Below, piece by piece: positions 1 to 52,098 of a stretch of 52,098 bases of DNA. Source of the DNA: Bacteroidaceae bacterium (GTDB lineage: Bacteria > Bacteroidota > Bacteroidia > Bacteroidales > Bacteroidaceae); the NCBI GenBank assembly GCA_017416805.1, contig JAFQBB010000049.1:1-52098 (forward strand), given 5' to 3'. The notes beneath the pieces were generated by a model. It did no database searches. It worked only from the letters and a program-made list of their open reading frames with translations, and had not been told where the DNA came from. A program made the translations under genes and the position numbers. Each line of letters opens with the position of its first letter. Position 1 is the stretch's first letter.

Positions 1-182
1 GCCCTTTATTGATACGCTTTGAGCGTTAAGAAACAATAAAAATGTTAAATCTTCACCTTTTAGAATGCACCGTTAAAGGTTATGACCATATTTCTGACTT
101 ATTATTCGCAAAATATTGAGTAATAACTGGTTGTAAATACTCTGGTTGCACCGGACTTACAAGCATCACCATCTCCAATTCT

Positions 183-2369
183 GTGACGAGCATTGGAGAT
201 TATGCGTTCTATGGCTGCTCCAGCCTTACAAGCATCACCATCCCCAATTCCGTGACGAGCATTGGAAGTTTGGCGTTCAATGATTGCTCCAACCTTACGA
301 GCGTAACCATCGGCAATTCCGTGACGAGCATTGAAAGTTATGTGTTCTCTGGTTGCTCCAGCCTTACAAGCATTACTGTAGATAAAAACAATACAACTTA
401 TGATTCAAGAGATAATTGCAATGCGATCATTAAGACCGGTAGTAATAATTTGATTGTAGGATGTAAATCAACTGTAATCCCTAATTCAGTGACGAGCATT
501 GGAAATTATGCGTTCCTGAATTGTACAGGTCTTACGAGCATCACCATCCCCAATTCAGTGACGAGCATTGGAGATGATGCGTTCAAAGATTGCTCCAGCC
601 TGACAAGCATCACCGTAAATGAAAACAATACGACCTATGATTCAAGAGATAATTGCAATGCAATCATTGAGACCTGTAGTAATGAGTTGATTGTAGGATG
701 TAAATCAACTGTAATCCCCAATTCTGTGACGAGCATTGGAGATGAAGCGTTCAGTGGTTGCTCCGGCCTGACGAGTGTAATCATCCCCAATTCCGTGACG
801 AGCATTGGAGATTATGCGTTCAGAGGTTGCGAAAGCCTTACAAGCATCACCATCCCCAATTCCGTGACGAGCATTGGACGTTCTACGTTTAGTGGCTGCT
901 CCGGCCTTACGAGCATCACCATCCCCAATTCCGTGACGAGCATTGGAGATTATGCGTTCTATGGCTGCTCCAGCCTTACAAGCATCACCATCCCCAATTC
1001 CGTGACGAGCATTGGAGAGTGGGCGTTCAGTGATTGCTCCGGCCTGACGAGCATCACCATCCCTAATTCAGTGACGAGCATTGGAGATTATGCGTTCTAT
1101 GGCTGCTCCAGCCTTACAAGCATCACCATCCCCAATTCCGTGACAAGTATTGAAAGTTTTGCGTTCGAAGGTTGCTCCGGCCTTACGAGCATCACCATCC
1201 CCAATTCCGTGACGAGCATAGGAGATTATGCGTTCAGAGGTTGCGAAAGCCTTACAAGCATCACCATCCCCAATTCCGTGACGAGCATAGGAGTTCATGC
1301 GTTTTTGGGTTGCACAGGTCTTACGAGCATCACCATTGGCAATTCCGTGACGAGCATTGGAAATGGTGCATTCTTAAATTGCTCCGGCCTTACGAGTGTA
1401 ATCATCCCCAATTCAGTGACGAGCATTGGACGTATTACGTTTAGTGGCTGCTCCGGCCTTACAAGCATCACCATCCCCAATTCCGTGACGAGCATTGGAG
1501 ATTATGCGTTCAGTGATTGCTCCGGCCTGACGAGCATCACCATCCCCTATTCCGTGACGAGCATTGGAGAGCGGGCGTTCTATGGATGCAAAGGACTAAA
1601 AACTGTAATCAACTATTCAAATCTGAAGCTCTCAATATATTCAAGCTCTCATGGATATATTGCCTATTATGCCTCTAAGGTTGAAAATAAAGACATAGAT
1701 GGAGCAATTGGAGATTATTACTTTGTCAAGAAAGGGCAGATTTATTGCTTAGCATATTATATGGGAAGCGATAAAAAACTGATATTGCCCGAAAATTATA
1801 AAGGTAATAATTATGAAATTGCTAATGATATGTTTTCTGGTCGCTCTGACCTTACGAGCATCACCATTCCTAATTCCGTGACGAGTATTGGAAGTTATGC
1901 GTTCAATGGTTGCTCCAGCCTGACGAGCATCACCATCCCTAATTCCGTGACGAGCATTCCAAAAGGTTTAATAAATGGTTGCTCCGCATTGGAAAAACTC
2001 TATATAGGCAGTTCCGTAACGAGTATCGCTGACAATCTGCTTGCAGACTGTACAAACCTGAATACCCTCACTGTAGGAGCCAAGATTCCTCCCACAGTCA
2101 ATGACTTGGGACTGGGAGGCCAGCAATACTTCACCGTCAAGCTCCAGGTGCCCGAAGGGTCAAAAGCCATGTATCAGTTTGCCGAGGCATGGAAGAAGTT
2201 CTTCAACATTGAAGAATACGACCCTACGGGCATTGCGGACATCACCCTCGATGCTGAAGAGAAGAATCTTCCCATCTACAACCTGCAAGGCACAAGGATG
2301 ACGGAAGAGAAAGAAAATCTGCCCACAGGCATCTACATCCAAGGTGGCAAGAAGATTTTCATCAAATAA
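183..2369 (+). CDS. BspA-like leucine-rich-repeat protein, 5'-truncated
   Basis: Almost the whole product is LRR_5 (BspA/Treponema-type) repeats of 23 residues with the core [17 protein letters not shown] and a GC(S/T)(S/G)L linker. Two short non-LRR inserts near residues 70-90 and 140-165 share [15 protein letters not shown]. The C-terminus (IYNLQGTRM...[16 protein letters not shown]) resembles the sorting tail of secreted Bacteroidetes proteins. Such proteins are surface or secreted adhesion/recognition proteins. The first start is a GTG at 183, but the same frame is open back to a TGA at 117-119 and already encodes LRR sequence (from about 141) with no start codon and no signal peptide. 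The gene therefore appears to have lost its 5' end and may be a pseudogene. The repeats are nearly identical as DNA. Family is sure; expression is doubtful. Confidence 0.8.
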
Positions 2370-2406
2370 ACGTTACAGCCCTTCGCTTAATGGCATGTAA
2401 AAAGAC

Positions 2407-2455
2407 AATCCCCGCAACCAGTCTCCGAAATTCCGACAGACAGGTTGCGGGGATT
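2407..2455. terminator. Bidirectional hairpin terminator
   Basis: A 13-bp perfect inverted repeat, AATCCCCGCAACC (2407-2419) and GGTTGCGGGGATT (2443-2455), lies just after the LRR gene and overlaps the end of the converging Fic remnant. It is GC-rich with A/T flanks, so it could end transcription from both sides. Confidence 0.7.
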
Positions 2456-2872
2456 ACTTCTTCGCATAACCCGTAGCCCGTCCTTTGCCGACTTTCTCAA
2501 TGAAACCAACCTCAAGCAGTTCCTTCAAGGTACGTTCAATGGTTGTTTCGCTAATATCGGGGCAAAGTGTGGCTATGTCTGATTTCTTGACCACTCCAAG
2601 CTTTTTCTCAAATACCATCTTTACTCTATCAGCCTTTGACAATTTGCGGTATTTCAGATGTCCTATGCGGTCTTGAAACTCATTATATCCTTTCAATACA
2701 ACTCCCAAGTACTCTGAATCTTGGCTATATCCAATAATGCTGTCAATACATCGGACTCAGCTTCTATATACAACTCCTGTTTGCCTCTGAATTCATGCAA
2801 TGAGGACAGCATATTGACAATGTCGGGTGTCAATAGCTGCTTGGGAGTTTCCTTGTAATCAAATGTATGCAT
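2454..2872 (-). pseudogene. Fic-family protein remnant with internal deletion
   Basis: Two pieces of one Fic protein remain. The 5' piece starts at ATG 2872 and reads MHTFDYKETPKQLLTPDIVN..., the usual N-terminal domain of Bacteroidetes Fic proteins, up to DIAKIQST at residue 55. It then shifts frame and stops after WELY at 2693. The 3' piece (2454-2708, 84 codons) is the C-terminal winged-helix region of the same family (GYNEFQDRIGHL...LCPDISETTIERTLKELL...). The middle, including the HPFxxGNGR AMP-transfer motif, is missing. The junction sequence AGTAC fits both sides (end of IQST and start of YLG), as expected for deletion at a short repeat. The AMPylation function must be lost. The 84-residue piece could still be translated from a TTG, but this is unlikely to matter. 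Confidence 0.75.
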
Positions 2873-2909
2873 ACCTTATATTATTTATCAGGGCAAAGTT
2901 AATGCTTTT

Positions 2910-2978
2910 CTGCATCATAAAAGAAAAATCTGCATCATTTTTATTATTTATGATGCAGATTTCGATAAAATGATGCAG
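2910..2978. promoter_or_regulatory. Four-site TGATGCAG operator-like dyad
   Basis: CTGCATCA occurs at 2910-2917 and 2930-2937 and its complement TGATGCAG at 2951-2958 and 2971-2978. Within each pair the spacing is 20 bp, and both pairs are symmetric about position 2944. The inner pair extends to a perfect 13-bp inverted repeat (AAATCTGCATCAT at 2926-2938, ATGATGCAGATTT at 2950-2962). It lies 38-106 bp upstream of the Fic start codon, so it is probably the binding site of a regulator of that gene. Confidence 0.6.
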
Positions 2979-3024
2979 TTTATCAGATAGATTCCCTATT
3001 TTGAATGATAGGAGAAACTATAAC

Positions 3025-5631
3025 TTACAACCTTATCACCGTGAGCGAATAGGCGGGAAGTTCTTGCCCGAAGGTGAGACCGGGAAGTTGGATAACTTCT
3101 TCGGACGGGCGGGCATGACGGTCGTTCATATCCTTGCCTGTAAGCAATGTGCGGCGGGCCGTGGTGACCTGCTTGTCGAGCGAAGAGAGGTCGATATTCA
3201 TCTTGACCGTGGTGGGAAGAAGGTTGACCAACTTGACAATGACATCGCCCGTACTCTCATCGCGCACCACGGAGTAGGAAATACGCTTGCGGATATCCTG
3301 ATTCCAAAGTTCACGTCCTTCGAGTTTCGCACTAAGGTACTCCGTACCGCTATTCAGGCTGAAGAGTTTCTGGACGAAATACTCTACGGTGGGCTTCACC
3401 TCAACGTTGTTGAAATAGATAAGGTCAGGATTCCATTGGGTATGTCCCTCTTTGGCCAACAAGGGAGCATAGGAGGTCATAACCACCACATCGGCATTGC
3501 GCTCGACATTGGTCAGATGGAGGGCATCGCAAAGAGCTGTCTGCAGATTGGTTGCCCGACCATGGATATGAGTAGCATATTCGCCAAGATAAACTTTGGA
3601 CTTCGAACGGTCATAACGGTCGTAGTAATCCTGATTGTTGAGGAACCATCCGGGGGTATTGTAATAATGCTCGTCAACAATGGGAACTTCGTAGCGGGTG
3701 GCAAGGTCCCATCCTTCCACATAATCGGTGCCTTCGTAGAAAGGACCAACGGTACCAATCACCGTGATTTCCGGATACTTGGCCTGCACAGCATCAAATA
3801 TCATCTTGAAGCGTTGCTCAAAGACATCTGTGATAAGGTCCTCATTACCAATGCCCAAATATTTCAGATTGAAAGGTTTCGGATGTCCTGCATCGGCACG
3901 CATCTTGGCCCATTTGTTTTTCTTGGGATCTCCATTGGCCCACTCGATAAGGTTGAGAATCTCTTCCACATATTCATCCATCTCCTCCATAGGGATACCG
4001 CCTTGTTGGCCATGTCCGCCTACCGAAGAGTTCTGGCAAGGTACACCAGCGGCCAATACGGGCAGAGGCTCGGCACCTATATCCTCACAGAATTGGAAAT
4101 ACTCATAGAAACCGAGTCCCATGGACTGGTGATAATTCCAAATGTTGCGCATGGGCTTGCGGGCCTCAAGCGGACCTACGGTATTCACCCAACGATAAAT
4201 GTTGTCAATACCATCTCCATGGCTGGCACAACCACCGGGGAAGCGGACAAAGCGCGGCTTCATATCTGCCAAGATCTGGGCAAGGTCGGGGCGCATACCA
4301 TTCTTACGTCCCATAAAAGTCTTCTGAGGGAAGAGGGACACCATATCAAAACCAACCTTACCTGCCACCGAAGGAATCAGGTGCAACTGGGCTTTGACAG
4401 CATCGTCCTTGGCGGTAAGTACGGTTTTCACCTGTTTCCACTTACCGTTAGAGGGAATAGAGAGAGTCTTCTCGGCAAGGACTTTTCCCTTCTCGTCCAC
4501 CAAACGGGCGGTGAACTTTCCGGCTTTTCCTTCCAGCTGGCGTGCCCAAAGGGAGAGGTCGTACTTGTCTCCTTTCTTCAGGACAATGCCATCAAATCCC
4601 TCATTGGCCAAAGATACGCCCGGCTTCGAGGAGGTGAGCACGGCATAATGCTTGTTGTTTTCATGAATCGGGTTCTCGGTGGCGATATCCAATCTGTCTC
4701 CTTCGGTAGCATTCTTCAAGCTCCAGGCGGTGGTATGATCCCATCCCCAACGTCCCTTGGTGTCAGACGGGTCGTATTCAAATCCGCGATTCTGTATCAA
4801 CTCTGCATAGATACCTCCATCGGCCGCGTAGTTGATATCCTCAAAGAAGACACCTATCAATTCGTCACTGATGGCCTTAGACCTGATGGGATTAGAGAGG
4901 GTGAGGGTAGTCTCAACGGGTTTCAGCCCTTCGAGTGCAGGAATCATCACCTGCTCGGCATTCTGTTGTTCCTTTACGAGGCGATGTTCATGAAATTTCA
5001 GCAAATGGTCAACGACTTGCCACGACACGCGCTGGATGTTTCCTGAGATGTTACCTATATTATTCACATAGACGGTTTTGTACGACTCTTCAGGCTTCTG
5101 CGTAGAAGAAAGCTTCAGAGGGGATGTCCAAAGGCGATAATCGGAAGTGGTCATCTGGTAGGACTGGCCATCCGATGTATTATAGGTAAGTACTCCTCTG
5201 TCTCCCTTAGTCACGAGGACAGGATTGTGACATCCTTCTCCAAATGTGGTAGGATAGCTCTGCCTGTACCAGTCAGTAAGGTTTGGCGAAGCGGCATGTG
5301 CAAAGACGTGGGTTGTCTCGTTCACACTCCACACACAATGCCAAAGGCCATCATGTCCTTTAGCCACCCAGGGGTTTATCATACGCTTCTGAGAGCCCCA
5401 TGCACCGAAATCGCACTTGAGGAAGCTACGTCCACCTCCCACACTCAACCAATCCTGGCCATCCGTACTATAGGCAAAATGAAGGCCTATGTGGTAATTG
5501 TCACGAGGTGTGGTGTACGAAATCAGATACACCGAATCCGGAGTACTGGCATGCATCGTGCGTTGGGCCATAGCCGTTTGAGCCAATGGCAGAAGTGCCA
5601 ACGCGCACATTAGTTTTAGAGTTCTTTTCAT
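3025..5631 (-). CDS. GH51 alpha-L-arabinofuranosidase with N-terminal GH43-like module
   Basis: Secreted glycoside hydrolase that should release terminal alpha-L-arabinofuranosyl groups from plant polysaccharides. Residues 1-22 form a signal peptide (MKRTLKLMCALALLPLAQTA). Residues about 25-210 resemble a GH43-type propeller fragment (FAYSTDGQDW, INPWVAK, HNPVLV). Then come a carbohydrate-binding-like region (about 250-420) and the GH51 barrel, with acid/base E597 in GIGNED and nucleophile E684 in YLGEYAT. The arabinofuranosidase C-terminal beta-domain ends the protein. At 868 residues it is longer than plain GH51 enzymes because of the N-terminal module. It lies 31 bp downstream of the GH31 gene on the same strand, so the two are probably cotranscribed; together they would suit arabinosylated xyloglucan or arabinoxylan side chains. 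Whether the GH43-like part is catalytic is unclear. Confidence 0.9.
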   Translation of the reverse strand: MKRTLKLMCALALLPLAQTAMAQRTMHASTPDSVYLISYTTPRDNYHIGLHFAYSTDGQDWLSVGGGRSFLKCDFGAWGSQKRMINPWVAKGHDGLWHCVWSVNETTHVFAHAASPNLTDWYRQSYPTTFGEGCHNPVLVTKGDRGVLTYNTSDGQSYQMTTSDYRLWTSPLKLSSTQKPEESYKTVYVNNIGNISGNIQRVSWQVVDHLLKFHEHRLVKEQQNAEQVMIPALEGLKPVETTLTLSNPIRSKAISDELIGVFFEDINYAADGGIYAELIQNRGFEYDPSDTKGRWGWDHTTAWSLKNATEGDRLDIATENPIHENNKHYAVLTSSKPGVSLANEGFDGIVLKKGDKYDLSLWARQLEGKAGKFTARLVDEKGKVLAEKTLSIPSNGKWKQVKTVLTAKDDAVKAQLHLIPSVAGKVGFDMVSLFPQKTFMGRKNGMRPDLAQILADMKPRFVRFPGGCASHGDGIDNIYRWVNTVGPLEARKPMRNIWNYHQSMGLGFYEYFQFCEDIGAEPLPVLAAGVPCQNSSVGGHGQQGGIPMEEMDEYVEEILNLIEWANGDPKKNKWAKMRADAGHPKPFNLKYLGIGNEDLITDVFEQRFKMIFDAVQAKYPEITVIGTVGPFYEGTDYVEGWDLATRYEVPIVDEHYYNTPGWFLNNQDYYDRYDRSKSKVYLGEYATHIHGRATNLQTALCDALHLTNVERNADVVVMTSYAPLLAKEGHTQWNPDLIYFNNVEVKPTVEYFVQKLFSLNSGTEYLSAKLEGRELWNQDIRKRISYSVVRDESTGDVIVKLVNLLPTTVKMNIDLSSLDKQVTTARRTLLTGKDMNDRHARPSEEVIQLPGLTFGQELPAYSLTVIRL

Positions 5632-5662
5632 ATTATTTTTAGGTTATAATGATTAATTCTTT

Positions 5663-8536
5663 CTATTTGATCTTTATCTTCATCGCTTTTCCTTTATATA
5701 CTATGGTCTTGACAGAAAATTCATGCCCATCTTGGGAAGTAGCCACGATGTGCAATGTCCGCTCTTTTAATGCTTCGGGATAGTCGCCCTGCTGGTCACC
5801 AATCACCAATGTACGTTTACGCTCATTGTAGGAGAGGGGAATCTGCAAATACTCGCCACGCTCATAGGCATAAGTCCTTCCATTATCTTCATAATAGACA
5901 AACTCTCCATCTGCTCCCTGATAGATATGGACAGTGAGTGTGTCGGCCGGCAATTCATCGGCATATTGCATAGAGCGCCCGGTCATCAGCACACTACCTG
6001 CAGGTACAAAAAGAGGTATCCTTCCGTATGGCGCATCTGCCTTGATACGTTGCCCGCCTGTGTACGGCTTTCCGCAATAGAAGTCGTACCACACTTTTCC
6101 CGACGGGAGATAGACCTCACGATGGCGGGCTTTGTAGGTATAAACCGGACATACCATCAATGAAGGGCCCAACATGTACTGGTCGCCCACATCATAGGTA
6201 GCAGAGTCGTCCGTAAAGTCCATGGCCAAGGCACGCATGAGCGTATAGTCTGCATGGTGAGCGGCACCAGCCAAACTATAGAGATAGGGCATCAACCGAT
6301 AGCGGAGGTCGAGGTAATAGCTCATGCTCTCGTATGCCTCGTGCCCTTTAGGGGCAATGTGCCAAGGTTCGCGATAAGGATATTGTCCGTGCGAACGGAA
6401 GAGGGGACAGAAAGCTCCAAACTGAAACCAACGGGTGTTCAGCTCGCGCCATTCATCCAATGTACGGCTTTCCTTACCACTCTTCAAATAATCCTTGTAT
6501 ACTTTCACATAACGGTTTTCCACACAGAAGCCTCCAATATCCATTGTCCAGAAGGGGATACCGCTGAGCGAGAAATTGATGCCTGCAGGGATTTGTGCCT
6601 TCAGGTCTTCCCAACGCGAAGCTATATCGCCACTCCAAGTGGCCGTAGCATATCGTTGGAGCCCTGCAAATCCTGAACGGGTAAGTTGGAAGACACGACG
6701 GTCAGGGTCTTCCTCCCGAAGGCCATTATAGATAGCATGGGCATTCATCAAGGCATAAGCATTGAAATATTGGGTAGAGGGTCCCAAAGCCGTAGGGCCA
6801 CAAAGCGCCTTGCGATAATCCATATCAGTACAATCGCGGACATTGGGTTCGCTGGCATCCATCCACCAGGCATCAATACCCAAGGGATAGAGATGGTCGC
6901 GCAATTGTTTCCAGAAAAGTTTGCGGGCGCCATAGCTGTAAGCATCATAAAACGAACCTATATAACCAGGGCCTATCCAATCGCGGATACTGTCCTTCAC
7001 CGCCTGTTGATACATCCAACCTTGACGGTCAAATTCCTTATAATGTTCGGTCGAGGCATAAAACTTCGGCCATACGGATATCATCAACTGGGCATTCTGA
7101 CGATGCACCTCGTCCATCATGCCTTTAGGGTCAGGAAAACGTTTGAGATCAAACTCATGGCTACCCCAAGCATCCTCCGGCCAATAGCTCCAATCCTGCA
7201 CGATATTGTCGATAGGCAAACGACGATGACGGAATTCATCAAGTGTGGAGAGCAGTTCTTCCTGGGTCTTATACCGCTCACGGCTTTGCCAATACCCCAT
7301 GGCCCAACGGGGCATTACGGGCGATTTCCCGGTCAATGTGCGATATCCGCTGATAATCTCATCCATCGTTTCACCCGCTATGAAATAGTAATCAATCTGA
7401 TTCTCCATTTCATTCCAAATTGTCAACCGGTTTCTCTCTTCATCGGTACGTGGAGTCAGTACACGCAAGCCACAATAGGACTCTCCACCATCAGGAAGCC
7501 ATTCAATACGGATTTTCACCCGGTGCCCCTCCTTCATCGGTAAGGCAAACTTATGGCTATTGGGATTCCAAGCCGTACGCCAACGTTCGGCCACCACCAA
7601 TTCGTCATCGGCATAGACGCGGATGTATCCGGCATAATAGAGCAGGAAATTGAAAACGCCCGTCTCGTGAGGCTCCAACCATCCCTCGTAAGTCACTTCA
7701 GCTCCTTGAAGAGGGAATTTGGTAGGAAGATTCTTTATTGTTTTCAGATTCTCAAAGTATAGGGAATCTTCTGTACGCTCCACCAATGCCTTCTTCCCCT
7801 TATGCCTATAAGTGCCGGTCAAGCCACCGGGCTTACCATCTTTGTCATACAAGGTAAAGACGCGGTTCAGTTGGGCATAGTCACGAGGATCGCCCACACG
7901 CCCCATCGAATAGCTGTCCCAAAGAATGCCATACCCATGTGTAGAGACAATGAATGGGACAGACACCTTGGTGTTGTATTGGAAAAGTTCTTCGCTCTTT
8001 CCCTTATAGTTGAACTCATCCGCCTGATGCTGGCCAAGTCCATAGAGAGCCTCTCCCTCAGGTGCATTGAAAGCATAACAGGTAGTGTACGCCTTCGTAC
8101 CCTCCACCTCTATAGGAGTGAAAGAACGGGTAGGAAAGTGTTCACCGATAATGGTTTCTCCGTCAGGTTTATGGAAAGATACACTTCCGTTTCTCAAATC
8201 TATACGGGCAGAAACTTGCGAAGTGGAAATTGTGGCCGCATCCAGATTCTGAGTTGCCTTGAAGGAAGGCTTTTCCCTGAAAGAAGGAAGTATCACCAAA
8301 CTGGAGTCACCTTGCAAAAGCCTCTCGGGCCTTATGGTGACGCGGAAGATATTGTCTGCAACGGGTTGCAGGCATACAACCTCATCCCAATCTTGAGAAG
8401 AAACGACTAAAGTGCTATCCGTATGATGCACGTGCGCTATCCGAGAAGAGGTGTCCTGTCGGGCATAAACGGTGTCCGAAAAGGACAAGCCGCATACTAT
8501 AAACAAAGAAAGTGAAAATAAAATAATCTTATTCAT
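5663..8536 (-). CDS. GH31 alpha-xylosidase with PA14 insert
   Basis: Secreted GH31 hydrolase, most likely an alpha-xylosidase acting on xyloglucan oligosaccharides. It has a signal peptide (residues 1-25), an N-terminal GH31 beta-sandwich, a PA14-like module at about 255-360 (EVTYEGWLEPHETGVFNFLLYY...), the catalytic barrel and a C-terminal DUF5110-type domain. The expected nucleophile is D560 (WWMDASEPN) and the acid/base D637 (WSGDIASRWEDL). The PA14 insert is known from xyloglucan-specific GH31 alpha-xylosidases. It is the first gene of a pair with the GH51 enzyme, with a promoter box at 8560-8567. No SusC/SusD pair or regulator is adjacent, so this is not a full polysaccharide utilisation locus. 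Alpha-glucosidase activity cannot be excluded. Confidence 0.88.
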   Translation of the reverse strand: MNKIILFSLSLFIVCGLSFSDTVYARQDTSSRIAHVHHTDSTLVVSSQDWDEVVCLQPVADNIFRVTIRPERLLQGDSSLVILPSFREKPSFKATQNLDAATISTSQVSARIDLRNGSVSFHKPDGETIIGEHFPTRSFTPIEVEGTKAYTTCYAFNAPEGEALYGLGQHQADEFNYKGKSEELFQYNTKVSVPFIVSTHGYGILWDSYSMGRVGDPRDYAQLNRVFTLYDKDGKPGGLTGTYRHKGKKALVERTEDSLYFENLKTIKNLPTKFPLQGAEVTYEGWLEPHETGVFNFLLYYAGYIRVYADDELVVAERWRTAWNPNSHKFALPMKEGHRVKIRIEWLPDGGESYCGLRVLTPRTDEERNRLTIWNEMENQIDYYFIAGETMDEIISGYRTLTGKSPVMPRWAMGYWQSRERYKTQEELLSTLDEFRHRRLPIDNIVQDWSYWPEDAWGSHEFDLKRFPDPKGMMDEVHRQNAQLMISVWPKFYASTEHYKEFDRQGWMYQQAVKDSIRDWIGPGYIGSFYDAYSYGARKLFWKQLRDHLYPLGIDAWWMDASEPNVRDCTDMDYRKALCGPTALGPSTQYFNAYALMNAHAIYNGLREEDPDRRVFQLTRSGFAGLQRYATATWSGDIASRWEDLKAQIPAGINFSLSGIPFWTMDIGGFCVENRYVKVYKDYLKSGKESRTLDEWRELNTRWFQFGAFCPLFRSHGQYPYREPWHIAPKGHEAYESMSYYLDLRYRLMPYLYSLAGAAHHADYTLMRALAMDFTDDSATYDVGDQYMLGPSLMVCPVYTYKARHREVYLPSGKVWYDFYCGKPYTGGQRIKADAPYGRIPLFVPAGSVLMTGRSMQYADELPADTLTVHIYQGADGEFVYYEDNGRTYAYERGEYLQIPLSYNERKRTLVIGDQQGDYPEALKERTLHIVATSQDGHEFSVKTIVYKGKAMKIKIK

Positions 8537-8559
8537 GGTGTCATCTAATTGTTAGGGTG

Positions 8560-8567
8560 CAAATATA
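8560..8567 (-). promoter_or_regulatory. -7 promoter box for the GH31-GH51 unit
   Basis: TATATTTG on the minus strand matches the Bacteroides -7 consensus TAnnTTTG and lies 24 bp before the GH31 ATG. I see no good -33 TTTG. Confidence 0.55.
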
Positions 8568-8934
8568 CGGAGAATTATCCACATTATTGACTTTTCCAAG
8601 TACGAAAGTAATGAGTAACATTGTCAGACAGAGAAATAAAGCCTATTTACCTTTACTTTTTTTCTCCCCTATCTGGGAAAAACTTTTTTCAGGCAGGGAA
8701 AAAATTAATTCCCCATTAATCGGAGTTAAGCAGGTTGTCAGCATTATCATTATCAGCACTAAAATAATTTGTATTTTCATAATTAAATAACTGTTTTCTA
8801 TTATGGAAACATATATAATCAGATTATAAATAACAATAAATTTAATACATATAAAACATTGTATATTTAAAACCAAGAGTGAAAAGAATGCTTATTTTTC
8901 AAGCACAATACTTCCTCGTTTCAATAATTTGCAG
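8568..8934. other. AT-rich gene-free spacer
   Basis: Spacer between the divergent GH31 gene and ileS. It is very AT-rich, mainly so at 8770-8900. I see no gene-like frame and no strong repeat or hairpin; it presumably holds upstream promoter elements for both sides. Confidence 0.5.
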
Positions 8935-8942
8935 TAAATTTG
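8935..8942 (+). promoter_or_regulatory. -7 promoter box for ileS
   Basis: TAAATTTG, a full match to TAnnTTTG, 41 bp before the ileS ATG. Confidence 0.6.
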
Positions 8943-8983
8943 CGCCTTTAAAAATAAGAAATATATAAAAACGACATAAAATC

Positions 8984-11900
8984 ATGGACAAGAAATTCGC
9001 TGAACACAGCCAGCTGAACCTCTCTGAGGTGAACAAAGAGGTGCTGAAGCGTTGGGATGAGGCCGACGTCTTCCACAAAAGTATGACTGAACGCGAGGGA
9101 TGCCCCTCCTTTGTTTTCTACGAAGGACCTCCCTCGGCCAACGGAATGCCGGGTATCCACCACGTGATGGCACGTACCATCAAGGATACATTCTGCCGCT
9201 ATAAGACCATGAAGGGTTACCAGGTGAAGCGTAAGGCCGGATGGGATACTCACGGATTGCCCGTAGAACTTGGTGTGGAAAAGGCTTTGGGTATCACCAA
9301 GGAGGACATAGGAAAGACCATCAGCGTGGCGGAATACAACAAGCATTGCCGCACCGATGTGATGAAGTTTACCAAAGAATGGACAGACCTGACCCACAAG
9401 ATGGGATATTGGGTTGACCTGGAAAATCCCTATATCACTTACGACAACCGCTACATCGAGACACTCTGGTGGCTCCTCAAGCAACTCTATGGCAAGAACC
9501 TCCTCTACAAAGGATACACCATACAGCCTTATTCACCTGCCGCAGGTACTGGTCTTTCCAGCCACGAGCTGAACCAACCGGGATGCTACCGCGACGTGAA
9601 GGACACCACCTGTGTGGCACAGTTCAAGATGAAGAACCCACGTCCGGAGATGACCGGATGGGGTACTCCTTACTTCATCGCATGGACAACCACTCCCTGG
9701 ACATTGCCCTCGAACACGGCACTCTGTGTAGGCCCCAAGATTGACTATGTGGCCGTACAGAGCTACAACGGCTATACGGGCGAGAAGATTACCGTGGTGC
9801 TTGCCAAGGCTCTCCTCTATACCCACTTCAACCAGAAGGCTGAGGGACTTGAATTAGAATCATACAATCCGGGCGACAAGCTCATCCCCTTCAAGGTGGT
9901 GGGCGAATACAAGGGTGCTGACCTTGTAGGTATGGAGTACGAGCAGCTCATCCCTTGGGTGAAGCCCGTAGAATTGGACGAGCAAGGCCATTGGGTGGAA
10001 GCAGCCGCTAAAGCTTTCCGCGTAATCCCCGGTGACTACGTGACCACAGAAGATGGTACAGGTATCGTACACATCGCTCCCACATTCGGTGCCGATGATG
10101 CCTTTGTGGCCCGTGCCGCAGGTATCCCCTCCCTGTTCATGATCAACCAGAAGGGCGAGACACGTCCGATGGTGGACCTGACAGGTAAGTTCTACCTGAT
10201 GGAGGAATTGGATGCCGAGTTTGTGAAACAATGTATCGACACTGACACATACAAAGAATATGAAGGCCGTTGGGTAAAGAATGCCTACGACCCACAATTC
10301 ACCGTAGATGGACGCTACGACGAGAAGGCCGCAGGTGCCGCCGAATCGCTCGACATCTACATCTGCCTGATGCTGAAGGCTACAAACAAGGTGTTCAAGA
10401 TTGAGAAACACGTGCACAACTATCCGCACTGTTGGCGTACGGACAAGCCGGTACTCTACTATCCGCTGGATAGCTGGTTCATCCGCTCAACCGCCGCCAA
10501 GGAGCGCATGATGGAGCTGAACAAGACCATCAACTGGAAACCCGAATCAACCGGTACAGGCCGCTTCGGCAAGTGGTTGGAGAACCTGAACGACTGGAAC
10601 TTGAGCCGTTCACGCTACTGGGGTACTCCCCTACCCATCTGGCGTAGCGAAGAGGGCGAGGAACTCTGTATCGGCTCAGTAGAAGAACTCTACAATGAGA
10701 TGGAGAAGGCCGTAGCCGCCGGTATGATGAAGTCAAATCCCTATAAGGATGCAGGCTTCGAACCTGGTGTATATACTCAGGAGAACTATGACAAGATTGA
10801 CCTGCACCGTCCCTATGTGGATGACATCATCCTCGTCTCTCCCACCGGAAAAGCCATGAAGCGCGAACTGGACCTCATCGACGTATGGTTCGACTCGGGT
10901 GCCATGCCTTACGCACAGTTGCACTATCCCTTCGAGAACAAGGAGATTGTAGATAACCGCTCATACTATCCCGCCGACTTCATAGCCGAAGGTGTTGACC
11001 AGACACGCGGATGGTTCTTCACCCTCCATGCCATCGCCACGATGGTGTTCGATAGTGTGTCGTACAAGAGCGTAATCTCTAACGGACTTGTATTGGACAA
11101 AAACGGCAACAAGATGTCCAAGCGACTGGGCAATGCCGTTGACCCCTTCGGTGCTATCGAGAAGTATGGCTCTGACCCCTTGCGTTGGTACATGATTACC
11201 AACTCATCGCCGTGGGATAACTTGAAGTTCGACGAAGACGGTGTGGCCGAAGTGAGCCGCAAGTTCTTCGGCACCTTATATAATACATACTCTTTCTTTG
11301 CCATGTATGCCAACATCGACGGCTTCACCTACGGCGAAGAGGAGGTACCCATGAACGAACGTCCGGAGCTCGACCGTTGGATACTCTCTGTGCTCAACTC
11401 ACTCATCAAGGAGGTGGATGCCTGCCTGGCCGACTATGAGCCGACACGTGCCGGACGCCTTGTACAGGACTTCGTGAACGACAACCTCTCCAACTGGTTC
11501 GTACGCTTGAGCCGTAAACGTTTCTGGGGTGGAGGCATGACTACCGACAAGCTCTCGGCTTACCAGACACTCTATATCTGCTTGGAGACCGTAGCCAAAC
11601 TGATGGCTCCCATCGCTCCTTTCTTTGCCGACCGTCTCTATATGGATCTTATCGCCACCACAGGACGCGACAATGTGGAGTCTATCCACTTGGCCAAGTT
11701 CCCCGAGTGCAACGAAGCACTTATCGACGAGGCATTGGAGGCCCGCATGAAGATGGCTCAGGACATCACTTCGATGACCCTTGCCCTGCGCAAGAAGGTG
11801 AATATCAAGGTTCGCCAACCGCTTCAGTGCATCATGATACCTACCGTAAGCGAAGAGCAGAAGACCCACATCGAAGCCGTGAAGAGCCTTATCATGAACG

Positions 11901-12469
11901 AGGTGAACGTGAAGGAGGTGAACTTTGCCGAAAGCTCTACCGGCCTGTTGGTGAAGCGTGTGAAGTGTAACTTCCGCGTGATGGGTAAGAAGTTCGGCAA
12001 GCAGATGAAGGCCGTAGCCGCTGCTATGGAAGGTCTCGACCAGGAAGCTATCGCACTATTGGAGAAAGAGGGTACCTACACACTCACCATCGATGGTGCT
12101 CCCCTTACCGTAGAGGTTGCCGATGTGGAAATCATCAACGAAGACATCCCCGGATGGTTGGTGGCCAACGAAGGAAAGCTCACCGTAGCGTTGGAAGTGG
12201 AAGTGACCGAAGAACTCCGCCGCGAAGGTATTGCCCGCGAACTGGTGAACCGTATCCAGAACATCCGCAAGAGCAGTGGTTTCGAGATTACCGACAAGAT
12301 AAACGTGACACTGACACGCCACGAGCAGACAGATGCCGCCGTAGAAGCCTACAAGGAGTACATCTGCACTCAAGTACAGGCAACAGCCCTCACACTGGCC
12401 GATGCCGTTGAGGGTACAGAGCTTGACTTCGATGATTTCAAGTTGGTGGCTCGTGTAGAAAAAGCATAA
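8984..12469 (+). CDS. ileS: Isoleucyl-tRNA synthetase (IleRS2 type)
   Basis: Cytoplasmic class I synthetase (EC 6.1.1.5) charging tRNA-Ile. It is 1161 residues, longer than the about 940 of the E. coli enzyme, which fits the eukaryote-like IleRS2 group with an extended C-terminus. The Rossmann core, CP1 editing domain (TTTPWTLPSNTALCVG, and GTGIVHIAPTFG near 350-370), KMSKR loop (710-714) and anticodon-binding domain are all present. The ATP-binding signature reads PGIHH at 56-60: the normal HxGH is replaced by GxHH. This swap has been described for a subset of IleRS2 enzymes highly resistant to mupirocin. It heads a same-strand run with the TraR/DksA-like gene (25 bp downstream), lspA and others. 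Function is certain. Confidence 0.98.
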   Translation: MDKKFAEHSQLNLSEVNKEVLKRWDEADVFHKSMTEREGCPSFVFYEGPPSANGMPGIHHVMARTIKDTFCRYKTMKGYQVKRKAGWDTHGLPVELGVEKALGITKEDIGKTISVAEYNKHCRTDVMKFTKEWTDLTHKMGYWVDLENPYITYDNRYIETLWWLLKQLYGKNLLYKGYTIQPYSPAAGTGLSSHELNQPGCYRDVKDTTCVAQFKMKNPRPEMTGWGTPYFIAWTTTPWTLPSNTALCVGPKIDYVAVQSYNGYTGEKITVVLAKALLYTHFNQKAEGLELESYNPGDKLIPFKVVGEYKGADLVGMEYEQLIPWVKPVELDEQGHWVEAAAKAFRVIPGDYVTTEDGTGIVHIAPTFGADDAFVARAAGIPSLFMINQKGETRPMVDLTGKFYLMEELDAEFVKQCIDTDTYKEYEGRWVKNAYDPQFTVDGRYDEKAAGAAESLDIYICLMLKATNKVFKIEKHVHNYPHCWRTDKPVLYYPLDSWFIRSTAAKERMMELNKTINWKPESTGTGRFGKWLENLNDWNLSRSRYWGTPLPIWRSEEGEELCIGSVEELYNEMEKAVAAGMMKSNPYKDAGFEPGVYTQENYDKIDLHRPYVDDIILVSPTGKAMKRELDLIDVWFDSGAMPYAQLHYPFENKEIVDNRSYYPADFIAEGVDQTRGWFFTLHAIATMVFDSVSYKSVISNGLVLDKNGNKMSKRLGNAVDPFGAIEKYGSDPLRWYMITNSSPWDNLKFDEDGVAEVSRKFFGTLYNTYSFFAMYANIDGFTYGEEEVPMNERPELDRWILSVLNSLIKEVDACLADYEPTRAGRLVQDFVNDNLSNWFVRLSRKRFWGGGMTTDKLSAYQTLYICLETVAKLMAPIAPFFADRLYMDLIATTGRDNVESIHLAKFPECNEALIDEALEARMKMAQDITSMTLALRKKVNIKVRQPLQCIMIPTVSEEQKTHIEAVKSLIMNEVNVKEVNFAESSTGLLVKRVKCNFRVMGKKFGKQMKAVAAAMEGLDQEAIALLEKEGTYTLTIDGAPLTVEVADVEIINEDIPGWLVANEGKLTVALEVEVTEELRREGIARELVNRIQNIRKSSGFEITDKINVTLTRHEQTDAAVEAYKEYICTQVQATALTLADAVEGTELDFDDFKLVARVEKA

Positions 12470-12494
12470 TTAATTAACCTAAAAACTTAACACT

Positions 12495-12872
12495 ATGTCA
12501 GAAAAGACAAGATACTCGGATGCCGAGTTAGAAGAATTCCGCGCCATTATCCTCCAAAAGTTGGAGTTGGCCCAGCGCGACTACGATTCCATGAAAGCCA
12601 GCCTGATGAACACCGATTGTAACGGTGTGGACGACACATCACCTACATTCAAGGTGCTCGAAGAAGGTAGCAACACCATGACCAAAGAAGAGACAACCCG
12701 CTTGGCAGAGCGCCAGTTGAAGTTCATCGGCGACCTGAAAGCCGCTCTTGTCCGCATTGAGAACAAGACTTACGGAGTATGCCGTGTGACAGGCAAACTG
12801 ATTCCTGCCGAACGCCTCCGTGCCGTACCTCATGCCACACTGAGCATTGAGGCCAAGCAGATGAAAAAGTAA
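12495..12872 (+). CDS. TraR/DksA-family protein with degenerate zinc finger
   Basis: Small cytoplasmic protein (125 residues) of the TraR/DksA family, whose members bind the RNA polymerase secondary channel. The N-terminal part is helical and coiled-coil-like; the C-terminal finger reads YGVCRVTGKLIPAERLRAVPHATLSIEA. Only one of the four usual zinc cysteines remains, with Thr, Ser and Ala at the other positions. The YGxCRVTGKLI form seems typical of Bacteroidetes homologues. It sits between ileS and lspA on the same strand and is probably cotranscribed with them. Whether it answers to ppGpp like E. coli DksA cannot be told. Confidence 0.88.
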   Translation: MSEKTRYSDAELEEFRAIILQKLELAQRDYDSMKASLMNTDCNGVDDTSPTFKVLEEGSNTMTKEETTRLAERQLKFIGDLKAALVRIENKTYGVCRVTGKLIPAERLRAVPHATLSIEAKQMKK

Positions 12873-12879
12873 ATTAGTG

Positions 12880-13020
12880 AATTAGTGATGAGCTACGAGC
12901 TACAAGTGACGAGTGCCTATACGGCACAAAACTCGTAGCCTGCAACTTGTAACTCGTAGCTTGTCACTAGTAGCTTGTAGCTCGTAACTAGTAACTAATA
13001 GCTAGTAGATAGTAACTAAA
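12880..13020. repeat. Degenerate GTAGCT/AACTAGTA repeat with hairpin
   Basis: The dksA-lspA gap is made of short degenerate repeats (variants of actcgtagcttgta and taactagtaac). An inverted repeat, AGCTACGAGCTACAAGT (12891-12907) with ACTTGTAACTCGTAGCT (12945-12961), has one mismatch in 17 and could fold as a long RNA hairpin inside the presumed operon. Confidence 0.65.
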
Positions 13021-13025
13021 AAGAC

Positions 13026-13682
13026 ATGAAGCAATTACTGACAAAAGGCAGAATGGCCGCCATTATCGTGACGGTCATTTTGTTTATTGACCAAGCTATC
13101 AAAATTTGGGTCAAGACCCATATGTTCCGTGGTGAGAAAATACATATCACGGATTGGTTTTACATATACTTTACCGAAAACCCAGGAATGGCTTTCGGCA
13201 TGGAGATCTTCAACAAATTATTCCTGACCTCTTTCCGCATCATTGCGGCAGGACTTATCATTTGGTACATTTGGAAAATCTGCAAAAAAGCCAAGGATAA
13301 GATACCCACAGGATACATAGTCTGCCTCTCTGCCATTTTAGCCGGAGCATTAGGAAACATCATAGATTGTGTCTGCTATGGAGCAATATTTAGCGAAAGC
13401 GGATATGGTTTTGATAAAGTGGCGAGTTTTGTCCCTATAGGCGAAGGATATGCTCCTTGGTTTTACGGAAAGGTGGTGGACATGTTCTATTTCCCCCTCA
13501 TTGAGACCAATTGGCCCTCATGGATGCCTTTTGTAGGTGGAGAACATTTCATTTTCTTCAGCCCTATCTTCAACTTTGCCGATGCAGCTATCAGTTGCGG
13601 CATCGTGGCATTAATCCTATTCTACAGCAAATATCTGAGTCACGAAGAAACTAAAACAGATGGTAATGTACAAACTGATTAA
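13026..13682 (+). CDS. lspA: Lipoprotein signal peptidase (signal peptidase II)
   Basis: Inner-membrane aspartic protease that cleaves prolipoprotein signal peptides after lipidation (EC 3.4.23.36). Four hydrophobic segments are visible: about 10-28, 70-85, 98-115 and 185-205. The catalytic Asp pair is D114 in GNIID and D186 in FNFADA. The conserved FTENPGMAFGM stretch lies between the first two segments. At 218 residues it is longer than the 164 of E. coli, because of a loop between the catalytic motifs, common in Bacteroidetes. The 3' end overlaps the next gene, a lipoprotein, by 17 bp. Confidence 0.95.
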   Translation: MKQLLTKGRMAAIIVTVILFIDQAIKIWVKTHMFRGEKIHITDWFYIYFTENPGMAFGMEIFNKLFLTSFRIIAAGLIIWYIWKICKKAKDKIPTGYIVCLSAILAGALGNIIDCVCYGAIFSESGYGFDKVASFVPIGEGYAPWFYGKVVDMFYFPLIETNWPSWMPFVGGEHFIFFSPIFNFADAAISCGIVALILFYSKYLSHEETKTDGNVQTD

Positions 13683-14457
13683 ACGGACAAAAACACTCCT
13701 ATTCCCCATAGGAGTCGCATTGCTTATTGCATGCACAGTAGGAGTTCCTTCAAATATCATACAACCGCAGGAGATGGAAGACCTTCTTTACGACTATCAC
13801 CTGATGCAAGCAATGGCTGGCGACTTGAAGTCCAATGAGAAATACAAACGCCAGCTATACGAACAATACGTATTCGACAAGCACCATGTGGACGAAGCCC
13901 TATTCGATTCATCACTTGCATGGTATATGAGAAATACCAAAGAATTGGAAGCCATCTACAAGAATCTGAACACACGCTTTTCTGCTCAAAAAGAAGAGTT
14001 GGCCACATACATCCGACCTGACGAACGGGCTAATCGTCAGGCTCCTACAGGCGATAGTGTAAATATATGGGAAGACTACCGTCTGTTCCGTCTCAGCCAT
14101 GCCCCTTTGAACAACAAAGTGTTATTCACATTACCCGCAGATACGACCTTTTATGCCGGTGATTCATTCGAATGGAAACTCAACGCACGTTTTTTGGGCG
14201 ATGCAGAGAAAAAGCTACAAGCAGTCATCTCGCTTACGACCTTGACAGATAAAGACACCATCGGCAATTCATGTCTGATAACTTCATCCGGAAGTTATTC
14301 ATTGCCATTGCAATGTCACCCTGGCCATACACCCAAGGAACTTGTCGGGCATATCTATTACTATCCTATCCACTCTGATTCAATCAATCAGGACTCCATC
14401 CCGGATTTGCTTTTGAGCGACATTACTTTAATGCGTTACCATTCAAACAAAGAATGA
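13666..14457 (+). CDS. DUF4296 lipoprotein
   Basis: Predicted lipoprotein of a Bacteroidetes family (DUF4296) commonly found next to lspA. The N-terminus MYKLIKRTKTLLFPIGVALL is a signal peptide with lipobox LIAC; Cys would be the lipidated residue. The domain follows at about 28-110 (MEDLLYDYHLMQAMAG...), then a beta-rich region. An ATG 6 bp upstream (13660) is an equally possible start; I chose 13666 as a more typical lipoprotein start. It overlaps lspA by 17 bp and the next gene by 4 bp (ATGA), so translation is probably coupled. No biochemical function is known to me. Confidence 0.85.
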   Translation: MYKLIKRTKTLLFPIGVALLIACTVGVPSNIIQPQEMEDLLYDYHLMQAMAGDLKSNEKYKRQLYEQYVFDKHHVDEALFDSSLAWYMRNTKELEAIYKNLNTRFSAQKEELATYIRPDERANRQAPTGDSVNIWEDYRLFRLSHAPLNNKVLFTLPADTTFYAGDSFEWKLNARFLGDAEKKLQAVISLTTLTDKDTIGNSCLITSSGSYSLPLQCHPGHTPKELVGHIYYYPIHSDSINQDSIPDLLLSDITLMRYHSNKE

Positions 14458-14822
14458 AAAGTAAAGAATCTTTGCGAAGCATCGCATGCCACAGGTTGAT
14501 AGACGAAAAAGGGGTACAGCATGGTGCATCCATCGTTACCATCGACACTCATACACACCAACCTGTCAGCATCCAGGCATTCCAGAACAAAGAATACCCA
14601 TTTACAGAATGGTTAGGAGGAACCATTATATTGTTTTCAGAAGAAGAGTTCATACTGGGTCAACATACAACTCTGAAACAATATATTGCACAAATTACAC
14701 GTCTGTCTGCAACCATTCATCCAAACATTGTTCAAGAAAAGGAAAGCCACCGACTTTATGTATGGCATACGCCTATTACCGGATTGGAGACTCCCCTACC
14801 TCATCCACCAGTCAGATTATAA
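14454..14822 (+). CDS. Small protein of unknown function
   Basis: A 122-residue protein whose start overlaps the stop of the DUF4296 gene in an ATGA, arguing that it is real and cotranslated. I do not recognise a family. The sequence is soluble, with no signal peptide or membrane segment, and rich in His (ASIVTIDTHTHQPVS near 24-38). Its position in the lspA run is the only functional hint. Confidence 0.7.
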   Translation: MKSKESLRSIACHRLIDEKGVQHGASIVTIDTHTHQPVSIQAFQNKEYPFTEWLGGTIILFSEEEFILGQHTTLKQYIAQITRLSATIHPNIVQEKESHRLYVWHTPITGLETPLPHPPVRL

Positions 14823-14903
14823 TTACAATCTATTTACCAGTTATCTACTAACGAATGCGAAGCCGATAGGCGATAGCGAACTTAATCACAAAAAAAAAAG
14901 ACT

Positions 14904-15278
14904 ATGTTAGAAAACGGACTTGCATATACTGCTACGGTTATTGTTTCTGAAGAAAACACAGCACTCCGAATGGGCTCAGGAGACATGAATGTTTTTGCCA
15001 CCCCCGCCCTTGTTGCGTTGATGGAAAATGCCGCCATGAAGACCGTATCTCCTCATTTGAAGGAAGGCGAGACCACAGTTGGAGGTTTTATAGAAACATC
15101 CCATCTGGCCCCATCAGCAATCGGAACTACCATTAAGGCTACTGCTGTACTCACCGATTATAAGGGACGCAAACTGACTTTCAGTATCGAAGCCTTTGAG
15201 GGAGAAAAACTCGTAGGGAAAGCTACCCATATCCGTTTCATTGTTGAGAGAGAGAAATTTCTCAACACACTTTCATAA
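14904..15278 (+). CDS. Hotdog-fold thioesterase (FlK-like)
   Basis: A 124-residue cytoplasmic hotdog-fold protein, probably hydrolysing an acyl-CoA thioester. The stretch VFATPALVALMENAAM (about 30-46) holds the conserved helix, and GGFIETSHLAPSAIGTTIKATA the central strand with the family's conserved His. The fold and length match thioesterases related to the fluoroacetyl-CoA type; the physiological substrate is unknown. It is 81 bp downstream of the previous gene and may be the end of the ileS-lspA run or separately transcribed. An A-rich tract precedes the ATG. Confidence 0.85.
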   Translation: MLENGLAYTATVIVSEENTALRMGSGDMNVFATPALVALMENAAMKTVSPHLKEGETTVGGFIETSHLAPSAIGTTIKATAVLTDYKGRKLTFSIEAFEGEKLVGKATHIRFIVEREKFLNTLS

Positions 15279-15382
15279 GCAATCTTTATAGGGAGGTTCT
15301 ATAACCGTTTTATCTGTTCTTCTGTCCCTTTTCGGAAATCTGTTCACAGATATTAAATAAGGGAATAAAAAGAAAGAAAAAA

Positions 15383-15468
15383 TCTGTTTAAAACAGAATG
15401 CTTTTTCTCTAACTTTCAAGAAATATCGTACCTTTGCAGAAAACTTTTATACCTAAAATAGTTTTCTG
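15383..15468 (+). promoter_or_regulatory. AraC-gene promoter with flanking inverted repeats
   Basis: The -7 box TACCTTTG is at 15429-15436. Upstream, TCTGTTT-A-AAACAGA (15383-15397) is a 15-base palindrome centred about 50 bp before the expected start. Downstream, CAGAAAACT (15437-15445) and AGTTTTCTG (15460-15468) form a perfect 9-bp inverted repeat ending just before the ATG. These are candidate operator or leader-hairpin sites. Confidence 0.5.
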
Positions 15469-15469
15469 C

Positions 15470-16324
15470 ATGAAAGAAGAGATTATTCCTACCTTAGGAT
15501 TAGAGAAAGACTTCATGGTTATCCGTTGCTCAGAGGCCATCAACCATTTCGAACCTAAAAAGGATTCGTTCCGTTTGGCAAATGGTGCATTTATTGTCGG
15601 ACTGAAAGGAACAATGACTCTCTCCATGAACCTTACACAATATGAAATCACGGCAAACAAACTGCTTACAGTCATTCCGCACCATATTGTACAAGGTCAT
15701 TCCATCACGGACGATTTCGAAGGATACATCGTACTTTTCACCCCATCCTTTGCTGCTGACATCAATCTGTTACGTTCGAATCTCCCTTTCATGGCCGAGA
15801 TGCGATACAATCCTATGGTCTCATTGAGCGATGATGAATGCCAATTGTTCACAGACTTCTGTGAGTTTTTTTACAAGATAGAAGGAAACGAACTGATTGA
15901 CAGTTCTCCCGAAATCCGCAAAGGTCTGCTCAGCTCATTGCTTTACACATTAGGGGCACTCTACCGCCGTCAACTTCCCCAAGTTCAGGTAGAAAAGACC
16001 AGCCGGGCCAATATCATCTTCAAAAAGTTTCTGGGACTTCTTGTCGAACATTATGCCGAAGAGCGCAGTGTAGCCTATTATGCCAACGAGCTCTGTATCA
16101 CCCCCAAATATTTGGGAAGCATCTGTCGGGAGGTGAGTAAAAAACTGGCCACAGACATCATTGCAAGTGCCGTCATTCTTGACGCGAAAGCAAAATTGCA
16201 TAACAGCGAACTTACCGTACAGGAAATCTCCAATTCACTGAACTTCCCCAACGCCTCCTTCTTCGGACGCTACTTCAAACGCCACACCGGATACTCACCC
16301 ATGCAATATAGAGAGAACATATAG
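15470..16324 (+). CDS. AraC-family transcriptional regulator
   Basis: DNA-binding regulator of 284 residues. The N-terminal part (1-165) is a cupin-like sensing domain (FRLANGAFIVGLKGTMTLSM...); the C-terminal part (about 185-284) holds the two helix-turn-helix motifs, with the typical ending ISNSLNFPNASFFGRYFKRHTGYSP. I chose ATG 15470 because the TTG 36 bp upstream lies within the promoter box TACCTTTG. The ligand and targets are unknown. The thioesterase upstream and the ThiF-like gene downstream each have separate signals, so context does not identify the regulon; the palindromes around its own promoter suggest autoregulation. Confidence 0.9.
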   Translation: MKEEIIPTLGLEKDFMVIRCSEAINHFEPKKDSFRLANGAFIVGLKGTMTLSMNLTQYEITANKLLTVIPHHIVQGHSITDDFEGYIVLFTPSFAADINLLRSNLPFMAEMRYNPMVSLSDDECQLFTDFCEFFYKIEGNELIDSSPEIRKGLLSSLLYTLGALYRRQLPQVQVEKTSRANIIFKKFLGLLVEHYAEERSVAYYANELCITPKYLGSICREVSKKLATDIIASAVILDAKAKLHNSELTVQEISNSLNFPNASFFGRYFKRHTGYSPMQYRENI

Positions 16325-16376
16325 GAAACTTTATCTATTGGATTATTGGTGCCCGGTAAACTAAAATCCCATTTCC

Positions 16377-16408
16377 TTTGACTATTCTATTTTCTTGTTT
16401 TACCTTTG
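16377..16408 (+). promoter_or_regulatory. Full -33/-7 promoter of the ThiF-like gene
   Basis: TTTG at 16377-16380, then 20 bp, then TACCTTTG at 16401-16408: a complete Bacteroides-type promoter. The ATG begins at 16413, only 4 bp after the box, so the transcript should be leaderless or nearly so. Confidence 0.75.
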
Positions 16409-16412
16409 CAGC

Positions 16413-17177
16413 ATGAAAGGACGTTATGACAGGCAGATTATGCTCCCTGAGATAGGAGAAGAGGGACAGGATAGATTAAGGAAAGCCCGTGTACTGATAG
16501 TGGGGGTAGGCGGATTGGGCAGCATTGTAGCACTCTATCTGACAGGTGCCGGAGTGGGCACTTTGGGACTTGTCGATGCTGACACAGTGAGCCTTACGAA
16601 CCTGCACCGGCAAGTACTCTATACCGAAGCGGACAGGGATTTGCCCAAAGTGACTTGTGCCGCCCGTCGGCTGGGTGCCCAGAACAGCCATATAGAGATA
16701 AAGACCTATCCCTTCCGCCTGTGTCAGGAAAATGCATCGGAAATCATTTCCAGGTACGATTTGGTCATTGACGGATGCGACAATGCAGCCACACGCTACC
16801 TGATCAGTGACACTTGCGCCCGGTATCATATACCTTATATATATGGAGGCATCACAGCCTTCGGAGGTCAGGTAGCCATCCTTTGCTACGAAAAAAATGC
16901 CCCTACCTACCGCACAATTTTTCCAAAAAGGGAAGAAAGGGGAGAAAAATCATGTCCACTTCCATCTCCTTCGGGGAGAGACAGGGAGGAGCCTCTCTCC
17001 CCCTCTTTGGGGGAGCCAGAGGGGGCCGTAGGTGTCATTGGCCCTACCCCTGCCGTAATAGGCAGCGTACAAGCCAATGAGGCCATAAAACTGATTTGCC
17101 GATACGGTTCCCCACTCATCGGCCAATTGTGGACAATCGACCTTTTGAACATGCAATCACATATTATTTCACTGTAA
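16413..17177 (+). CDS. ThiF/MoeB/HesA-family adenylyltransferase
   Basis: E1-like enzyme that adenylates the C-terminal glycine of a small sulfur-carrier protein (ThiS/MoaD type), used in thiamine or molybdopterin synthesis. The start RYDRQIMLPEIGEEGQ, nucleotide-binding GVGGLGS (about 30-36), LVDADTVSLTNLHRQ and the DGCDN motif are intact. ATG 16413 is chosen because RYDRQ must be included and the upstream alternative lies in the promoter. Between FPKREER and GVIGPTPAVIGS, where relatives have a short loop with a Cys, there is a low-complexity stretch (SPSGRDREEPLSPSLGEPEGA) encoded by palindromic GC-rich DNA. The zinc CxxC pairs of MoeB are absent. The neighbouring ThiE-like gene favours a thiamine role. 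Confidence 0.85.
   Translation: MKGRYDRQIMLPEIGEEGQDRLRKARVLIVGVGGLGSIVALYLTGAGVGTLGLVDADTVSLTNLHRQVLYTEADRDLPKVTCAARRLGAQNSHIEIKTYPFRLCQENASEIISRYDLVIDGCDNAATRYLISDTCARYHIPYIYGGITAFGGQVAILCYEKNAPTYRTIFPKREERGEKSCPLPSPSGRDREEPLSPSLGEPEGAVGVIGPTPAVIGSVQANEAIKLICRYGSPLIGQLWTIDLLNMQSHIISL
16930..17031. repeat. In-frame palindromic repeat insertion
   Basis: This part of the ThiF-like gene reads like intergenic palindromic DNA: tctccttcggggaga, then agcctctctccccctctttgg and ggggagccagagggggcc. The CTCCCCC/GGGGGAG arms are complementary. It adds about 30 codons without a frameshift. A similar CCTCCGA/CCCTCCCC-rich sequence lies in the gene-free island near 27390-27432. Confidence 0.55.
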
Positions 17178-17204
17178 TTCGTAGGAAATCCGACAGATAA
17201 TTCG

Positions 17205-17238
17205 TACTTTTGCCACCGGTAACATCCACATGGATGTT
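17205..17238 (+). promoter_or_regulatory. Promoter box and leader palindrome of the ThiE-like gene
   Basis: TACTTTTG at 17205-17212 matches TAnnTTTG, 43 bp before the ATG. The leader then contains AACATCCACATGGATGTT (17221-17238), an 8-bp inverted repeat with a 2-base centre. I see no TPP-riboswitch elements. Confidence 0.5.
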
Positions 17239-17255
17239 CTTGAGCGACTAAAGAT

Positions 17256-17864
17256 ATGAAACTCATAGTAATTACCCCCCCGAAGTTCTTCATCGAAGAA
17301 GATCAGATTCTGACTTCCCTGTTCGAAGAGGGATTGGATTTCCTGCATATCAGAAAACCCGGCACCCCTCCCATGTACTCCGAACGCCTGTTGACCCTCA
17401 TCCCCAAGCAATACCACAAACGCATCGTTGTACATGACCATTTCTATCTGAAAGACGAGTTCGACCTCAAAGGCATCCACCTGAACAGCCGCAATCCAAA
17501 CATTCCGTTGGGCTATAAGGGCCAGGTCAGTTGTTCGTGTCATTCATTGGAAGAGGTCAAGCAGAAGAAAGGCCATTTCAACTACCTTTTCATGAGCCCC
17601 GTGTTCGATAGCACCTCGAAGAAGGAATATCTCAGCAATTTCTCTGCCGAGGAGTTAAGACGGGCAAGCAAGGAGGGGATTATCGACAAGAAAGTGATAG
17701 CTTTGGGAGGAATCAACGCCGGCAATATCCGCCAGCTCAAGAAGTATGGTTTCGGAGGAGTAGCCATATTGGGAGATATCTGGAACCGCTTTGACGAACA
17801 TGACACCATTGACTACAATGAAGTAATTCAAGAATTCCGGATATTGAAGAAACTGGCCGAGTGA
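17256..17864 (+). CDS. Thiamine phosphate synthase/TenI-family protein
   Basis: A 202-residue TIM-barrel protein of the ThiE/TenI family. ThiE joins hydroxymethylpyrimidine diphosphate and thiazole phosphate; TenI isomerises the thiazole. Visible features are the N-terminal strand KLIVITPP, LDFLHIRKP (about 28-36), VHDHF, GIHLNSRN, SCSCHSLEEV, FMSPVFDSTSKK and the phosphate loop ALGGINAGNIRQLKKYGFGGVAILG. The gene follows the ThiF-like gene by 78 bp but has its own promoter box. The pyrimidine-binding residues of true ThiE are not all obvious, so a TenI-like role is possible. Confidence 0.82.
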   Translation: MKLIVITPPKFFIEEDQILTSLFEEGLDFLHIRKPGTPPMYSERLLTLIPKQYHKRIVVHDHFYLKDEFDLKGIHLNSRNPNIPLGYKGQVSCSCHSLEEVKQKKGHFNYLFMSPVFDSTSKKEYLSNFSAEELRRASKEGIIDKKVIALGGINAGNIRQLKKYGFGGVAILGDIWNRFDEHDTIDYNEVIQEFRILKKLAE

Positions 17865-17964
17865 AAGCCACGCATAGCTATAAAAAGAGAGAGAAAACAG
17901 ACAATAATGGCATATTTATCTTTCTTAATTGGGAAATCATATCCCATAACTCAAATATATTTCC

Positions 17965-17972
17965 TAACTTTG
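17965..17972 (+). promoter_or_regulatory. -7 promoter box for prs
   Basis: TAACTTTG, a full TAnnTTTG match, 41 bp before the prs ATG; no clear -33 TTTG. Confidence 0.55.
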
Positions 17973-18013
17973 CAACCAGAATCAACAAACGGTTAGAATA
18001 ACCACAGAATAAA

Positions 18014-18952
18014 ATGAACGAAAAAGCATCTTTCATGGTATTCTCGGGAACCAAATCAAGATACCTTGCCGAGAAAATCTGCGCCAGCCTCGGATGCGAA
18101 CTGGGCAATCTGAACATTATGCACTTTGCAGACGGTGAGTTTGCCGTCTCTTACGAAGAGTCGATCCGTGGCCGCGATGTATTCCTTGTACAATCCACAT
18201 TCCCCAACTCTGACAACCTGATGGAACTGCTCCTCATGGTTGATGCCGCCAAACGTGCATCGGCCAAGAGCATCGTAGCCGTTATCCCCTACTTCGGATG
18301 GGCACGTCAGGACAGAAAAGACAAACCACGTGTATCCATCGGTGCCAAACTGGTTGCAGACCTCTTGAGCGTGGCCGGTATAGACCGACTTATCACCATG
18401 GATCTTCATGCCGACCAGATTCAAGGATTCTTTGACATCCCCGTTGACCACCTCTATGCCAGTGGGGTATTTATCCCCTATATCGAAAGTTTGAAGTTGG
18501 ACAACCTGGTAATTGCCGCCCCTGACGTAGGCGGTTCAAAACGGGCAAGCACATACGCCAAATACTTCAACGTCCCACTCGTACTTTGCAACAAACAGCG
18601 CTTGAAGGCAAACGAAGTCGCTTCAATGCAGATTATTGGCGACGTAACAGGAAAGAACGTAGTCCTGCTCGATGATATGGTCGATACCGCCGGCACCATA
18701 ACCAAAGCTGCCGACATCATGATGGAGGCAGGTGCCAACAGCGTGCGTGCCATAGCTACCCATTGCGTCATGTCAGGACCGGCAAGCGACCGCGTAGAGG
18801 CATCAGCCTTGACCGAAATGGTCTTTACTGACAGCATACCCTACACCAACCGTTGTGCCAAGGTCAAACAACTCAGCATTGCCGACCTCTTTGCAGAAAC
18901 GATACGTCGTGTAGAAAAGAACGAAAGCATCAGCTCGCAATACCTGATTTAA
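18014..18952 (+). CDS. prs: Ribose-phosphate pyrophosphokinase (PRPP synthetase)
   Basis: Cytoplasmic enzyme (EC 2.7.6.1) making PRPP from ribose 5-phosphate and ATP for purine, pyrimidine, histidine, tryptophan and NAD synthesis. The 312-residue length is standard. Diagnostic motifs are FSGTKSRYLAEKI at the start, the ATP loop FGWARQDRKDKPR (about 96-108), the catalytic-metal region TMDLHADQIQGFFDIP (about 134-149) and the PRPP loop VVLLDDMVDTAGTI (about 216-229). It is monocistronic: own promoter box upstream, a 318-bp gap downstream. Confidence 0.97.
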   Translation: MNEKASFMVFSGTKSRYLAEKICASLGCELGNLNIMHFADGEFAVSYEESIRGRDVFLVQSTFPNSDNLMELLLMVDAAKRASAKSIVAVIPYFGWARQDRKDKPRVSIGAKLVADLLSVAGIDRLITMDLHADQIQGFFDIPVDHLYASGVFIPYIESLKLDNLVIAAPDVGGSKRASTYAKYFNVPLVLCNKQRLKANEVASMQIIGDVTGKNVVLLDDMVDTAGTITKAADIMMEAGANSVRAIATHCVMSGPASDRVEASALTEMVFTDSIPYTNRCAKVKQLSIADLFAETIRRVEKNESISSQYLI

Positions 18953-19031
18953 CAAGTAGAATATCTGTTTCAGGCGCGGATTCCTTCGCTTTGCCAACAA
19001 CTTGTTGCAGAACTATACAGATTTTTTTTTT

Positions 19032-19105
19032 AACACGGAGACACAGAGCAATTATTCCCATCAGAAGATTTGGGACTTACAGGAAGCGCTCTGTGTCTCC
19101 GTGTT
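19032..19105. repeat. CACGGAGACACAGAG inverted repeat
   Basis: AACACGGAGACACAGAGC (19032-19049) and its exact complement (19088-19105) form an 18-bp perfect stem with a 38-base loop, preceded by a T-run at about 19021-19031. It is in the 318-bp gap after prs and could terminate prs transcription. Single copies of the same motif recur near 21613-21635 and 32862-32882. The rest of the gap (19106-19270) holds nothing else I can identify. Confidence 0.7.
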
Positions 19106-19270
19106 CTATTCCCCAAAACGAATCTTGATACCTTCCCCAAAAGCAACAATATTTTTGTCCATTTTGTCCTTGTTTGCTTACAGCCTCTTTTTTATCTCAA
19201 AACAGGCATGCATTCAGGAATTTGTTACTATATTTGCGCTTCAATAAATTAAAGAAGAAGCCAAAAGAGG

Positions 19271-19846
19271 ATGGAAAAAGAAAATAAATACATTGATATA
19301 CTGAAAGAGCTCGTGGAAGAACACATGGGCAAGAAGTTGTACGGACACAGTGACTTCACAGAACTGGCAGGGAGGGTCTATCAGGAAAACAAGAACATGA
19401 TAAGCCCGACCACCCTGAAACGCATGTGGGGATACCTGAAAGAGGAGACACCTGCCCCACAAAAACGCACCTTGAATATATTGGCGGTATTCGTAGGATT
19501 CAAAAACTGGCAGGACTTCTGCGAGTATCAAGACAACCAGAACGACTATTCAAGCGAATTTGTAAAACGCCATACACAGCATAGCTTCCTGATGGAACCC
19601 GGCAAGAAGATACGGATAAGCTGGTATCCAAACCGCAGCATCGTGCTCAGACATGAAGGGGATGGAGACCTGTTTACCGTTGTGACGTCAGAAAACAGCA
19701 AACTGGAATCCGGCATGAAGGTACATTGCGAGACTTTTACCATGAAAGAGCTACTGCTCCTGAAGAATGTAAAGGGAAAGAGCATTACGGAACCATGCGA
19801 CTACATCTGTGGAAAAATTGGTGGCATCGAGTATGAACTGATATAA
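19271..19846 (+). CDS. Putative DNA-binding protein upstream of the LRR kinase
   Basis: A 191-residue cytoplasmic protein of a Bacteroidetes-restricted type. The N-terminal half contains MISPTTLKRMWGYLKEE...KRTLNILAVFVGFKNWQDFCEY (about 43-95), a pattern I know from uncharacterised Bacteroidetes proteins that looks like a helix-turn-helix or related helical domain. The C-terminal half is beta-rich (IRISWYPNRSIVLRHEGDGDLFTVVTSENSKL), probably a small sensing barrel. It ends 13 bp before the LRR kinase gene, so the two are almost certainly one operon and may work together. DNA binding is inference from pattern, not a firm assignment. Confidence 0.75.
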   Translation: MEKENKYIDILKELVEEHMGKKLYGHSDFTELAGRVYQENKNMISPTTLKRMWGYLKEETPAPQKRTLNILAVFVGFKNWQDFCEYQDNQNDYSSEFVKRHTQHSFLMEPGKKIRISWYPNRSIVLRHEGDGDLFTVVTSENSKLESGMKVHCETFTMKELLLLKNVKGKSITEPCDYICGKIGGIEYELI

Positions 19847-19859
19847 TGATTGACCACCG

Positions 19860-21440
19860 ATGAAGTTTTCAGATTTTATAAGTGCAAAGCGTACAGAGCA
19901 GCCCATGGCCGGCAATGGCAAGAAATCGACCGTCTCGGTTGTCGTCATTGATGGCAAGCAATATTTCAAGAAGCAACTGGCCGATGGTTACAGACAGGAA
20001 TTGCGCCACAAGATGGCCATGTACAAGGAGTTTGAGGTAGGCCGCCAGCTGAACTGTCCCTACATTGTGACCTACACCGGCATCAATGAAGACGAAAATG
20101 GACTATTTGTGCTCATGGAGCATATAAACGGAGTGAACATTGCAGAGAAAGTTGAGACTGAACCTGAATACTTCTGCAACCACCGGAACACGGAGAAAAT
20201 GCTCAAACAACTGCTCAAAGCCCTGAAGGCTCTGCATGAAAGGAACATTGCATACTTGGATCTGAAACCAGAAAACATCATGCTGACACAGGTGAGCAAC
20301 AATGTGAAGCTGACCGACCTTGGCGGATGTTTTACCGACAGCAACGACTATACAGCCGAACGGACCAATGGGTATGCTGCACCGGAACTGGACAATGAGC
20401 AATTGGACAAGGTGGATGCCCGGACAGATATATACAGCATAGGCAAACTGTTGGAATATATCGAGATACAGACGAAGAGCAAACTGCCCAAACGCCTGGC
20501 TAAAATAAAGGAGCGCTGCCTGAACGCCGAAAAGACAAAGCGCTACGAGATGGTGGACGAGATTCTCCGGACACTGAACAGAAGAGGGGTGCTCATACGG
20601 AACACCTTATGCTGCATAGCCTTGCTGGCAGGCATTGTGACGGGGTGGCAATGGTACGTCACCACGGAATCCTACAGGATACATTCCCTCTACCTGAAGA
20701 GCGACGCCATAATCGAAGGTATATTTTACGCAAAGAGTTCAGAAAAGGAGCTCACCTGCAAAGTTATCGGACTGACCGATTGGAACAACCTGTATCTCAG
20801 AGAGAAGGTAGAGATAGACGGCAAGCTATATACCACAACCGAAATCGCGCCCTCTGCTTTCTATGGAAATGCAAAAATTGAAAGCGTATTCTTCCCCAAA
20901 GGGATGCGCAAAGTCTGCAACGAGGCGTTCTACGGCTGCAAAGGATTGGTCACCGTGACACTGCCCGAAGGGTTCGAAAAGTTGGGACATGCCTGCTTCA
21001 AAGGTTCAGGAATAAGAAACGTGGGACTGCCAAGAAGCCTGAAAGCTATCGGACATGCCTCGTTTGCCCAATGCGAAAACATCAGGGAACTGGTGATACC
21101 CGAGGGGGTAGAGAGTCTGGAACTGGATGCTTTTGCCAACTGCAAGAACATGGAGGATATCGTACTTCCTTCCACCCTGAAAGCCATCAACCGTGGCGCA
21201 TTCTGGGATTGTGGGAGCCTCAAGGAGATTAGAATCCCAGCCGGAGTGGAGACCATCGGCGAATATGCCTTCTTCCATTGCAACAGCCTGAAAGATGTAT
21301 ATAACTACTCTCCCACCCCACAATCACTTTCGGTAATATTCAACCGCACGGACATAACCCTCCACGTGCCTGCCGGTTCTGTGGAGGAATACCGTAAGGC
21401 CAATCATTGGAGAAAGTTGAACATAGTGGGAGATTTGTAA
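19860..21440 (+). CDS. Transmembrane Ser/Thr kinase with LRR ectodomain
   Basis: A receptor-like kinase. Residues 1-235 form a Hanks-type Ser/Thr kinase: glycine loop AGNGKKSTVSVVV, a Lys in YFKK, the helix C Glu in YKEFEVG, catalytic loop YLDLKPEN (D134, K136, N139), metal-binding D153 in DLGG, and AAPEL. The HRD motif is YLD and DFG is DLG, both compatible with activity. Residues 244-263 (VLIRNTLCCIALLAGIVTGW) are one membrane helix. Residues about 325-475 are six or seven LRR_5 BspA-type repeats (LPEGFEKLGHACFKGSG...), which should sit in the periplasm. There is no signal peptide (N-in topology) and no sorting tail. It is coupled to the putative regulator 13 bp upstream. I know of no characterised protein with this layout. 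Confidence 0.88.
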   Translation: MKFSDFISAKRTEQPMAGNGKKSTVSVVVIDGKQYFKKQLADGYRQELRHKMAMYKEFEVGRQLNCPYIVTYTGINEDENGLFVLMEHINGVNIAEKVETEPEYFCNHRNTEKMLKQLLKALKALHERNIAYLDLKPENIMLTQVSNNVKLTDLGGCFTDSNDYTAERTNGYAAPELDNEQLDKVDARTDIYSIGKLLEYIEIQTKSKLPKRLAKIKERCLNAEKTKRYEMVDEILRTLNRRGVLIRNTLCCIALLAGIVTGWQWYVTTESYRIHSLYLKSDAIIEGIFYAKSSEKELTCKVIGLTDWNNLYLREKVEIDGKLYTTTEIAPSAFYGNAKIESVFFPKGMRKVCNEAFYGCKGLVTVTLPEGFEKLGHACFKGSGIRNVGLPRSLKAIGHASFAQCENIRELVIPEGVESLELDAFANCKNMEDIVLPSTLKAINRGAFWDCGSLKEIRIPAGVETIGEYAFFHCNSLKDVYNYSPTPQSLSVIFNRTDITLHVPAGSVEEYRKANHWRKLNIVGDL

Positions 21441-21780
21441 TTCTACCGGTCCATTCTTATCTATTAGTCTCCGATAAACAGCTGTAATGTCTTGCATTAG
21501 TGCGTTTTAAAAGCGTACAAGCCCCCACCTGCAATCTTTTGCCGGCTTATCATGCTATAGAAATCATTCTTCATCTGCAGGCATGAAAAGTTCTTCTATC
21601 TAAAAACTCTGTGCCCCCGTGTCTCCGTGTTCTAAAAAGACACGTCATCTGCAGATGAATAATGTATGGTGACAATTTTACCAGCCACCAATAATTTGTA
21701 ATGTACTTGTTCATCCCCTGTCAGTAATCGCCAGTCACTAATCACTTGTCGCTAATCGCCAGTCACCAGTCACTCATAAT
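21441..21780. repeat. Gene-free spacer with degenerate repeats
   Basis: Between the convergent kinase and BspA genes there is no gene-like frame. It holds a CTGTGCCCCCGTGTCTCCGTGTTC copy of the dispersed motif (about 21610-21635), an ATCTGCAG copy, and at 21718-21776 a degenerate tandem built on CGCCAGTCACTAATCACTTGT-like units, each about 14-21 bases. Confidence 0.55.
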
Positions 21781-21783
21781 ACA

Positions 21784-21824
21784 AAGGCGGGAACCTCTGC
21801 CTTTCACAACAGGATTCCCGCCTT
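21784..21824 (-). terminator. Terminator of the large BspA-like gene
   Basis: AAGGCGGGAA (21784-21793) and TTCCCGCCTT (21815-21824) form a perfect 10-bp stem, 44 bp past the stop codon of the minus-strand gene at 21868. Confidence 0.65.
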
Positions 21825-21867
21825 CAGCGCTTATGAAACTTTGCGAATTTTCAGTTTTATTACCTTT

Positions 21868-24800
21868 TTACTTCACCAGAACTTTCTTACCGTTCATCAG
21901 ATAAACACCCTTATCCAGGCCTTCGAGTGAAGTGGCTGCTTTCTTCACGATGCGGCCGCTGAGGTCGAAGATGTCAGCAGGGGCAACCTCTACACCTACA
22001 GTCTGAATGCCGGTAGCGCCACCACGGGTGAGCTGTACCTCGGCATCAGATACCTCAACCATCACACCACGGCGTGTTGCCACGTAAGCATTGGTGATGC
22101 TGATGCTGGTTGCAGACTCGGCACTGACTGAAACTTCAAGCAGGCTGCCCGAAGCAAATGCCTCGTTGGTCAGTGAAACCACGGCTACACGTACCTGACC
22201 GTCACCCACTTCGCGGAACGATACACTGTGGTTGCTTCCGGCTGTCACGCGGATGTCATCGATGCTGACACCGGCAGGCAGGGTCATGTCATACTGCATG
22301 GCCACATAGCCACCGGCATTGCTCAGGCTCATGCCGAAGCCGTTCTGAGTCTCGGTGATATCCAAGGTCTCACGTACTATGTGGCGGGCGGTCAGCACAC
22401 TGGTAGTGTTGAGACCCAGTACGGAGTTGATGACCTGTACCACGTCATTAATCATTATCTGGTTGTCACCATTCATGTCGGCAGCGGCAAACACAAAGTT
22501 GTCGGCATAAGTTCCCAACACGGCATTGATGGTGAGCACCACATCGTTGATGGCTATCATGCCGTCATCGTTCACGTCGGCAGGAGTGTATGAAGGCACA
22601 GTAATGGTGGCCGTCACATCTTCCAGATCGTACATGGTTCCATCGACGGCTGAAATGTGGATGTTCTTGATGGAGATGGCCAAGTCACCCGAAATATTCT
22701 CACCACCAAGCAGGTTCAGGTAGAACAGGTTGCCACTGTTTCCCGAGAAGAGTGACGAGGTAAGCGAAGCCACAGCCATACGGATGGAGCCATCCTCCTG
22801 CAAAGCAGAGGTAATGGTCTGGTCGTTCATGCGATCTTCGTCGAGGGTGATGTCATACTTGCCCTTCTTGGTCTGAAGGGTGATGCCTTCGGGCAGATAG
22901 ATGTCGCACTGGAAGGCGGTAAATTCACTCTCGTTGGTCAAAGCTACAGGAAGCAGCATGGACTGTCCGGCACGCAGAGTGGTGTCGTTAAGAACGAAAG
23001 CATTATAGGCAGGAATCTCAGTACCCATGTACCACAACTCAAAGTTGTCGAAGAGAGTAAAGTATTCGCCATGGTCAATCGTATCTTTCTTTACACCCAA
23101 ACGTAAAGTTCCGTCAGTCACCTCTGCCAATACTGAATTTTCACTCCAATGGCCGTCCTTCATGAAATGTGCATCTGCAAATCTTGTACGAGGGATATAC
23201 CCCCACTCTGTGTTCTGATAGTTTTCTGTATCGAAAGAAGAACCTTCCTTCGGGTCGTCCAACAAGTGCATCAAGGGTGTCTGGGCATCGTTGGCATAGA
23301 GGTATGCACGCTGCACATTGGTTCCTGTCTTGTATTCCTCCACGAATGTTTCATAAGAACCCCGGTATGCACCCTGCACCTTCACGGTGTAGTATCCGTT
23401 AGGCAGGTTGGAGAGAGTTTGATGCACATCGAATCCCGATCCGTTCAGAGAGTCGGAAGTGACCCACTGTCCGGCATAATGTGCATTACCCCCATCAATA
23501 ACAAATTGAGGATCTCCCTGCCATGCCTTATTGCGTTCGCGGTCATTACGGCGGAATGTAGCCCCCTCAATCAGGAAAGTAGCATCCTGCGGTTGCTTGA
23601 AGGTAGCCTTGGCCAGATTCTCGTTCAGTTCGGCCATTACCTGCTCCTTGGTGAGAAGTTGCCACTGGGCTGCTTCGCTTGTAACGTCTGTCAAGTCAAG
23701 TGCTACCACACTGGTGTCGGCATAGCCTATATAGTTAGTTCCATCGGAAGTGATGGCATAATTGCCGTTCTCCAAACGGTCGAAGTACCAACCCAAAAGG
23801 ATTCCATCCATCCATCCTCCAGTTCCATCTGAAGCATTACCCATATAATGCTTGTTATTGCCATTATAGAGACGGGTATCGAGCAGGCGTGTGCCATCTG
23901 CCCGTACAGAAATCTTAATATCGAAAGGTATAGTGGACAACGAAGCTTTCACTTCCCAGTCATTGCCCGGTGAGAGATAAAGACCGGTAGCCACATTCTT
24001 CAGGTAATAGGTACCATCAGCAATATTAGCGGGTTTCTCGGTTCCAAGATAGTTAATCTGGAAATTGTCAAAGATAGTCCAGTCATTGGTTGATTCAGCA
24101 TTCTTCTTCACTCCCACCTTAAGTGTACTGTCAACCACCTCGGCAATAATAACGTGGGTATAGAGTCCCTCACTGAAGAAATGAGAAGCACCATGCTGAC
24201 AGTGAGGAACAACTCCCAAAGCGGTCTTGAAGCCATAGGAGAGATCGCCCTCCATAATAGTTGTCAACGAATCGGCATCCGTCTTGGCCTCGGTCATGAT
24301 GGATTTCAGCGGAGTACTGGCCTCGTTGGCATAGAAGATGGCATTCAGCGTCGGGGTACCTGCAGCATATTCGTTGGCCGCAATGGTCGGATTGTTGCCT
24401 CCACTACCTACACGATAGAATCCCTGTACCGACACACTGTAATAACCATTGGGCAGGCCTTTCAATGTCTGGTTTACATCGAACGTAGCGGCATTCCACT
24501 TCTCGGCATTGCGGTTCTCGTAAGCGCCACCAATAGCCGGATTACCGTTCCAACTTGCATTGCGTGTATCGTTCTGGTTGAACCCTGCACCAGGAAGCAT
24601 GAAAGTCATATCAATAGGATTGCCTTCGTTGGCATTCACTATATCCAAACTTGCAATGCGTTCCGACTTGGTAAGCAACTGCCACTCGGAAGTTTCACCC
24701 AAATCACCCAAAACCAATACTGTAGTCGTATCGGAACTGTTCAGGTAACGATTGTCATTGAACAATACATAATTGCCATTATCCAACTTGGAAACAACCC

Positions 24801-26670
24801 AAACTTGCTCGCTACCATCCAGATAGACCTTGCCATTTACGTCAAGGGCCAGATATTGGGTTTCAGTGTATGTTTTTCCGTAATTGCTCACCTTAGTGTC
24901 GATGACATACCGGGACAAACCTTTTGACGTGAATTTTACATCCACACCAACCTTACCCAGCGAAGCCTCAGTTCCGAAATGGTTTCCGGCCTCTAAGTAG
25001 CGTCCGGTTGCTACGTTTCTCAGATAGAAGGAAGAGTCTGCATTCACTTCAACGGCATTTGCACTACCTGCATACTCCAACTTGAAGTTGTCAAAGATGG
25101 TCCAGTCTCCAGCGCATGCTACAGTCTTGCGCACACCAATCCGCAGGTCACCGGGTTCAGAAAGAACATAAACGACCTTGTTGTCCTTGTACAGTCCCTT
25201 TTCATTGAATGCTGCATTGGCTTCATGTACATCACCAGGATAATTATTGGGGTCGAGGGTATAGGCCGATTCGGCAAAAAGAGACATTATTTTAGAATGA
25301 GAATCGTTGACATAGAGTTCGGCCAACAACTCTTCCGTACCATTCTGGAAGGAGTAGGCATCCCAACCGTGGCGATAGAAGCCTTGGCAAGAAAGGATAT
25401 AGGTTCCGGCAGGCATATTCTGCAACACCTGATAGTTGTCGAAGGTCTTGTTCCACTGCTCGGCCAAACTGCCATTGGCAGCAGTAAATGCGGTACCTGA
25501 CCATCCCTCTGCAGTTCTTCCACCTTCAACACTGGCGGTTGTTCCAGAGAAGTCCGCGTTGGTCAAAGTTATAGCTGTAACATCCTGAAATTCTACGATT
25601 TCCTTAAAGCTACACCACCAGGATGCCCCCTCGTAAGCCTCCTTGCTGCCTGCTGGGACACAGAGAATAACATTAGGATAGTTGCTGAATTCAGAGCCCA
25701 CCAATGCCAAGGGTGTAGCATTGCCTACGGTAACCAAAGCAAGTTTTTCACAACCAGAGAAAGCATATTCTCCTATACTCGTCAAACCTGCAGGGAGAGT
25801 GATGCTCGTCAATGAAGAACAATCCTGGAAAGCATTACCTTCTATACTCGTCAAACCGGCAGGGAGAGTGACGCTCGTCAAAGAAGAACAACCAGAGAAA
25901 GCATAAACTCCTATACTTGTCACACTGGCAGGAAGAGTGACGCTCGTCAAAGAAGAACAACCAGAGAAAGCCCAATCTCCTATACTCGTCACACCGGCAG
26001 GAAGAGTGATGCTCGTCAAAGAAGAACAACTAGAGAAAGCCCTTTCTCCTATACTCGTCACACCGGCAGGAAGAGTGATGCTCGTCAAAGAAGAACAACA
26101 CCAGAAAGCCCAATTTCCTATACTCGTCAAACCGGCAGGAAGAGTGATGCTCGTCAAAGAAGAACAACTAGAGAAAGCAGATGCTCCTATATTCGTCAAA
26201 CCGGCAGGAAGAGTGATGCTCGTCAAAGAAGAACAACCATAGAAAGCAAATTCTCCTATACTCGTCACACCGGCAGGAAGAGTGATGCTCTTCAAAGAAA
26301 AACAACCAGAGAAAGCCCTTTCTCCTATACTCGTCAAACCGTCAGGAAGAGTGACGCTCGTCAAAGAAGAACAATTCCCGAAAGCCCTTTCTCCTATACT
26401 CGTCACACCGGCAGGAAGAGTGATGCTCGTCAAAGAAGAACAACCAGAGAAAGCAGATGCTCCTATACTCGTCACATTATAGGTCTGCCCTCCAAATACA
26501 ACAGTGGAGGGGATATTCACAACACCCTTGTATTCCACACCGCTGGTTACCTCCACCGTCAAATCAGTCTCAGACGTGATATTGTAATAGATGAGATCTT
26601 TCTCAAAATCATACGCACTTACCATGAGACTGCATACTAAAGCTACAAATGTCAATAGATATTTTTTCAT
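21868..26670 (-). CDS. Large modular surface protein: BspA LRR, repeats, cohesin/dockerin-like
   Basis: A 1600-residue exported protein. Signal peptide MKKYLLTFVALVCSLMVSA starts at ATG 26670 (the open frame extends 27 bp further only to a TTG). Residues about 45-340 are some 12 near-identical LRR_5 repeats ([19 protein letters not shown]). Three related modules of about 300 residues start near 370, 690 and 1033 (NLPNGYY-, DWTIFDNF- and YYLKNVATG-like motifs). A cohesin-like domain near 1230-1350 precedes a dockerin-like pair of Ca loops at about 1362-1410 (DVNDDGMIAIND, DMNGDNQIMIND) and a second cohesin-like domain. The C-terminus DLSGRIVKK...GVYLMNGKKVLVK looks like a sorting tail. It probably binds a host or glycan ligand on the surface; no catalytic domain is visible. 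Confidence 0.85.
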   Translation of the reverse strand: MKKYLLTFVALVCSLMVSAYDFEKDLIYYNITSETDLTVEVTSGVEYKGVVNIPSTVVFGGQTYNVTSIGASAFSGCSSLTSITLPAGVTSIGERAFGNCSSLTSVTLPDGLTSIGERAFSGCFSLKSITLPAGVTSIGEFAFYGCSSLTSITLPAGLTNIGASAFSSCSSLTSITLPAGLTSIGNWAFWCCSSLTSITLPAGVTSIGERAFSSCSSLTSITLPAGVTSIGDWAFSGCSSLTSVTLPASVTSIGVYAFSGCSSLTSVTLPAGLTSIEGNAFQDCSSLTSITLPAGLTSIGEYAFSGCEKLALVTVGNATPLALVGSEFSNYPNVILCVPAGSKEAYEGASWWCSFKEIVEFQDVTAITLTNADFSGTTASVEGGRTAEGWSGTAFTAANGSLAEQWNKTFDNYQVLQNMPAGTYILSCQGFYRHGWDAYSFQNGTEELLAELYVNDSHSKIMSLFAESAYTLDPNNYPGDVHEANAAFNEKGLYKDNKVVYVLSEPGDLRIGVRKTVACAGDWTIFDNFKLEYAGSANAVEVNADSSFYLRNVATGRYLEAGNHFGTEASLGKVGVDVKFTSKGLSRYVIDTKVSNYGKTYTETQYLALDVNGKVYLDGSEQVWVVSKLDNGNYVLFNDNRYLNSSDTTTVLVLGDLGETSEWQLLTKSERIASLDIVNANEGNPIDMTFMLPGAGFNQNDTRNASWNGNPAIGGAYENRNAEKWNAATFDVNQTLKGLPNGYYSVSVQGFYRVGSGGNNPTIAANEYAAGTPTLNAIFYANEASTPLKSIMTEAKTDADSLTTIMEGDLSYGFKTALGVVPHCQHGASHFFSEGLYTHVIIAEVVDSTLKVGVKKNAESTNDWTIFDNFQINYLGTEKPANIADGTYYLKNVATGLYLSPGNDWEVKASLSTIPFDIKISVRADGTRLLDTRLYNGNNKHYMGNASDGTGGWMDGILLGWYFDRLENGNYAITSDGTNYIGYADTSVVALDLTDVTSEAAQWQLLTKEQVMAELNENLAKATFKQPQDATFLIEGATFRRNDRERNKAWQGDPQFVIDGGNAHYAGQWVTSDSLNGSGFDVHQTLSNLPNGYYTVKVQGAYRGSYETFVEEYKTGTNVQRAYLYANDAQTPLMHLLDDPKEGSSFDTENYQNTEWGYIPRTRFADAHFMKDGHWSENSVLAEVTDGTLRLGVKKDTIDHGEYFTLFDNFELWYMGTEIPAYNAFVLNDTTLRAGQSMLLPVALTNESEFTAFQCDIYLPEGITLQTKKGKYDITLDEDRMNDQTITSALQEDGSIRMAVASLTSSLFSGNSGNLFYLNLLGGENISGDLAISIKNIHISAVDGTMYDLEDVTATITVPSYTPADVNDDGMIAINDVVLTINAVLGTYADNFVFAAADMNGDNQIMINDVVQVINSVLGLNTTSVLTARHIVRETLDITETQNGFGMSLSNAGGYVAMQYDMTLPAGVSIDDIRVTAGSNHSVSFREVGDGQVRVAVVSLTNEAFASGSLLEVSVSAESATSISITNAYVATRRGVMVEVSDAEVQLTRGGATGIQTVGVEVAPADIFDLSGRIVKKAATSLEGLDKGVYLMNGKKVLVK

Positions 26671-26821
26671 CTTACAGTTTTTATTAAGGTTTAACAAATT
26701 GTCAATTTTTTACCCATGCGGGGAGAAGAGCCATTTTCCGATTTCACTTTTGCAGGCTTCTTCTTCCCATCAGTTTTATTATTTTCTCGTTCAAGATTTA
26801 TCAAGTGACTAAATCTCGCGC

Positions 26822-26829
26822 CAAATTTA
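26822..26829 (-). promoter_or_regulatory. -7 promoter box for the large BspA-like gene
   Basis: TAAATTTG on the minus strand matches TAnnTTTG, 151 bp before the ATG at 26670; no convincing -33 TTTG. Confidence 0.4.
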
Positions 26830-27446
26830 CTGAGAAAAGCAAAATCACCCCCTATAAGGTCAAATCTTGTTAACCTTGTAAAGATATATGTCTAAGCTAT
26901 ACGCTTTTAGCACCAAAAGCCTCATTTCTGAAGGGTTAAGTTTTCCACATATCCGGCACAACATTCTCCGTGCAAATACATCATATTCCCTTATTCCGTC
27001 GCAAAAATATACTAAAAAAATGGAATATTCTTTGTCCATTTTGTCCTTGTTTGATTAGAGACTAAAAAATGACATTCAGAATGTTTTTAGGCACGGATGA
27101 CGCGGATTAACACGGATTAAATTTTAAAACGCAGAGACGCGGAGTTTTTTATTTAAAGTTCAAGGTTTAAAGTTCAATTCAAAATTATTGATGTCTGGCA
27201 AACATCCATAATTTACCTTACATTTTGTCAATTCAGAAATGTATATTTCCTCGTCAGAAACGAATAAATATGCAAACCAGACACTCTCCGCACACCCGTT
27301 CTTGCATATTCATACAGCATATCCCTCTTTGTAAAGAACTCTTTTTGCCTGTCCTGGTGGCAGAAAGAGGTAGAAAAACGTCTTTTTGCCCTCCGACCTC
27401 TCACTCCCTCCCCACCATCCCTCTCCGAAGGAGGCGATTCACCTAT

Positions 27447-27500
27447 CCTAAACATCCGGTGAAGAAATCCTAAACATCCGCCGAAGAAATCCTAAACATC
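27447..27500. repeat. Direct repeat with 22-bp period (CCTAAACATC)
   Basis: CCTAAACATC starts at 27447, 27469 and 27491. The intervening bases are CGGTGAAGAAAT and CGCCGAAGAAAT, so two full 22-bp units plus a partial one lie inside the 600-bp element. Confidence 0.75.
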
Positions 27501-27528
27501 TATTTGGTCCGTAGGAGAGGTCCCTCGG

Positions 27529-27566
27529 ATGTTCTCCTACGCATCTGCGCGACCGTAGGAGAACAT
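27529..27566. repeat. ATGTTCTCCTACG hairpin
   Basis: ATGTTCTCCTACG (27529-27541) and CGTAGGAGAACAT (27554-27566) form a perfect 13-bp stem with a 12-base loop. Confidence 0.7.
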
Positions 27567-27874
27567 AGGCTTTTACTCACCATCGTCACCACCACTACCC
27601 TTCTCATCATCCCAACTCCGGCCCATGCCGCCATGACCCAGATTTTCTATTCCAGGGAAAGCTGGCAGAGTCTATCTCTTTGTCTTTCTGACGATTAAAG
27701 ATTCCTTAACTAAAATCCCTGATGCATACGCCTCCATTTGTCCCTTTGTCAGGAAATACAGAATCCTTGCACGACAAATATACAGATTTGACAAAATGTA
27801 AGGTAAATTCAAGTTTAGTTCGGGGTAAGCCCCTCATCAGTTTCACAGTCGCAAGCTTTGGCCTTTCAGTAGTT

Positions 27875-27961
27875 AAAGTTTAAAGTTCAAGGTTCAAAGG
27901 TTCAAACCGCCTTCCTTTTGAACTTTGAACCTTAAACTTTGAACCTTGAACTTTAAACTTT
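27875..27961. repeat. GTTCAAGGTTCAAAG long inverted repeat
   Basis: The 25 bases at 27875-27899 (starting AAAGTTTAAAGTTCAAGG) are the exact complement of 27937-27961. Further related GTTCAA/TTGAAC units lie in the loop and near 27155-27180. Confidence 0.8.
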
Positions 27962-28009
27962 GAATAAAAAAAACTCTCCGCAATTTAATTGAAATCAGGG
28001 AGAAAATAG

Positions 28010-28087
28010 GAACATAGGTTCAAGTGGCCACGAACATATGTTCGTTGGCATTTGAACATATGTTCAGAGGCACTTGAACATATGTTC
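28010..28087. repeat. Array of GAACATATGTTC palindromes, 22-bp period
   Basis: The 12-bp palindrome GAACATATGTTC occurs at 28032, 28054 and 28076, with a one-base variant (GAACATAGGTTC) at 28010: four copies at exactly 22-bp intervals. The 10-bp spacers differ but keep GGC (AAGTGGCCAC, GTTGGCATTT, AGAGGCACTT). Confidence 0.85.
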
Positions 28088-28129
28088 ATTTTTTAGACCT
28101 GTTTTCTTGAAATTAGGGAGGGAGATAAG

Positions 28130-28185
28130 TATCTTAAGATAAATGCCCCGAGAAGTTAAGATAAAATGCCAAATATCTTAAGAAA
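28130..28185. repeat. Array of TATCTTAAGATA palindromes, 22-bp period
   Basis: TATCTTAAGATA at 28130, GAAGTTAAGATA at 28152 and TATCTTAAGAAA at 28174, again at exactly 22-bp steps. The 10-bp spacers carry TGCC or GGCC (AATGCCCCGA, AAATGCCAAA, CTTGGCCGAT). Confidence 0.75.
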
Positions 28186-28222
28186 CTTGGCCGATGAACC
28201 TATAATGCGTCACTGATTTCTT

Positions 28223-28313
28223 AGACGCAAATGACGCAGATGACGCAGATTCATAGTAATTATTATAACCAACAGGTTACAATTTATCTGCGTCACCCGC
28301 GTCATCCGCGTCT
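28223..28313 (-). terminator. Long hairpin at the 3' end of the rnf operon
   Basis: The 28 bases at 28223-28250 (AGACGCAAATGACGCAGATG...) pair with 28286-28313. The four mismatches become G-U pairs only in RNA read from the minus strand, the direction of rnf transcription. The stem ends 27 bp past the rnfA stop. Confidence 0.6.
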
Positions 28314-28339
28314 AAAAGATTGAAAAAGGGGGAAGAAGA

Positions 28340-28942
28340 TTATTTCAATCCGAACAATACTGACAGGCCACCATCAACACCACTGAAGCCCATGAAGGCC
28401 ATGGCAAGGAGACCTGCAACAACGAGGGCAATAGACATGCCCTGCATACCCTTAGGTACGTTTACAAGGCTCAACTGCTCGCGGATACCGGCAAAGATAA
28501 TCAGTGCCAAGGCAAAACCAAGAGCGGTAGAGAAGGCGTAAACCACACCTGTAAGGAGGTCGTACTGCTTCTGGATAACCAAGATGGCCACACCAAGGAT
28601 ACAGCAGTTGGTGGTAATCAAAGGAAGGAACACACCGAGGGCCTGATACAGGGCGGGTGATACTTTCTTCAACACAATCTCAACCATCTGCACCAAAGCG
28701 GCAATCACCAAGATGAAGGTGATGGTCTGCAAGTAACCAAGGCCGTTGGCATCGAGCACATAAATCTGAATCAAATAAGTCACAATCGTAGCGATAGTCA
28801 ACACAAAAGCTACGGCAGCACCCATACCTGCAGCAGTCTCAACTTTCTTGGAGACGCCCAAGAACGGACAGATACCGAGGAACTGTGAGAACACCACGTT
28901 GTTCACGAAAATGGCGGTGATAAATATCAATAAATATTCCAT
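28340..28942 (-). CDS. rnfA: Rnf complex subunit A
   Basis: Integral membrane subunit of the ion-translocating ferredoxin:NAD oxidoreductase. Six hydrophobic helices span the 200 residues. Family hallmarks are LLIFITAIFVNNVVFSQFLGICPFLGVSKK at the start and PLITTNCCILGVA in the middle; the Cys near the two membrane faces (GICPF and TNCC) match those thought to bind an Fe-S centre between RnfA and RnfE. It is the last gene of rseC-rnfBCDGEA, 44 bp after rnfE, followed by a strong hairpin. Confidence 0.95.
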   Translation of the reverse strand: MEYLLIFITAIFVNNVVFSQFLGICPFLGVSKKVETAAGMGAAVAFVLTIATIVTYLIQIYVLDANGLGYLQTITFILVIAALVQMVEIVLKKVSPALYQALGVFLPLITTNCCILGVAILVIQKQYDLLTGVVYAFSTALGFALALIIFAGIREQLSLVNVPKGMQGMSIALVVAGLLAMAFMGFSGVDGGLSVLFGLK

Positions 28943-28986
28943 ACTAATCGAAATTAAAAATTAAAGAACTAAAAATTAAAGAATTA

Positions 28987-29571
28987 TCACGCTTTTCTCA
29001 TCTTGTTCACAATGGCAATGAGGTAGCCCAACACTATGAAAGCACCTGGAGCAAGTACGAAGACGAGCATACCATATTCTTCGGGCATGAGGGTAAGTCC
29101 GAAGAGCTTGCCTGTACCCAAAATCTCACGCACAGCGCCCAAAACGGTGAGGGCAATGGTGAAACCGAGACCCATACCGATACCATCGAAGATAGAAGCA
29201 ATAGGACCATTCTTAGCGGCAAAAGCCTCGGCACGACCAAGGATGATACAGTTCACCACAATCAAGGGGATGAAAAGTCCGAGGGTCGCATAGATATCTG
29301 GCAAATAGGCCTGCATAAGCATCTGTAACAGTGTTACGAATGAGGCTATAACCACAATAAACGAGGGAATACGAACCATGTCAGGAATCAGGTTCTTGAT
29401 TAGGGAGATAACCAAGTTTGAAAGAATAAGCACAAACATGGTGGCAAGTCCCATACTCATACCATTGATGGCTGATGAGGTGGTTCCTAATGTGGGACAC
29501 ATACCAAGAAGAAGTACAAATGTAGGATTCTCCTTGATGATACCGTTCATCAAAACTTTAAAGTTATTCAT
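28987..29571 (-). CDS. rnfE: Rnf complex subunit E
   Basis: Membrane subunit of Rnf, homologous to RnfA with inverted topology. 194 residues with about six helices; motifs NGIIKENPTFVLLLGMCPTLGTTSSAINGMSMG and FIPLIVVNCIILGRAEAFAAKNG, whose Cys residues are the partners of those in RnfA. It lies 21 bp after rnfG. The length is slightly shorter than in proteobacteria (about 230), because the C-terminal tail is short. Confidence 0.95.
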   Translation of the reverse strand: MNNFKVLMNGIIKENPTFVLLLGMCPTLGTTSSAINGMSMGLATMFVLILSNLVISLIKNLIPDMVRIPSFIVVIASFVTLLQMLMQAYLPDIYATLGLFIPLIVVNCIILGRAEAFAAKNGPIASIFDGIGMGLGFTIALTVLGAVREILGTGKLFGLTLMPEEYGMLVFVLAPGAFIVLGYLIAIVNKMRKA

Positions 29572-29592
29572 ATCTTATACTCCTTTCTTTAA

Positions 29593-30285
29593 TTAGTTAC
29601 TACCACAAACGCAATTCTCTTTATCGCCTGTGCAGAAGTTGGCCTCGCACTTGGCAGGGTCACCACAACAAGCGGCCTTGTCAGCATCACCAGCATTCTC
29701 CTTCACCTGTTGGGTTGCGCTTGAGTTGGCATCAACAGCACCACCCTGATAAGCCTGGTAAGCTGAATTTACAGCACCAAGGAAAGCGCGTGTTGTGATG
29801 GTAGAGGCTGTAATGGCATCCACTTCACCACCGTCTTTGCTCACGGTCAAGTTGTTCTTGGCAGGATGTTTGCCAATGATATCACCCTTGGCACCTTTCT
29901 GGAACCACTCGCCAGCCTTGGCACCCAATCCCGGAGTTTCGGCATGTTCGAGTACATTATAACCAAGGATATTTCCCTCAGCATCAAAACCTACCAACAC
30001 TTTGATAGAACCACCGAAAGCGTTGTTGTTTACAGCCTGTACGGCAGTACCTTTATCTGTCTTATAGACAATGGCCACACCACCATCAATGGTGTCAGTA
30101 CTCTGCACAGTGGCTTCATCGGCCTGAAGTACCGCCTTGATACCATCAGCCAAAGCCTTGGCCTTAATCTCTTGGATAGGACCTTCAGTAACTCCGTTGA
30201 CATAAGCCAACAAGCCACCGGCAATCACAGATATCACGGTCAATACGACCGCCATATTCAATAATGATGATTCTAACTTTTTCAT
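29593..30285 (-). CDS. rnfG: Rnf complex subunit G (covalent FMN)
   Basis: Subunit with one N-terminal membrane anchor (about 9-31) and a periplasm-facing FMN-binding domain. The covalent-flavin motif, usually SGATxT, reads DAITASTITT (about 156-165), keeping the acceptor Thr. GLGAKAGEWFQKG is also typical. Unusually, the C-terminus carries a tail with seven Cys in its last 28 residues (ACCGDPAKCEANFC then GDKENCVCGSN), not part of the standard family. The start overlaps the rnfD stop by 4 bp, so translation is probably coupled. Confidence 0.93.
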   Translation of the reverse strand: MKKLESSLLNMAVVLTVISVIAGGLLAYVNGVTEGPIQEIKAKALADGIKAVLQADEATVQSTDTIDGGVAIVYKTDKGTAVQAVNNNAFGGSIKVLVGFDAEGNILGYNVLEHAETPGLGAKAGEWFQKGAKGDIIGKHPAKNNLTVSKDGGEVDAITASTITTRAFLGAVNSAYQAYQGGAVDANSSATQQVKENAGDADKAACCGDPAKCEANFCTGDKENCVCGSN

Positions 30286-31271
30286 TTCTTTACTACCTCC
30301 CCGAATCGTTTAGGTTTGCAATAGGTGTTAATCAGCGGAGTGAATGCGTTCATCAAAAGAATGGCAAACGACATACCCTCGGGATATGCACCGAACAGAC
30401 GAATCACTACAGTCAGGAAACCGATAGCCACACCATAGATAATCATGCCCTTGTGGGTCATGGGTGAAGTGACATAGTCGGTAGCCATGAAGATGGCACC
30501 CAACATGACACCACCAGTGAAAAGGTGAGCCATAGGAGATGCATACATGGTAGGATCAACCAAATGCATCAATCCGGCAAACACAAAGATTGTGCCCAAT
30601 ACTGATACAGGAACATGCCATGTGATAATCTTCTTCCAAAGCATGTAACCAAGACCAAGCAACAGAGCCAATGCGCTGACTTCACCAACACAACCATAAT
30701 CGGCTCCCATAAACATTTCCCATGCACTGGGAAGTTTGTCAAGTGCTGAAGCATCACCCTTCACTGCCGCCTTCATCAAGGCCAGCGGAGTAGCTGCTGT
30801 TTCTGCATCAAGATAAGCCCCCCATTGACCTTGTACAGGCCAACTGGTCATCTGAACGGGGAATGAAATCAACAGGAATACACGACCTACCAACGCGGGG
30901 TTGAAAGGATTACAACCGAGACCACCAAAAGTCATCTTACCAATACCGATAGCAACCAGAGCACCGATAATGATAATCCAAATAGGAAGGTTGGAAGGAA
31001 GGTTGAACGCCAACAGGAGACCTGTAAGAATAGCCGAACCATCTGTAATAGTAGATGTTTCGCTCTTAAGAATGAACTTGGCAATGGCCCACTCAAAGAA
31101 TACGCAGGCTGCCACAGATGTCAGTGTCACTACCACGGAACCCAGGCCGAAGGCATAGAAAGACCACAACAAGGCGGGAATCAAGGCTATGATGACACCG
31201 TACATATTGCGCTCCACCGTGTCATTGTTATGCACGTGAGGCGACATGGATACGATTAATTTATTTGCCAT
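30282..31271 (-). CDS. rnfD: Rnf complex subunit D (covalent FMN)
   Basis: Membrane subunit of 329 residues with about nine or ten helices, related to NqrB. The flavin-attachment motif SGATPL is here TAATPLALMK (about 165-174), with the acceptor Thr kept. The N-terminal signature is VSMSPHVHNNDTVERNMYGVIIALIPAL, and GGLGCNPFNPALVGRVF is characteristic. It overlaps rnfG by 4 bp; the upstream gap to rnfC is 159 bp. Confidence 0.95.
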   Translation of the reverse strand: MANKLIVSMSPHVHNNDTVERNMYGVIIALIPALLWSFYAFGLGSVVVTLTSVAACVFFEWAIAKFILKSETSTITDGSAILTGLLLAFNLPSNLPIWIIIIGALVAIGIGKMTFGGLGCNPFNPALVGRVFLLISFPVQMTSWPVQGQWGAYLDAETAATPLALMKAAVKGDASALDKLPSAWEMFMGADYGCVGEVSALALLLGLGYMLWKKIITWHVPVSVLGTIFVFAGLMHLVDPTMYASPMAHLFTGGVMLGAIFMATDYVTSPMTHKGMIIYGVAIGFLTVVIRLFGAYPEGMSFAILLMNAFTPLINTYCKPKRFGEVVKK

Positions 31272-31430
31272 ATTATTTTATTTTTTGGGGAGTTAAAGGA
31301 GTTAGAGGGAGATAGTCGCTTCGCACTTTAGGGAGAGAAAGGCCAATAGTTCAGCCATCTGTAGTAAAAGCATTCGGCTTTTATCTCCCTTTATCTCCAT
31401 ATTATCTCCTTTTATCTCCATAAATTTAAC
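31272..31430. repeat. Intra-operon TTTATCTCC repeat
   Basis: The rnfC-rnfD gap contains TTATCTCC four times (31380-31422) opposite GGAGTTAAAGGAG and GGGAGATAG (31290-31315) with which the repeats can pair. There is no gene. It is an RNA hairpin or dispersed element inside the operon. Confidence 0.6.
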
Positions 31431-32765
31431 TTACTTTGCACTGCGTGCGCGGATAATACCCATTACTGTTGATTTACCCAAGCGGATCATATCAAGCAAC
31501 GGACGATTGCTCGGACAGGTAAACTGACATGAGCCACACTCGATGCACGATACGATATCCTCTTTCTCTGCACGTTCCCACTCGTTATGAGCAGAAAGGG
31601 TTGAAAGCAAGAAGGGTTCCAATCCCATAGGACAAGCACTCACACACTTGGCACAACGGATACAAGGACGGACTTCACCACGACGAGCCTCCTTATCATT
31701 CATGATAAGCACACCTGACGACCCTTTGCAGATGGGGACTTCGATGTTCATCAATGCCTTACCCATCATAGGACCACCACCGATAACCTTACCTGTATCT
31801 TCGGGAAGACCACCGGCAGCATCAATCAGCTGGCTCATAGGAGTACCCATACGGGTGAGGAAGTTGGAAGGCTTGGTCACACTCTTACCTGTCACAGTCA
31901 CGATGCGTTCGAACAAAGGCTTGTTCTTCATCACAGCTTCGTAAACAGCATAAGCCGTACCTACATTCTGCACCACAGCACCTACACTGATAGGAATGGC
32001 TGGAGGAGCAGGAACCTGGCGACGAATAACAGCATCTATCAACTGTTTTTCACCACCCTGAGGATACTTCACCTTCAAGGGAACAATCTCGATACCGGGA
32101 TAAGCGGCTGCCTTTTCTTGCATCAACTTGATAGCATCGGGCTTATTGTTCTCAATGCCGATATAGCCCTTATCGACCTTGGCTGCTTTCATCAGAAGGC
32201 TTACACCCACAAGAATTTCCTCGGGTTTCTCCAACATCAGGCGATGGTCGGCTGTGAGGTAAGGTTCACACTCAACAGCATTGATAATCACACACTCGGC
32301 TTTGCTGCCCGGAGGAGGACACAATTTTACGTGTGTGGGGAAACAGGCTCCACCCATACCAACAACACCGGCATTCTTTATCTTCTCTACAATCTCTTCT
32401 GGTTTCAAAGAGCATTCTTTCACGAGTGCTTCACTACGGTCAATTGTCTCTTCCCACTCATCACCATCTACATCAATGAAGATGGCGGGTTTGCGATAAC
32501 CGCTGGCATCGATAACACTATCAATCTTGGCAACCTTTCCCGATACAGACGAGAAGATGGCTGCTGAAACAAAACCACCGGCATCGGCAATCTTGGTACC
32601 AACCTTCACAACATCACCTTTGGCAACGCAAGGAACGGCAGGCGCACCAATATGTTGTGACAAGGGGAACACGGCCTGTTTGGGCAATCCCAATGTCTCG
32701 ATGGCACTGGCGGCAGACAACTTGTTTTCGGCGGGATGTACACCACCTATTCTGAATGTCTTCAC
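31431..32765 (-). CDS. rnfC: Rnf complex subunit C
   Basis: Peripheral subunit that oxidises or reduces NAD, with an N-terminal barrel, an FMN/NADH-binding domain (about 120-300; VGMGGACFPTHVKL, NAVECEPYLTADHRL) and a SLBB domain. Two 4Fe-4S motifs lie near the C-terminus: CIRCAKCVSACP and CIECGSCQFTCP. The 444-residue length is that of short RnfC proteins without the long alanine-rich proteobacterial tail. It is in the operon between rnfB and rnfD. Confidence 0.96.
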   Translation of the reverse strand: MKTFRIGGVHPAENKLSAASAIETLGLPKQAVFPLSQHIGAPAVPCVAKGDVVKVGTKIADAGGFVSAAIFSSVSGKVAKIDSVIDASGYRKPAIFIDVDGDEWEETIDRSEALVKECSLKPEEIVEKIKNAGVVGMGGACFPTHVKLCPPPGSKAECVIINAVECEPYLTADHRLMLEKPEEILVGVSLLMKAAKVDKGYIGIENNKPDAIKLMQEKAAAYPGIEIVPLKVKYPQGGEKQLIDAVIRRQVPAPPAIPISVGAVVQNVGTAYAVYEAVMKNKPLFERIVTVTGKSVTKPSNFLTRMGTPMSQLIDAAGGLPEDTGKVIGGGPMMGKALMNIEVPICKGSSGVLIMNDKEARRGEVRPCIRCAKCVSACPMGLEPFLLSTLSAHNEWERAEKEDIVSCIECGSCQFTCPSNRPLLDMIRLGKSTVMGIIRARSAK

Positions 32766-32888
32766 GTTTATTTTATTTTTTTTGTTCTTAATCTATTTAT
32801 TATTTTCTCATCCGCAGATGACGCAGATAACGCAGATAGTCTTTTTCATCTATTTTCTCTGTGTCTCCGTGTCTCTGTGTCCTAAAGA
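32766..32888. repeat. Intra-operon copies of two dispersed repeats
   Basis: The rnfB-rnfC gap carries CCGCAGATGACGCAGATAACGC (32812-32833 region) and TCTCTGTGTCTCCGTGTCTC (32860-32880), members of the CGCAGAT and CACGGAGACACAGAG families found elsewhere in the window. No gene. Confidence 0.65.
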
Positions 32889-33785
32889 TTATTCAGCTTT
32901 CGGAGCTTCGACCTTGGGAGTTTCTGCTTTGGCTGCTTCTGCTGCAGGAGCCTCCACTTTCGGTTTACGCGGTGGGAAGTTTACAGCAACAATAGCATTC
33001 TTCGGACATACAGCCTCACACTTACGGCACAAACGGCACTTGTTGGGGTCGATGTAAGCCAAATTGTTTTCTACTGTAATAGCCTCGAACGAGCACTCTT
33101 TCACACACTTGCCACAAGCAATACAACTTACCTTACAAGCCTTCATGGCAACAGGACCTTTGTCCTTGTTGACACAGCTCACATATACGCGGCGGTTATT
33201 CTTGCCTTTCGGACGGATTTCGATAATGACACGCGGACAAGCCTTGACACAAGCGCCACAAGCCGTACACTTCTCTTCATCCACTTCGGGAAGTCCAGTC
33301 TCCGGATTCATGTGAATGGCATCGAACCGACAAGCCTTCACACAATCGCCACAACCGAGGCATCCGAAAGCACATGCAGTCTCGCCACCACAAGTGGCAT
33401 GAGCCACCTTACATGACTGTGCTCCATCGTACTTCACAATGCGTGGACGATTTTCACAACTGCCGTTGCATCGTACAACAGCCACTTTGGGCTCCGATGC
33501 TTCGGCTTGCAAACCAAGGATGGCGGCAATCTTTTCCATTGCGGCCTGTCCTCCTGCAGGACACAGTTTCCCCTCCAACGAGCCAGCCTTCACACACGCT
33601 TCTGCAAAGCCCGAACATCCGGGGAAGCCACATCCACCGCAATTAGCCTGAGGCAACACCTCGGCCACCTGAGCAATTCGCGGGTCTTCATACACAGCAA
33701 ACTTCTTGGAAGCCACATACAAGATAACGGCAGCTATCAAGCCGATGGCTCCGAGCGAAATCACTGCTACAAGAATTAAGTCCAT
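32889..33785 (-). CDS. rnfB: Rnf complex subunit B (multi-cluster ferredoxin)
   Basis: Electron-entry subunit that takes electrons from ferredoxin. One N-terminal membrane helix (3-25) is followed by the RnfB 4Fe-4S domain (CGGCGFPGCSGFAEAC..., about 49-80), then several ferredoxin-type motifs (CLGCGDCVKAC, CTACGACVKACP, CIACGKCVKEC, CRLCRKCEAVCP) up to about 265. The last 30 residues are a charged Ala/Pro/Lys/Glu repeat tail (KVEAPAAEAAKAETPKVEAP), probably disordered. It is the first Rnf gene, 27 bp after rseC. Confidence 0.96.
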   Translation of the reverse strand: MDLILVAVISLGAIGLIAAVILYVASKKFAVYEDPRIAQVAEVLPQANCGGCGFPGCSGFAEACVKAGSLEGKLCPAGGQAAMEKIAAILGLQAEASEPKVAVVRCNGSCENRPRIVKYDGAQSCKVAHATCGGETACAFGCLGCGDCVKACRFDAIHMNPETGLPEVDEEKCTACGACVKACPRVIIEIRPKGKNNRRVYVSCVNKDKGPVAMKACKVSCIACGKCVKECSFEAITVENNLAYIDPNKCRLCRKCEAVCPKNAIVAVNFPPRKPKVEAPAAEAAKAETPKVEAPKAE

Positions 33786-33812
33786 AAAAGTTAGTCTTTA
33801 TAAAATTAGTTA

Positions 33813-34235
33813 TTAGTTTATTGGTTTCAGAGTAAAAGTAAACTTCTTTGCCATCATATTACGGCACATATATAATATAAGGTAATATACAGACAAAGCA
33901 CCTACGGCAGCCAAGGCCGACAGAGGTTCGTTGCCATCAGTAAACAGTATTGAGGAATAGAGCACGACTACCAAAACAACAAAAGGAACACCGAATGCCC
34001 AAAGGACAGCCCGCATCCCCATAGATGTAGTACCATAAACATTGACAGTCTGGCCAACGATATAGTTGACCGACTCTTTGGTATAGATATCCACTATCTT
34101 TTCTTTACTCTCTGATGAATTGCATAGTTTGTGGGCAGCACAAGTAGCACAGGCAGATGTCTGTACAATCCTGACACGGACATGCATCCCGTCAATGCTT
34201 TCCACAGTACCCTGATGTTGGATAGAATCACTCAT
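33813..34235 (-). CDS. rseC: RseC/MucC-family protein (SoxR-reducing system)
   Basis: A 140-residue membrane protein of the RseC family. The N-terminal domain has Cys in SACATCAAHKLC (about 28-39), like the family's redox or metal motif. Two membrane helices follow (about 75-95 and 103-122). RseC often accompanies Rnf operons and is thought to work with Rnf in keeping SoxR reduced; in Bacteroidetes it may help Rnf assembly. Promoter box TACTTTTG is 28 bp upstream, so this is the first gene of the operon. Confidence 0.88.
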   Translation of the reverse strand: MSDSIQHQGTVESIDGMHVRVRIVQTSACATCAAHKLCNSSESKEKIVDIYTKESVNYIVGQTVNVYGTTSMGMRAVLWAFGVPFVVLVVVLYSSILFTDGNEPLSALAAVGALSVYYLILYMCRNMMAKKFTFTLKPIN

Positions 34236-34263
34236 TTTGCAATATGCACATTACATTTTCGTG

Positions 34264-34271
34264 CAAAAGTA
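34264..34271 (-). promoter_or_regulatory. -7 promoter box of the rseC-rnf operon
   Basis: TACTTTTG on the minus strand (TAnnTTTG), 28 bp before the rseC ATG. The rest of 34272-34470 shows no gene or repeat that I trust. Confidence 0.55.
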
Positions 34272-34473
34272 AGACATTTCGGGGGAATAGAGAAGGAAAA
34301 GCGAAAGTTTTTTTGTACCCACCCTCGCTTTTCCTCTCTTTTATTAAAAGTACCTTCCTCTCTGGAGGTTAAAACCAGAATAAATATCTGATACATATTA
34401 GTCGTAAATTCACCTACTATTTTCACATCATGCAAAGCATGACAGTAGAATGCTTGACGATTTATGTGGGGAC

Positions 34474-34519
34474 AACAAAGAAGATAGCTTTTTGGACAAA
34501 GTCTGCTATCTTCTTTGTT
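34474..34519 (-). terminator. Terminator of the BspA-like gene at 34535
   Basis: AACAAAGAAGATAGC (34474-34488) and GCTATCTTCTTTGTT (34505-34519) form a perfect 15-bp stem, 15 bp past the stop codon. Confidence 0.75.
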
Positions 34520-34534
34520 AGTGGGAATAATCAA

Positions 34535-36577
34535 TTACCGTTTGATTAATTTCTTTCCACCAATGATGTAAAGACCACGCGGAAGTCCCTCGAGCGTTGT
34601 TGTATTCTGCTTCACAATACGCCCATTTAAATCATATATGTCCAACGGAAGTGCCGAATGATTGCAGCCCACAGTCTTCTCCTTGATACCTGAAGCAGTG
34701 TTGGCAAAATAGGGCAACCAACTACTATAGTCACTTCCGTCAGGGTAATAGAGGGTAGCGTTGGGAGAAATACCTGAAAAAACGTCATAACCTAAAGATG
34801 GTGCTATTGTAGCATATGATATGACGGTATCCAAATCAAAGCTATAAAACGACAAAGGACCTATATATTCTAAACTGGCAGGAAGAACAATTGATTTGAA
34901 TGCGCATTCAAAAAAATTAGCATCACCATTAATAGATTTTAGGGTTGACGGAAGAGCAACAGATGCAAGGAATTCGCATTCACAAAATGTTTGTGCATTA
35001 AGTTCCGTTATACCTTCCGGAATTATTATTGATGTAAGTTTGGAGTTTCTAAACGCACCTTTTCCAATAAATTTCAACCCATCAGGTAACGAAACCGTTT
35101 CTATATATTCGTTGTGTGCAAAAGCATATTCATCTATAACCTCTACCGTAGCAGGGAGTTCAAACGATTTGTCGCTCTTTTTGCACGGATAAGTCATAAG
35201 AGTGTCTATGCCGATAGTGTATAACACGTTGCTTTTTGTACAATAATGTGTGTTACCCTCCAAAACTTCTATAGAAACTAAAGAACCCATATTGGAAAAT
35301 GCACTTTTTCCTATACTTGCCACATTCTCAGGAACAATAATAGTAGCAATATCACAGTCATCAAATGCTGAATTTCCAATAACAACCAATGTCTTGGGTA
35401 AATCAATGACAGTCAAGTCACCACAATGACGGAAAGCGTTATCTCCAATGCATGTCAGTTCAGCAGGTAATACAATAGAACACAAGCTACTACACCATTC
35501 GAATGTGCTTTCTTCTATTGTCTTTAAATATTTTGGCAATGTTACTTCTGACATCCTATCGCATTCCCTAAAAGCACATTTACCTATTTCAGTCACGCCG
35601 TCAGGTATTACGATACGATCAATTTGAGTCCTAGCGAAAGCATAGTTTCCAATACTTTTCAATCCATTCGGCAAATTTATAGAAGAGTTCAAATCAGAAT
35701 CATAGAAGGCGTAATCTCCAATCTTCGTCACCGTCTGCGGAATAATGACAGATTTCACCTTACAAGATTGAAAAGCACCACCTGCAATAGTGTGGATACC
35801 ATCAGGTATCTGGTATTCATAAGAACTGTATTCCTTTGGATATCTGAACAAAATGTGATCATTTAAAATAGGAAAGCCTAAATCTGGGAAAATATTACTT
35901 CCTACTTCATGAATTGAATTCGGTATCTTCACCTCCGTTAATTGAGTGCAATTACTAAATGCATTATCCCCTATAGAAGTCAATGTCTCAGGAAGTGAAA
36001 TTTTAGTCAATGAACTACATTTTGAAAAGGCAGAACTTCCAATCGACTTTAATCCTTCAGCGAAAGTGACCGCAGCGAGAGATGAACAACCATAAAAGGC
36101 GTTATAATCAATTTCTGTCAAAGAACAAGGAAACGACACATCAGACAAATTGGAACAATCACTAAAAGCATTTGCACCAATCGACTTTAACCCTTCGGAA
36201 AATTTTACAGTAGTCAAAGAAGTATTTCCGGCAAATGCAGATTGTCCAATAGTTGCGACTCCTTCGGGAATTTCTATTGATGCAAACTGCATCTCTGTAA
36301 ACCAACGATTGTTGCCAAAAGCATTATCACCAATAGTTGTTAAACCATTAGGGAGACTTACAGACTTTACTGGTGAATCAAAAATATTCCATGGCGTTTC
36401 CCAAAAATAGTTTTCCATCTCACCACTTCCTTCTATTACCAGAGCACCGCTCTCGGTATCAAAAGACCATGTAAGATTTTCACCACAAGTACCTTTATAT
36501 ACCTCTGCCATAGCCAAATGCCATCCAAAGCACAGGCTCAAAACCAACGTAAACAAACTTTTTTTCATACGTCTCAT
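34535..36577 (-). CDS. BspA-like leucine-rich-repeat surface protein
   Basis: A 680-residue exported protein. The signal peptide is MRRMKKSLFTLVLSLCFGWHL (the internal Met4 is an alternative start). Residues 27-60 (GTCGENLTWSFDTESGALVIEGSGEM) are the usual N-terminal cap of BspA proteins. About 22 LRR_5 repeats follow (residues 65-620), more diverged from one another than those of the other BspA genes in the window, so this copy looks old and stably maintained. The C-terminus IYDLNGRIVKQ...GLYIIGGKKLIKR is a sorting-tail-like ending. It has a strong promoter with a long leader, and a terminator. Surface adhesion or recognition is inferred from the family. Confidence 0.88.
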   Translation of the reverse strand: MRRMKKSLFTLVLSLCFGWHLAMAEVYKGTCGENLTWSFDTESGALVIEGSGEMENYFWETPWNIFDSPVKSVSLPNGLTTIGDNAFGNNRWFTEMQFASIEIPEGVATIGQSAFAGNTSLTTVKFSEGLKSIGANAFSDCSNLSDVSFPCSLTEIDYNAFYGCSSLAAVTFAEGLKSIGSSAFSKCSSLTKISLPETLTSIGDNAFSNCTQLTEVKIPNSIHEVGSNIFPDLGFPILNDHILFRYPKEYSSYEYQIPDGIHTIAGGAFQSCKVKSVIIPQTVTKIGDYAFYDSDLNSSINLPNGLKSIGNYAFARTQIDRIVIPDGVTEIGKCAFRECDRMSEVTLPKYLKTIEESTFEWCSSLCSIVLPAELTCIGDNAFRHCGDLTVIDLPKTLVVIGNSAFDDCDIATIIVPENVASIGKSAFSNMGSLVSIEVLEGNTHYCTKSNVLYTIGIDTLMTYPCKKSDKSFELPATVEVIDEYAFAHNEYIETVSLPDGLKFIGKGAFRNSKLTSIIIPEGITELNAQTFCECEFLASVALPSTLKSINGDANFFECAFKSIVLPASLEYIGPLSFYSFDLDTVISYATIAPSLGYDVFSGISPNATLYYPDGSDYSSWLPYFANTASGIKEKTVGCNHSALPLDIYDLNGRIVKQNTTTLEGLPRGLYIIGGKKLIKR

Positions 36578-36911
36578 TAATTTATCGTTGCCTATAAGTC
36601 TCCTAATTTAGCTGTTATAATTTATCAATGGTTTGGCAATACAAAAAAGGCATGAGACTTGTTGCCTTGTGTCCACGAAACTGAGGCATCGCCAAACGCC
36701 CTAACTGAATGAACCTGGAAGAAACAATATTCCCACGCCATTTTGCTATATGCAATAGGGATACAGTCCTTCCAAACTATATCGTACATATATACAAAAC
36801 GAATGAGCATTGGTTGCTTCGGCCCTCAGTTAGAATTTTGGCGAATTTCAGTTTTCGGACAGTATGCAAAATGCTTTCTTGCTGTCCGCAGATTTCTCCC
36901 TGCGAACGGTG

Positions 36912-36942
36912 CAAAGGTAATGCAAACTAAATGAACTGCAAA
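36912..36942 (-). promoter_or_regulatory. Full -33/-7 promoter of the BspA-like gene
   Basis: Minus strand TTTG (36942-36939), 19 bp, TACCTTTG (36919-36912). The ATG is at 36577, so the leader would be about 330 bases. A 61-codon open frame (36625-36810, minus) lies within the leader; it has no recognisable family. Confidence 0.65.
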
Positions 36943-37328
36943 ATAAATACAAACTTATTTTCCATATACATTTATACGTACCTTACTTTATTTGAACAAA
37001 CCCAACAATTAGTGTTTACCGAATCAAGAAAATACAAGATATGAGTTGAAACAACAATCAATATTTTTGTATGAGATAGTTTCAAAAATGATTTAAGATG
37101 CGGATGTGGAGGCTTGAAGATACGGTTGATAAGCGTTAAAGAACCGTATCTTATGGAGACACCAAAAGGTTACCATTCTTCGGCCAAAGGAATGGTAATC
37201 TTCTACATGGATATTCTCTGTCTAAAACCAACAAATACATTTTAGAGCAGTACAAAAAGACATTGGAGAGCTATATAGAGCGTTTTGAGAGGAGGCCGCT
37301 CAGTTTCCATTATGTAGCAACTCACAAA
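36943..37328. other. Gene-free spacer with two adjacent hairpins
   Basis: AGATACGGTT/AACCGTATCT (37118-37127, 37142-37151) is a perfect 10-bp stem, followed by TTACCATTC/GAATGGTAA (37170-37178, 37190-37198), extended by one G-U and one G-C pair. This could be a small structured RNA or the relic of an insertion element; I find no transposase. Confidence 0.45.
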
Positions 37329-38708
37329 TCATCCGAACAGGATACGGAAAGCCTCTTCTACCTTGCGTACGGGAATAATCTGAATCTTGTATTTGGAGGT
37401 ATCCAATCCATGCAGACTCTGGCGAGGAACCACAATAGAGGTAAAACCGAGTTTTTCAGCCTCAGCAATGCGCTGTTCGATACGTCCTACAGGACGAATT
37501 TCGCCAGAAAGACCCACTTCACCAGCCATACAGATACCGGCATCAAGAGGAGCATCCATATTGCTGCTGAGTATCGCTGTAATAACAGCCAAATCGATGG
37601 CCGGATCGTTCACCCTCAATCCGCCGGCAATATTCAAAAACACATCCTTCTGAGCCAACTTGAAACCAACCCGTTTCTCAAGCACAGCCAAAAGCATGTT
37701 CATACGGCGTGTATCAAACCCTGTAGCCGAACGCTGAGGGGTACCGTAAGCTGCTGTGCTGACCAATGCCTGTGTTTCAATAAGAAACGGGCGCACCCCT
37801 TCGATGGTGCAGGCTACTGCCACACCACTCATGCCTTCATGCTCGGAATTGAGCAACAGTTCGCTTGGATTACTGACCTGACGCAATCCGTCCTGACGCA
37901 TTTCGTAGATACCCAATTCGGCCGTACTCCCAAAACGATTCTTGATGCTCCGCAAAATACGATATACATAATGCTGGTCTCCCTCAAATTGAAGAACAGT
38001 ATCAACTATGTGTTCCAAAACTTTCGGGCCTGCCAACGTTCCTTCCTTATTGATATGGCCTATAAGAATGACTGGAGTACCTGTCTCTTTGGCAAATTTA
38101 AGGATAGAAGCAGCACATTCCCTTACCTGGCTGATACTTCCGGGCGATGAATCAACGACCTCGGTTGAGATAGTCTGTATAGAATCAATGATGACCAACT
38201 CCGGACGGACATTCTGTATATGGGCATATATCTGCTCCAACGAGTTTTCGCACACAATCAGCAGATTGTCTGACGGGGTGTGACTGATACGTTCGGCTCT
38301 GAGTTTCAACTGGCGCGGACTTTCCTCACCACTGACATAGAGGATACGGCGATTGCCCATGCGAAGTACCGTCTGAAGTACAAGTGTACTTTTACCAATC
38401 CCCGGTTCGCCTCCAAGCAAAACCAATGACCCAGGCACCAGACCTCCACCCAATACCCGATTCAACTCACCGTCATTGAGGTCAAGACGCTCTTCACTCC
38501 CCGACTCTATCTCGCGAAAAGGACGAGGAACAGATTTGCCAGCAGGAGATGCAACGGCAAATGATGCTACCTGACGAGCCGAAGAGTCCTTATGTACAAC
38601 CTGTTCAACATAAGAGTTCCAAGCACCACATGCCGGACACTTCCCCACCCATTTGGGAGAATCGTTCCCACACTGGGAACATACATATACAATTTTTTCT
38701 TTCGCCAT
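37329..38708 (-). CDS. radA: DNA repair protein RadA
   Basis: RecA-like ATPase that promotes branch migration in recombinational repair. 459 residues, the family's standard length. MAKEKIVYVCSQCGNDSPKW with CPACG gives the C4 zinc finger (residues 10-29). Walker A is GGEPGIGKST, the RadA-specific KNRFG motif is present, and the C-terminal Lon-protease-like domain follows (GLRVNDPAIDLAVITAILSS). ATG 38708 is chosen because it gives the canonical start; the open frame continues 140 codons upstream into radC, which must be spurious. Transcribed divergently from radC. Confidence 0.97.
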   Translation of the reverse strand: MAKEKIVYVCSQCGNDSPKWVGKCPACGAWNSYVEQVVHKDSSARQVASFAVASPAGKSVPRPFREIESGSEERLDLNDGELNRVLGGGLVPGSLVLLGGEPGIGKSTLVLQTVLRMGNRRILYVSGEESPRQLKLRAERISHTPSDNLLIVCENSLEQIYAHIQNVRPELVIIDSIQTISTEVVDSSPGSISQVRECAASILKFAKETGTPVILIGHINKEGTLAGPKVLEHIVDTVLQFEGDQHYVYRILRSIKNRFGSTAELGIYEMRQDGLRQVSNPSELLLNSEHEGMSGVAVACTIEGVRPFLIETQALVSTAAYGTPQRSATGFDTRRMNMLLAVLEKRVGFKLAQKDVFLNIAGGLRVNDPAIDLAVITAILSSNMDAPLDAGICMAGEVGLSGEIRPVGRIEQRIAEAEKLGFTSIVVPRQSLHGLDTSKYKIQIIPVRKVEEAFRILFG

Positions 38709-38738
38709 ACGAAACGAACGTTTACTCGATTTTGGCAG

Positions 38739-38776
38739 CAAAGATAGTGGAAAATCCGTATATTTGCGTACCTTTG
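38739..38776. promoter_or_regulatory. Divergent promoter pair radA/radC
   Basis: TATCTTTG on the minus strand (38746-38739), 31 bp before radA, and TACCTTTG on the plus strand (38769-38776), 27 bp before radC. The two -7 boxes are 22 bp apart, so polymerases should compete. Confidence 0.6.
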
Positions 38777-38802
38777 CCCATCGGATAAGAAAAAAAAGGG
38801 AT

Positions 38803-39495
38803 ATGAGTGCCGAAAAACTAAACATCAACCAATGGGCTGAAGAAGACCGGCCACGCGAAAAGATGATGCAACACGGAGCCTCTGTGCTGACCGATGCCGA
38901 ACTGTTGGCCATACTTATCGGTTCGGGAAGCCAAGAAGAAACAGCTGTGGAACTGATGCGCCGTGTGTTGGCCGCATGTGGCAACAACCTGAATGAATTG
39001 GGGAAACTACCCTTTGACAGACTTTGTTCCTTCAAAGGTATCGGACCGGCAAAAGCAATCACTGTCATGGCTGCATGCGAACTGGGTCGCCGGCGCAAAT
39101 TGGCCGAAGTGAATGAACGGACACCCATGCAAACCTCACGCGACCTTTACAACTATTTCCATCCCAAGATGTGTGACTTGCCTATAGAAGAGTGCTGGGT
39201 CATGCTACTCAATGCGGCAACAAAAATCATAGACTGCCAACGGTTGTCAACAGGTGGAATAACAGAAACCTTGGTGGATGTCCGCCTTGTGATGCGCGAA
39301 GCATTGCTGCGCAGAGCTGTCAGCATTGTGCTCTGCCACAATCACCCGTCAGGAAGTGTACGTCCCAGCAGGCACGACGACCTGTTGACCGACAGGGTGT
39401 CAAAAGCATGCGAAATAATGGGAATACGCTTCATGGACCACCTTATCATCACTGATGGCAAGTACTACAGCTATAGCGACGAAGGAAGAATTTAG
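38803..39495 (+). CDS. radC: RadC/JAB-domain family protein
   Basis: 230-residue protein with an N-terminal helix-hairpin-helix part (FDRLCSFKGIGPAKAITVMAA, about 69-89) and a C-terminal MPN/JAB metalloprotease-like domain holding the HNHPSG motif (about 180-185) and a following D (SRHDDLL). The true function is uncertain; the early DNA-repair assignment has not held up. ATG 38803 is chosen because it follows the promoter box TACCTTTG at 38769-38776 and yields the canonical start MSAEKLNINQWAEEDRPREK. Confidence 0.92.
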   Translation: MSAEKLNINQWAEEDRPREKMMQHGASVLTDAELLAILIGSGSQEETAVELMRRVLAACGNNLNELGKLPFDRLCSFKGIGPAKAITVMAACELGRRRKLAEVNERTPMQTSRDLYNYFHPKMCDLPIEECWVMLLNAATKIIDCQRLSTGGITETLVDVRLVMREALLRRAVSIVLCHNHPSGSVRPSRHDDLLTDRVSKACEIMGIRFMDHLIITDGKYYSYSDEGRI

Positions 39496-39559
39496 GAGAT
39501 GTTTGTCGCACAGAAAGAAGTTTTTCGGAAAGCATAACAAAGGTTTCATTGAAAAATGT

Positions 39560-39567
39560 TACCTTTG
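39560..39567 (+). promoter_or_regulatory. -7 promoter box of trpS and the glycan genes
   Basis: TACCTTTG, 60 bp before the trpS ATG; no clear -33 element. No other promoter is visible before the glycosyltransferase genes. Confidence 0.55.
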
Positions 39568-39627
39568 CACAGCATATAACAAAGATTATATATAAAAATA
39601 GGTATAAAGAAAAAAGAATAATATTTT

Positions 39628-40725
39628 ATGGGAAAAGTAATATTGACTGGAGACCGTCCTACCGGACGTTTGCACTTAGGACACTATGTAGGCTCACTGA
39701 AACGCCGCGTGGAATTACAGAATTCGGGCGCATTTGAAAAAATATTCATCATGATTGCCGATGCACAAGCATTGACTGATAATGCTGACAATCCTGAAAA
39801 AATACGTCAGAACATAATTGAAGTGGCACTTGATTACCTCTCAGTGGGTCTTGACCCAAAACAGGTGACCCTTTTCATTCAAAGTCAAGTCCCAGAGTTG
39901 TGCGAACTGGCATTCTATTACATGAATCTTGTAACCGTAAGCCGACTGCAACGCAACCCTACGGTAAAGACTGAAATCCAGATGCGCAACTTTGAGGCCA
40001 GCATACCAGTAGGATTTTTCACTTATCCCATCAGCCAAGCAAGCGACATCACAGCTTTCAAAGCGACCACAGTGCCTGTCGGAGAGGACCAAAAGCCCAT
40101 GATTGAACAGACACGCGAAATCGTAAACCGTTTCAATTACATTTATGGGGAAACTTTGATAGAACCGGAAATCATGCTTCCTGACAATGCCGCCTGTCTC
40201 CGTCTGCCAGGAACTGACGGTAAGGCCAAAATGTCCAAATCGCTCGGAAACTGCATCTACTTGTCTGACACAGCAGAAGAAGTACGCAAAAAGATAATGA
40301 GCATGTACACTGACCCTACCCATATCCGTGTAGAAGACCCCGGAAAAATTGAAGGAAATACGGTATTCACCTACCTCGATGCCTTCTGCAAGCCAGACTC
40401 TTTTGAGAAACATTGGCCGGAATATCCGGATTTGAATGCTTTGAAGGAGCACTACCAGCGAGGTGGTCTGGGCGATGTGAAAGTAAAGAAGTTCCTCAAT
40501 GCTATCCTACAAGAAGAATTGGAACCTATCCGCCAACGCCGCAAGGAATTTGAGAAAGATATTCCTGGAGTATATGAGATTCTGCGCCAGGGCAGTCTTC
40601 ATGCCCGTGAGGTTGCAGCAGAGACATTGGCAGATGTGCGCCGTGCAATGAAGATTGATTATTTTGATGATGCGGCACTCATAGCAGAACATACCCGCAA
40701 ATTTGCAGAAGGAAACAAAGGGTAA
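39628..40725 (+). CDS. trpS: Tryptophanyl-tRNA synthetase
   Basis: Class I synthetase (EC 6.1.1.2) charging tRNA-Trp in the cytoplasm. [18 protein letters not shown] holds the HxGH motif (residues 16-19) and KMSKS is at 201-205. At 365 residues it is the slightly longer form with an extra C-terminal part common in Bacteroidetes and others. Only 15 bp separate it from the first glycosyltransferase gene, so the glycan genes may be transcribed from the trpS promoter. Confidence 0.97.
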
Positions 40726-40740
40726 ATAAAACCATAATAC

Positions 40741-41886
40741 ATGAAAATTCTGTTGCTCATATTTCACGGTTTATCGGACAGCAGTGGGGTCAGTAAAAAG
40801 ATTCTGGCACAGTCCGATGCCTTCAAGCAGGAAGGGCATCAGGTATTTTTATGTACTTACCAAAAAGATGAACGGGGACATCGGGTCCGTACAATCAATG
40901 GAAATACGATACAAGATTTTGGTTCCGGCCCGATGGCTCCGATATTGAAAAGAATTTCGTACGGAGCCATTAAGAAGTTTGTCAAGGAGAAAGGTATTGA
41001 AATGGTCTATATACGCAGTTTTCATAATGCAAATCCATGGACTATAGCCCTATGCCATTCTCTGCACAAGTCGGGAGCAAGAATTGTACTTGAAATTCCC
41101 ACATATCCCTATGACCATGAATATAAACAAGCGCCCTTATGGTGGAAAACGGAACTGTCAGTGGACAAACTGTTCCGCAGGATGCTGGCTCGGAAAGTTG
41201 ACCGCATAGCAACATTCTCGGAACACGACAGCATATTCGGATGCAAAACAATCTGTATATCCAATGCTGTAGATTTTGACAAAATTCCAATAAGGAGCAC
41301 TCTCCCACCCGCTTCCGGACAGGCAACCAACCTGCTATGTGTTGCCGAAGTACACACCTGGCATGGGATTGACCGGATAATAGCAGGATTGGGAATTTGG
41401 AAGCAACAAGAGAAAGAAAAAACAATCCCGACACTGCACATAGTCGGAAGAATTGACGAACCGGAAGAAAAACTCTTCAAGAGTCTGATAAAAAGATATA
41501 AGCTTGAAAAACATATCATATTCCATGGACCGCTTTATGGTGAAGACTTGGATGACATGTTCAATTCGGCTCATATCGCTATAGGGTCATTAGGAAGACA
41601 TCGAAGCGGAATATACAACATCAAGACTCTTAAAAACAGGGAATATGCAGCACGAGGAATACCATTTATCTATTCCGAATCTGACAGTGATTTTGACAAT
41701 ATGCCCTACATTCTCAAAGTTCCTTCGGATGAAACTCCCATAGATTTTGACAAACTATTGGCATGGAGTGAAAACGTAAAAACATTCTCACCTATGGACA
41801 TCCGGAAAAGTATCAATCATCTGTCATGGAGAAAACAGATGCAGATTGTAATAGAAGAAATAACCAATATAGAAAAGGAAAAATGA
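40741..41886 (+). CDS. Family GT4 glycosyltransferase
   Basis: 381-residue cytoplasmic or peripheral glycosyltransferase with the GT-B fold. The N-terminal half has the acceptor-binding Rossmann domain (KILLLIFHGLSDSSGVSKK); the C-terminal half the nucleotide-sugar domain (LLCVAEVHTWHGIDRIIAGL, LHIVGRI, IIFHGPLYGEDLDDMFNSAHIAIGSLG, then REYAARGIPFIY with the Glu of the EX7E-like region). Donor and acceptor are unknown. It is the first gene of the glycan run after trpS, overlapping the methyltransferase by 4 bp. Confidence 0.83.
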   Translation: MKILLLIFHGLSDSSGVSKKILAQSDAFKQEGHQVFLCTYQKDERGHRVRTINGNTIQDFGSGPMAPILKRISYGAIKKFVKEKGIEMVYIRSFHNANPWTIALCHSLHKSGARIVLEIPTYPYDHEYKQAPLWWKTELSVDKLFRRMLARKVDRIATFSEHDSIFGCKTICISNAVDFDKIPIRSTLPPASGQATNLLCVAEVHTWHGIDRIIAGLGIWKQQEKEKTIPTLHIVGRIDEPEEKLFKSLIKRYKLEKHIIFHGPLYGEDLDDMFNSAHIAIGSLGRHRSGIYNIKTLKNREYAARGIPFIYSESDSDFDNMPYILKVPSDETPIDFDKLLAWSENVKTFSPMDIRKSINHLSWRKQMQIVIEEITNIEKEK

Positions 41887-42671
41887 AGACACGTACTCCA
41901 TACGATAGAAATGATTTGCTGATACACCGGACAGACAAGGTGCTGGAGATAGGTCCCGGACATAATCCTACCTATCGGGCAAATGTAATAGTCGAAAAAC
42001 ACATCGACACGAATTATCATCGGTGTGGAGATGTAAAAGTGTATCCACACCAAACGTTCATACATGCCAGCGGTGAGCATCTCCCGTTCAAAGACAAAGA
42101 ATTTGATTATGTAATCTGCAACCAGGTACTTGAACATGTTGATAATCCGGAAGCATTCATCAAAGAGCTGATGCGTGTTGCACACCGGGGATATATAGAA
42201 ACACCCAGTCTGCTTGGAGAGTTCCTGTTTCCAAAGGATTCCCACAAATGGGTAATTCTGGACATTGATGGAAAACTGGTCATGTGGGAAAAGTCAAAGA
42301 TGCCTGGCAATTATGGCAATGATTATGGTGAACTGTTCCTCAATTACCTCCCTTACCAGTCACTACCCTATGCGCTATTATGGCTCACCGAAGGCGATAT
42401 AGCATTGAACCGTTACGAATGGAATGAAACCATTGAATATTCCGTTAATCCGGAGGAAGAATATTATCGTTCGTTTTTCCTCCAGAAATGGGACAAAGAG
42501 ATGGTACAGAAATTGTTTCCAACCCGAAGCAAGGCAAAAGAATCGGTCCGTATATTGAAAGCAGCCTTCTATTTGTTAAAATCCAGACTTAAAAAGAATA
42601 TCAGGAAGCATCCGAATCCGATTCCCTTGTCAGAATATGTAAAGACCCATCAAGTTATTCATTACGAATAA
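41883..42671 (+). CDS. Class I SAM-dependent methyltransferase
   Basis: 262-residue methyltransferase. Motif I is KVLEIGPGHNP (about 19-29), followed by ASGEHLPFKDKEFDYVICNQVLEHVDNP (motifs II-III). ATG 41883 overlaps the GT4 stop as ATGA; the frame is open 57 bp upstream inside the GT4 gene, but the overlap start is preferred. In this context it probably methylates a sugar of the glycan or caps its chain; this is inference. The C-terminal 100 residues are basic and have no recognised domain. Confidence 0.82.
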   Translation: MKTRTPYDRNDLLIHRTDKVLEIGPGHNPTYRANVIVEKHIDTNYHRCGDVKVYPHQTFIHASGEHLPFKDKEFDYVICNQVLEHVDNPEAFIKELMRVAHRGYIETPSLLGEFLFPKDSHKWVILDIDGKLVMWEKSKMPGNYGNDYGELFLNYLPYQSLPYALLWLTEGDIALNRYEWNETIEYSVNPEEEYYRSFFLQKWDKEMVQKLFPTRSKAKESVRILKAAFYLLKSRLKKNIRKHPNPIPLSEYVKTHQVIHYE

Positions 42672-42689
42672 AAAGTTCTGAGTTTCGCC

Positions 42690-43871
42690 ATGAAAAGAAA
42701 AAAAATAGTTTATATAGTCAGTCCTATATACCCATCGCCCGATGAAAGAGAATGTATCGGGCAACAACTTGTATGGCTTTCCGAAAACACAACTTACGAG
42801 ATACATGTAATTATCCCAGACAATGATTTTTTCCCAGAGAATTATATTCCACCCACTTTTACGAATATTGTTTATCCACAACAGGTGATTCCAACAATAT
42901 ATAGCAAATCCTACTCCGGCTACATCCCCATAAAGAAAAAAGGAATACTTATTTTGCAAAAAATAGGAATTATAAGCTTCTGCAAAAGAATACAATACAA
43001 AAACTTCATCAAAAAAGAGCTAAAAAAGCTGCAAGATACCGACTTGTTCATCATACCGATACACAGGGATACAGACTTCCTGTCAAACATTCGAAATGGA
43101 AACAAAATAATTGGTGAACTATCTGAACATCCCAAATACTTTACTGACCTACACAAACGAAATTGGCTAAACAAATGGAAATTCTTCTTTTTGCAGAAAA
43201 GGTTGAAACGATTTGATGTCATTGTCGTAAATACCCCTAAAATGGGTGCTGCAATATCTGAATACACAAAGACTCCAACCTACTGTATCCCCATCCATTT
43301 AAAGAAATGGCCAGACACTCCCAATGATGTGACAAAAAGTACGATTGTCTCTGCCATTGGTTCATACAGTGAAAATAACTTTATTCCATTAATCAGTGCA
43401 TGGCAAAGAGTCTCAGCCAAGCACCCGGAATGGCGCCTGCACCTTTATGGAAAAGGGAACGAAAAGACAACCAAAGCTGAAATCAAAAACAAACATTTAA
43501 GCCGGTATATATACTGCTACCCTTTAACTGACAGCCTGATTGATGTCTATACCAAGTCATCCATTCTTTTATTGCCTTCCAATCAGAAAACGGATATGTA
43601 CAGAATCAAAGAGGCTTTCTCGTATGGATTGCCTGTTGTGACTTTTGGAGTTACCGATGTATATGGAATTATTCATGATGAAAAGAACGGATTTGTAATT
43701 AACGGCAACAATTGGAATGATTTCATAATCAAAACCCGGATTCTTATCAATAATGAAGAATTAAGAAAGGAAATGAGCCTACGTGCCCGTGAAACTGCTA
43801 CCAATTACCAGTTAGACAAAATAATGGCAGACTGGAATTTGTTGATAGAAAATATATCCACCGCTTTTTAA
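42690..43871 (+). CDS. Family GT4 glycosyltransferase
   Basis: 393-residue GT-B glycosyltransferase. The N-terminal half begins KIVYIVSPIYPSPDERECIGQQLVWLS; the C-terminal half has SAIGSYSENNFIPLISAWQRV, WRLHLYGKG, YIYCYPLTDSLIDVYTKSSILLLPSN and RIKEAFSYGLPVVTF, with the Glu and Gly pattern of the GT4 donor site. The gene is visibly more AT- and Lys/Ile-rich than its neighbours, suggesting different ancestry. It lies 18 bp after the methyltransferase. Sugar specificity is unknown. Confidence 0.8.
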   Translation: MKRKKIVYIVSPIYPSPDERECIGQQLVWLSENTTYEIHVIIPDNDFFPENYIPPTFTNIVYPQQVIPTIYSKSYSGYIPIKKKGILILQKIGIISFCKRIQYKNFIKKELKKLQDTDLFIIPIHRDTDFLSNIRNGNKIIGELSEHPKYFTDLHKRNWLNKWKFFFLQKRLKRFDVIVVNTPKMGAAISEYTKTPTYCIPIHLKKWPDTPNDVTKSTIVSAIGSYSENNFIPLISAWQRVSAKHPEWRLHLYGKGNEKTTKAEIKNKHLSRYIYCYPLTDSLIDVYTKSSILLLPSNQKTDMYRIKEAFSYGLPVVTFGVTDVYGIIHDEKNGFVINGNNWNDFIIKTRILINNEELRKEMSLRARETATNYQLDKIMADWNLLIENISTAF

Positions 43872-43882
43872 AGTAGTATCAC

Positions 43883-44998
43883 ATGAAAGTCTTAGAAGTT
43901 ATTAGACAAGGAGAAATCGGTGGAGGGGAATCTCATCTCATCGATTTGGTAGAAGGACTTATACAACAGCATATAGAACCTGTTGTATTGGCCTTCACTT
44001 CAGGACATATGATAGAAACCCTATTGAAACGGAACATCAAATGCCATGTCATAACAAGTGGCCGTGCTTTTGATTTACGGATACAAAAAAGAATATGCGA
44101 TATCATTCATTCTGAATCTGTTGACATCATACATGCCCACGGCAGCCGGGCTGCATCCAATGTGATTGTTCCTGCCCATATTGCCGGTGTCCCATTGGTT
44201 TATACCGTACACGGTTGGAGTTTTCATCGGGACCAGAATTGGCTAACTTACAGGCTCAGGGTTTTGAGTGAGAAAATCTTATGCCATCTCAGTCAAAAGG
44301 TGATATGTGTGTCGCACAGCAACCTGGCTACAGGTAAAGTGGAATTCGGACTTAAGAATTGCCAAATCATAGAAAATGGAGTCGACCTGCAAAGGTTTGA
44401 CCACCGGCTCACTCCCCAAAAGGAGATACGGAAGGAGCTTGGATTTTCGTCTGAAGACATCATTGTAGCACTGACCGCCCGTATTACCGCACAAAAGGAT
44501 CCTTTGACTTTCATAGAGAGCATAGCCGGCGCACACAATCAAAACAAGCGGATTAAAGGATTGGTTGTAGGAGATGGAGACTTAAAACCTCTGATAACCC
44601 AATACATCAATGATAAACATTGGGATAAATTTATCCATACAACACCTTTCCGGACTGACATGCCTGAAATATTGAAGGCTATTGACATTTATTGCCTACC
44701 CAGCCTGTGGGAGGGACTCTCCATATCCCTGCTTGAAGCTATGGCTATGAAAAAAGCTGTAGTGGCAACACCTACAGACGGAACACGGGAAATCATCAGG
44801 AACGAACAAAATGGTTTGTTGGTTGAATTTGGAAACAGAGACCAACTGGCAGAGAAATTCATCCGCTTGGCAAATGATAAAGAACTGATGAGAAAATTAG
44901 GAGACGAAGCCTACAAACTAATCAAACAGAATTTTGATGGCCGACATGTAGCAATCGAAGTGGCTAAAATATATCACCAATTAACAGGAAAAGCATGA
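43883..44998 (+). CDS. Family GT4 glycosyltransferase
   Basis: 371-residue GT-B glycosyltransferase with a clear GT4 pattern: VIRQGEIGGGESHLIDLVEGL at the start, VYTVHGWSFHRDQ, ALTARITAQKDPLTFIE, GLVVGDGDL and the donor-site region YCLPSLWEGLSISLLEAMAMKKAVVATPTDG with the EX7E-like Glu residues. Overlap of 4 bp with the next gene (ATGA) implies translational coupling. Confidence 0.88.
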   Translation: MKVLEVIRQGEIGGGESHLIDLVEGLIQQHIEPVVLAFTSGHMIETLLKRNIKCHVITSGRAFDLRIQKRICDIIHSESVDIIHAHGSRAASNVIVPAHIAGVPLVYTVHGWSFHRDQNWLTYRLRVLSEKILCHLSQKVICVSHSNLATGKVEFGLKNCQIIENGVDLQRFDHRLTPQKEIRKELGFSSEDIIVALTARITAQKDPLTFIESIAGAHNQNKRIKGLVVGDGDLKPLITQYINDKHWDKFIHTTPFRTDMPEILKAIDIYCLPSLWEGLSISLLEAMAMKKAVVATPTDGTREIIRNEQNGLLVEFGNRDQLAEKFIRLANDKELMRKLGDEAYKLIKQNFDGRHVAIEVAKIYHQLTGKA

Positions 44999-45861
44999 AC
45001 CGGAAGAACCATTGGTATAAAGAATATCTATCGGTATATGGCAAACCTTATACAGAAATTCCTGAAGAGGTAATTACCTCCGTTCGGGAACGGATATTCC
45101 AAATGCAGTCATCAGAACCATTGGCTACCATATCAGTCATTGCATACAACGAAGAGCACCATCTCATGTCTTGTTTATGGTCGCTCAGCATGATGCAATG
45201 CCGCTATCCAATTGAAATCATTGGAGTAAACAATCTTTCAACAGACAGGACTGCTATCATTTTCGAGAAAGTAGGAATACCGTTTTTCAATGAACATCGT
45301 CCAGGTTGTGGCCATGCACGTCAATGTGGGCTTTCTCATGCTCGCGGATGCTATCATATCAACATAGATGCTGACACAATGTATCCCCCTCTCTATGTTC
45401 AGACACTGATAGAAGAACTGATGAAACCGGGCATTGTAGGTGTATGTTCTTCATGGAGCTATATCCCAGATAAAGAACATTCAGGTTTTGGATTGAAACT
45501 TTATGAGTCTGCACGCGACATCTATCTATGGCTACAACATTTCAAACGCCCGGAACTCAGTGTCAGGGGACTCGTCTTTGCCTATGACACACAATTGGCG
45601 CAACAGACAGGCATACGTACAGATATTATCCGTGGTGAAGACGGTTCGTTGGCCTTAGAGTTAAAAAAACATGGACGGATAGCCTTCATACATACTTCTA
45701 AAGCGCGAGCCATAACAGGATATGGAACAGTAGGAAACGATGGTTCTTTGCTGAACAGTTTCAAGATACGTGCCATCAAAGCGTTGAAGAATCTTGGAGG
45801 ATTGTTCTACAAAAAAGAGACTTATAAAGACAGTGATGATAATCTGATTAAAAACAAATAA
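44995..45861 (+). CDS. Family GT2 glycosyltransferase
   Basis: 288-residue GT-A glycosyltransferase with no membrane segments. ISVIAYNEEHHLMSCLWSL opens the fold, and HINIDADTMYPP holds the metal-binding DxD (D-A-D, about 122-124). Downstream IRGEDGSLALELKKHGR is the catalytic-acid region (ED). Probably transfers one sugar residue of the glycan made by this run. Overlaps the GT4 before it and lies 2 bp from the GT2 after it. Confidence 0.85.
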   Translation: MNRKNHWYKEYLSVYGKPYTEIPEEVITSVRERIFQMQSSEPLATISVIAYNEEHHLMSCLWSLSMMQCRYPIEIIGVNNLSTDRTAIIFEKVGIPFFNEHRPGCGHARQCGLSHARGCYHINIDADTMYPPLYVQTLIEELMKPGIVGVCSSWSYIPDKEHSGFGLKLYESARDIYLWLQHFKRPELSVRGLVFAYDTQLAQQTGIRTDIIRGEDGSLALELKKHGRIAFIHTSKARAITGYGTVGNDGSLLNSFKIRAIKALKNLGGLFYKKETYKDSDDNLIKNK

Positions 45862-45863
45862 AT

Positions 45864-47054
45864 ATGCTGGAATTTCTGTTTTGGACATGTGTATTCATTG
45901 TGTTCTATACTTACATTGGGTATGGTATCATATTGTATGGTCTGGTGAAACTGAAAGAACTATTTCATAAGCCCAAAACCATCAATCAGGTACCAGACGA
46001 AGAATTACCGGACGTGACCCTGCTTGTCGCCGCATACAATGAAGAAGAGGTGGTCCGGGCTAAAATGAACAATTCGCAGGCTTTGGATTATCCAGCAGAC
46101 AAACTTAAGTTTGTTTGGGTGACAGACGGAAGTACCGACCGTACGTGCGAGCTTCTGTCCGAATACAAACGAGTACAAGTGCTTCACCAGCCATTACGTT
46201 CCGGAAAAACTGCGGCTCTGAACAGAGCCATGATGCATGTCAATACCCCCATCGTTGTTTTCACTGATGCAAATACATTGATAAACAAAGAGGCTATCCG
46301 GGAAATCGTCAAATGTTTTTCCGACCCGACAGTAGGATGTGTGGCTGGCGAGAAACGTGTTACAGGAGAAAATACTACCGGAAATGCAGGGCGTGGTGAG
46401 GGACTTTATTGGAAATACGAATCAACTCTAAAAAAACTTGACAGCCGGCTATATTCTGCCATGGGAGCAGCAGGCGAACTGTTTGCCATCAGAAAGGAAC
46501 TGTTTGAAAAGATGCCAAACAACACACTGCTCGATGATTTCATTCTTTCAATGCGAATCGTTTCGCGTGGATATAAGATAGCTTACCAACCTCATGCCTT
46601 TGCATGCGAAAACGGATCGGCAAACATGCATGAAGAAGAAAAACGGAAAATACGTATTGCCGCCGGAGGTTTGCAGAGTATAGCCCGACTTTATCCGCTT
46701 TTGAACCCGTTCCGACATGGCATTGTCACATTCCAATACATCTCACACCGGGTTTTGCGATGGTCTGTCACACCCATCGCCCTATTTGCCTTGCCGATAT
46801 TGAATGTGGCTGTCCTTTGTACAAATACCGGGAAGTTCTCCCCACTCTACCTGTTGACAATGATCGGACAACTATCATTATTCCTTATGGCTGCAGCTGG
46901 AAGCCAACAGGAACGTGCAGGAAAAAGGAGCAAGCTGTTATATATACCTTACTATTTCCTGTTCATGAATACCAACGTTCTGAAAGGGTACGTTTACCTC
47001 TACAAACGACGGAAAGGAGAAAACGGGGCATGGGAAAAGTCGCTCAGGGCTTAG
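45864..47054 (+). CDS. Membrane GT2 glycosyltransferase (processive type)
   Basis: 396-residue membrane glycosyltransferase. One N-terminal helix (about 4-28), the GT2 domain with VTLLVAAYNEEEVV, WVTDGSTDRTCELL, VFTDANTL (DxN) and LLDDFILSMRIVSRGYK, then two or three C-terminal helices (about 305-375). The EEKRKIRIAAGG stretch stands where processive enzymes have (Q/R)xxRW. The architecture matches polysaccharide synthases of the hyaluronan/poly-N-acetylglucosamine kind. Final gene of the run; no flippase or polymerase follows. Confidence 0.86.
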   Translation: MLEFLFWTCVFIVFYTYIGYGIILYGLVKLKELFHKPKTINQVPDEELPDVTLLVAAYNEEEVVRAKMNNSQALDYPADKLKFVWVTDGSTDRTCELLSEYKRVQVLHQPLRSGKTAALNRAMMHVNTPIVVFTDANTLINKEAIREIVKCFSDPTVGCVAGEKRVTGENTTGNAGRGEGLYWKYESTLKKLDSRLYSAMGAAGELFAIRKELFEKMPNNTLLDDFILSMRIVSRGYKIAYQPHAFACENGSANMHEEEKRKIRIAAGGLQSIARLYPLLNPFRHGIVTFQYISHRVLRWSVTPIALFALPILNVAVLCTNTGKFSPLYLLTMIGQLSLFLMAAAGSQQERAGKRSKLLYIPYYFLFMNTNVLKGYVYLYKRRKGENGAWEKSLRA

Positions 47055-47090
47055 GGGCAAAATGCAACCATATCATTTTTATCAGGCACG

Positions 47091-47226
47091 GATTACGCAG
47101 ACAATTTAGGAACAGTCCGAAAAATCGGTTATATATGATTGTTTATATGATGTCTCTTGTCACCCTGAGCGATAGTCGAAGGGTGACAAGAGACATCATA
47201 ATTTGCAACCGACTTTTCGGACTGTT
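47091..47226. terminator. Nested long inverted repeat between convergent genes
   Basis: Outer arms AACAGTCCGAAAAATCGGTT (47111-47130) and 47207-47226 pair with one mismatch in 20. Inner arms ATGATGTCTCTTGTCACCCT (47147-47166) and 47180-47199 pair perfectly. The CCCTGAGCG-TCGAAGGG core is a well-known dispersed palindrome type. A GGCACGGATTACGCAGA copy precedes it (about 47088-47104). It probably ends transcription from both sides. Confidence 0.65.
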
Positions 47227-47331
47227 CCCCATTCAGGCTGGACATTCAATTGTTGCACCTTCCACCCCAAAAAAGCGAAGCGATATTTCCCTTTATCTCC
47301 CCCATATCTACAAGAAACGGAGGTTGCAGAA

Positions 47332-47682
47332 TTATATATACCGTTCTATCAATTGTTGCACATCGGCAGCAATGACAGGTTTTGCCATATAATCGTTGCA
47401 ACCGGCATCCAGAGATTTCTGACGGTCACTATCAAAAGCATTTGCAGTCAATGCAATTATAACAACCTCTGAATCCATCTTTCTGATTTCACGAGTTGCC
47501 TCCAAACCATCCATTACAGGCATTTTCATGTCCATCAATATCAAGTCCGGCTTACTCTCCTGATACATTTCCACTGCCTGTTTGCCATTTATAGCACGCA
47601 CTAAATTGTATTTCTTACGCAAGATAATATTTAGTAACAAATAATTACTATCGGTATCTTCCGCTACCAAAATTGTTTTCAT
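47332..47682 (-). CDS. Single-domain response regulator
   Basis: 116-residue receiver domain without output domain. Phosphoacceptor D51 (LILMDMKMP), acidic pair E8/D9, T79 and K101 (YMAKP) are all in place. ATG 47682 is chosen because the promoter box (47713-47720) ends only 31 bp upstream and the 11-codon longer start would fall inside or too near it. No histidine kinase is near; the partner could be a hybrid kinase elsewhere. Such proteins act by binding other proteins or passing on phosphate. Confidence 0.88.
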   Translation of the reverse strand: MKTILVAEDTDSNYLLLNIILRKKYNLVRAINGKQAVEMYQESKPDLILMDMKMPVMDGLEATREIRKMDSEVVIIALTANAFDSDRQKSLDAGCNDYMAKPVIAADVQQLIERYI

Positions 47683-47712
47683 AATTCTGTTTTTAAAGTT
47701 TCTTAGGTGCAA

Positions 47713-47763
47713 CAAAAATAACTGATTTAATCGACATGTACAATCTTTTTTCCGTATATTTGC
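47713..47763. promoter_or_regulatory. Divergent promoter boxes
   Basis: TATTTTTG on the minus strand (47720-47713) for the response regulator and TATATTTG on the plus strand (47756-47763) for the gene at 47790. Confidence 0.5.
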
Positions 47764-47789
47764 AAAAAAAATAATAAAAATGATGCACC

Positions 47790-48857
47790 ATGGGAAAATT
47801 AGCTATGTACAAGTTTGCCTACTTCCTGTTGATAGTCTTTACATTCTTACTAACCGTAATATCTGTCATGGGATCTTTTGCAGGGAATGTTCACCCACGT
47901 AACAATCTTATTTTTTGTTACATAAGTTTAGCATTGCCTGTACTATTGATAATCTGTCTTGTAATGCTCTTTTATTGGAGTATCAGGCGGAAAATCTGGT
48001 TCTTGTTTCCATTGATAGCCATAGTAGCCAACTACGGATATTTGTCAGCCATAATGCAATTCACCCTGGGAGACGGAGTTTCTCCAAAAGGAAATATCTT
48101 GAAAATTATGACCCTCAATGCCCGCAACTTCATAGATGACGACCTGGACGATTCGGCCAATGACATCAAAGAGTTTCTGGAAGATGAAAGTATCAATATT
48201 GTATGCTTCCAAGAATATCGGGATTATGTGGACGGACGCCCCGAACGCATAAGCAAATTTTTCGAGTCCGACTTTCCCTATCAGGCCATAACGGACAATG
48301 TAGCCACTTTCAGCAAGTTCCCCATACGGAAACGTGACTACCTGACATTCCGTGAATCGAACAACCGTGCCCAATGGGTAGATGTGGAGGTGGGACGAAA
48401 CCTAACGGTTAGGGTCATCAATGTCCACATGCAGACTACGGGAATGAACAGTGCCTTGCATCAGGCCGCCAAAATGGAAGAAAAAGGAATGCCGGTCAAT
48501 GCGACACTACGAACAGAAATGGTTACCGACCGCATGGGACATGAATATATCCGCCGGGCCGAACAGGCAGACATTATTGCGGATATCGTAAAAGAGACAC
48601 GTATGCCCATGATACTTTGCGGAGACTTCAACGACACACCGGCATCATATACCTACAAAAAGCTGAAAGGACGATTGAATGACGGATTCAAAACAGCAGG
48701 CGAAGGCTACATGTACACCTACCGGGGTATCAAGGGCTTTATGCGGATTGACTATATCCTCCATTCCGAATCATTAGAAGGAGTGAACTACTATTCACCC
48801 GAACGCAATTGGAGCGACCATAATCCGGTAATCATGGAAATGAACCTGCCGGAATAG
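47790..48857 (+). CDS. Membrane endonuclease/exonuclease/phosphatase-family protein
   Basis: 355-residue protein with three N-terminal helices (about 8-28, 40-62, 68-88) and an EEP domain from about 105. Motifs are LNARNF, CFQEYRD (catalytic Glu), NVHMQTTG, GDFNDTP (Asp/Asn) and the terminal SDHNPVIM (His). Active sites face either nucleic acid, sphingolipid or phosphoinositide-like substrates in this superfamily; a lipid phosphoesterase is plausible given the membrane anchors, but this is inference. The promoter box is 27 bp upstream. Confidence 0.86.
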   Translation: MGKLAMYKFAYFLLIVFTFLLTVISVMGSFAGNVHPRNNLIFCYISLALPVLLIICLVMLFYWSIRRKIWFLFPLIAIVANYGYLSAIMQFTLGDGVSPKGNILKIMTLNARNFIDDDLDDSANDIKEFLEDESINIVCFQEYRDYVDGRPERISKFFESDFPYQAITDNVATFSKFPIRKRDYLTFRESNNRAQWVDVEVGRNLTVRVINVHMQTTGMNSALHQAAKMEEKGMPVNATLRTEMVTDRMGHEYIRRAEQADIIADIVKETRMPMILCGDFNDTPASYTYKKLKGRLNDGFKTAGEGYMYTYRGIKGFMRIDYILHSESLEGVNYYSPERNWSDHNPVIMEMNLPE

Positions 48858-48891
48858 ATTAATCCATATTTTTAAAGGGAAGTTCTATAAA

Positions 48892-50496
48892 TTAGCTTGT
48901 GAGGATTTGCTTCGGATTTTTGAGAATTATTCGGGCAACAGCCTCAGCACACCGTTCACCATCCATGCCTGCACTGACTATGCCACCGGCATAGCCTGCC
49001 CCTTCTCCGCAAGGAAAAAGGCCTTTTACCGTAACATGCTGAAGGGTTTCACGGTCGCGCACAATGCGTACCGGTGAAGAAGTGCGTGTCTCTACACCTA
49101 TCATCAAGGCATCGTTGGAAAGAAATCCGCGCGACACACGGTCGAATTGCAGGAAACCTTGCGCCAAACGTTCTGTAATGAACTTGGGCATCCAGAAATG
49201 CAACGGCGACGATACCACTCCCGGTGAATAGGAAGTGGCAGGAAGGTCATAACTCAACTTACGGCGGGTGAAGTCCACCATGCGTTGGGCTGGTGCCGTC
49301 TGCTTCATGCCTCCAGCCAACCAACATTCACGTTCCATCTTCTCCTGAAAACACATCATTGCCAAAGCATCATTGGCTGAAACACCTTCGGGAAGCAGAT
49401 TTTCCCGGACTACATCCTCGGGATGAATCTCGACCACCATACCCGAATTGCTCCATCGGCCACCACGATTGCTGGGCGACATACCATTAACAACCACCTG
49501 CTCCGGTCCTGTAGCGGCTGGTACGACAAAACCTCCCGGACACATACAGAAACTATACACTCCCCTGCCTCCGGCTTGGGTCACAAAACTGTATTCTGCG
49601 GCAGGAAGATACTTGCCCCGTCCGTTCTTGTTGTGGTAACGTATCTGGTCTATCAGGTGTGCCTCATGCTCCAATCGTACACCGACGGCCAAGCCTTTGG
49701 CCTCGAGCATCACCCCATTGGTGTGCAACCAACGGAAGACATCGCGGGCCGAATGTCCGGTTGCCAAGATAACCGGTCCCATGAATTCACGTCCCGTATG
49801 AGTAATGATTCCCTTCACTTCATCCTTTTCGATAATAAGTGCATCCATACGGGTTTCAAAATGCACCTCGCCACCACACCGGATGATGGTGTTGCGCATA
49901 TTCTCTATAACCTTTGGAAGTTTGTCCGTACCAATGTGGGGATGTACGTCCGAAAGGATTGCCGTACTGGCCCCATGTTGGCAAAATACATTCAGTATCT
50001 TATCCACACTTCCGCGCTTCTTGCTCCGGGTGAAGAGCTTCCCATCCGAATAAGCTCCTGCCCCACCCTCGCCGAAGCTGTAATTTGACTCAGGATCAAC
50101 CACATGTTCGCGTGATATACGGGCTATGTCCATACGGCGGGTATGAACATCCTTCCCACGTTCCACCACAATCGGTCGCAATCCGAGTTCTATAAGCCTC
50201 AAGGCTGCAAACAACCCACCAGGGCCTGCACCAACCACCACCACCTGTGGCTGTCCATCCACATTAGGATAGTCAGTACGGACAAAATCATCCTTCGGCG
50301 GCATCTCATTGATGAAAACCCGCACCGTCAGGTTCACGTAAATTGTCCGTTGGCGGGCATCAATGCCACGCTTTAACACCCTCACGGCTTTGATGGTTCG
50401 CACGTCCATACCTTTCTCACGGGCAACATATTGCATTACCGCCTGTTCGCTCGCCGCTTGTTGTGGGAGCAGACGAAGTTGGTATTCCTGTATCAT
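48892..50496 (-). CDS. FAD-dependent oxidoreductase (COG2509-like)
   Basis: 534-residue flavoprotein. After an about 85-residue N-terminal domain (YQLRLLPQQAASEQAV...) comes the FAD-binding motif VVVGAGPGGLFAALRLIELG, then VVERGKDVHTRR and the GEGGAGAYSDGKLFTR block characteristic of this family; ATGHSARD and GEGAGYAGGIVSAGMDG follow. Start ATG 50496 is chosen over the 11-codon longer one because the -7 box TATATTTG lies at 50535-50542. Substrate unknown. Confidence 0.9.
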   Translation of the reverse strand: MIQEYQLRLLPQQAASEQAVMQYVAREKGMDVRTIKAVRVLKRGIDARQRTIYVNLTVRVFINEMPPKDDFVRTDYPNVDGQPQVVVVGAGPGGLFAALRLIELGLRPIVVERGKDVHTRRMDIARISREHVVDPESNYSFGEGGAGAYSDGKLFTRSKKRGSVDKILNVFCQHGASTAILSDVHPHIGTDKLPKVIENMRNTIIRCGGEVHFETRMDALIIEKDEVKGIITHTGREFMGPVILATGHSARDVFRWLHTNGVMLEAKGLAVGVRLEHEAHLIDQIRYHNKNGRGKYLPAAEYSFVTQAGGRGVYSFCMCPGGFVVPAATGPEQVVVNGMSPSNRGGRWSNSGMVVEIHPEDVVRENLLPEGVSANDALAMMCFQEKMERECWLAGGMKQTAPAQRMVDFTRRKLSYDLPATSYSPGVVSSPLHFWMPKFITERLAQGFLQFDRVSRGFLSNDALMIGVETRTSSPVRIVRDRETLQHVTVKGLFPCGEGAGYAGGIVSAGMDGERCAEAVARIILKNPKQILTS

Positions 50497-50534
50497 ATCT
50501 TTATTCCTTGTAACAAATAGTCTAATCACCCTTT

Positions 50535-50626
50535 CAAATATAAACTACATGGTTTCCGCTTTTTCCTTTCTCCACCACAAGCACATGAAGAATGACTAAA
50601 TTTATTTTATGCTTGGGACAAAGGTA
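50535..50626 (-). promoter_or_regulatory. Candidate promoter boxes of the FAD oxidoreductase
   Basis: Two TAnnTTTG matches on the minus strand: TATATTTG (50542-50535) and TACCTTTG (50626-50619). Which is used is unclear. The remainder up to 50770 shows no credible gene. Confidence 0.4.
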
Positions 50627-50770
50627 AAAAATGTTTTTGAAAATAAAGAAGGAAATAGAACAAAGAATACAGTAACCTTTCACAAAGTTTATAGAAAGGA
50701 GAAAAATATTATGAAAGCAACCAAGCAGATTGCATTTTCGCAAGATTATCAGAAAAACCTCGTCTTTTAT

Positions 50771-50801
50771 TTTGCCAGTTCAAAAAAACAAGTTATCTTT
50801 G
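50771..50801 (+). promoter_or_regulatory. Full -33/-7 promoter of the tRNA gene
   Basis: TTTG (50771-50774), 19 bp, TATCTTTG (50794-50801), a near-ideal Bacteroides promoter, 19 bp before the tRNA. Confidence 0.75.
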
Positions 50802-50820
50802 CACCGCAATTATAAGGAAT

Positions 50821-50894
50821 GGGGCATTAGCTCACTTGGCTAGAGCGCTTGACTGGCAGTCAAGAGGTAACGAGTTCGACTCTCGTATGCTCCA
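50821..50894 (+). tRNA. tRNA-Ala (anticodon GGC)
   Basis: All four arms fold: acceptor GGGGCAT/ATGCTCC, D-arm GCTC/GAGC, anticodon stem CTTGA/TCAAG with loop CTGGCAG (anticodon GGC), and T-arm ACGAG/CTCGT with loop TTCGACT. The G3-U70 pair, the alanine identity element, is present. The 3' CCA is not encoded; the discriminator is A. Confidence 0.95.
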
Positions 50895-50903
50895 CAAGAC
50901 ATG

Positions 50904-50940
50904 AAAGAGAAGTTGGAACTAAAAAACCACTTCTCTTTTT
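50904..50940 (+). terminator. Intrinsic terminator of the tRNA gene
   Basis: AAAGAGAAGT (50904-50913) and ACTTCTCTTT (50929-50938) form a perfect 10-bp stem followed by T residues. Confidence 0.7.
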
Positions 50941-50941
50941 A

Positions 50942-51019
50942 TTTAGGCACGGATTACACGGATTACACGGATTGAAGAAAAAGAAACGACCATGTTAATA
51001 CGTGATATCCGTGCCTAAA
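50942..51019. repeat. GGCACGGATTACACGGATT inverted repeat
   Basis: TTTAGGCACGGAT (50942-50954) and ATCCGTGCCTAAA (51007-51019) pair perfectly over 13 bp; the left arm continues with two further ACACGGATT units. This dispersed motif also occurs near 27091 and 47088. Confidence 0.7.
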
Positions 51020-51044
51020 AATTTGAATTATACATATTAAGACT

Positions 51045-51350
51045 ATGCTAATCTACAACACCACCTATCAGGTTGAAAACGGTGATGCACGCAACTTTGT
51101 AATCTGGTTGCACGAAGTGTATATGCCACAAGTGGAAGAAAACGGTTTGCTGAAAGCCCCTCGCCTCACCCGTATCCTCACCCACAAGGAGGAGGAGACA
51201 GAGTGTTTCTCGCTCCAGTGGGAAGTGGAAGACACACGCATCCTGCACCAGTGGCATACGGCACAAGGTGCTGCACTGAATGCAGAGATGATGCATGTAT
51301 TCAAGGACAAAGTATTGGCATTCTCAACATTGATGGAGGTAATCGGATGA
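51045..51350 (+). CDS. DUF4286-family protein
   Basis: 101-residue cytoplasmic protein of an uncharacterised, Bacteroidetes-typical family, with [11 protein letters not shown] at the start and a ferredoxin-like beta-alpha-beta pattern ([25 protein letters not shown]). Its stop overlaps the ruvC start (ATGA), so they are translationally coupled. No known function. Confidence 0.85.
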
Positions 51351-51913
51351 TACGCCCCGTACAGGAAAAGATAATCCTTGGCATCGACCCGGGCACGAAT
51401 GTGATGGGATACGGAGTGCTGAAGGTGACAGGCACCCGACCTGAGGTGTTGGCACTTGGCGTCATTGACTTGCGCAAAATGAGCGACCCCTACTTGAAAT
51501 TAGGACACATATTCCAACGTGTGACCGGCATCATTGAATCTTATTTGCCCGACGAATTGGCCATCGAAGCTCCTTTCTTCGGAAAGAATGTACAATCCAT
51601 GCTCAAACTGGGACGTGCACAAGGGGTAGCCATGGCAGCAGCTATCAGTCGCGACATCCCTATCACAGAATATGCCCCACTAAAAATCAAAATGGCCATC
51701 ACAGGAAACGGACAGGCCAGTAAGGAACAAGTGGCAGGCATGCTGCAACGCATCCTCCACATGAAGGAACAGGACCTTGGCCCTTTCCTCGATGCCACCG
51801 ATGCACTGGGTGTAGCCTATTGCCACTACCTGCAAATGGGACGGCCCGAGGTGACGAAAGGATATCGGGGATGGAAAGATTTCCTTCAGAAGAATCCGGA
51901 AAGGAAAGTGTAG
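51347..51913 (+). CDS. ruvC: Holliday junction resolvase RuvC
   Basis: 188-residue endonuclease (EC 3.1.21.10) resolving Holliday junctions with RuvAB. Acidic catalytic residues are D14 in [14 protein letters not shown], the Glu of [14 protein letters not shown], and the Asp pair in [17 protein letters not shown] 51347 gives the usual N-terminus; the longer frame extends into the DUF4286 gene and is unlikely. Its end is followed by a repeat. Confidence 0.95.
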
Positions 51914-52098
51914 TAAGGTGTAAGGTTGAAGGTGTAGGGTGTAGGGTGTAGAGTTGAGGGTGTAGAGTTGAGGGTGTAGAGTTGAAGGTGTAGGGTGTAA
52001 GGTGTAGGGTGTAGAGTTGAGGGCTTAGAGTTGAGGGTGTAAGGATAACAACCCTAAGCCCTAAACCACCAACCCTAATCCCTAAGCCCTAAACCCTA
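51914..52098. repeat. Degenerate GGTGTAGGGTGTAGAGTTGAG / CCCTAA repeat
   Basis: About 120 bases of variants of GGTGTA(G)GGTGTAGAGTTGA run to 52048, followed by CCCTAAGCCCTAAACC-type units to the window end. The two halves are complementary (GGGCTTAG at 52021-52028 with CTAAGCCC at 52054-52061). It continues past the window. Confidence 0.75.

Follow-up and report, generated by a model that had tools for sequence, protein, structure and literature searches.

Intergenic arrays of differing palindromes at a nearly constant 22-bp step in several Bacteroidaceae-type genomes

Why should two different palindromes, lying side by side beyond the 3' end of one gene, be repeated with the same exact step of 22 bp? 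The question is raised by a stretch of 52,098 nucleotides from a Bacteroidaceae bacterium (here called the window), which is contig 17 of a 64-contig, 3.16-Mb genome. We describe the two arrays, their copies and carrier, and the step in related genomes, and then weigh what could hold the step constant.

Palindrome arrays near rnfA and their copies in the genome

The arrays, named A and B, and the neighbouring gene are as follows.

28010..28087, no strand: A array, 12-bp palindrome in four units (GAACATAGGTTC followed by three of GAACATATGTTC), 22-bp steps exact
28130..28185, no strand: B array, three TATCTTAAGATA-type units, steps of 22 bp
28196..28207, no strand: degenerate fourth unit of the B array, GAACCTATAATG, bearing an A-type half-site, 22 bp past the previous unit
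28340..28942, minus strand: rnfA, 3' end facing the arrays (context; Pfam PF02508, NCBIfam TIGR01943)

The A units start at 28010 (GAACATAGGTTC, one change relative to GAACATATGTTC), 28032, 28054 and 28076; the B units are TATCTTAAGATA at 28130, GAAGTTAAGATA at 28152 (three changes) and TATCTTAAGAAA at 28174 (one change). The first-pass annotation had given both arrays a period of 22 bp and a GGC or GCC core in their spacers, and both statements were borne out: all steps between its listed units are exactly 22 bp, and the core is present in 5/5 spacers between them. The unit at 28196 was missing from its list. At this fourth position other B arrays often have CATTATAGGTTC on the opposite strand. 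The units at 28152-28163 and 28196-28207 are hybrids of A-like and B-like half-sites, and such hybrids were also seen in other B arrays.

The rnfA product scored 273.5 bits against TIGR01943 (cut-off 229.3). Its 3' end lies 155 bp from the end of the B array, and the next same-strand gene (21868-26697, minus strand) starts about 1.3 kb past the arrays; the earlier remark that the region is not upstream of any gene nearby thus holds as regards promoters. Among relatives, genomes G207 and G137 have a B array downstream of rnfA, at about 65 bp and about 530 bp respectively, and in G036 the same region contains a 23-bp ATACGTAT array; no array was seen by eye in the 700 bp 3' of rnfA in seven others (G123, G221, G094, G109, G008, G077 and G058). 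A conserved position of the arrays 3' of rnfA is not established.

The window contains several other repeats. At 27445-27500 there is a third 22-bp tandem repeat, ATCCTAAACATCCGCCGAAGAA, which is non-palindromic and has relatives elsewhere in this genome (L217, L219, L222, L231) and in G151 (L266). Repeats of 7 bp (AAAGTTCAA type) form inverted blocks at 27870-27966, with a weak sub-threshold match to an Rfam miRNA model, and an inverted repeat of GACGCAGATGACGC type adjoins the arrays at 28216-28320; a similar CGCGGATTA-type repeat lies in the array-free rnfA 3' region of G123. Tandem repeats of 69 bp occupy 143-1985 and 25750-26476, the latter within a leucine-rich-repeat-like protein of BSPA type. 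The contig end (51913-52098) consists of blocks of 7-bp repeats (GTAGGGT / AACCCTA).

Through genome-wide search, GAACATATGTTC was found 77 times in 3.16 Mb, mostly at exact 22-bp steps, and the reversed control pattern not at all. Pairs at 22 bp within 3 mismatches numbered 72 for the A type and 30 for the B type (controls 0). From 38 stretches and the window we read at least 26 A and at least 16 B arrays, including two A arrays of just two units. Successive near-consensus A units of this genome (distances up to 70 bp) are 22 bp apart in 63/64 cases. Palindrome bases are better conserved than spacer bases; GGC or GCC occurs in 56/70, 133/169 and 22/37 of the A and B spacers and is less frequent (30/105) in the arrays of G008, a genome of the same genus. 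The observation in the window is therefore confirmed as real, and it extends to several related genomes.

Another dispersed 22-bp element of this genome (L216 15756-15860, L222 1366-1473, L229 4298-4380) has two palindromes in alternation, TTCACAnCTGTGAA and AAGAGATCTCTT, whose centres lie 11 bp from each other; G207 has a related array on the 3' side of rnfA.

The 22-bp step and the palindromes in related genomes

Pairs within 2 mismatches were found for A in 12/301 and for B in 8/301 genomes of the family, this genome counted, so these two palindromes are absent from most family genomes. In a collection of 84,980 species the exact A pair occurred in 55 stretches, of which 52 bear Bacteroidales-type titles, many from rumen or gut, and three are actinobacterial. 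The latter (L145 4866, L149 2856 and L162 3301; two from Microthrix and one from Acidimicrobiaceae) show SOS-box-like palindromes at 22 bp and are taken as unrelated SOS-type sites. No exact A or B pair was present in IMG/VR, the window stretch had no similarity in plasmids or phages, and one G008 element had none in plasmids; a phage or plasmid module was rejected on these results.

Other genomes have other palindromes. In G008 we found 204 pairs of AAACAATATTGTTT at 22 bp within 3 mismatches, and none in the other 14 genomes of the genus. A generic scan of loci preselected for 22-bp arrays gave 87 palindromic arrays at 22 bp, one at 15 bp and zero at the remaining periods from 14 to 40, a contrast biased by that selection; further palindromes in these loci were of TTCATTAATGAA, TGAATCGATTCA and TGAGTTAACTCG type. 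One locus of G010 (L108 1501) differs from the other arrays in that GAACATATGTTGATGGGACGTA is repeated five times in tandem at 22 bp with invariant spacers.

We also surveyed 60 stretches (1.2 Mb) of 12 family genomes for palindromic arrays of three units at periods from 13 to 40. There were 14 arrays at 22 bp, two at 23 bp and none at the other 26 periods, with palindromes AAGAGATCTCTT, AAACAATATTGTTT and TCACTCGAGTCA at 22 bp. Seven of the 12 genomes were positive; G109, G094, G141, G078 and G137 had no such array in the survey. Eight of the 12 (G000, G141, G152, G010, G078, G151, G137 and G221) were already known for A-like or B-like pairs, and four of the 16 arrays (L258, L268 and L272 at 22 bp, L248 at 23 bp) lie in places seen before; moreover, among the 14 arrays at 22 bp, seven belong to one G008 element type and three to one element of this genome. 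The array rate within the family is inflated for these reasons, and the contrast between periods is unaffected by the choice of genomes, save through the already known places. Twenty genomes from as many other families, sampled over 394 kb, gave zero palindromic arrays at any period, which is a weak contrast considering that about 4.6 would be expected at the inflated in-family rate; the two tandem repeats at 22 bp in that sample are both non-palindromic.

Counting tandem repeats of any kind in the survey, the commonest periods were 14 (41), 22 (36), 12 (33) and 21 (30). Among periods of at least 16 that are not multiples of 3, 22 (36) came first, followed by 16 (12), 23 (8) and 19 and 20 (1 each), whereas periods 25, 26 and 28 were absent. 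In 17/36 of the 22-bp repeats the consensus held a palindrome of 5-6 of 6 pairs, vs 8/30 other repeats of that kind.

The spacing of units tells the same. Outside this genome, A units are 22 bp apart in 154/161 cases, 23 bp in 2 and 44 bp in 5 (the three actinobacterial loci having been dropped beforehand). For B units the distance is 22 bp in 33/41 and 44 bp in 8, and for G008-type units 22 bp in 44/68, 44 bp in 22, and 23 and 45 bp in 1 each; a distance of 44 bp is a skipped unit. These are, then, noncoding intergenic arrays of several Bacteroidaceae-type genomes, in which a palindrome of 12-14 bp is repeated, usually two to six times, at a 22-bp step; between genomes the palindrome varies and the step hardly does. 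This is the outcome that the first-pass annotation had proposed to look for in related genomes: in this genome and its relatives the step is nearly invariant and the palindromes differ. A coding repeat was rejected, since 22 is not a multiple of 3 and nearly all arrays are intergenic.

Carrier element, gene position and folding

The flanks of the arrays in this genome often share inverted ends (TIR), GGYTCTTCTGCAATTTRGTTGAAA. Within 3 mismatches there were 24 forward and 21 reverse matches (control 1 and 0). At a limit of 4/20 mismatches, which random flanks reach in 0.13%, the TIR is present on at least one side of 27/42 arrays (19/26 A and 8/16 B) and on both sides of 14 (8 A and 6 B). Copies with two ends are mostly 158-176 bp long, one being 122 bp. 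Target duplications are clear in 7/18 two-ended copies, where the 8-bp flanks agree at 8/8 positions in four and 7/8 in three (random 8-bp pairs match 7/8 with a chance of 0.045%); the count comes from 19 paired-end rows representing 18 elements, L060 appearing twice, and 12 rows had 6/8 or fewer in that register. Clear duplications occur with both A and B carriers. The copies carrying A and those carrying B have the ends and the right arm in common, while the array and the left inner part are different. The carrier in this genome is thus a MITE family with two array kinds, and the window contains two truncated copies fused 3' of rnfA, with the fusion point at 28106/28107:

27974..27994, minus strand: remnant of the MITE TIR beyond the A array, CTCTCCGCAATTTAATTGAAA, 4/20 mismatches
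28088..28106, minus strand: inner arm of the A-carrying MITE, ATTTTTTAGACCTGTTTTC, outer end missing (element comparison)
28107..28129, minus strand: inner arm of the MITE that carries B, TTGAAATTAGGGAGGGAGATAAG, joined to the A element (element comparison)

The A element keeps this one remnant, and the B element of the window has no recognisable TIR on either side within 8 mismatches.

ISL3 insertion sequences have TIRs beginning GG(C/T)TCTTC and make 8-bp target duplications, and in both respects the MITE resembles that family. The ISL3 transposase domain PF01610, on the other hand, had 0 matches in this 91%-complete genome and was present in 4/14 control genomes; an ISL3 parent of the MITE within this genome was rejected on that result.

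Not every array has such ends. In this genome 15/42 arrays have no TIR within 4 mismatches; some of them are decayed MITEs, and others, for example L033, L034, L052, L054, L055 and L058, have at least 7 mismatches on both sides. Among the arrays listed from relatives, L106 alone has the TIR (exact, on one side), and the others differ at 6/20 positions or more. The first-pass annotation had named mapping to a known transposon as something that would refute its reading. This came true in part, as 27/42 arrays have MITE ends; the period, however, is not explained by the MITE, because arrays without ends exist and unrelated palindromes hold the 22-bp step.

Two explanations follow from the carrier. 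The first is a neutral or selfish minisatellite, in which slippage-made repeats would hitch-hike in MITE-like elements with no function for the cell, and 22 bp would reflect the mode of origin or inheritance. The MITE ends and target duplications counted above agree with it, as do the G008 arrays, which lie in dispersed elements sharing leader and tail; non-palindromic 22-bp repeats exist too, as at 27445-27500 in the window, and in P. gingivalis a 23-nt minisatellite, BrickBuilt, is likewise housed in a MITE (PMC4596501). It does not account so well for one period with unrelated palindromes and none at 26 other periods, for arrays without MITE ends, or for the exchange of A and B within one MITE backbone with the step unchanged. 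We regard the minisatellite as possible but on the unlikely side. The second explanation takes the arrays as subterminal binding sites of the transposase that moves the elements. The arrays do lie inside TIR-bounded elements, and the ends of Tn7 and Mu carry repeated sites of about 22 bp. Yet copies of one backbone, with a single TIR, contain A in some cases and B in others, where one transposase should need one site; arrays also occur without these TIRs, and the ISL3-type transposase domain was not found in this genome. Transposase sites appear very improbable to us.

The position of the arrays relative to genes was compared with array-free gaps, using home-made gene calls; a cruder ORF call placed 16 arrays within ORFs, mostly short, and these were lost under codon scoring. 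The A and B arrays without a close TIR lie in 25 convergent, 28 tandem and 7 divergent gaps (n=60), against 10, 58 and 32 for array-free gaps (n=100); convergent gaps are enriched (Fisher P 7e-6) and divergent gaps depleted (P 0.004). The 60 are those flanked by a called gene on each side, after exclusion of 21 arrays at sequence edges and 2 within ORFs (L161, L173), and they include four decayed MITE copies (L031, L040, L045, and L048 at 11139), without which the counts are 23, 26 and 7 (n=56; convergent P 1e-5). Arrays with the TIR lie in 11 convergent, 6 tandem and 0 divergent gaps (n=17; 2 at edges). The G008 arrays show no convergent bias (4, 10 and 9, n=23, vs 23, 58 and 32, n=113; P 1.0).

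The adjoining genes are unrelated to each other: 25 of the 30 scanned (of 136 listed) match Pfam at 1e-6, and no Pfam family occurs in two of the 30, one HTH_3 protein being among them. A linked regulator or regulon was rejected, as no family recurs among these 30 neighbours.

Position also bears on the idea that the arrays are SOS operators, that is, LexA sites. GAACATATGTTC equals a LexA box of Gram-positive bacteria. The same 12-mer appears in four papers of the literature available, one of them on the Staphylococcus SOS response and another on phage SP-beta, and it is paired in like manner at the three actinobacterial loci; in L149 and L162 the pair lies between divergent ORFs. The arrays, however, are rare between divergent genes (7/60 vs 32/100 array-free gaps), on which ground SOS operators were rejected, and the step is common to unrelated palindromes; we give this idea almost no weight.

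The convergent enrichment of A and B arrays (25/60 vs 10/100) would suit a REP/BIME-like or terminator-like hairpin, formed in RNA or single-stranded DNA and acting in termination, mRNA protection or gyrase/topology at gene ends. As single strands, 9/10 sequences fold better than their shuffles, with z from -3.9 to -11.1: the window A element gave -8.9 and -10.8, two RUI435 arrays -11.1 and -7.6, and five others -3.9 to -8.6. This is not independent support, because any tandem row of palindromes folds so, and the window B array folds little better than its shuffles (z -1.4). The G008 arrays, moreover, lack the convergent bias, and Rfam searches of 8 sources gave 3 matches at E 0.1 or lower, none reaching the gathering score and zero on an array; a known structured RNA was rejected accordingly for these sources.

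Substitutions within units offer a further comparison. The A units (n=316) have 126 one-sided changes, 0 complementary double changes and 1 non-complementary double, where independence predicts about 3.5 doubles, about 1.2 of them complementary; the B units (n=75) have 65 one-sided changes, 0 complementary doubles and 3 non-complementary, where about 2.9 doubles and about 1 complementary are expected. The missing complementary doubles are low-power evidence, since only about one is expected for each type. Among 19 G008 units there are 3 with a complementary double change, all at one pair. In arrays of at least 4 units, facing spacers pair no better than random (3.95 v 4.55, 6.04 v 5.76, 5.55 v 6.33). 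The lack of a compensation excess and the unpaired facing spacers lean, with modest power, towards dyad recognition of duplex DNA over hairpins, and we consider a hairpin function doubtful.

A possible row of protein dimers and comparison with known systems

The reading we prefer, with a confidence that stays slightly short of even, is a row of stacked protein dimers on the arrays; the neutral minisatellite comes next. The functional core would be the array itself, whose palindromes would serve in a row as dyad sites of a putative dimeric DNA-binding protein. Dimers would pack side by side, one every two turns, and contacts between neighbouring dimers would fix the step; differing palindromes would correspond to differing proteins or to a shifted specificity. 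A spacing that outlives its sequence points to a constraint other than sequence, most simply such contacts. These rows may act in chromosome organisation or at the boundaries of transcription domains and not in promoter control, because few A and B arrays fall between divergent genes and the genes flanking them are unrelated to one another.

The first-pass annotation had suggested stacked binding of a dimeric protein on one DNA face. For this, the step is real and shared by different palindromes, and the one-sided changes fit half-sites, though as a weak test; the MITE ends at 27/42 arrays speak on the other side. Considering that a DNA turn is 10.5 bp, 22 bp makes 2.1 turns, so a strict face alignment would drift. 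That units are conserved within one family says little for function, because repeats spread by transposition also look conserved. A binding protein was not identified among the neighbouring genes, the sole proteins searched (30 scanned).

The distribution of arrays along a chromosome could be followed in G008, where about 71 arrays were compiled from limited-mismatch patterns, three of them from among the matches listed. They sit in dispersed elements with several conserved leader and tail types. The GC skew of sampled stretches flips at 0.50-0.64 Mb and at 2.25-2.35 Mb, with an outlier stretch at 2.70 Mb, and the flips are presumed to be the origin and the terminus. Within 350 kb of the skew-defined terminus there are 3/71 arrays vs 13.4 expected (P 3e-4), in a window picked post hoc. 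Within 500 kb there are 10, 8 and 5 arrays vs 19.2 expected with the terminus set at 2.2, 2.3 and 2.4 Mb, and when all 1.1-Mb windows were scanned the emptiest held 7, where simulations average 13.7 (P 0.002). The largest array-free gap coincides with the presumed origin (544-910 kb, P 0.049); the 350-kb origin window holds 9 arrays vs 13.4 expected (P 0.11), which is not significantly poor. This scarcity at the terminus comes from one near-closed genome, and insertion bias could produce the pattern. With respect to replication the G008 arrays had no significant orientation (about 19/28 by eye).

We might speculate further, at a level we hold to be quite improbable, that Bacteroidaceae chromosomes carry dispersed 22-bp-step arrays that would be coated by fast-changing dimeric nucleoid proteins and excluded from the terminus, forming a nucleoid-occlusion or chromosome-domain system; the sites would be provided and moved around by mobile elements, while the sequence recognised would turn over between species. 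We know of no nucleoid-occlusion or chromosome-domain system of such kind in the phylum. If a protein is behind the step, the arrays would make chromosome organisation in gut Bacteroidaceae accessible from sequence and would show mobile elements as distributors of sites. If there is none, they are still a frequent repeat type in some such genomes, of use in typing and perhaps a cause of assembly gaps.

Several known systems are comparable in part. Sites of Noc in Bacillus subtilis and SlmA in E. coli are about 70 dispersed palindromes that are scarce around the terminus, according to the part of the source available (PMC4331003). G008 has about 71 arrays and a possibly comparable scarcity near its presumed terminus; unlike those single sites, its arrays are borne by dispersed repeats, and its largest gap is at the presumed origin. 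REP/BIME sequences are likewise clustered extragenic palindromes in many copies, and the A and B arrays share a bias to convergent gaps with them; the units here, however, are 12-14 bp at one fixed 22-bp step and show no compensation excess.

In the open-licence literature on palindromic or intergenic repeats in Prevotella, Paraprevotella and Bacteroidales and on REP/RAYT in Bacteroidetes, no title describes this class. The closest precedent is BrickBuilt, whose 23-nt minisatellite lies with leader, tail and TIRs; the accessible part of that report (PMC4596501) counts 19 forms for strain ATCC 33277, describes homologues in P. gulae and mentions 22-nt repeats for strain W83. Both are intergenic MITE-like elements with an internal tandem repeat of nearly equal length (23 vs 22). 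BrickBuilt has IS5-like TIRs of GAGACCTTTGCA type, which differ from the TIR of the MITE here, and target duplications of variable length; it is reported for the species P. gingivalis and P. gulae. That part of the report gives no description of its repeat as palindromic. In the arrays reported here the 22-bp units are palindromic, one MITE carries two types of array, and the duplications are 8 bp long; arrays also exist without MITE ends, and in other genomes other palindromes keep the same step. What is new relative to BrickBuilt is the constant step with changing palindromes.
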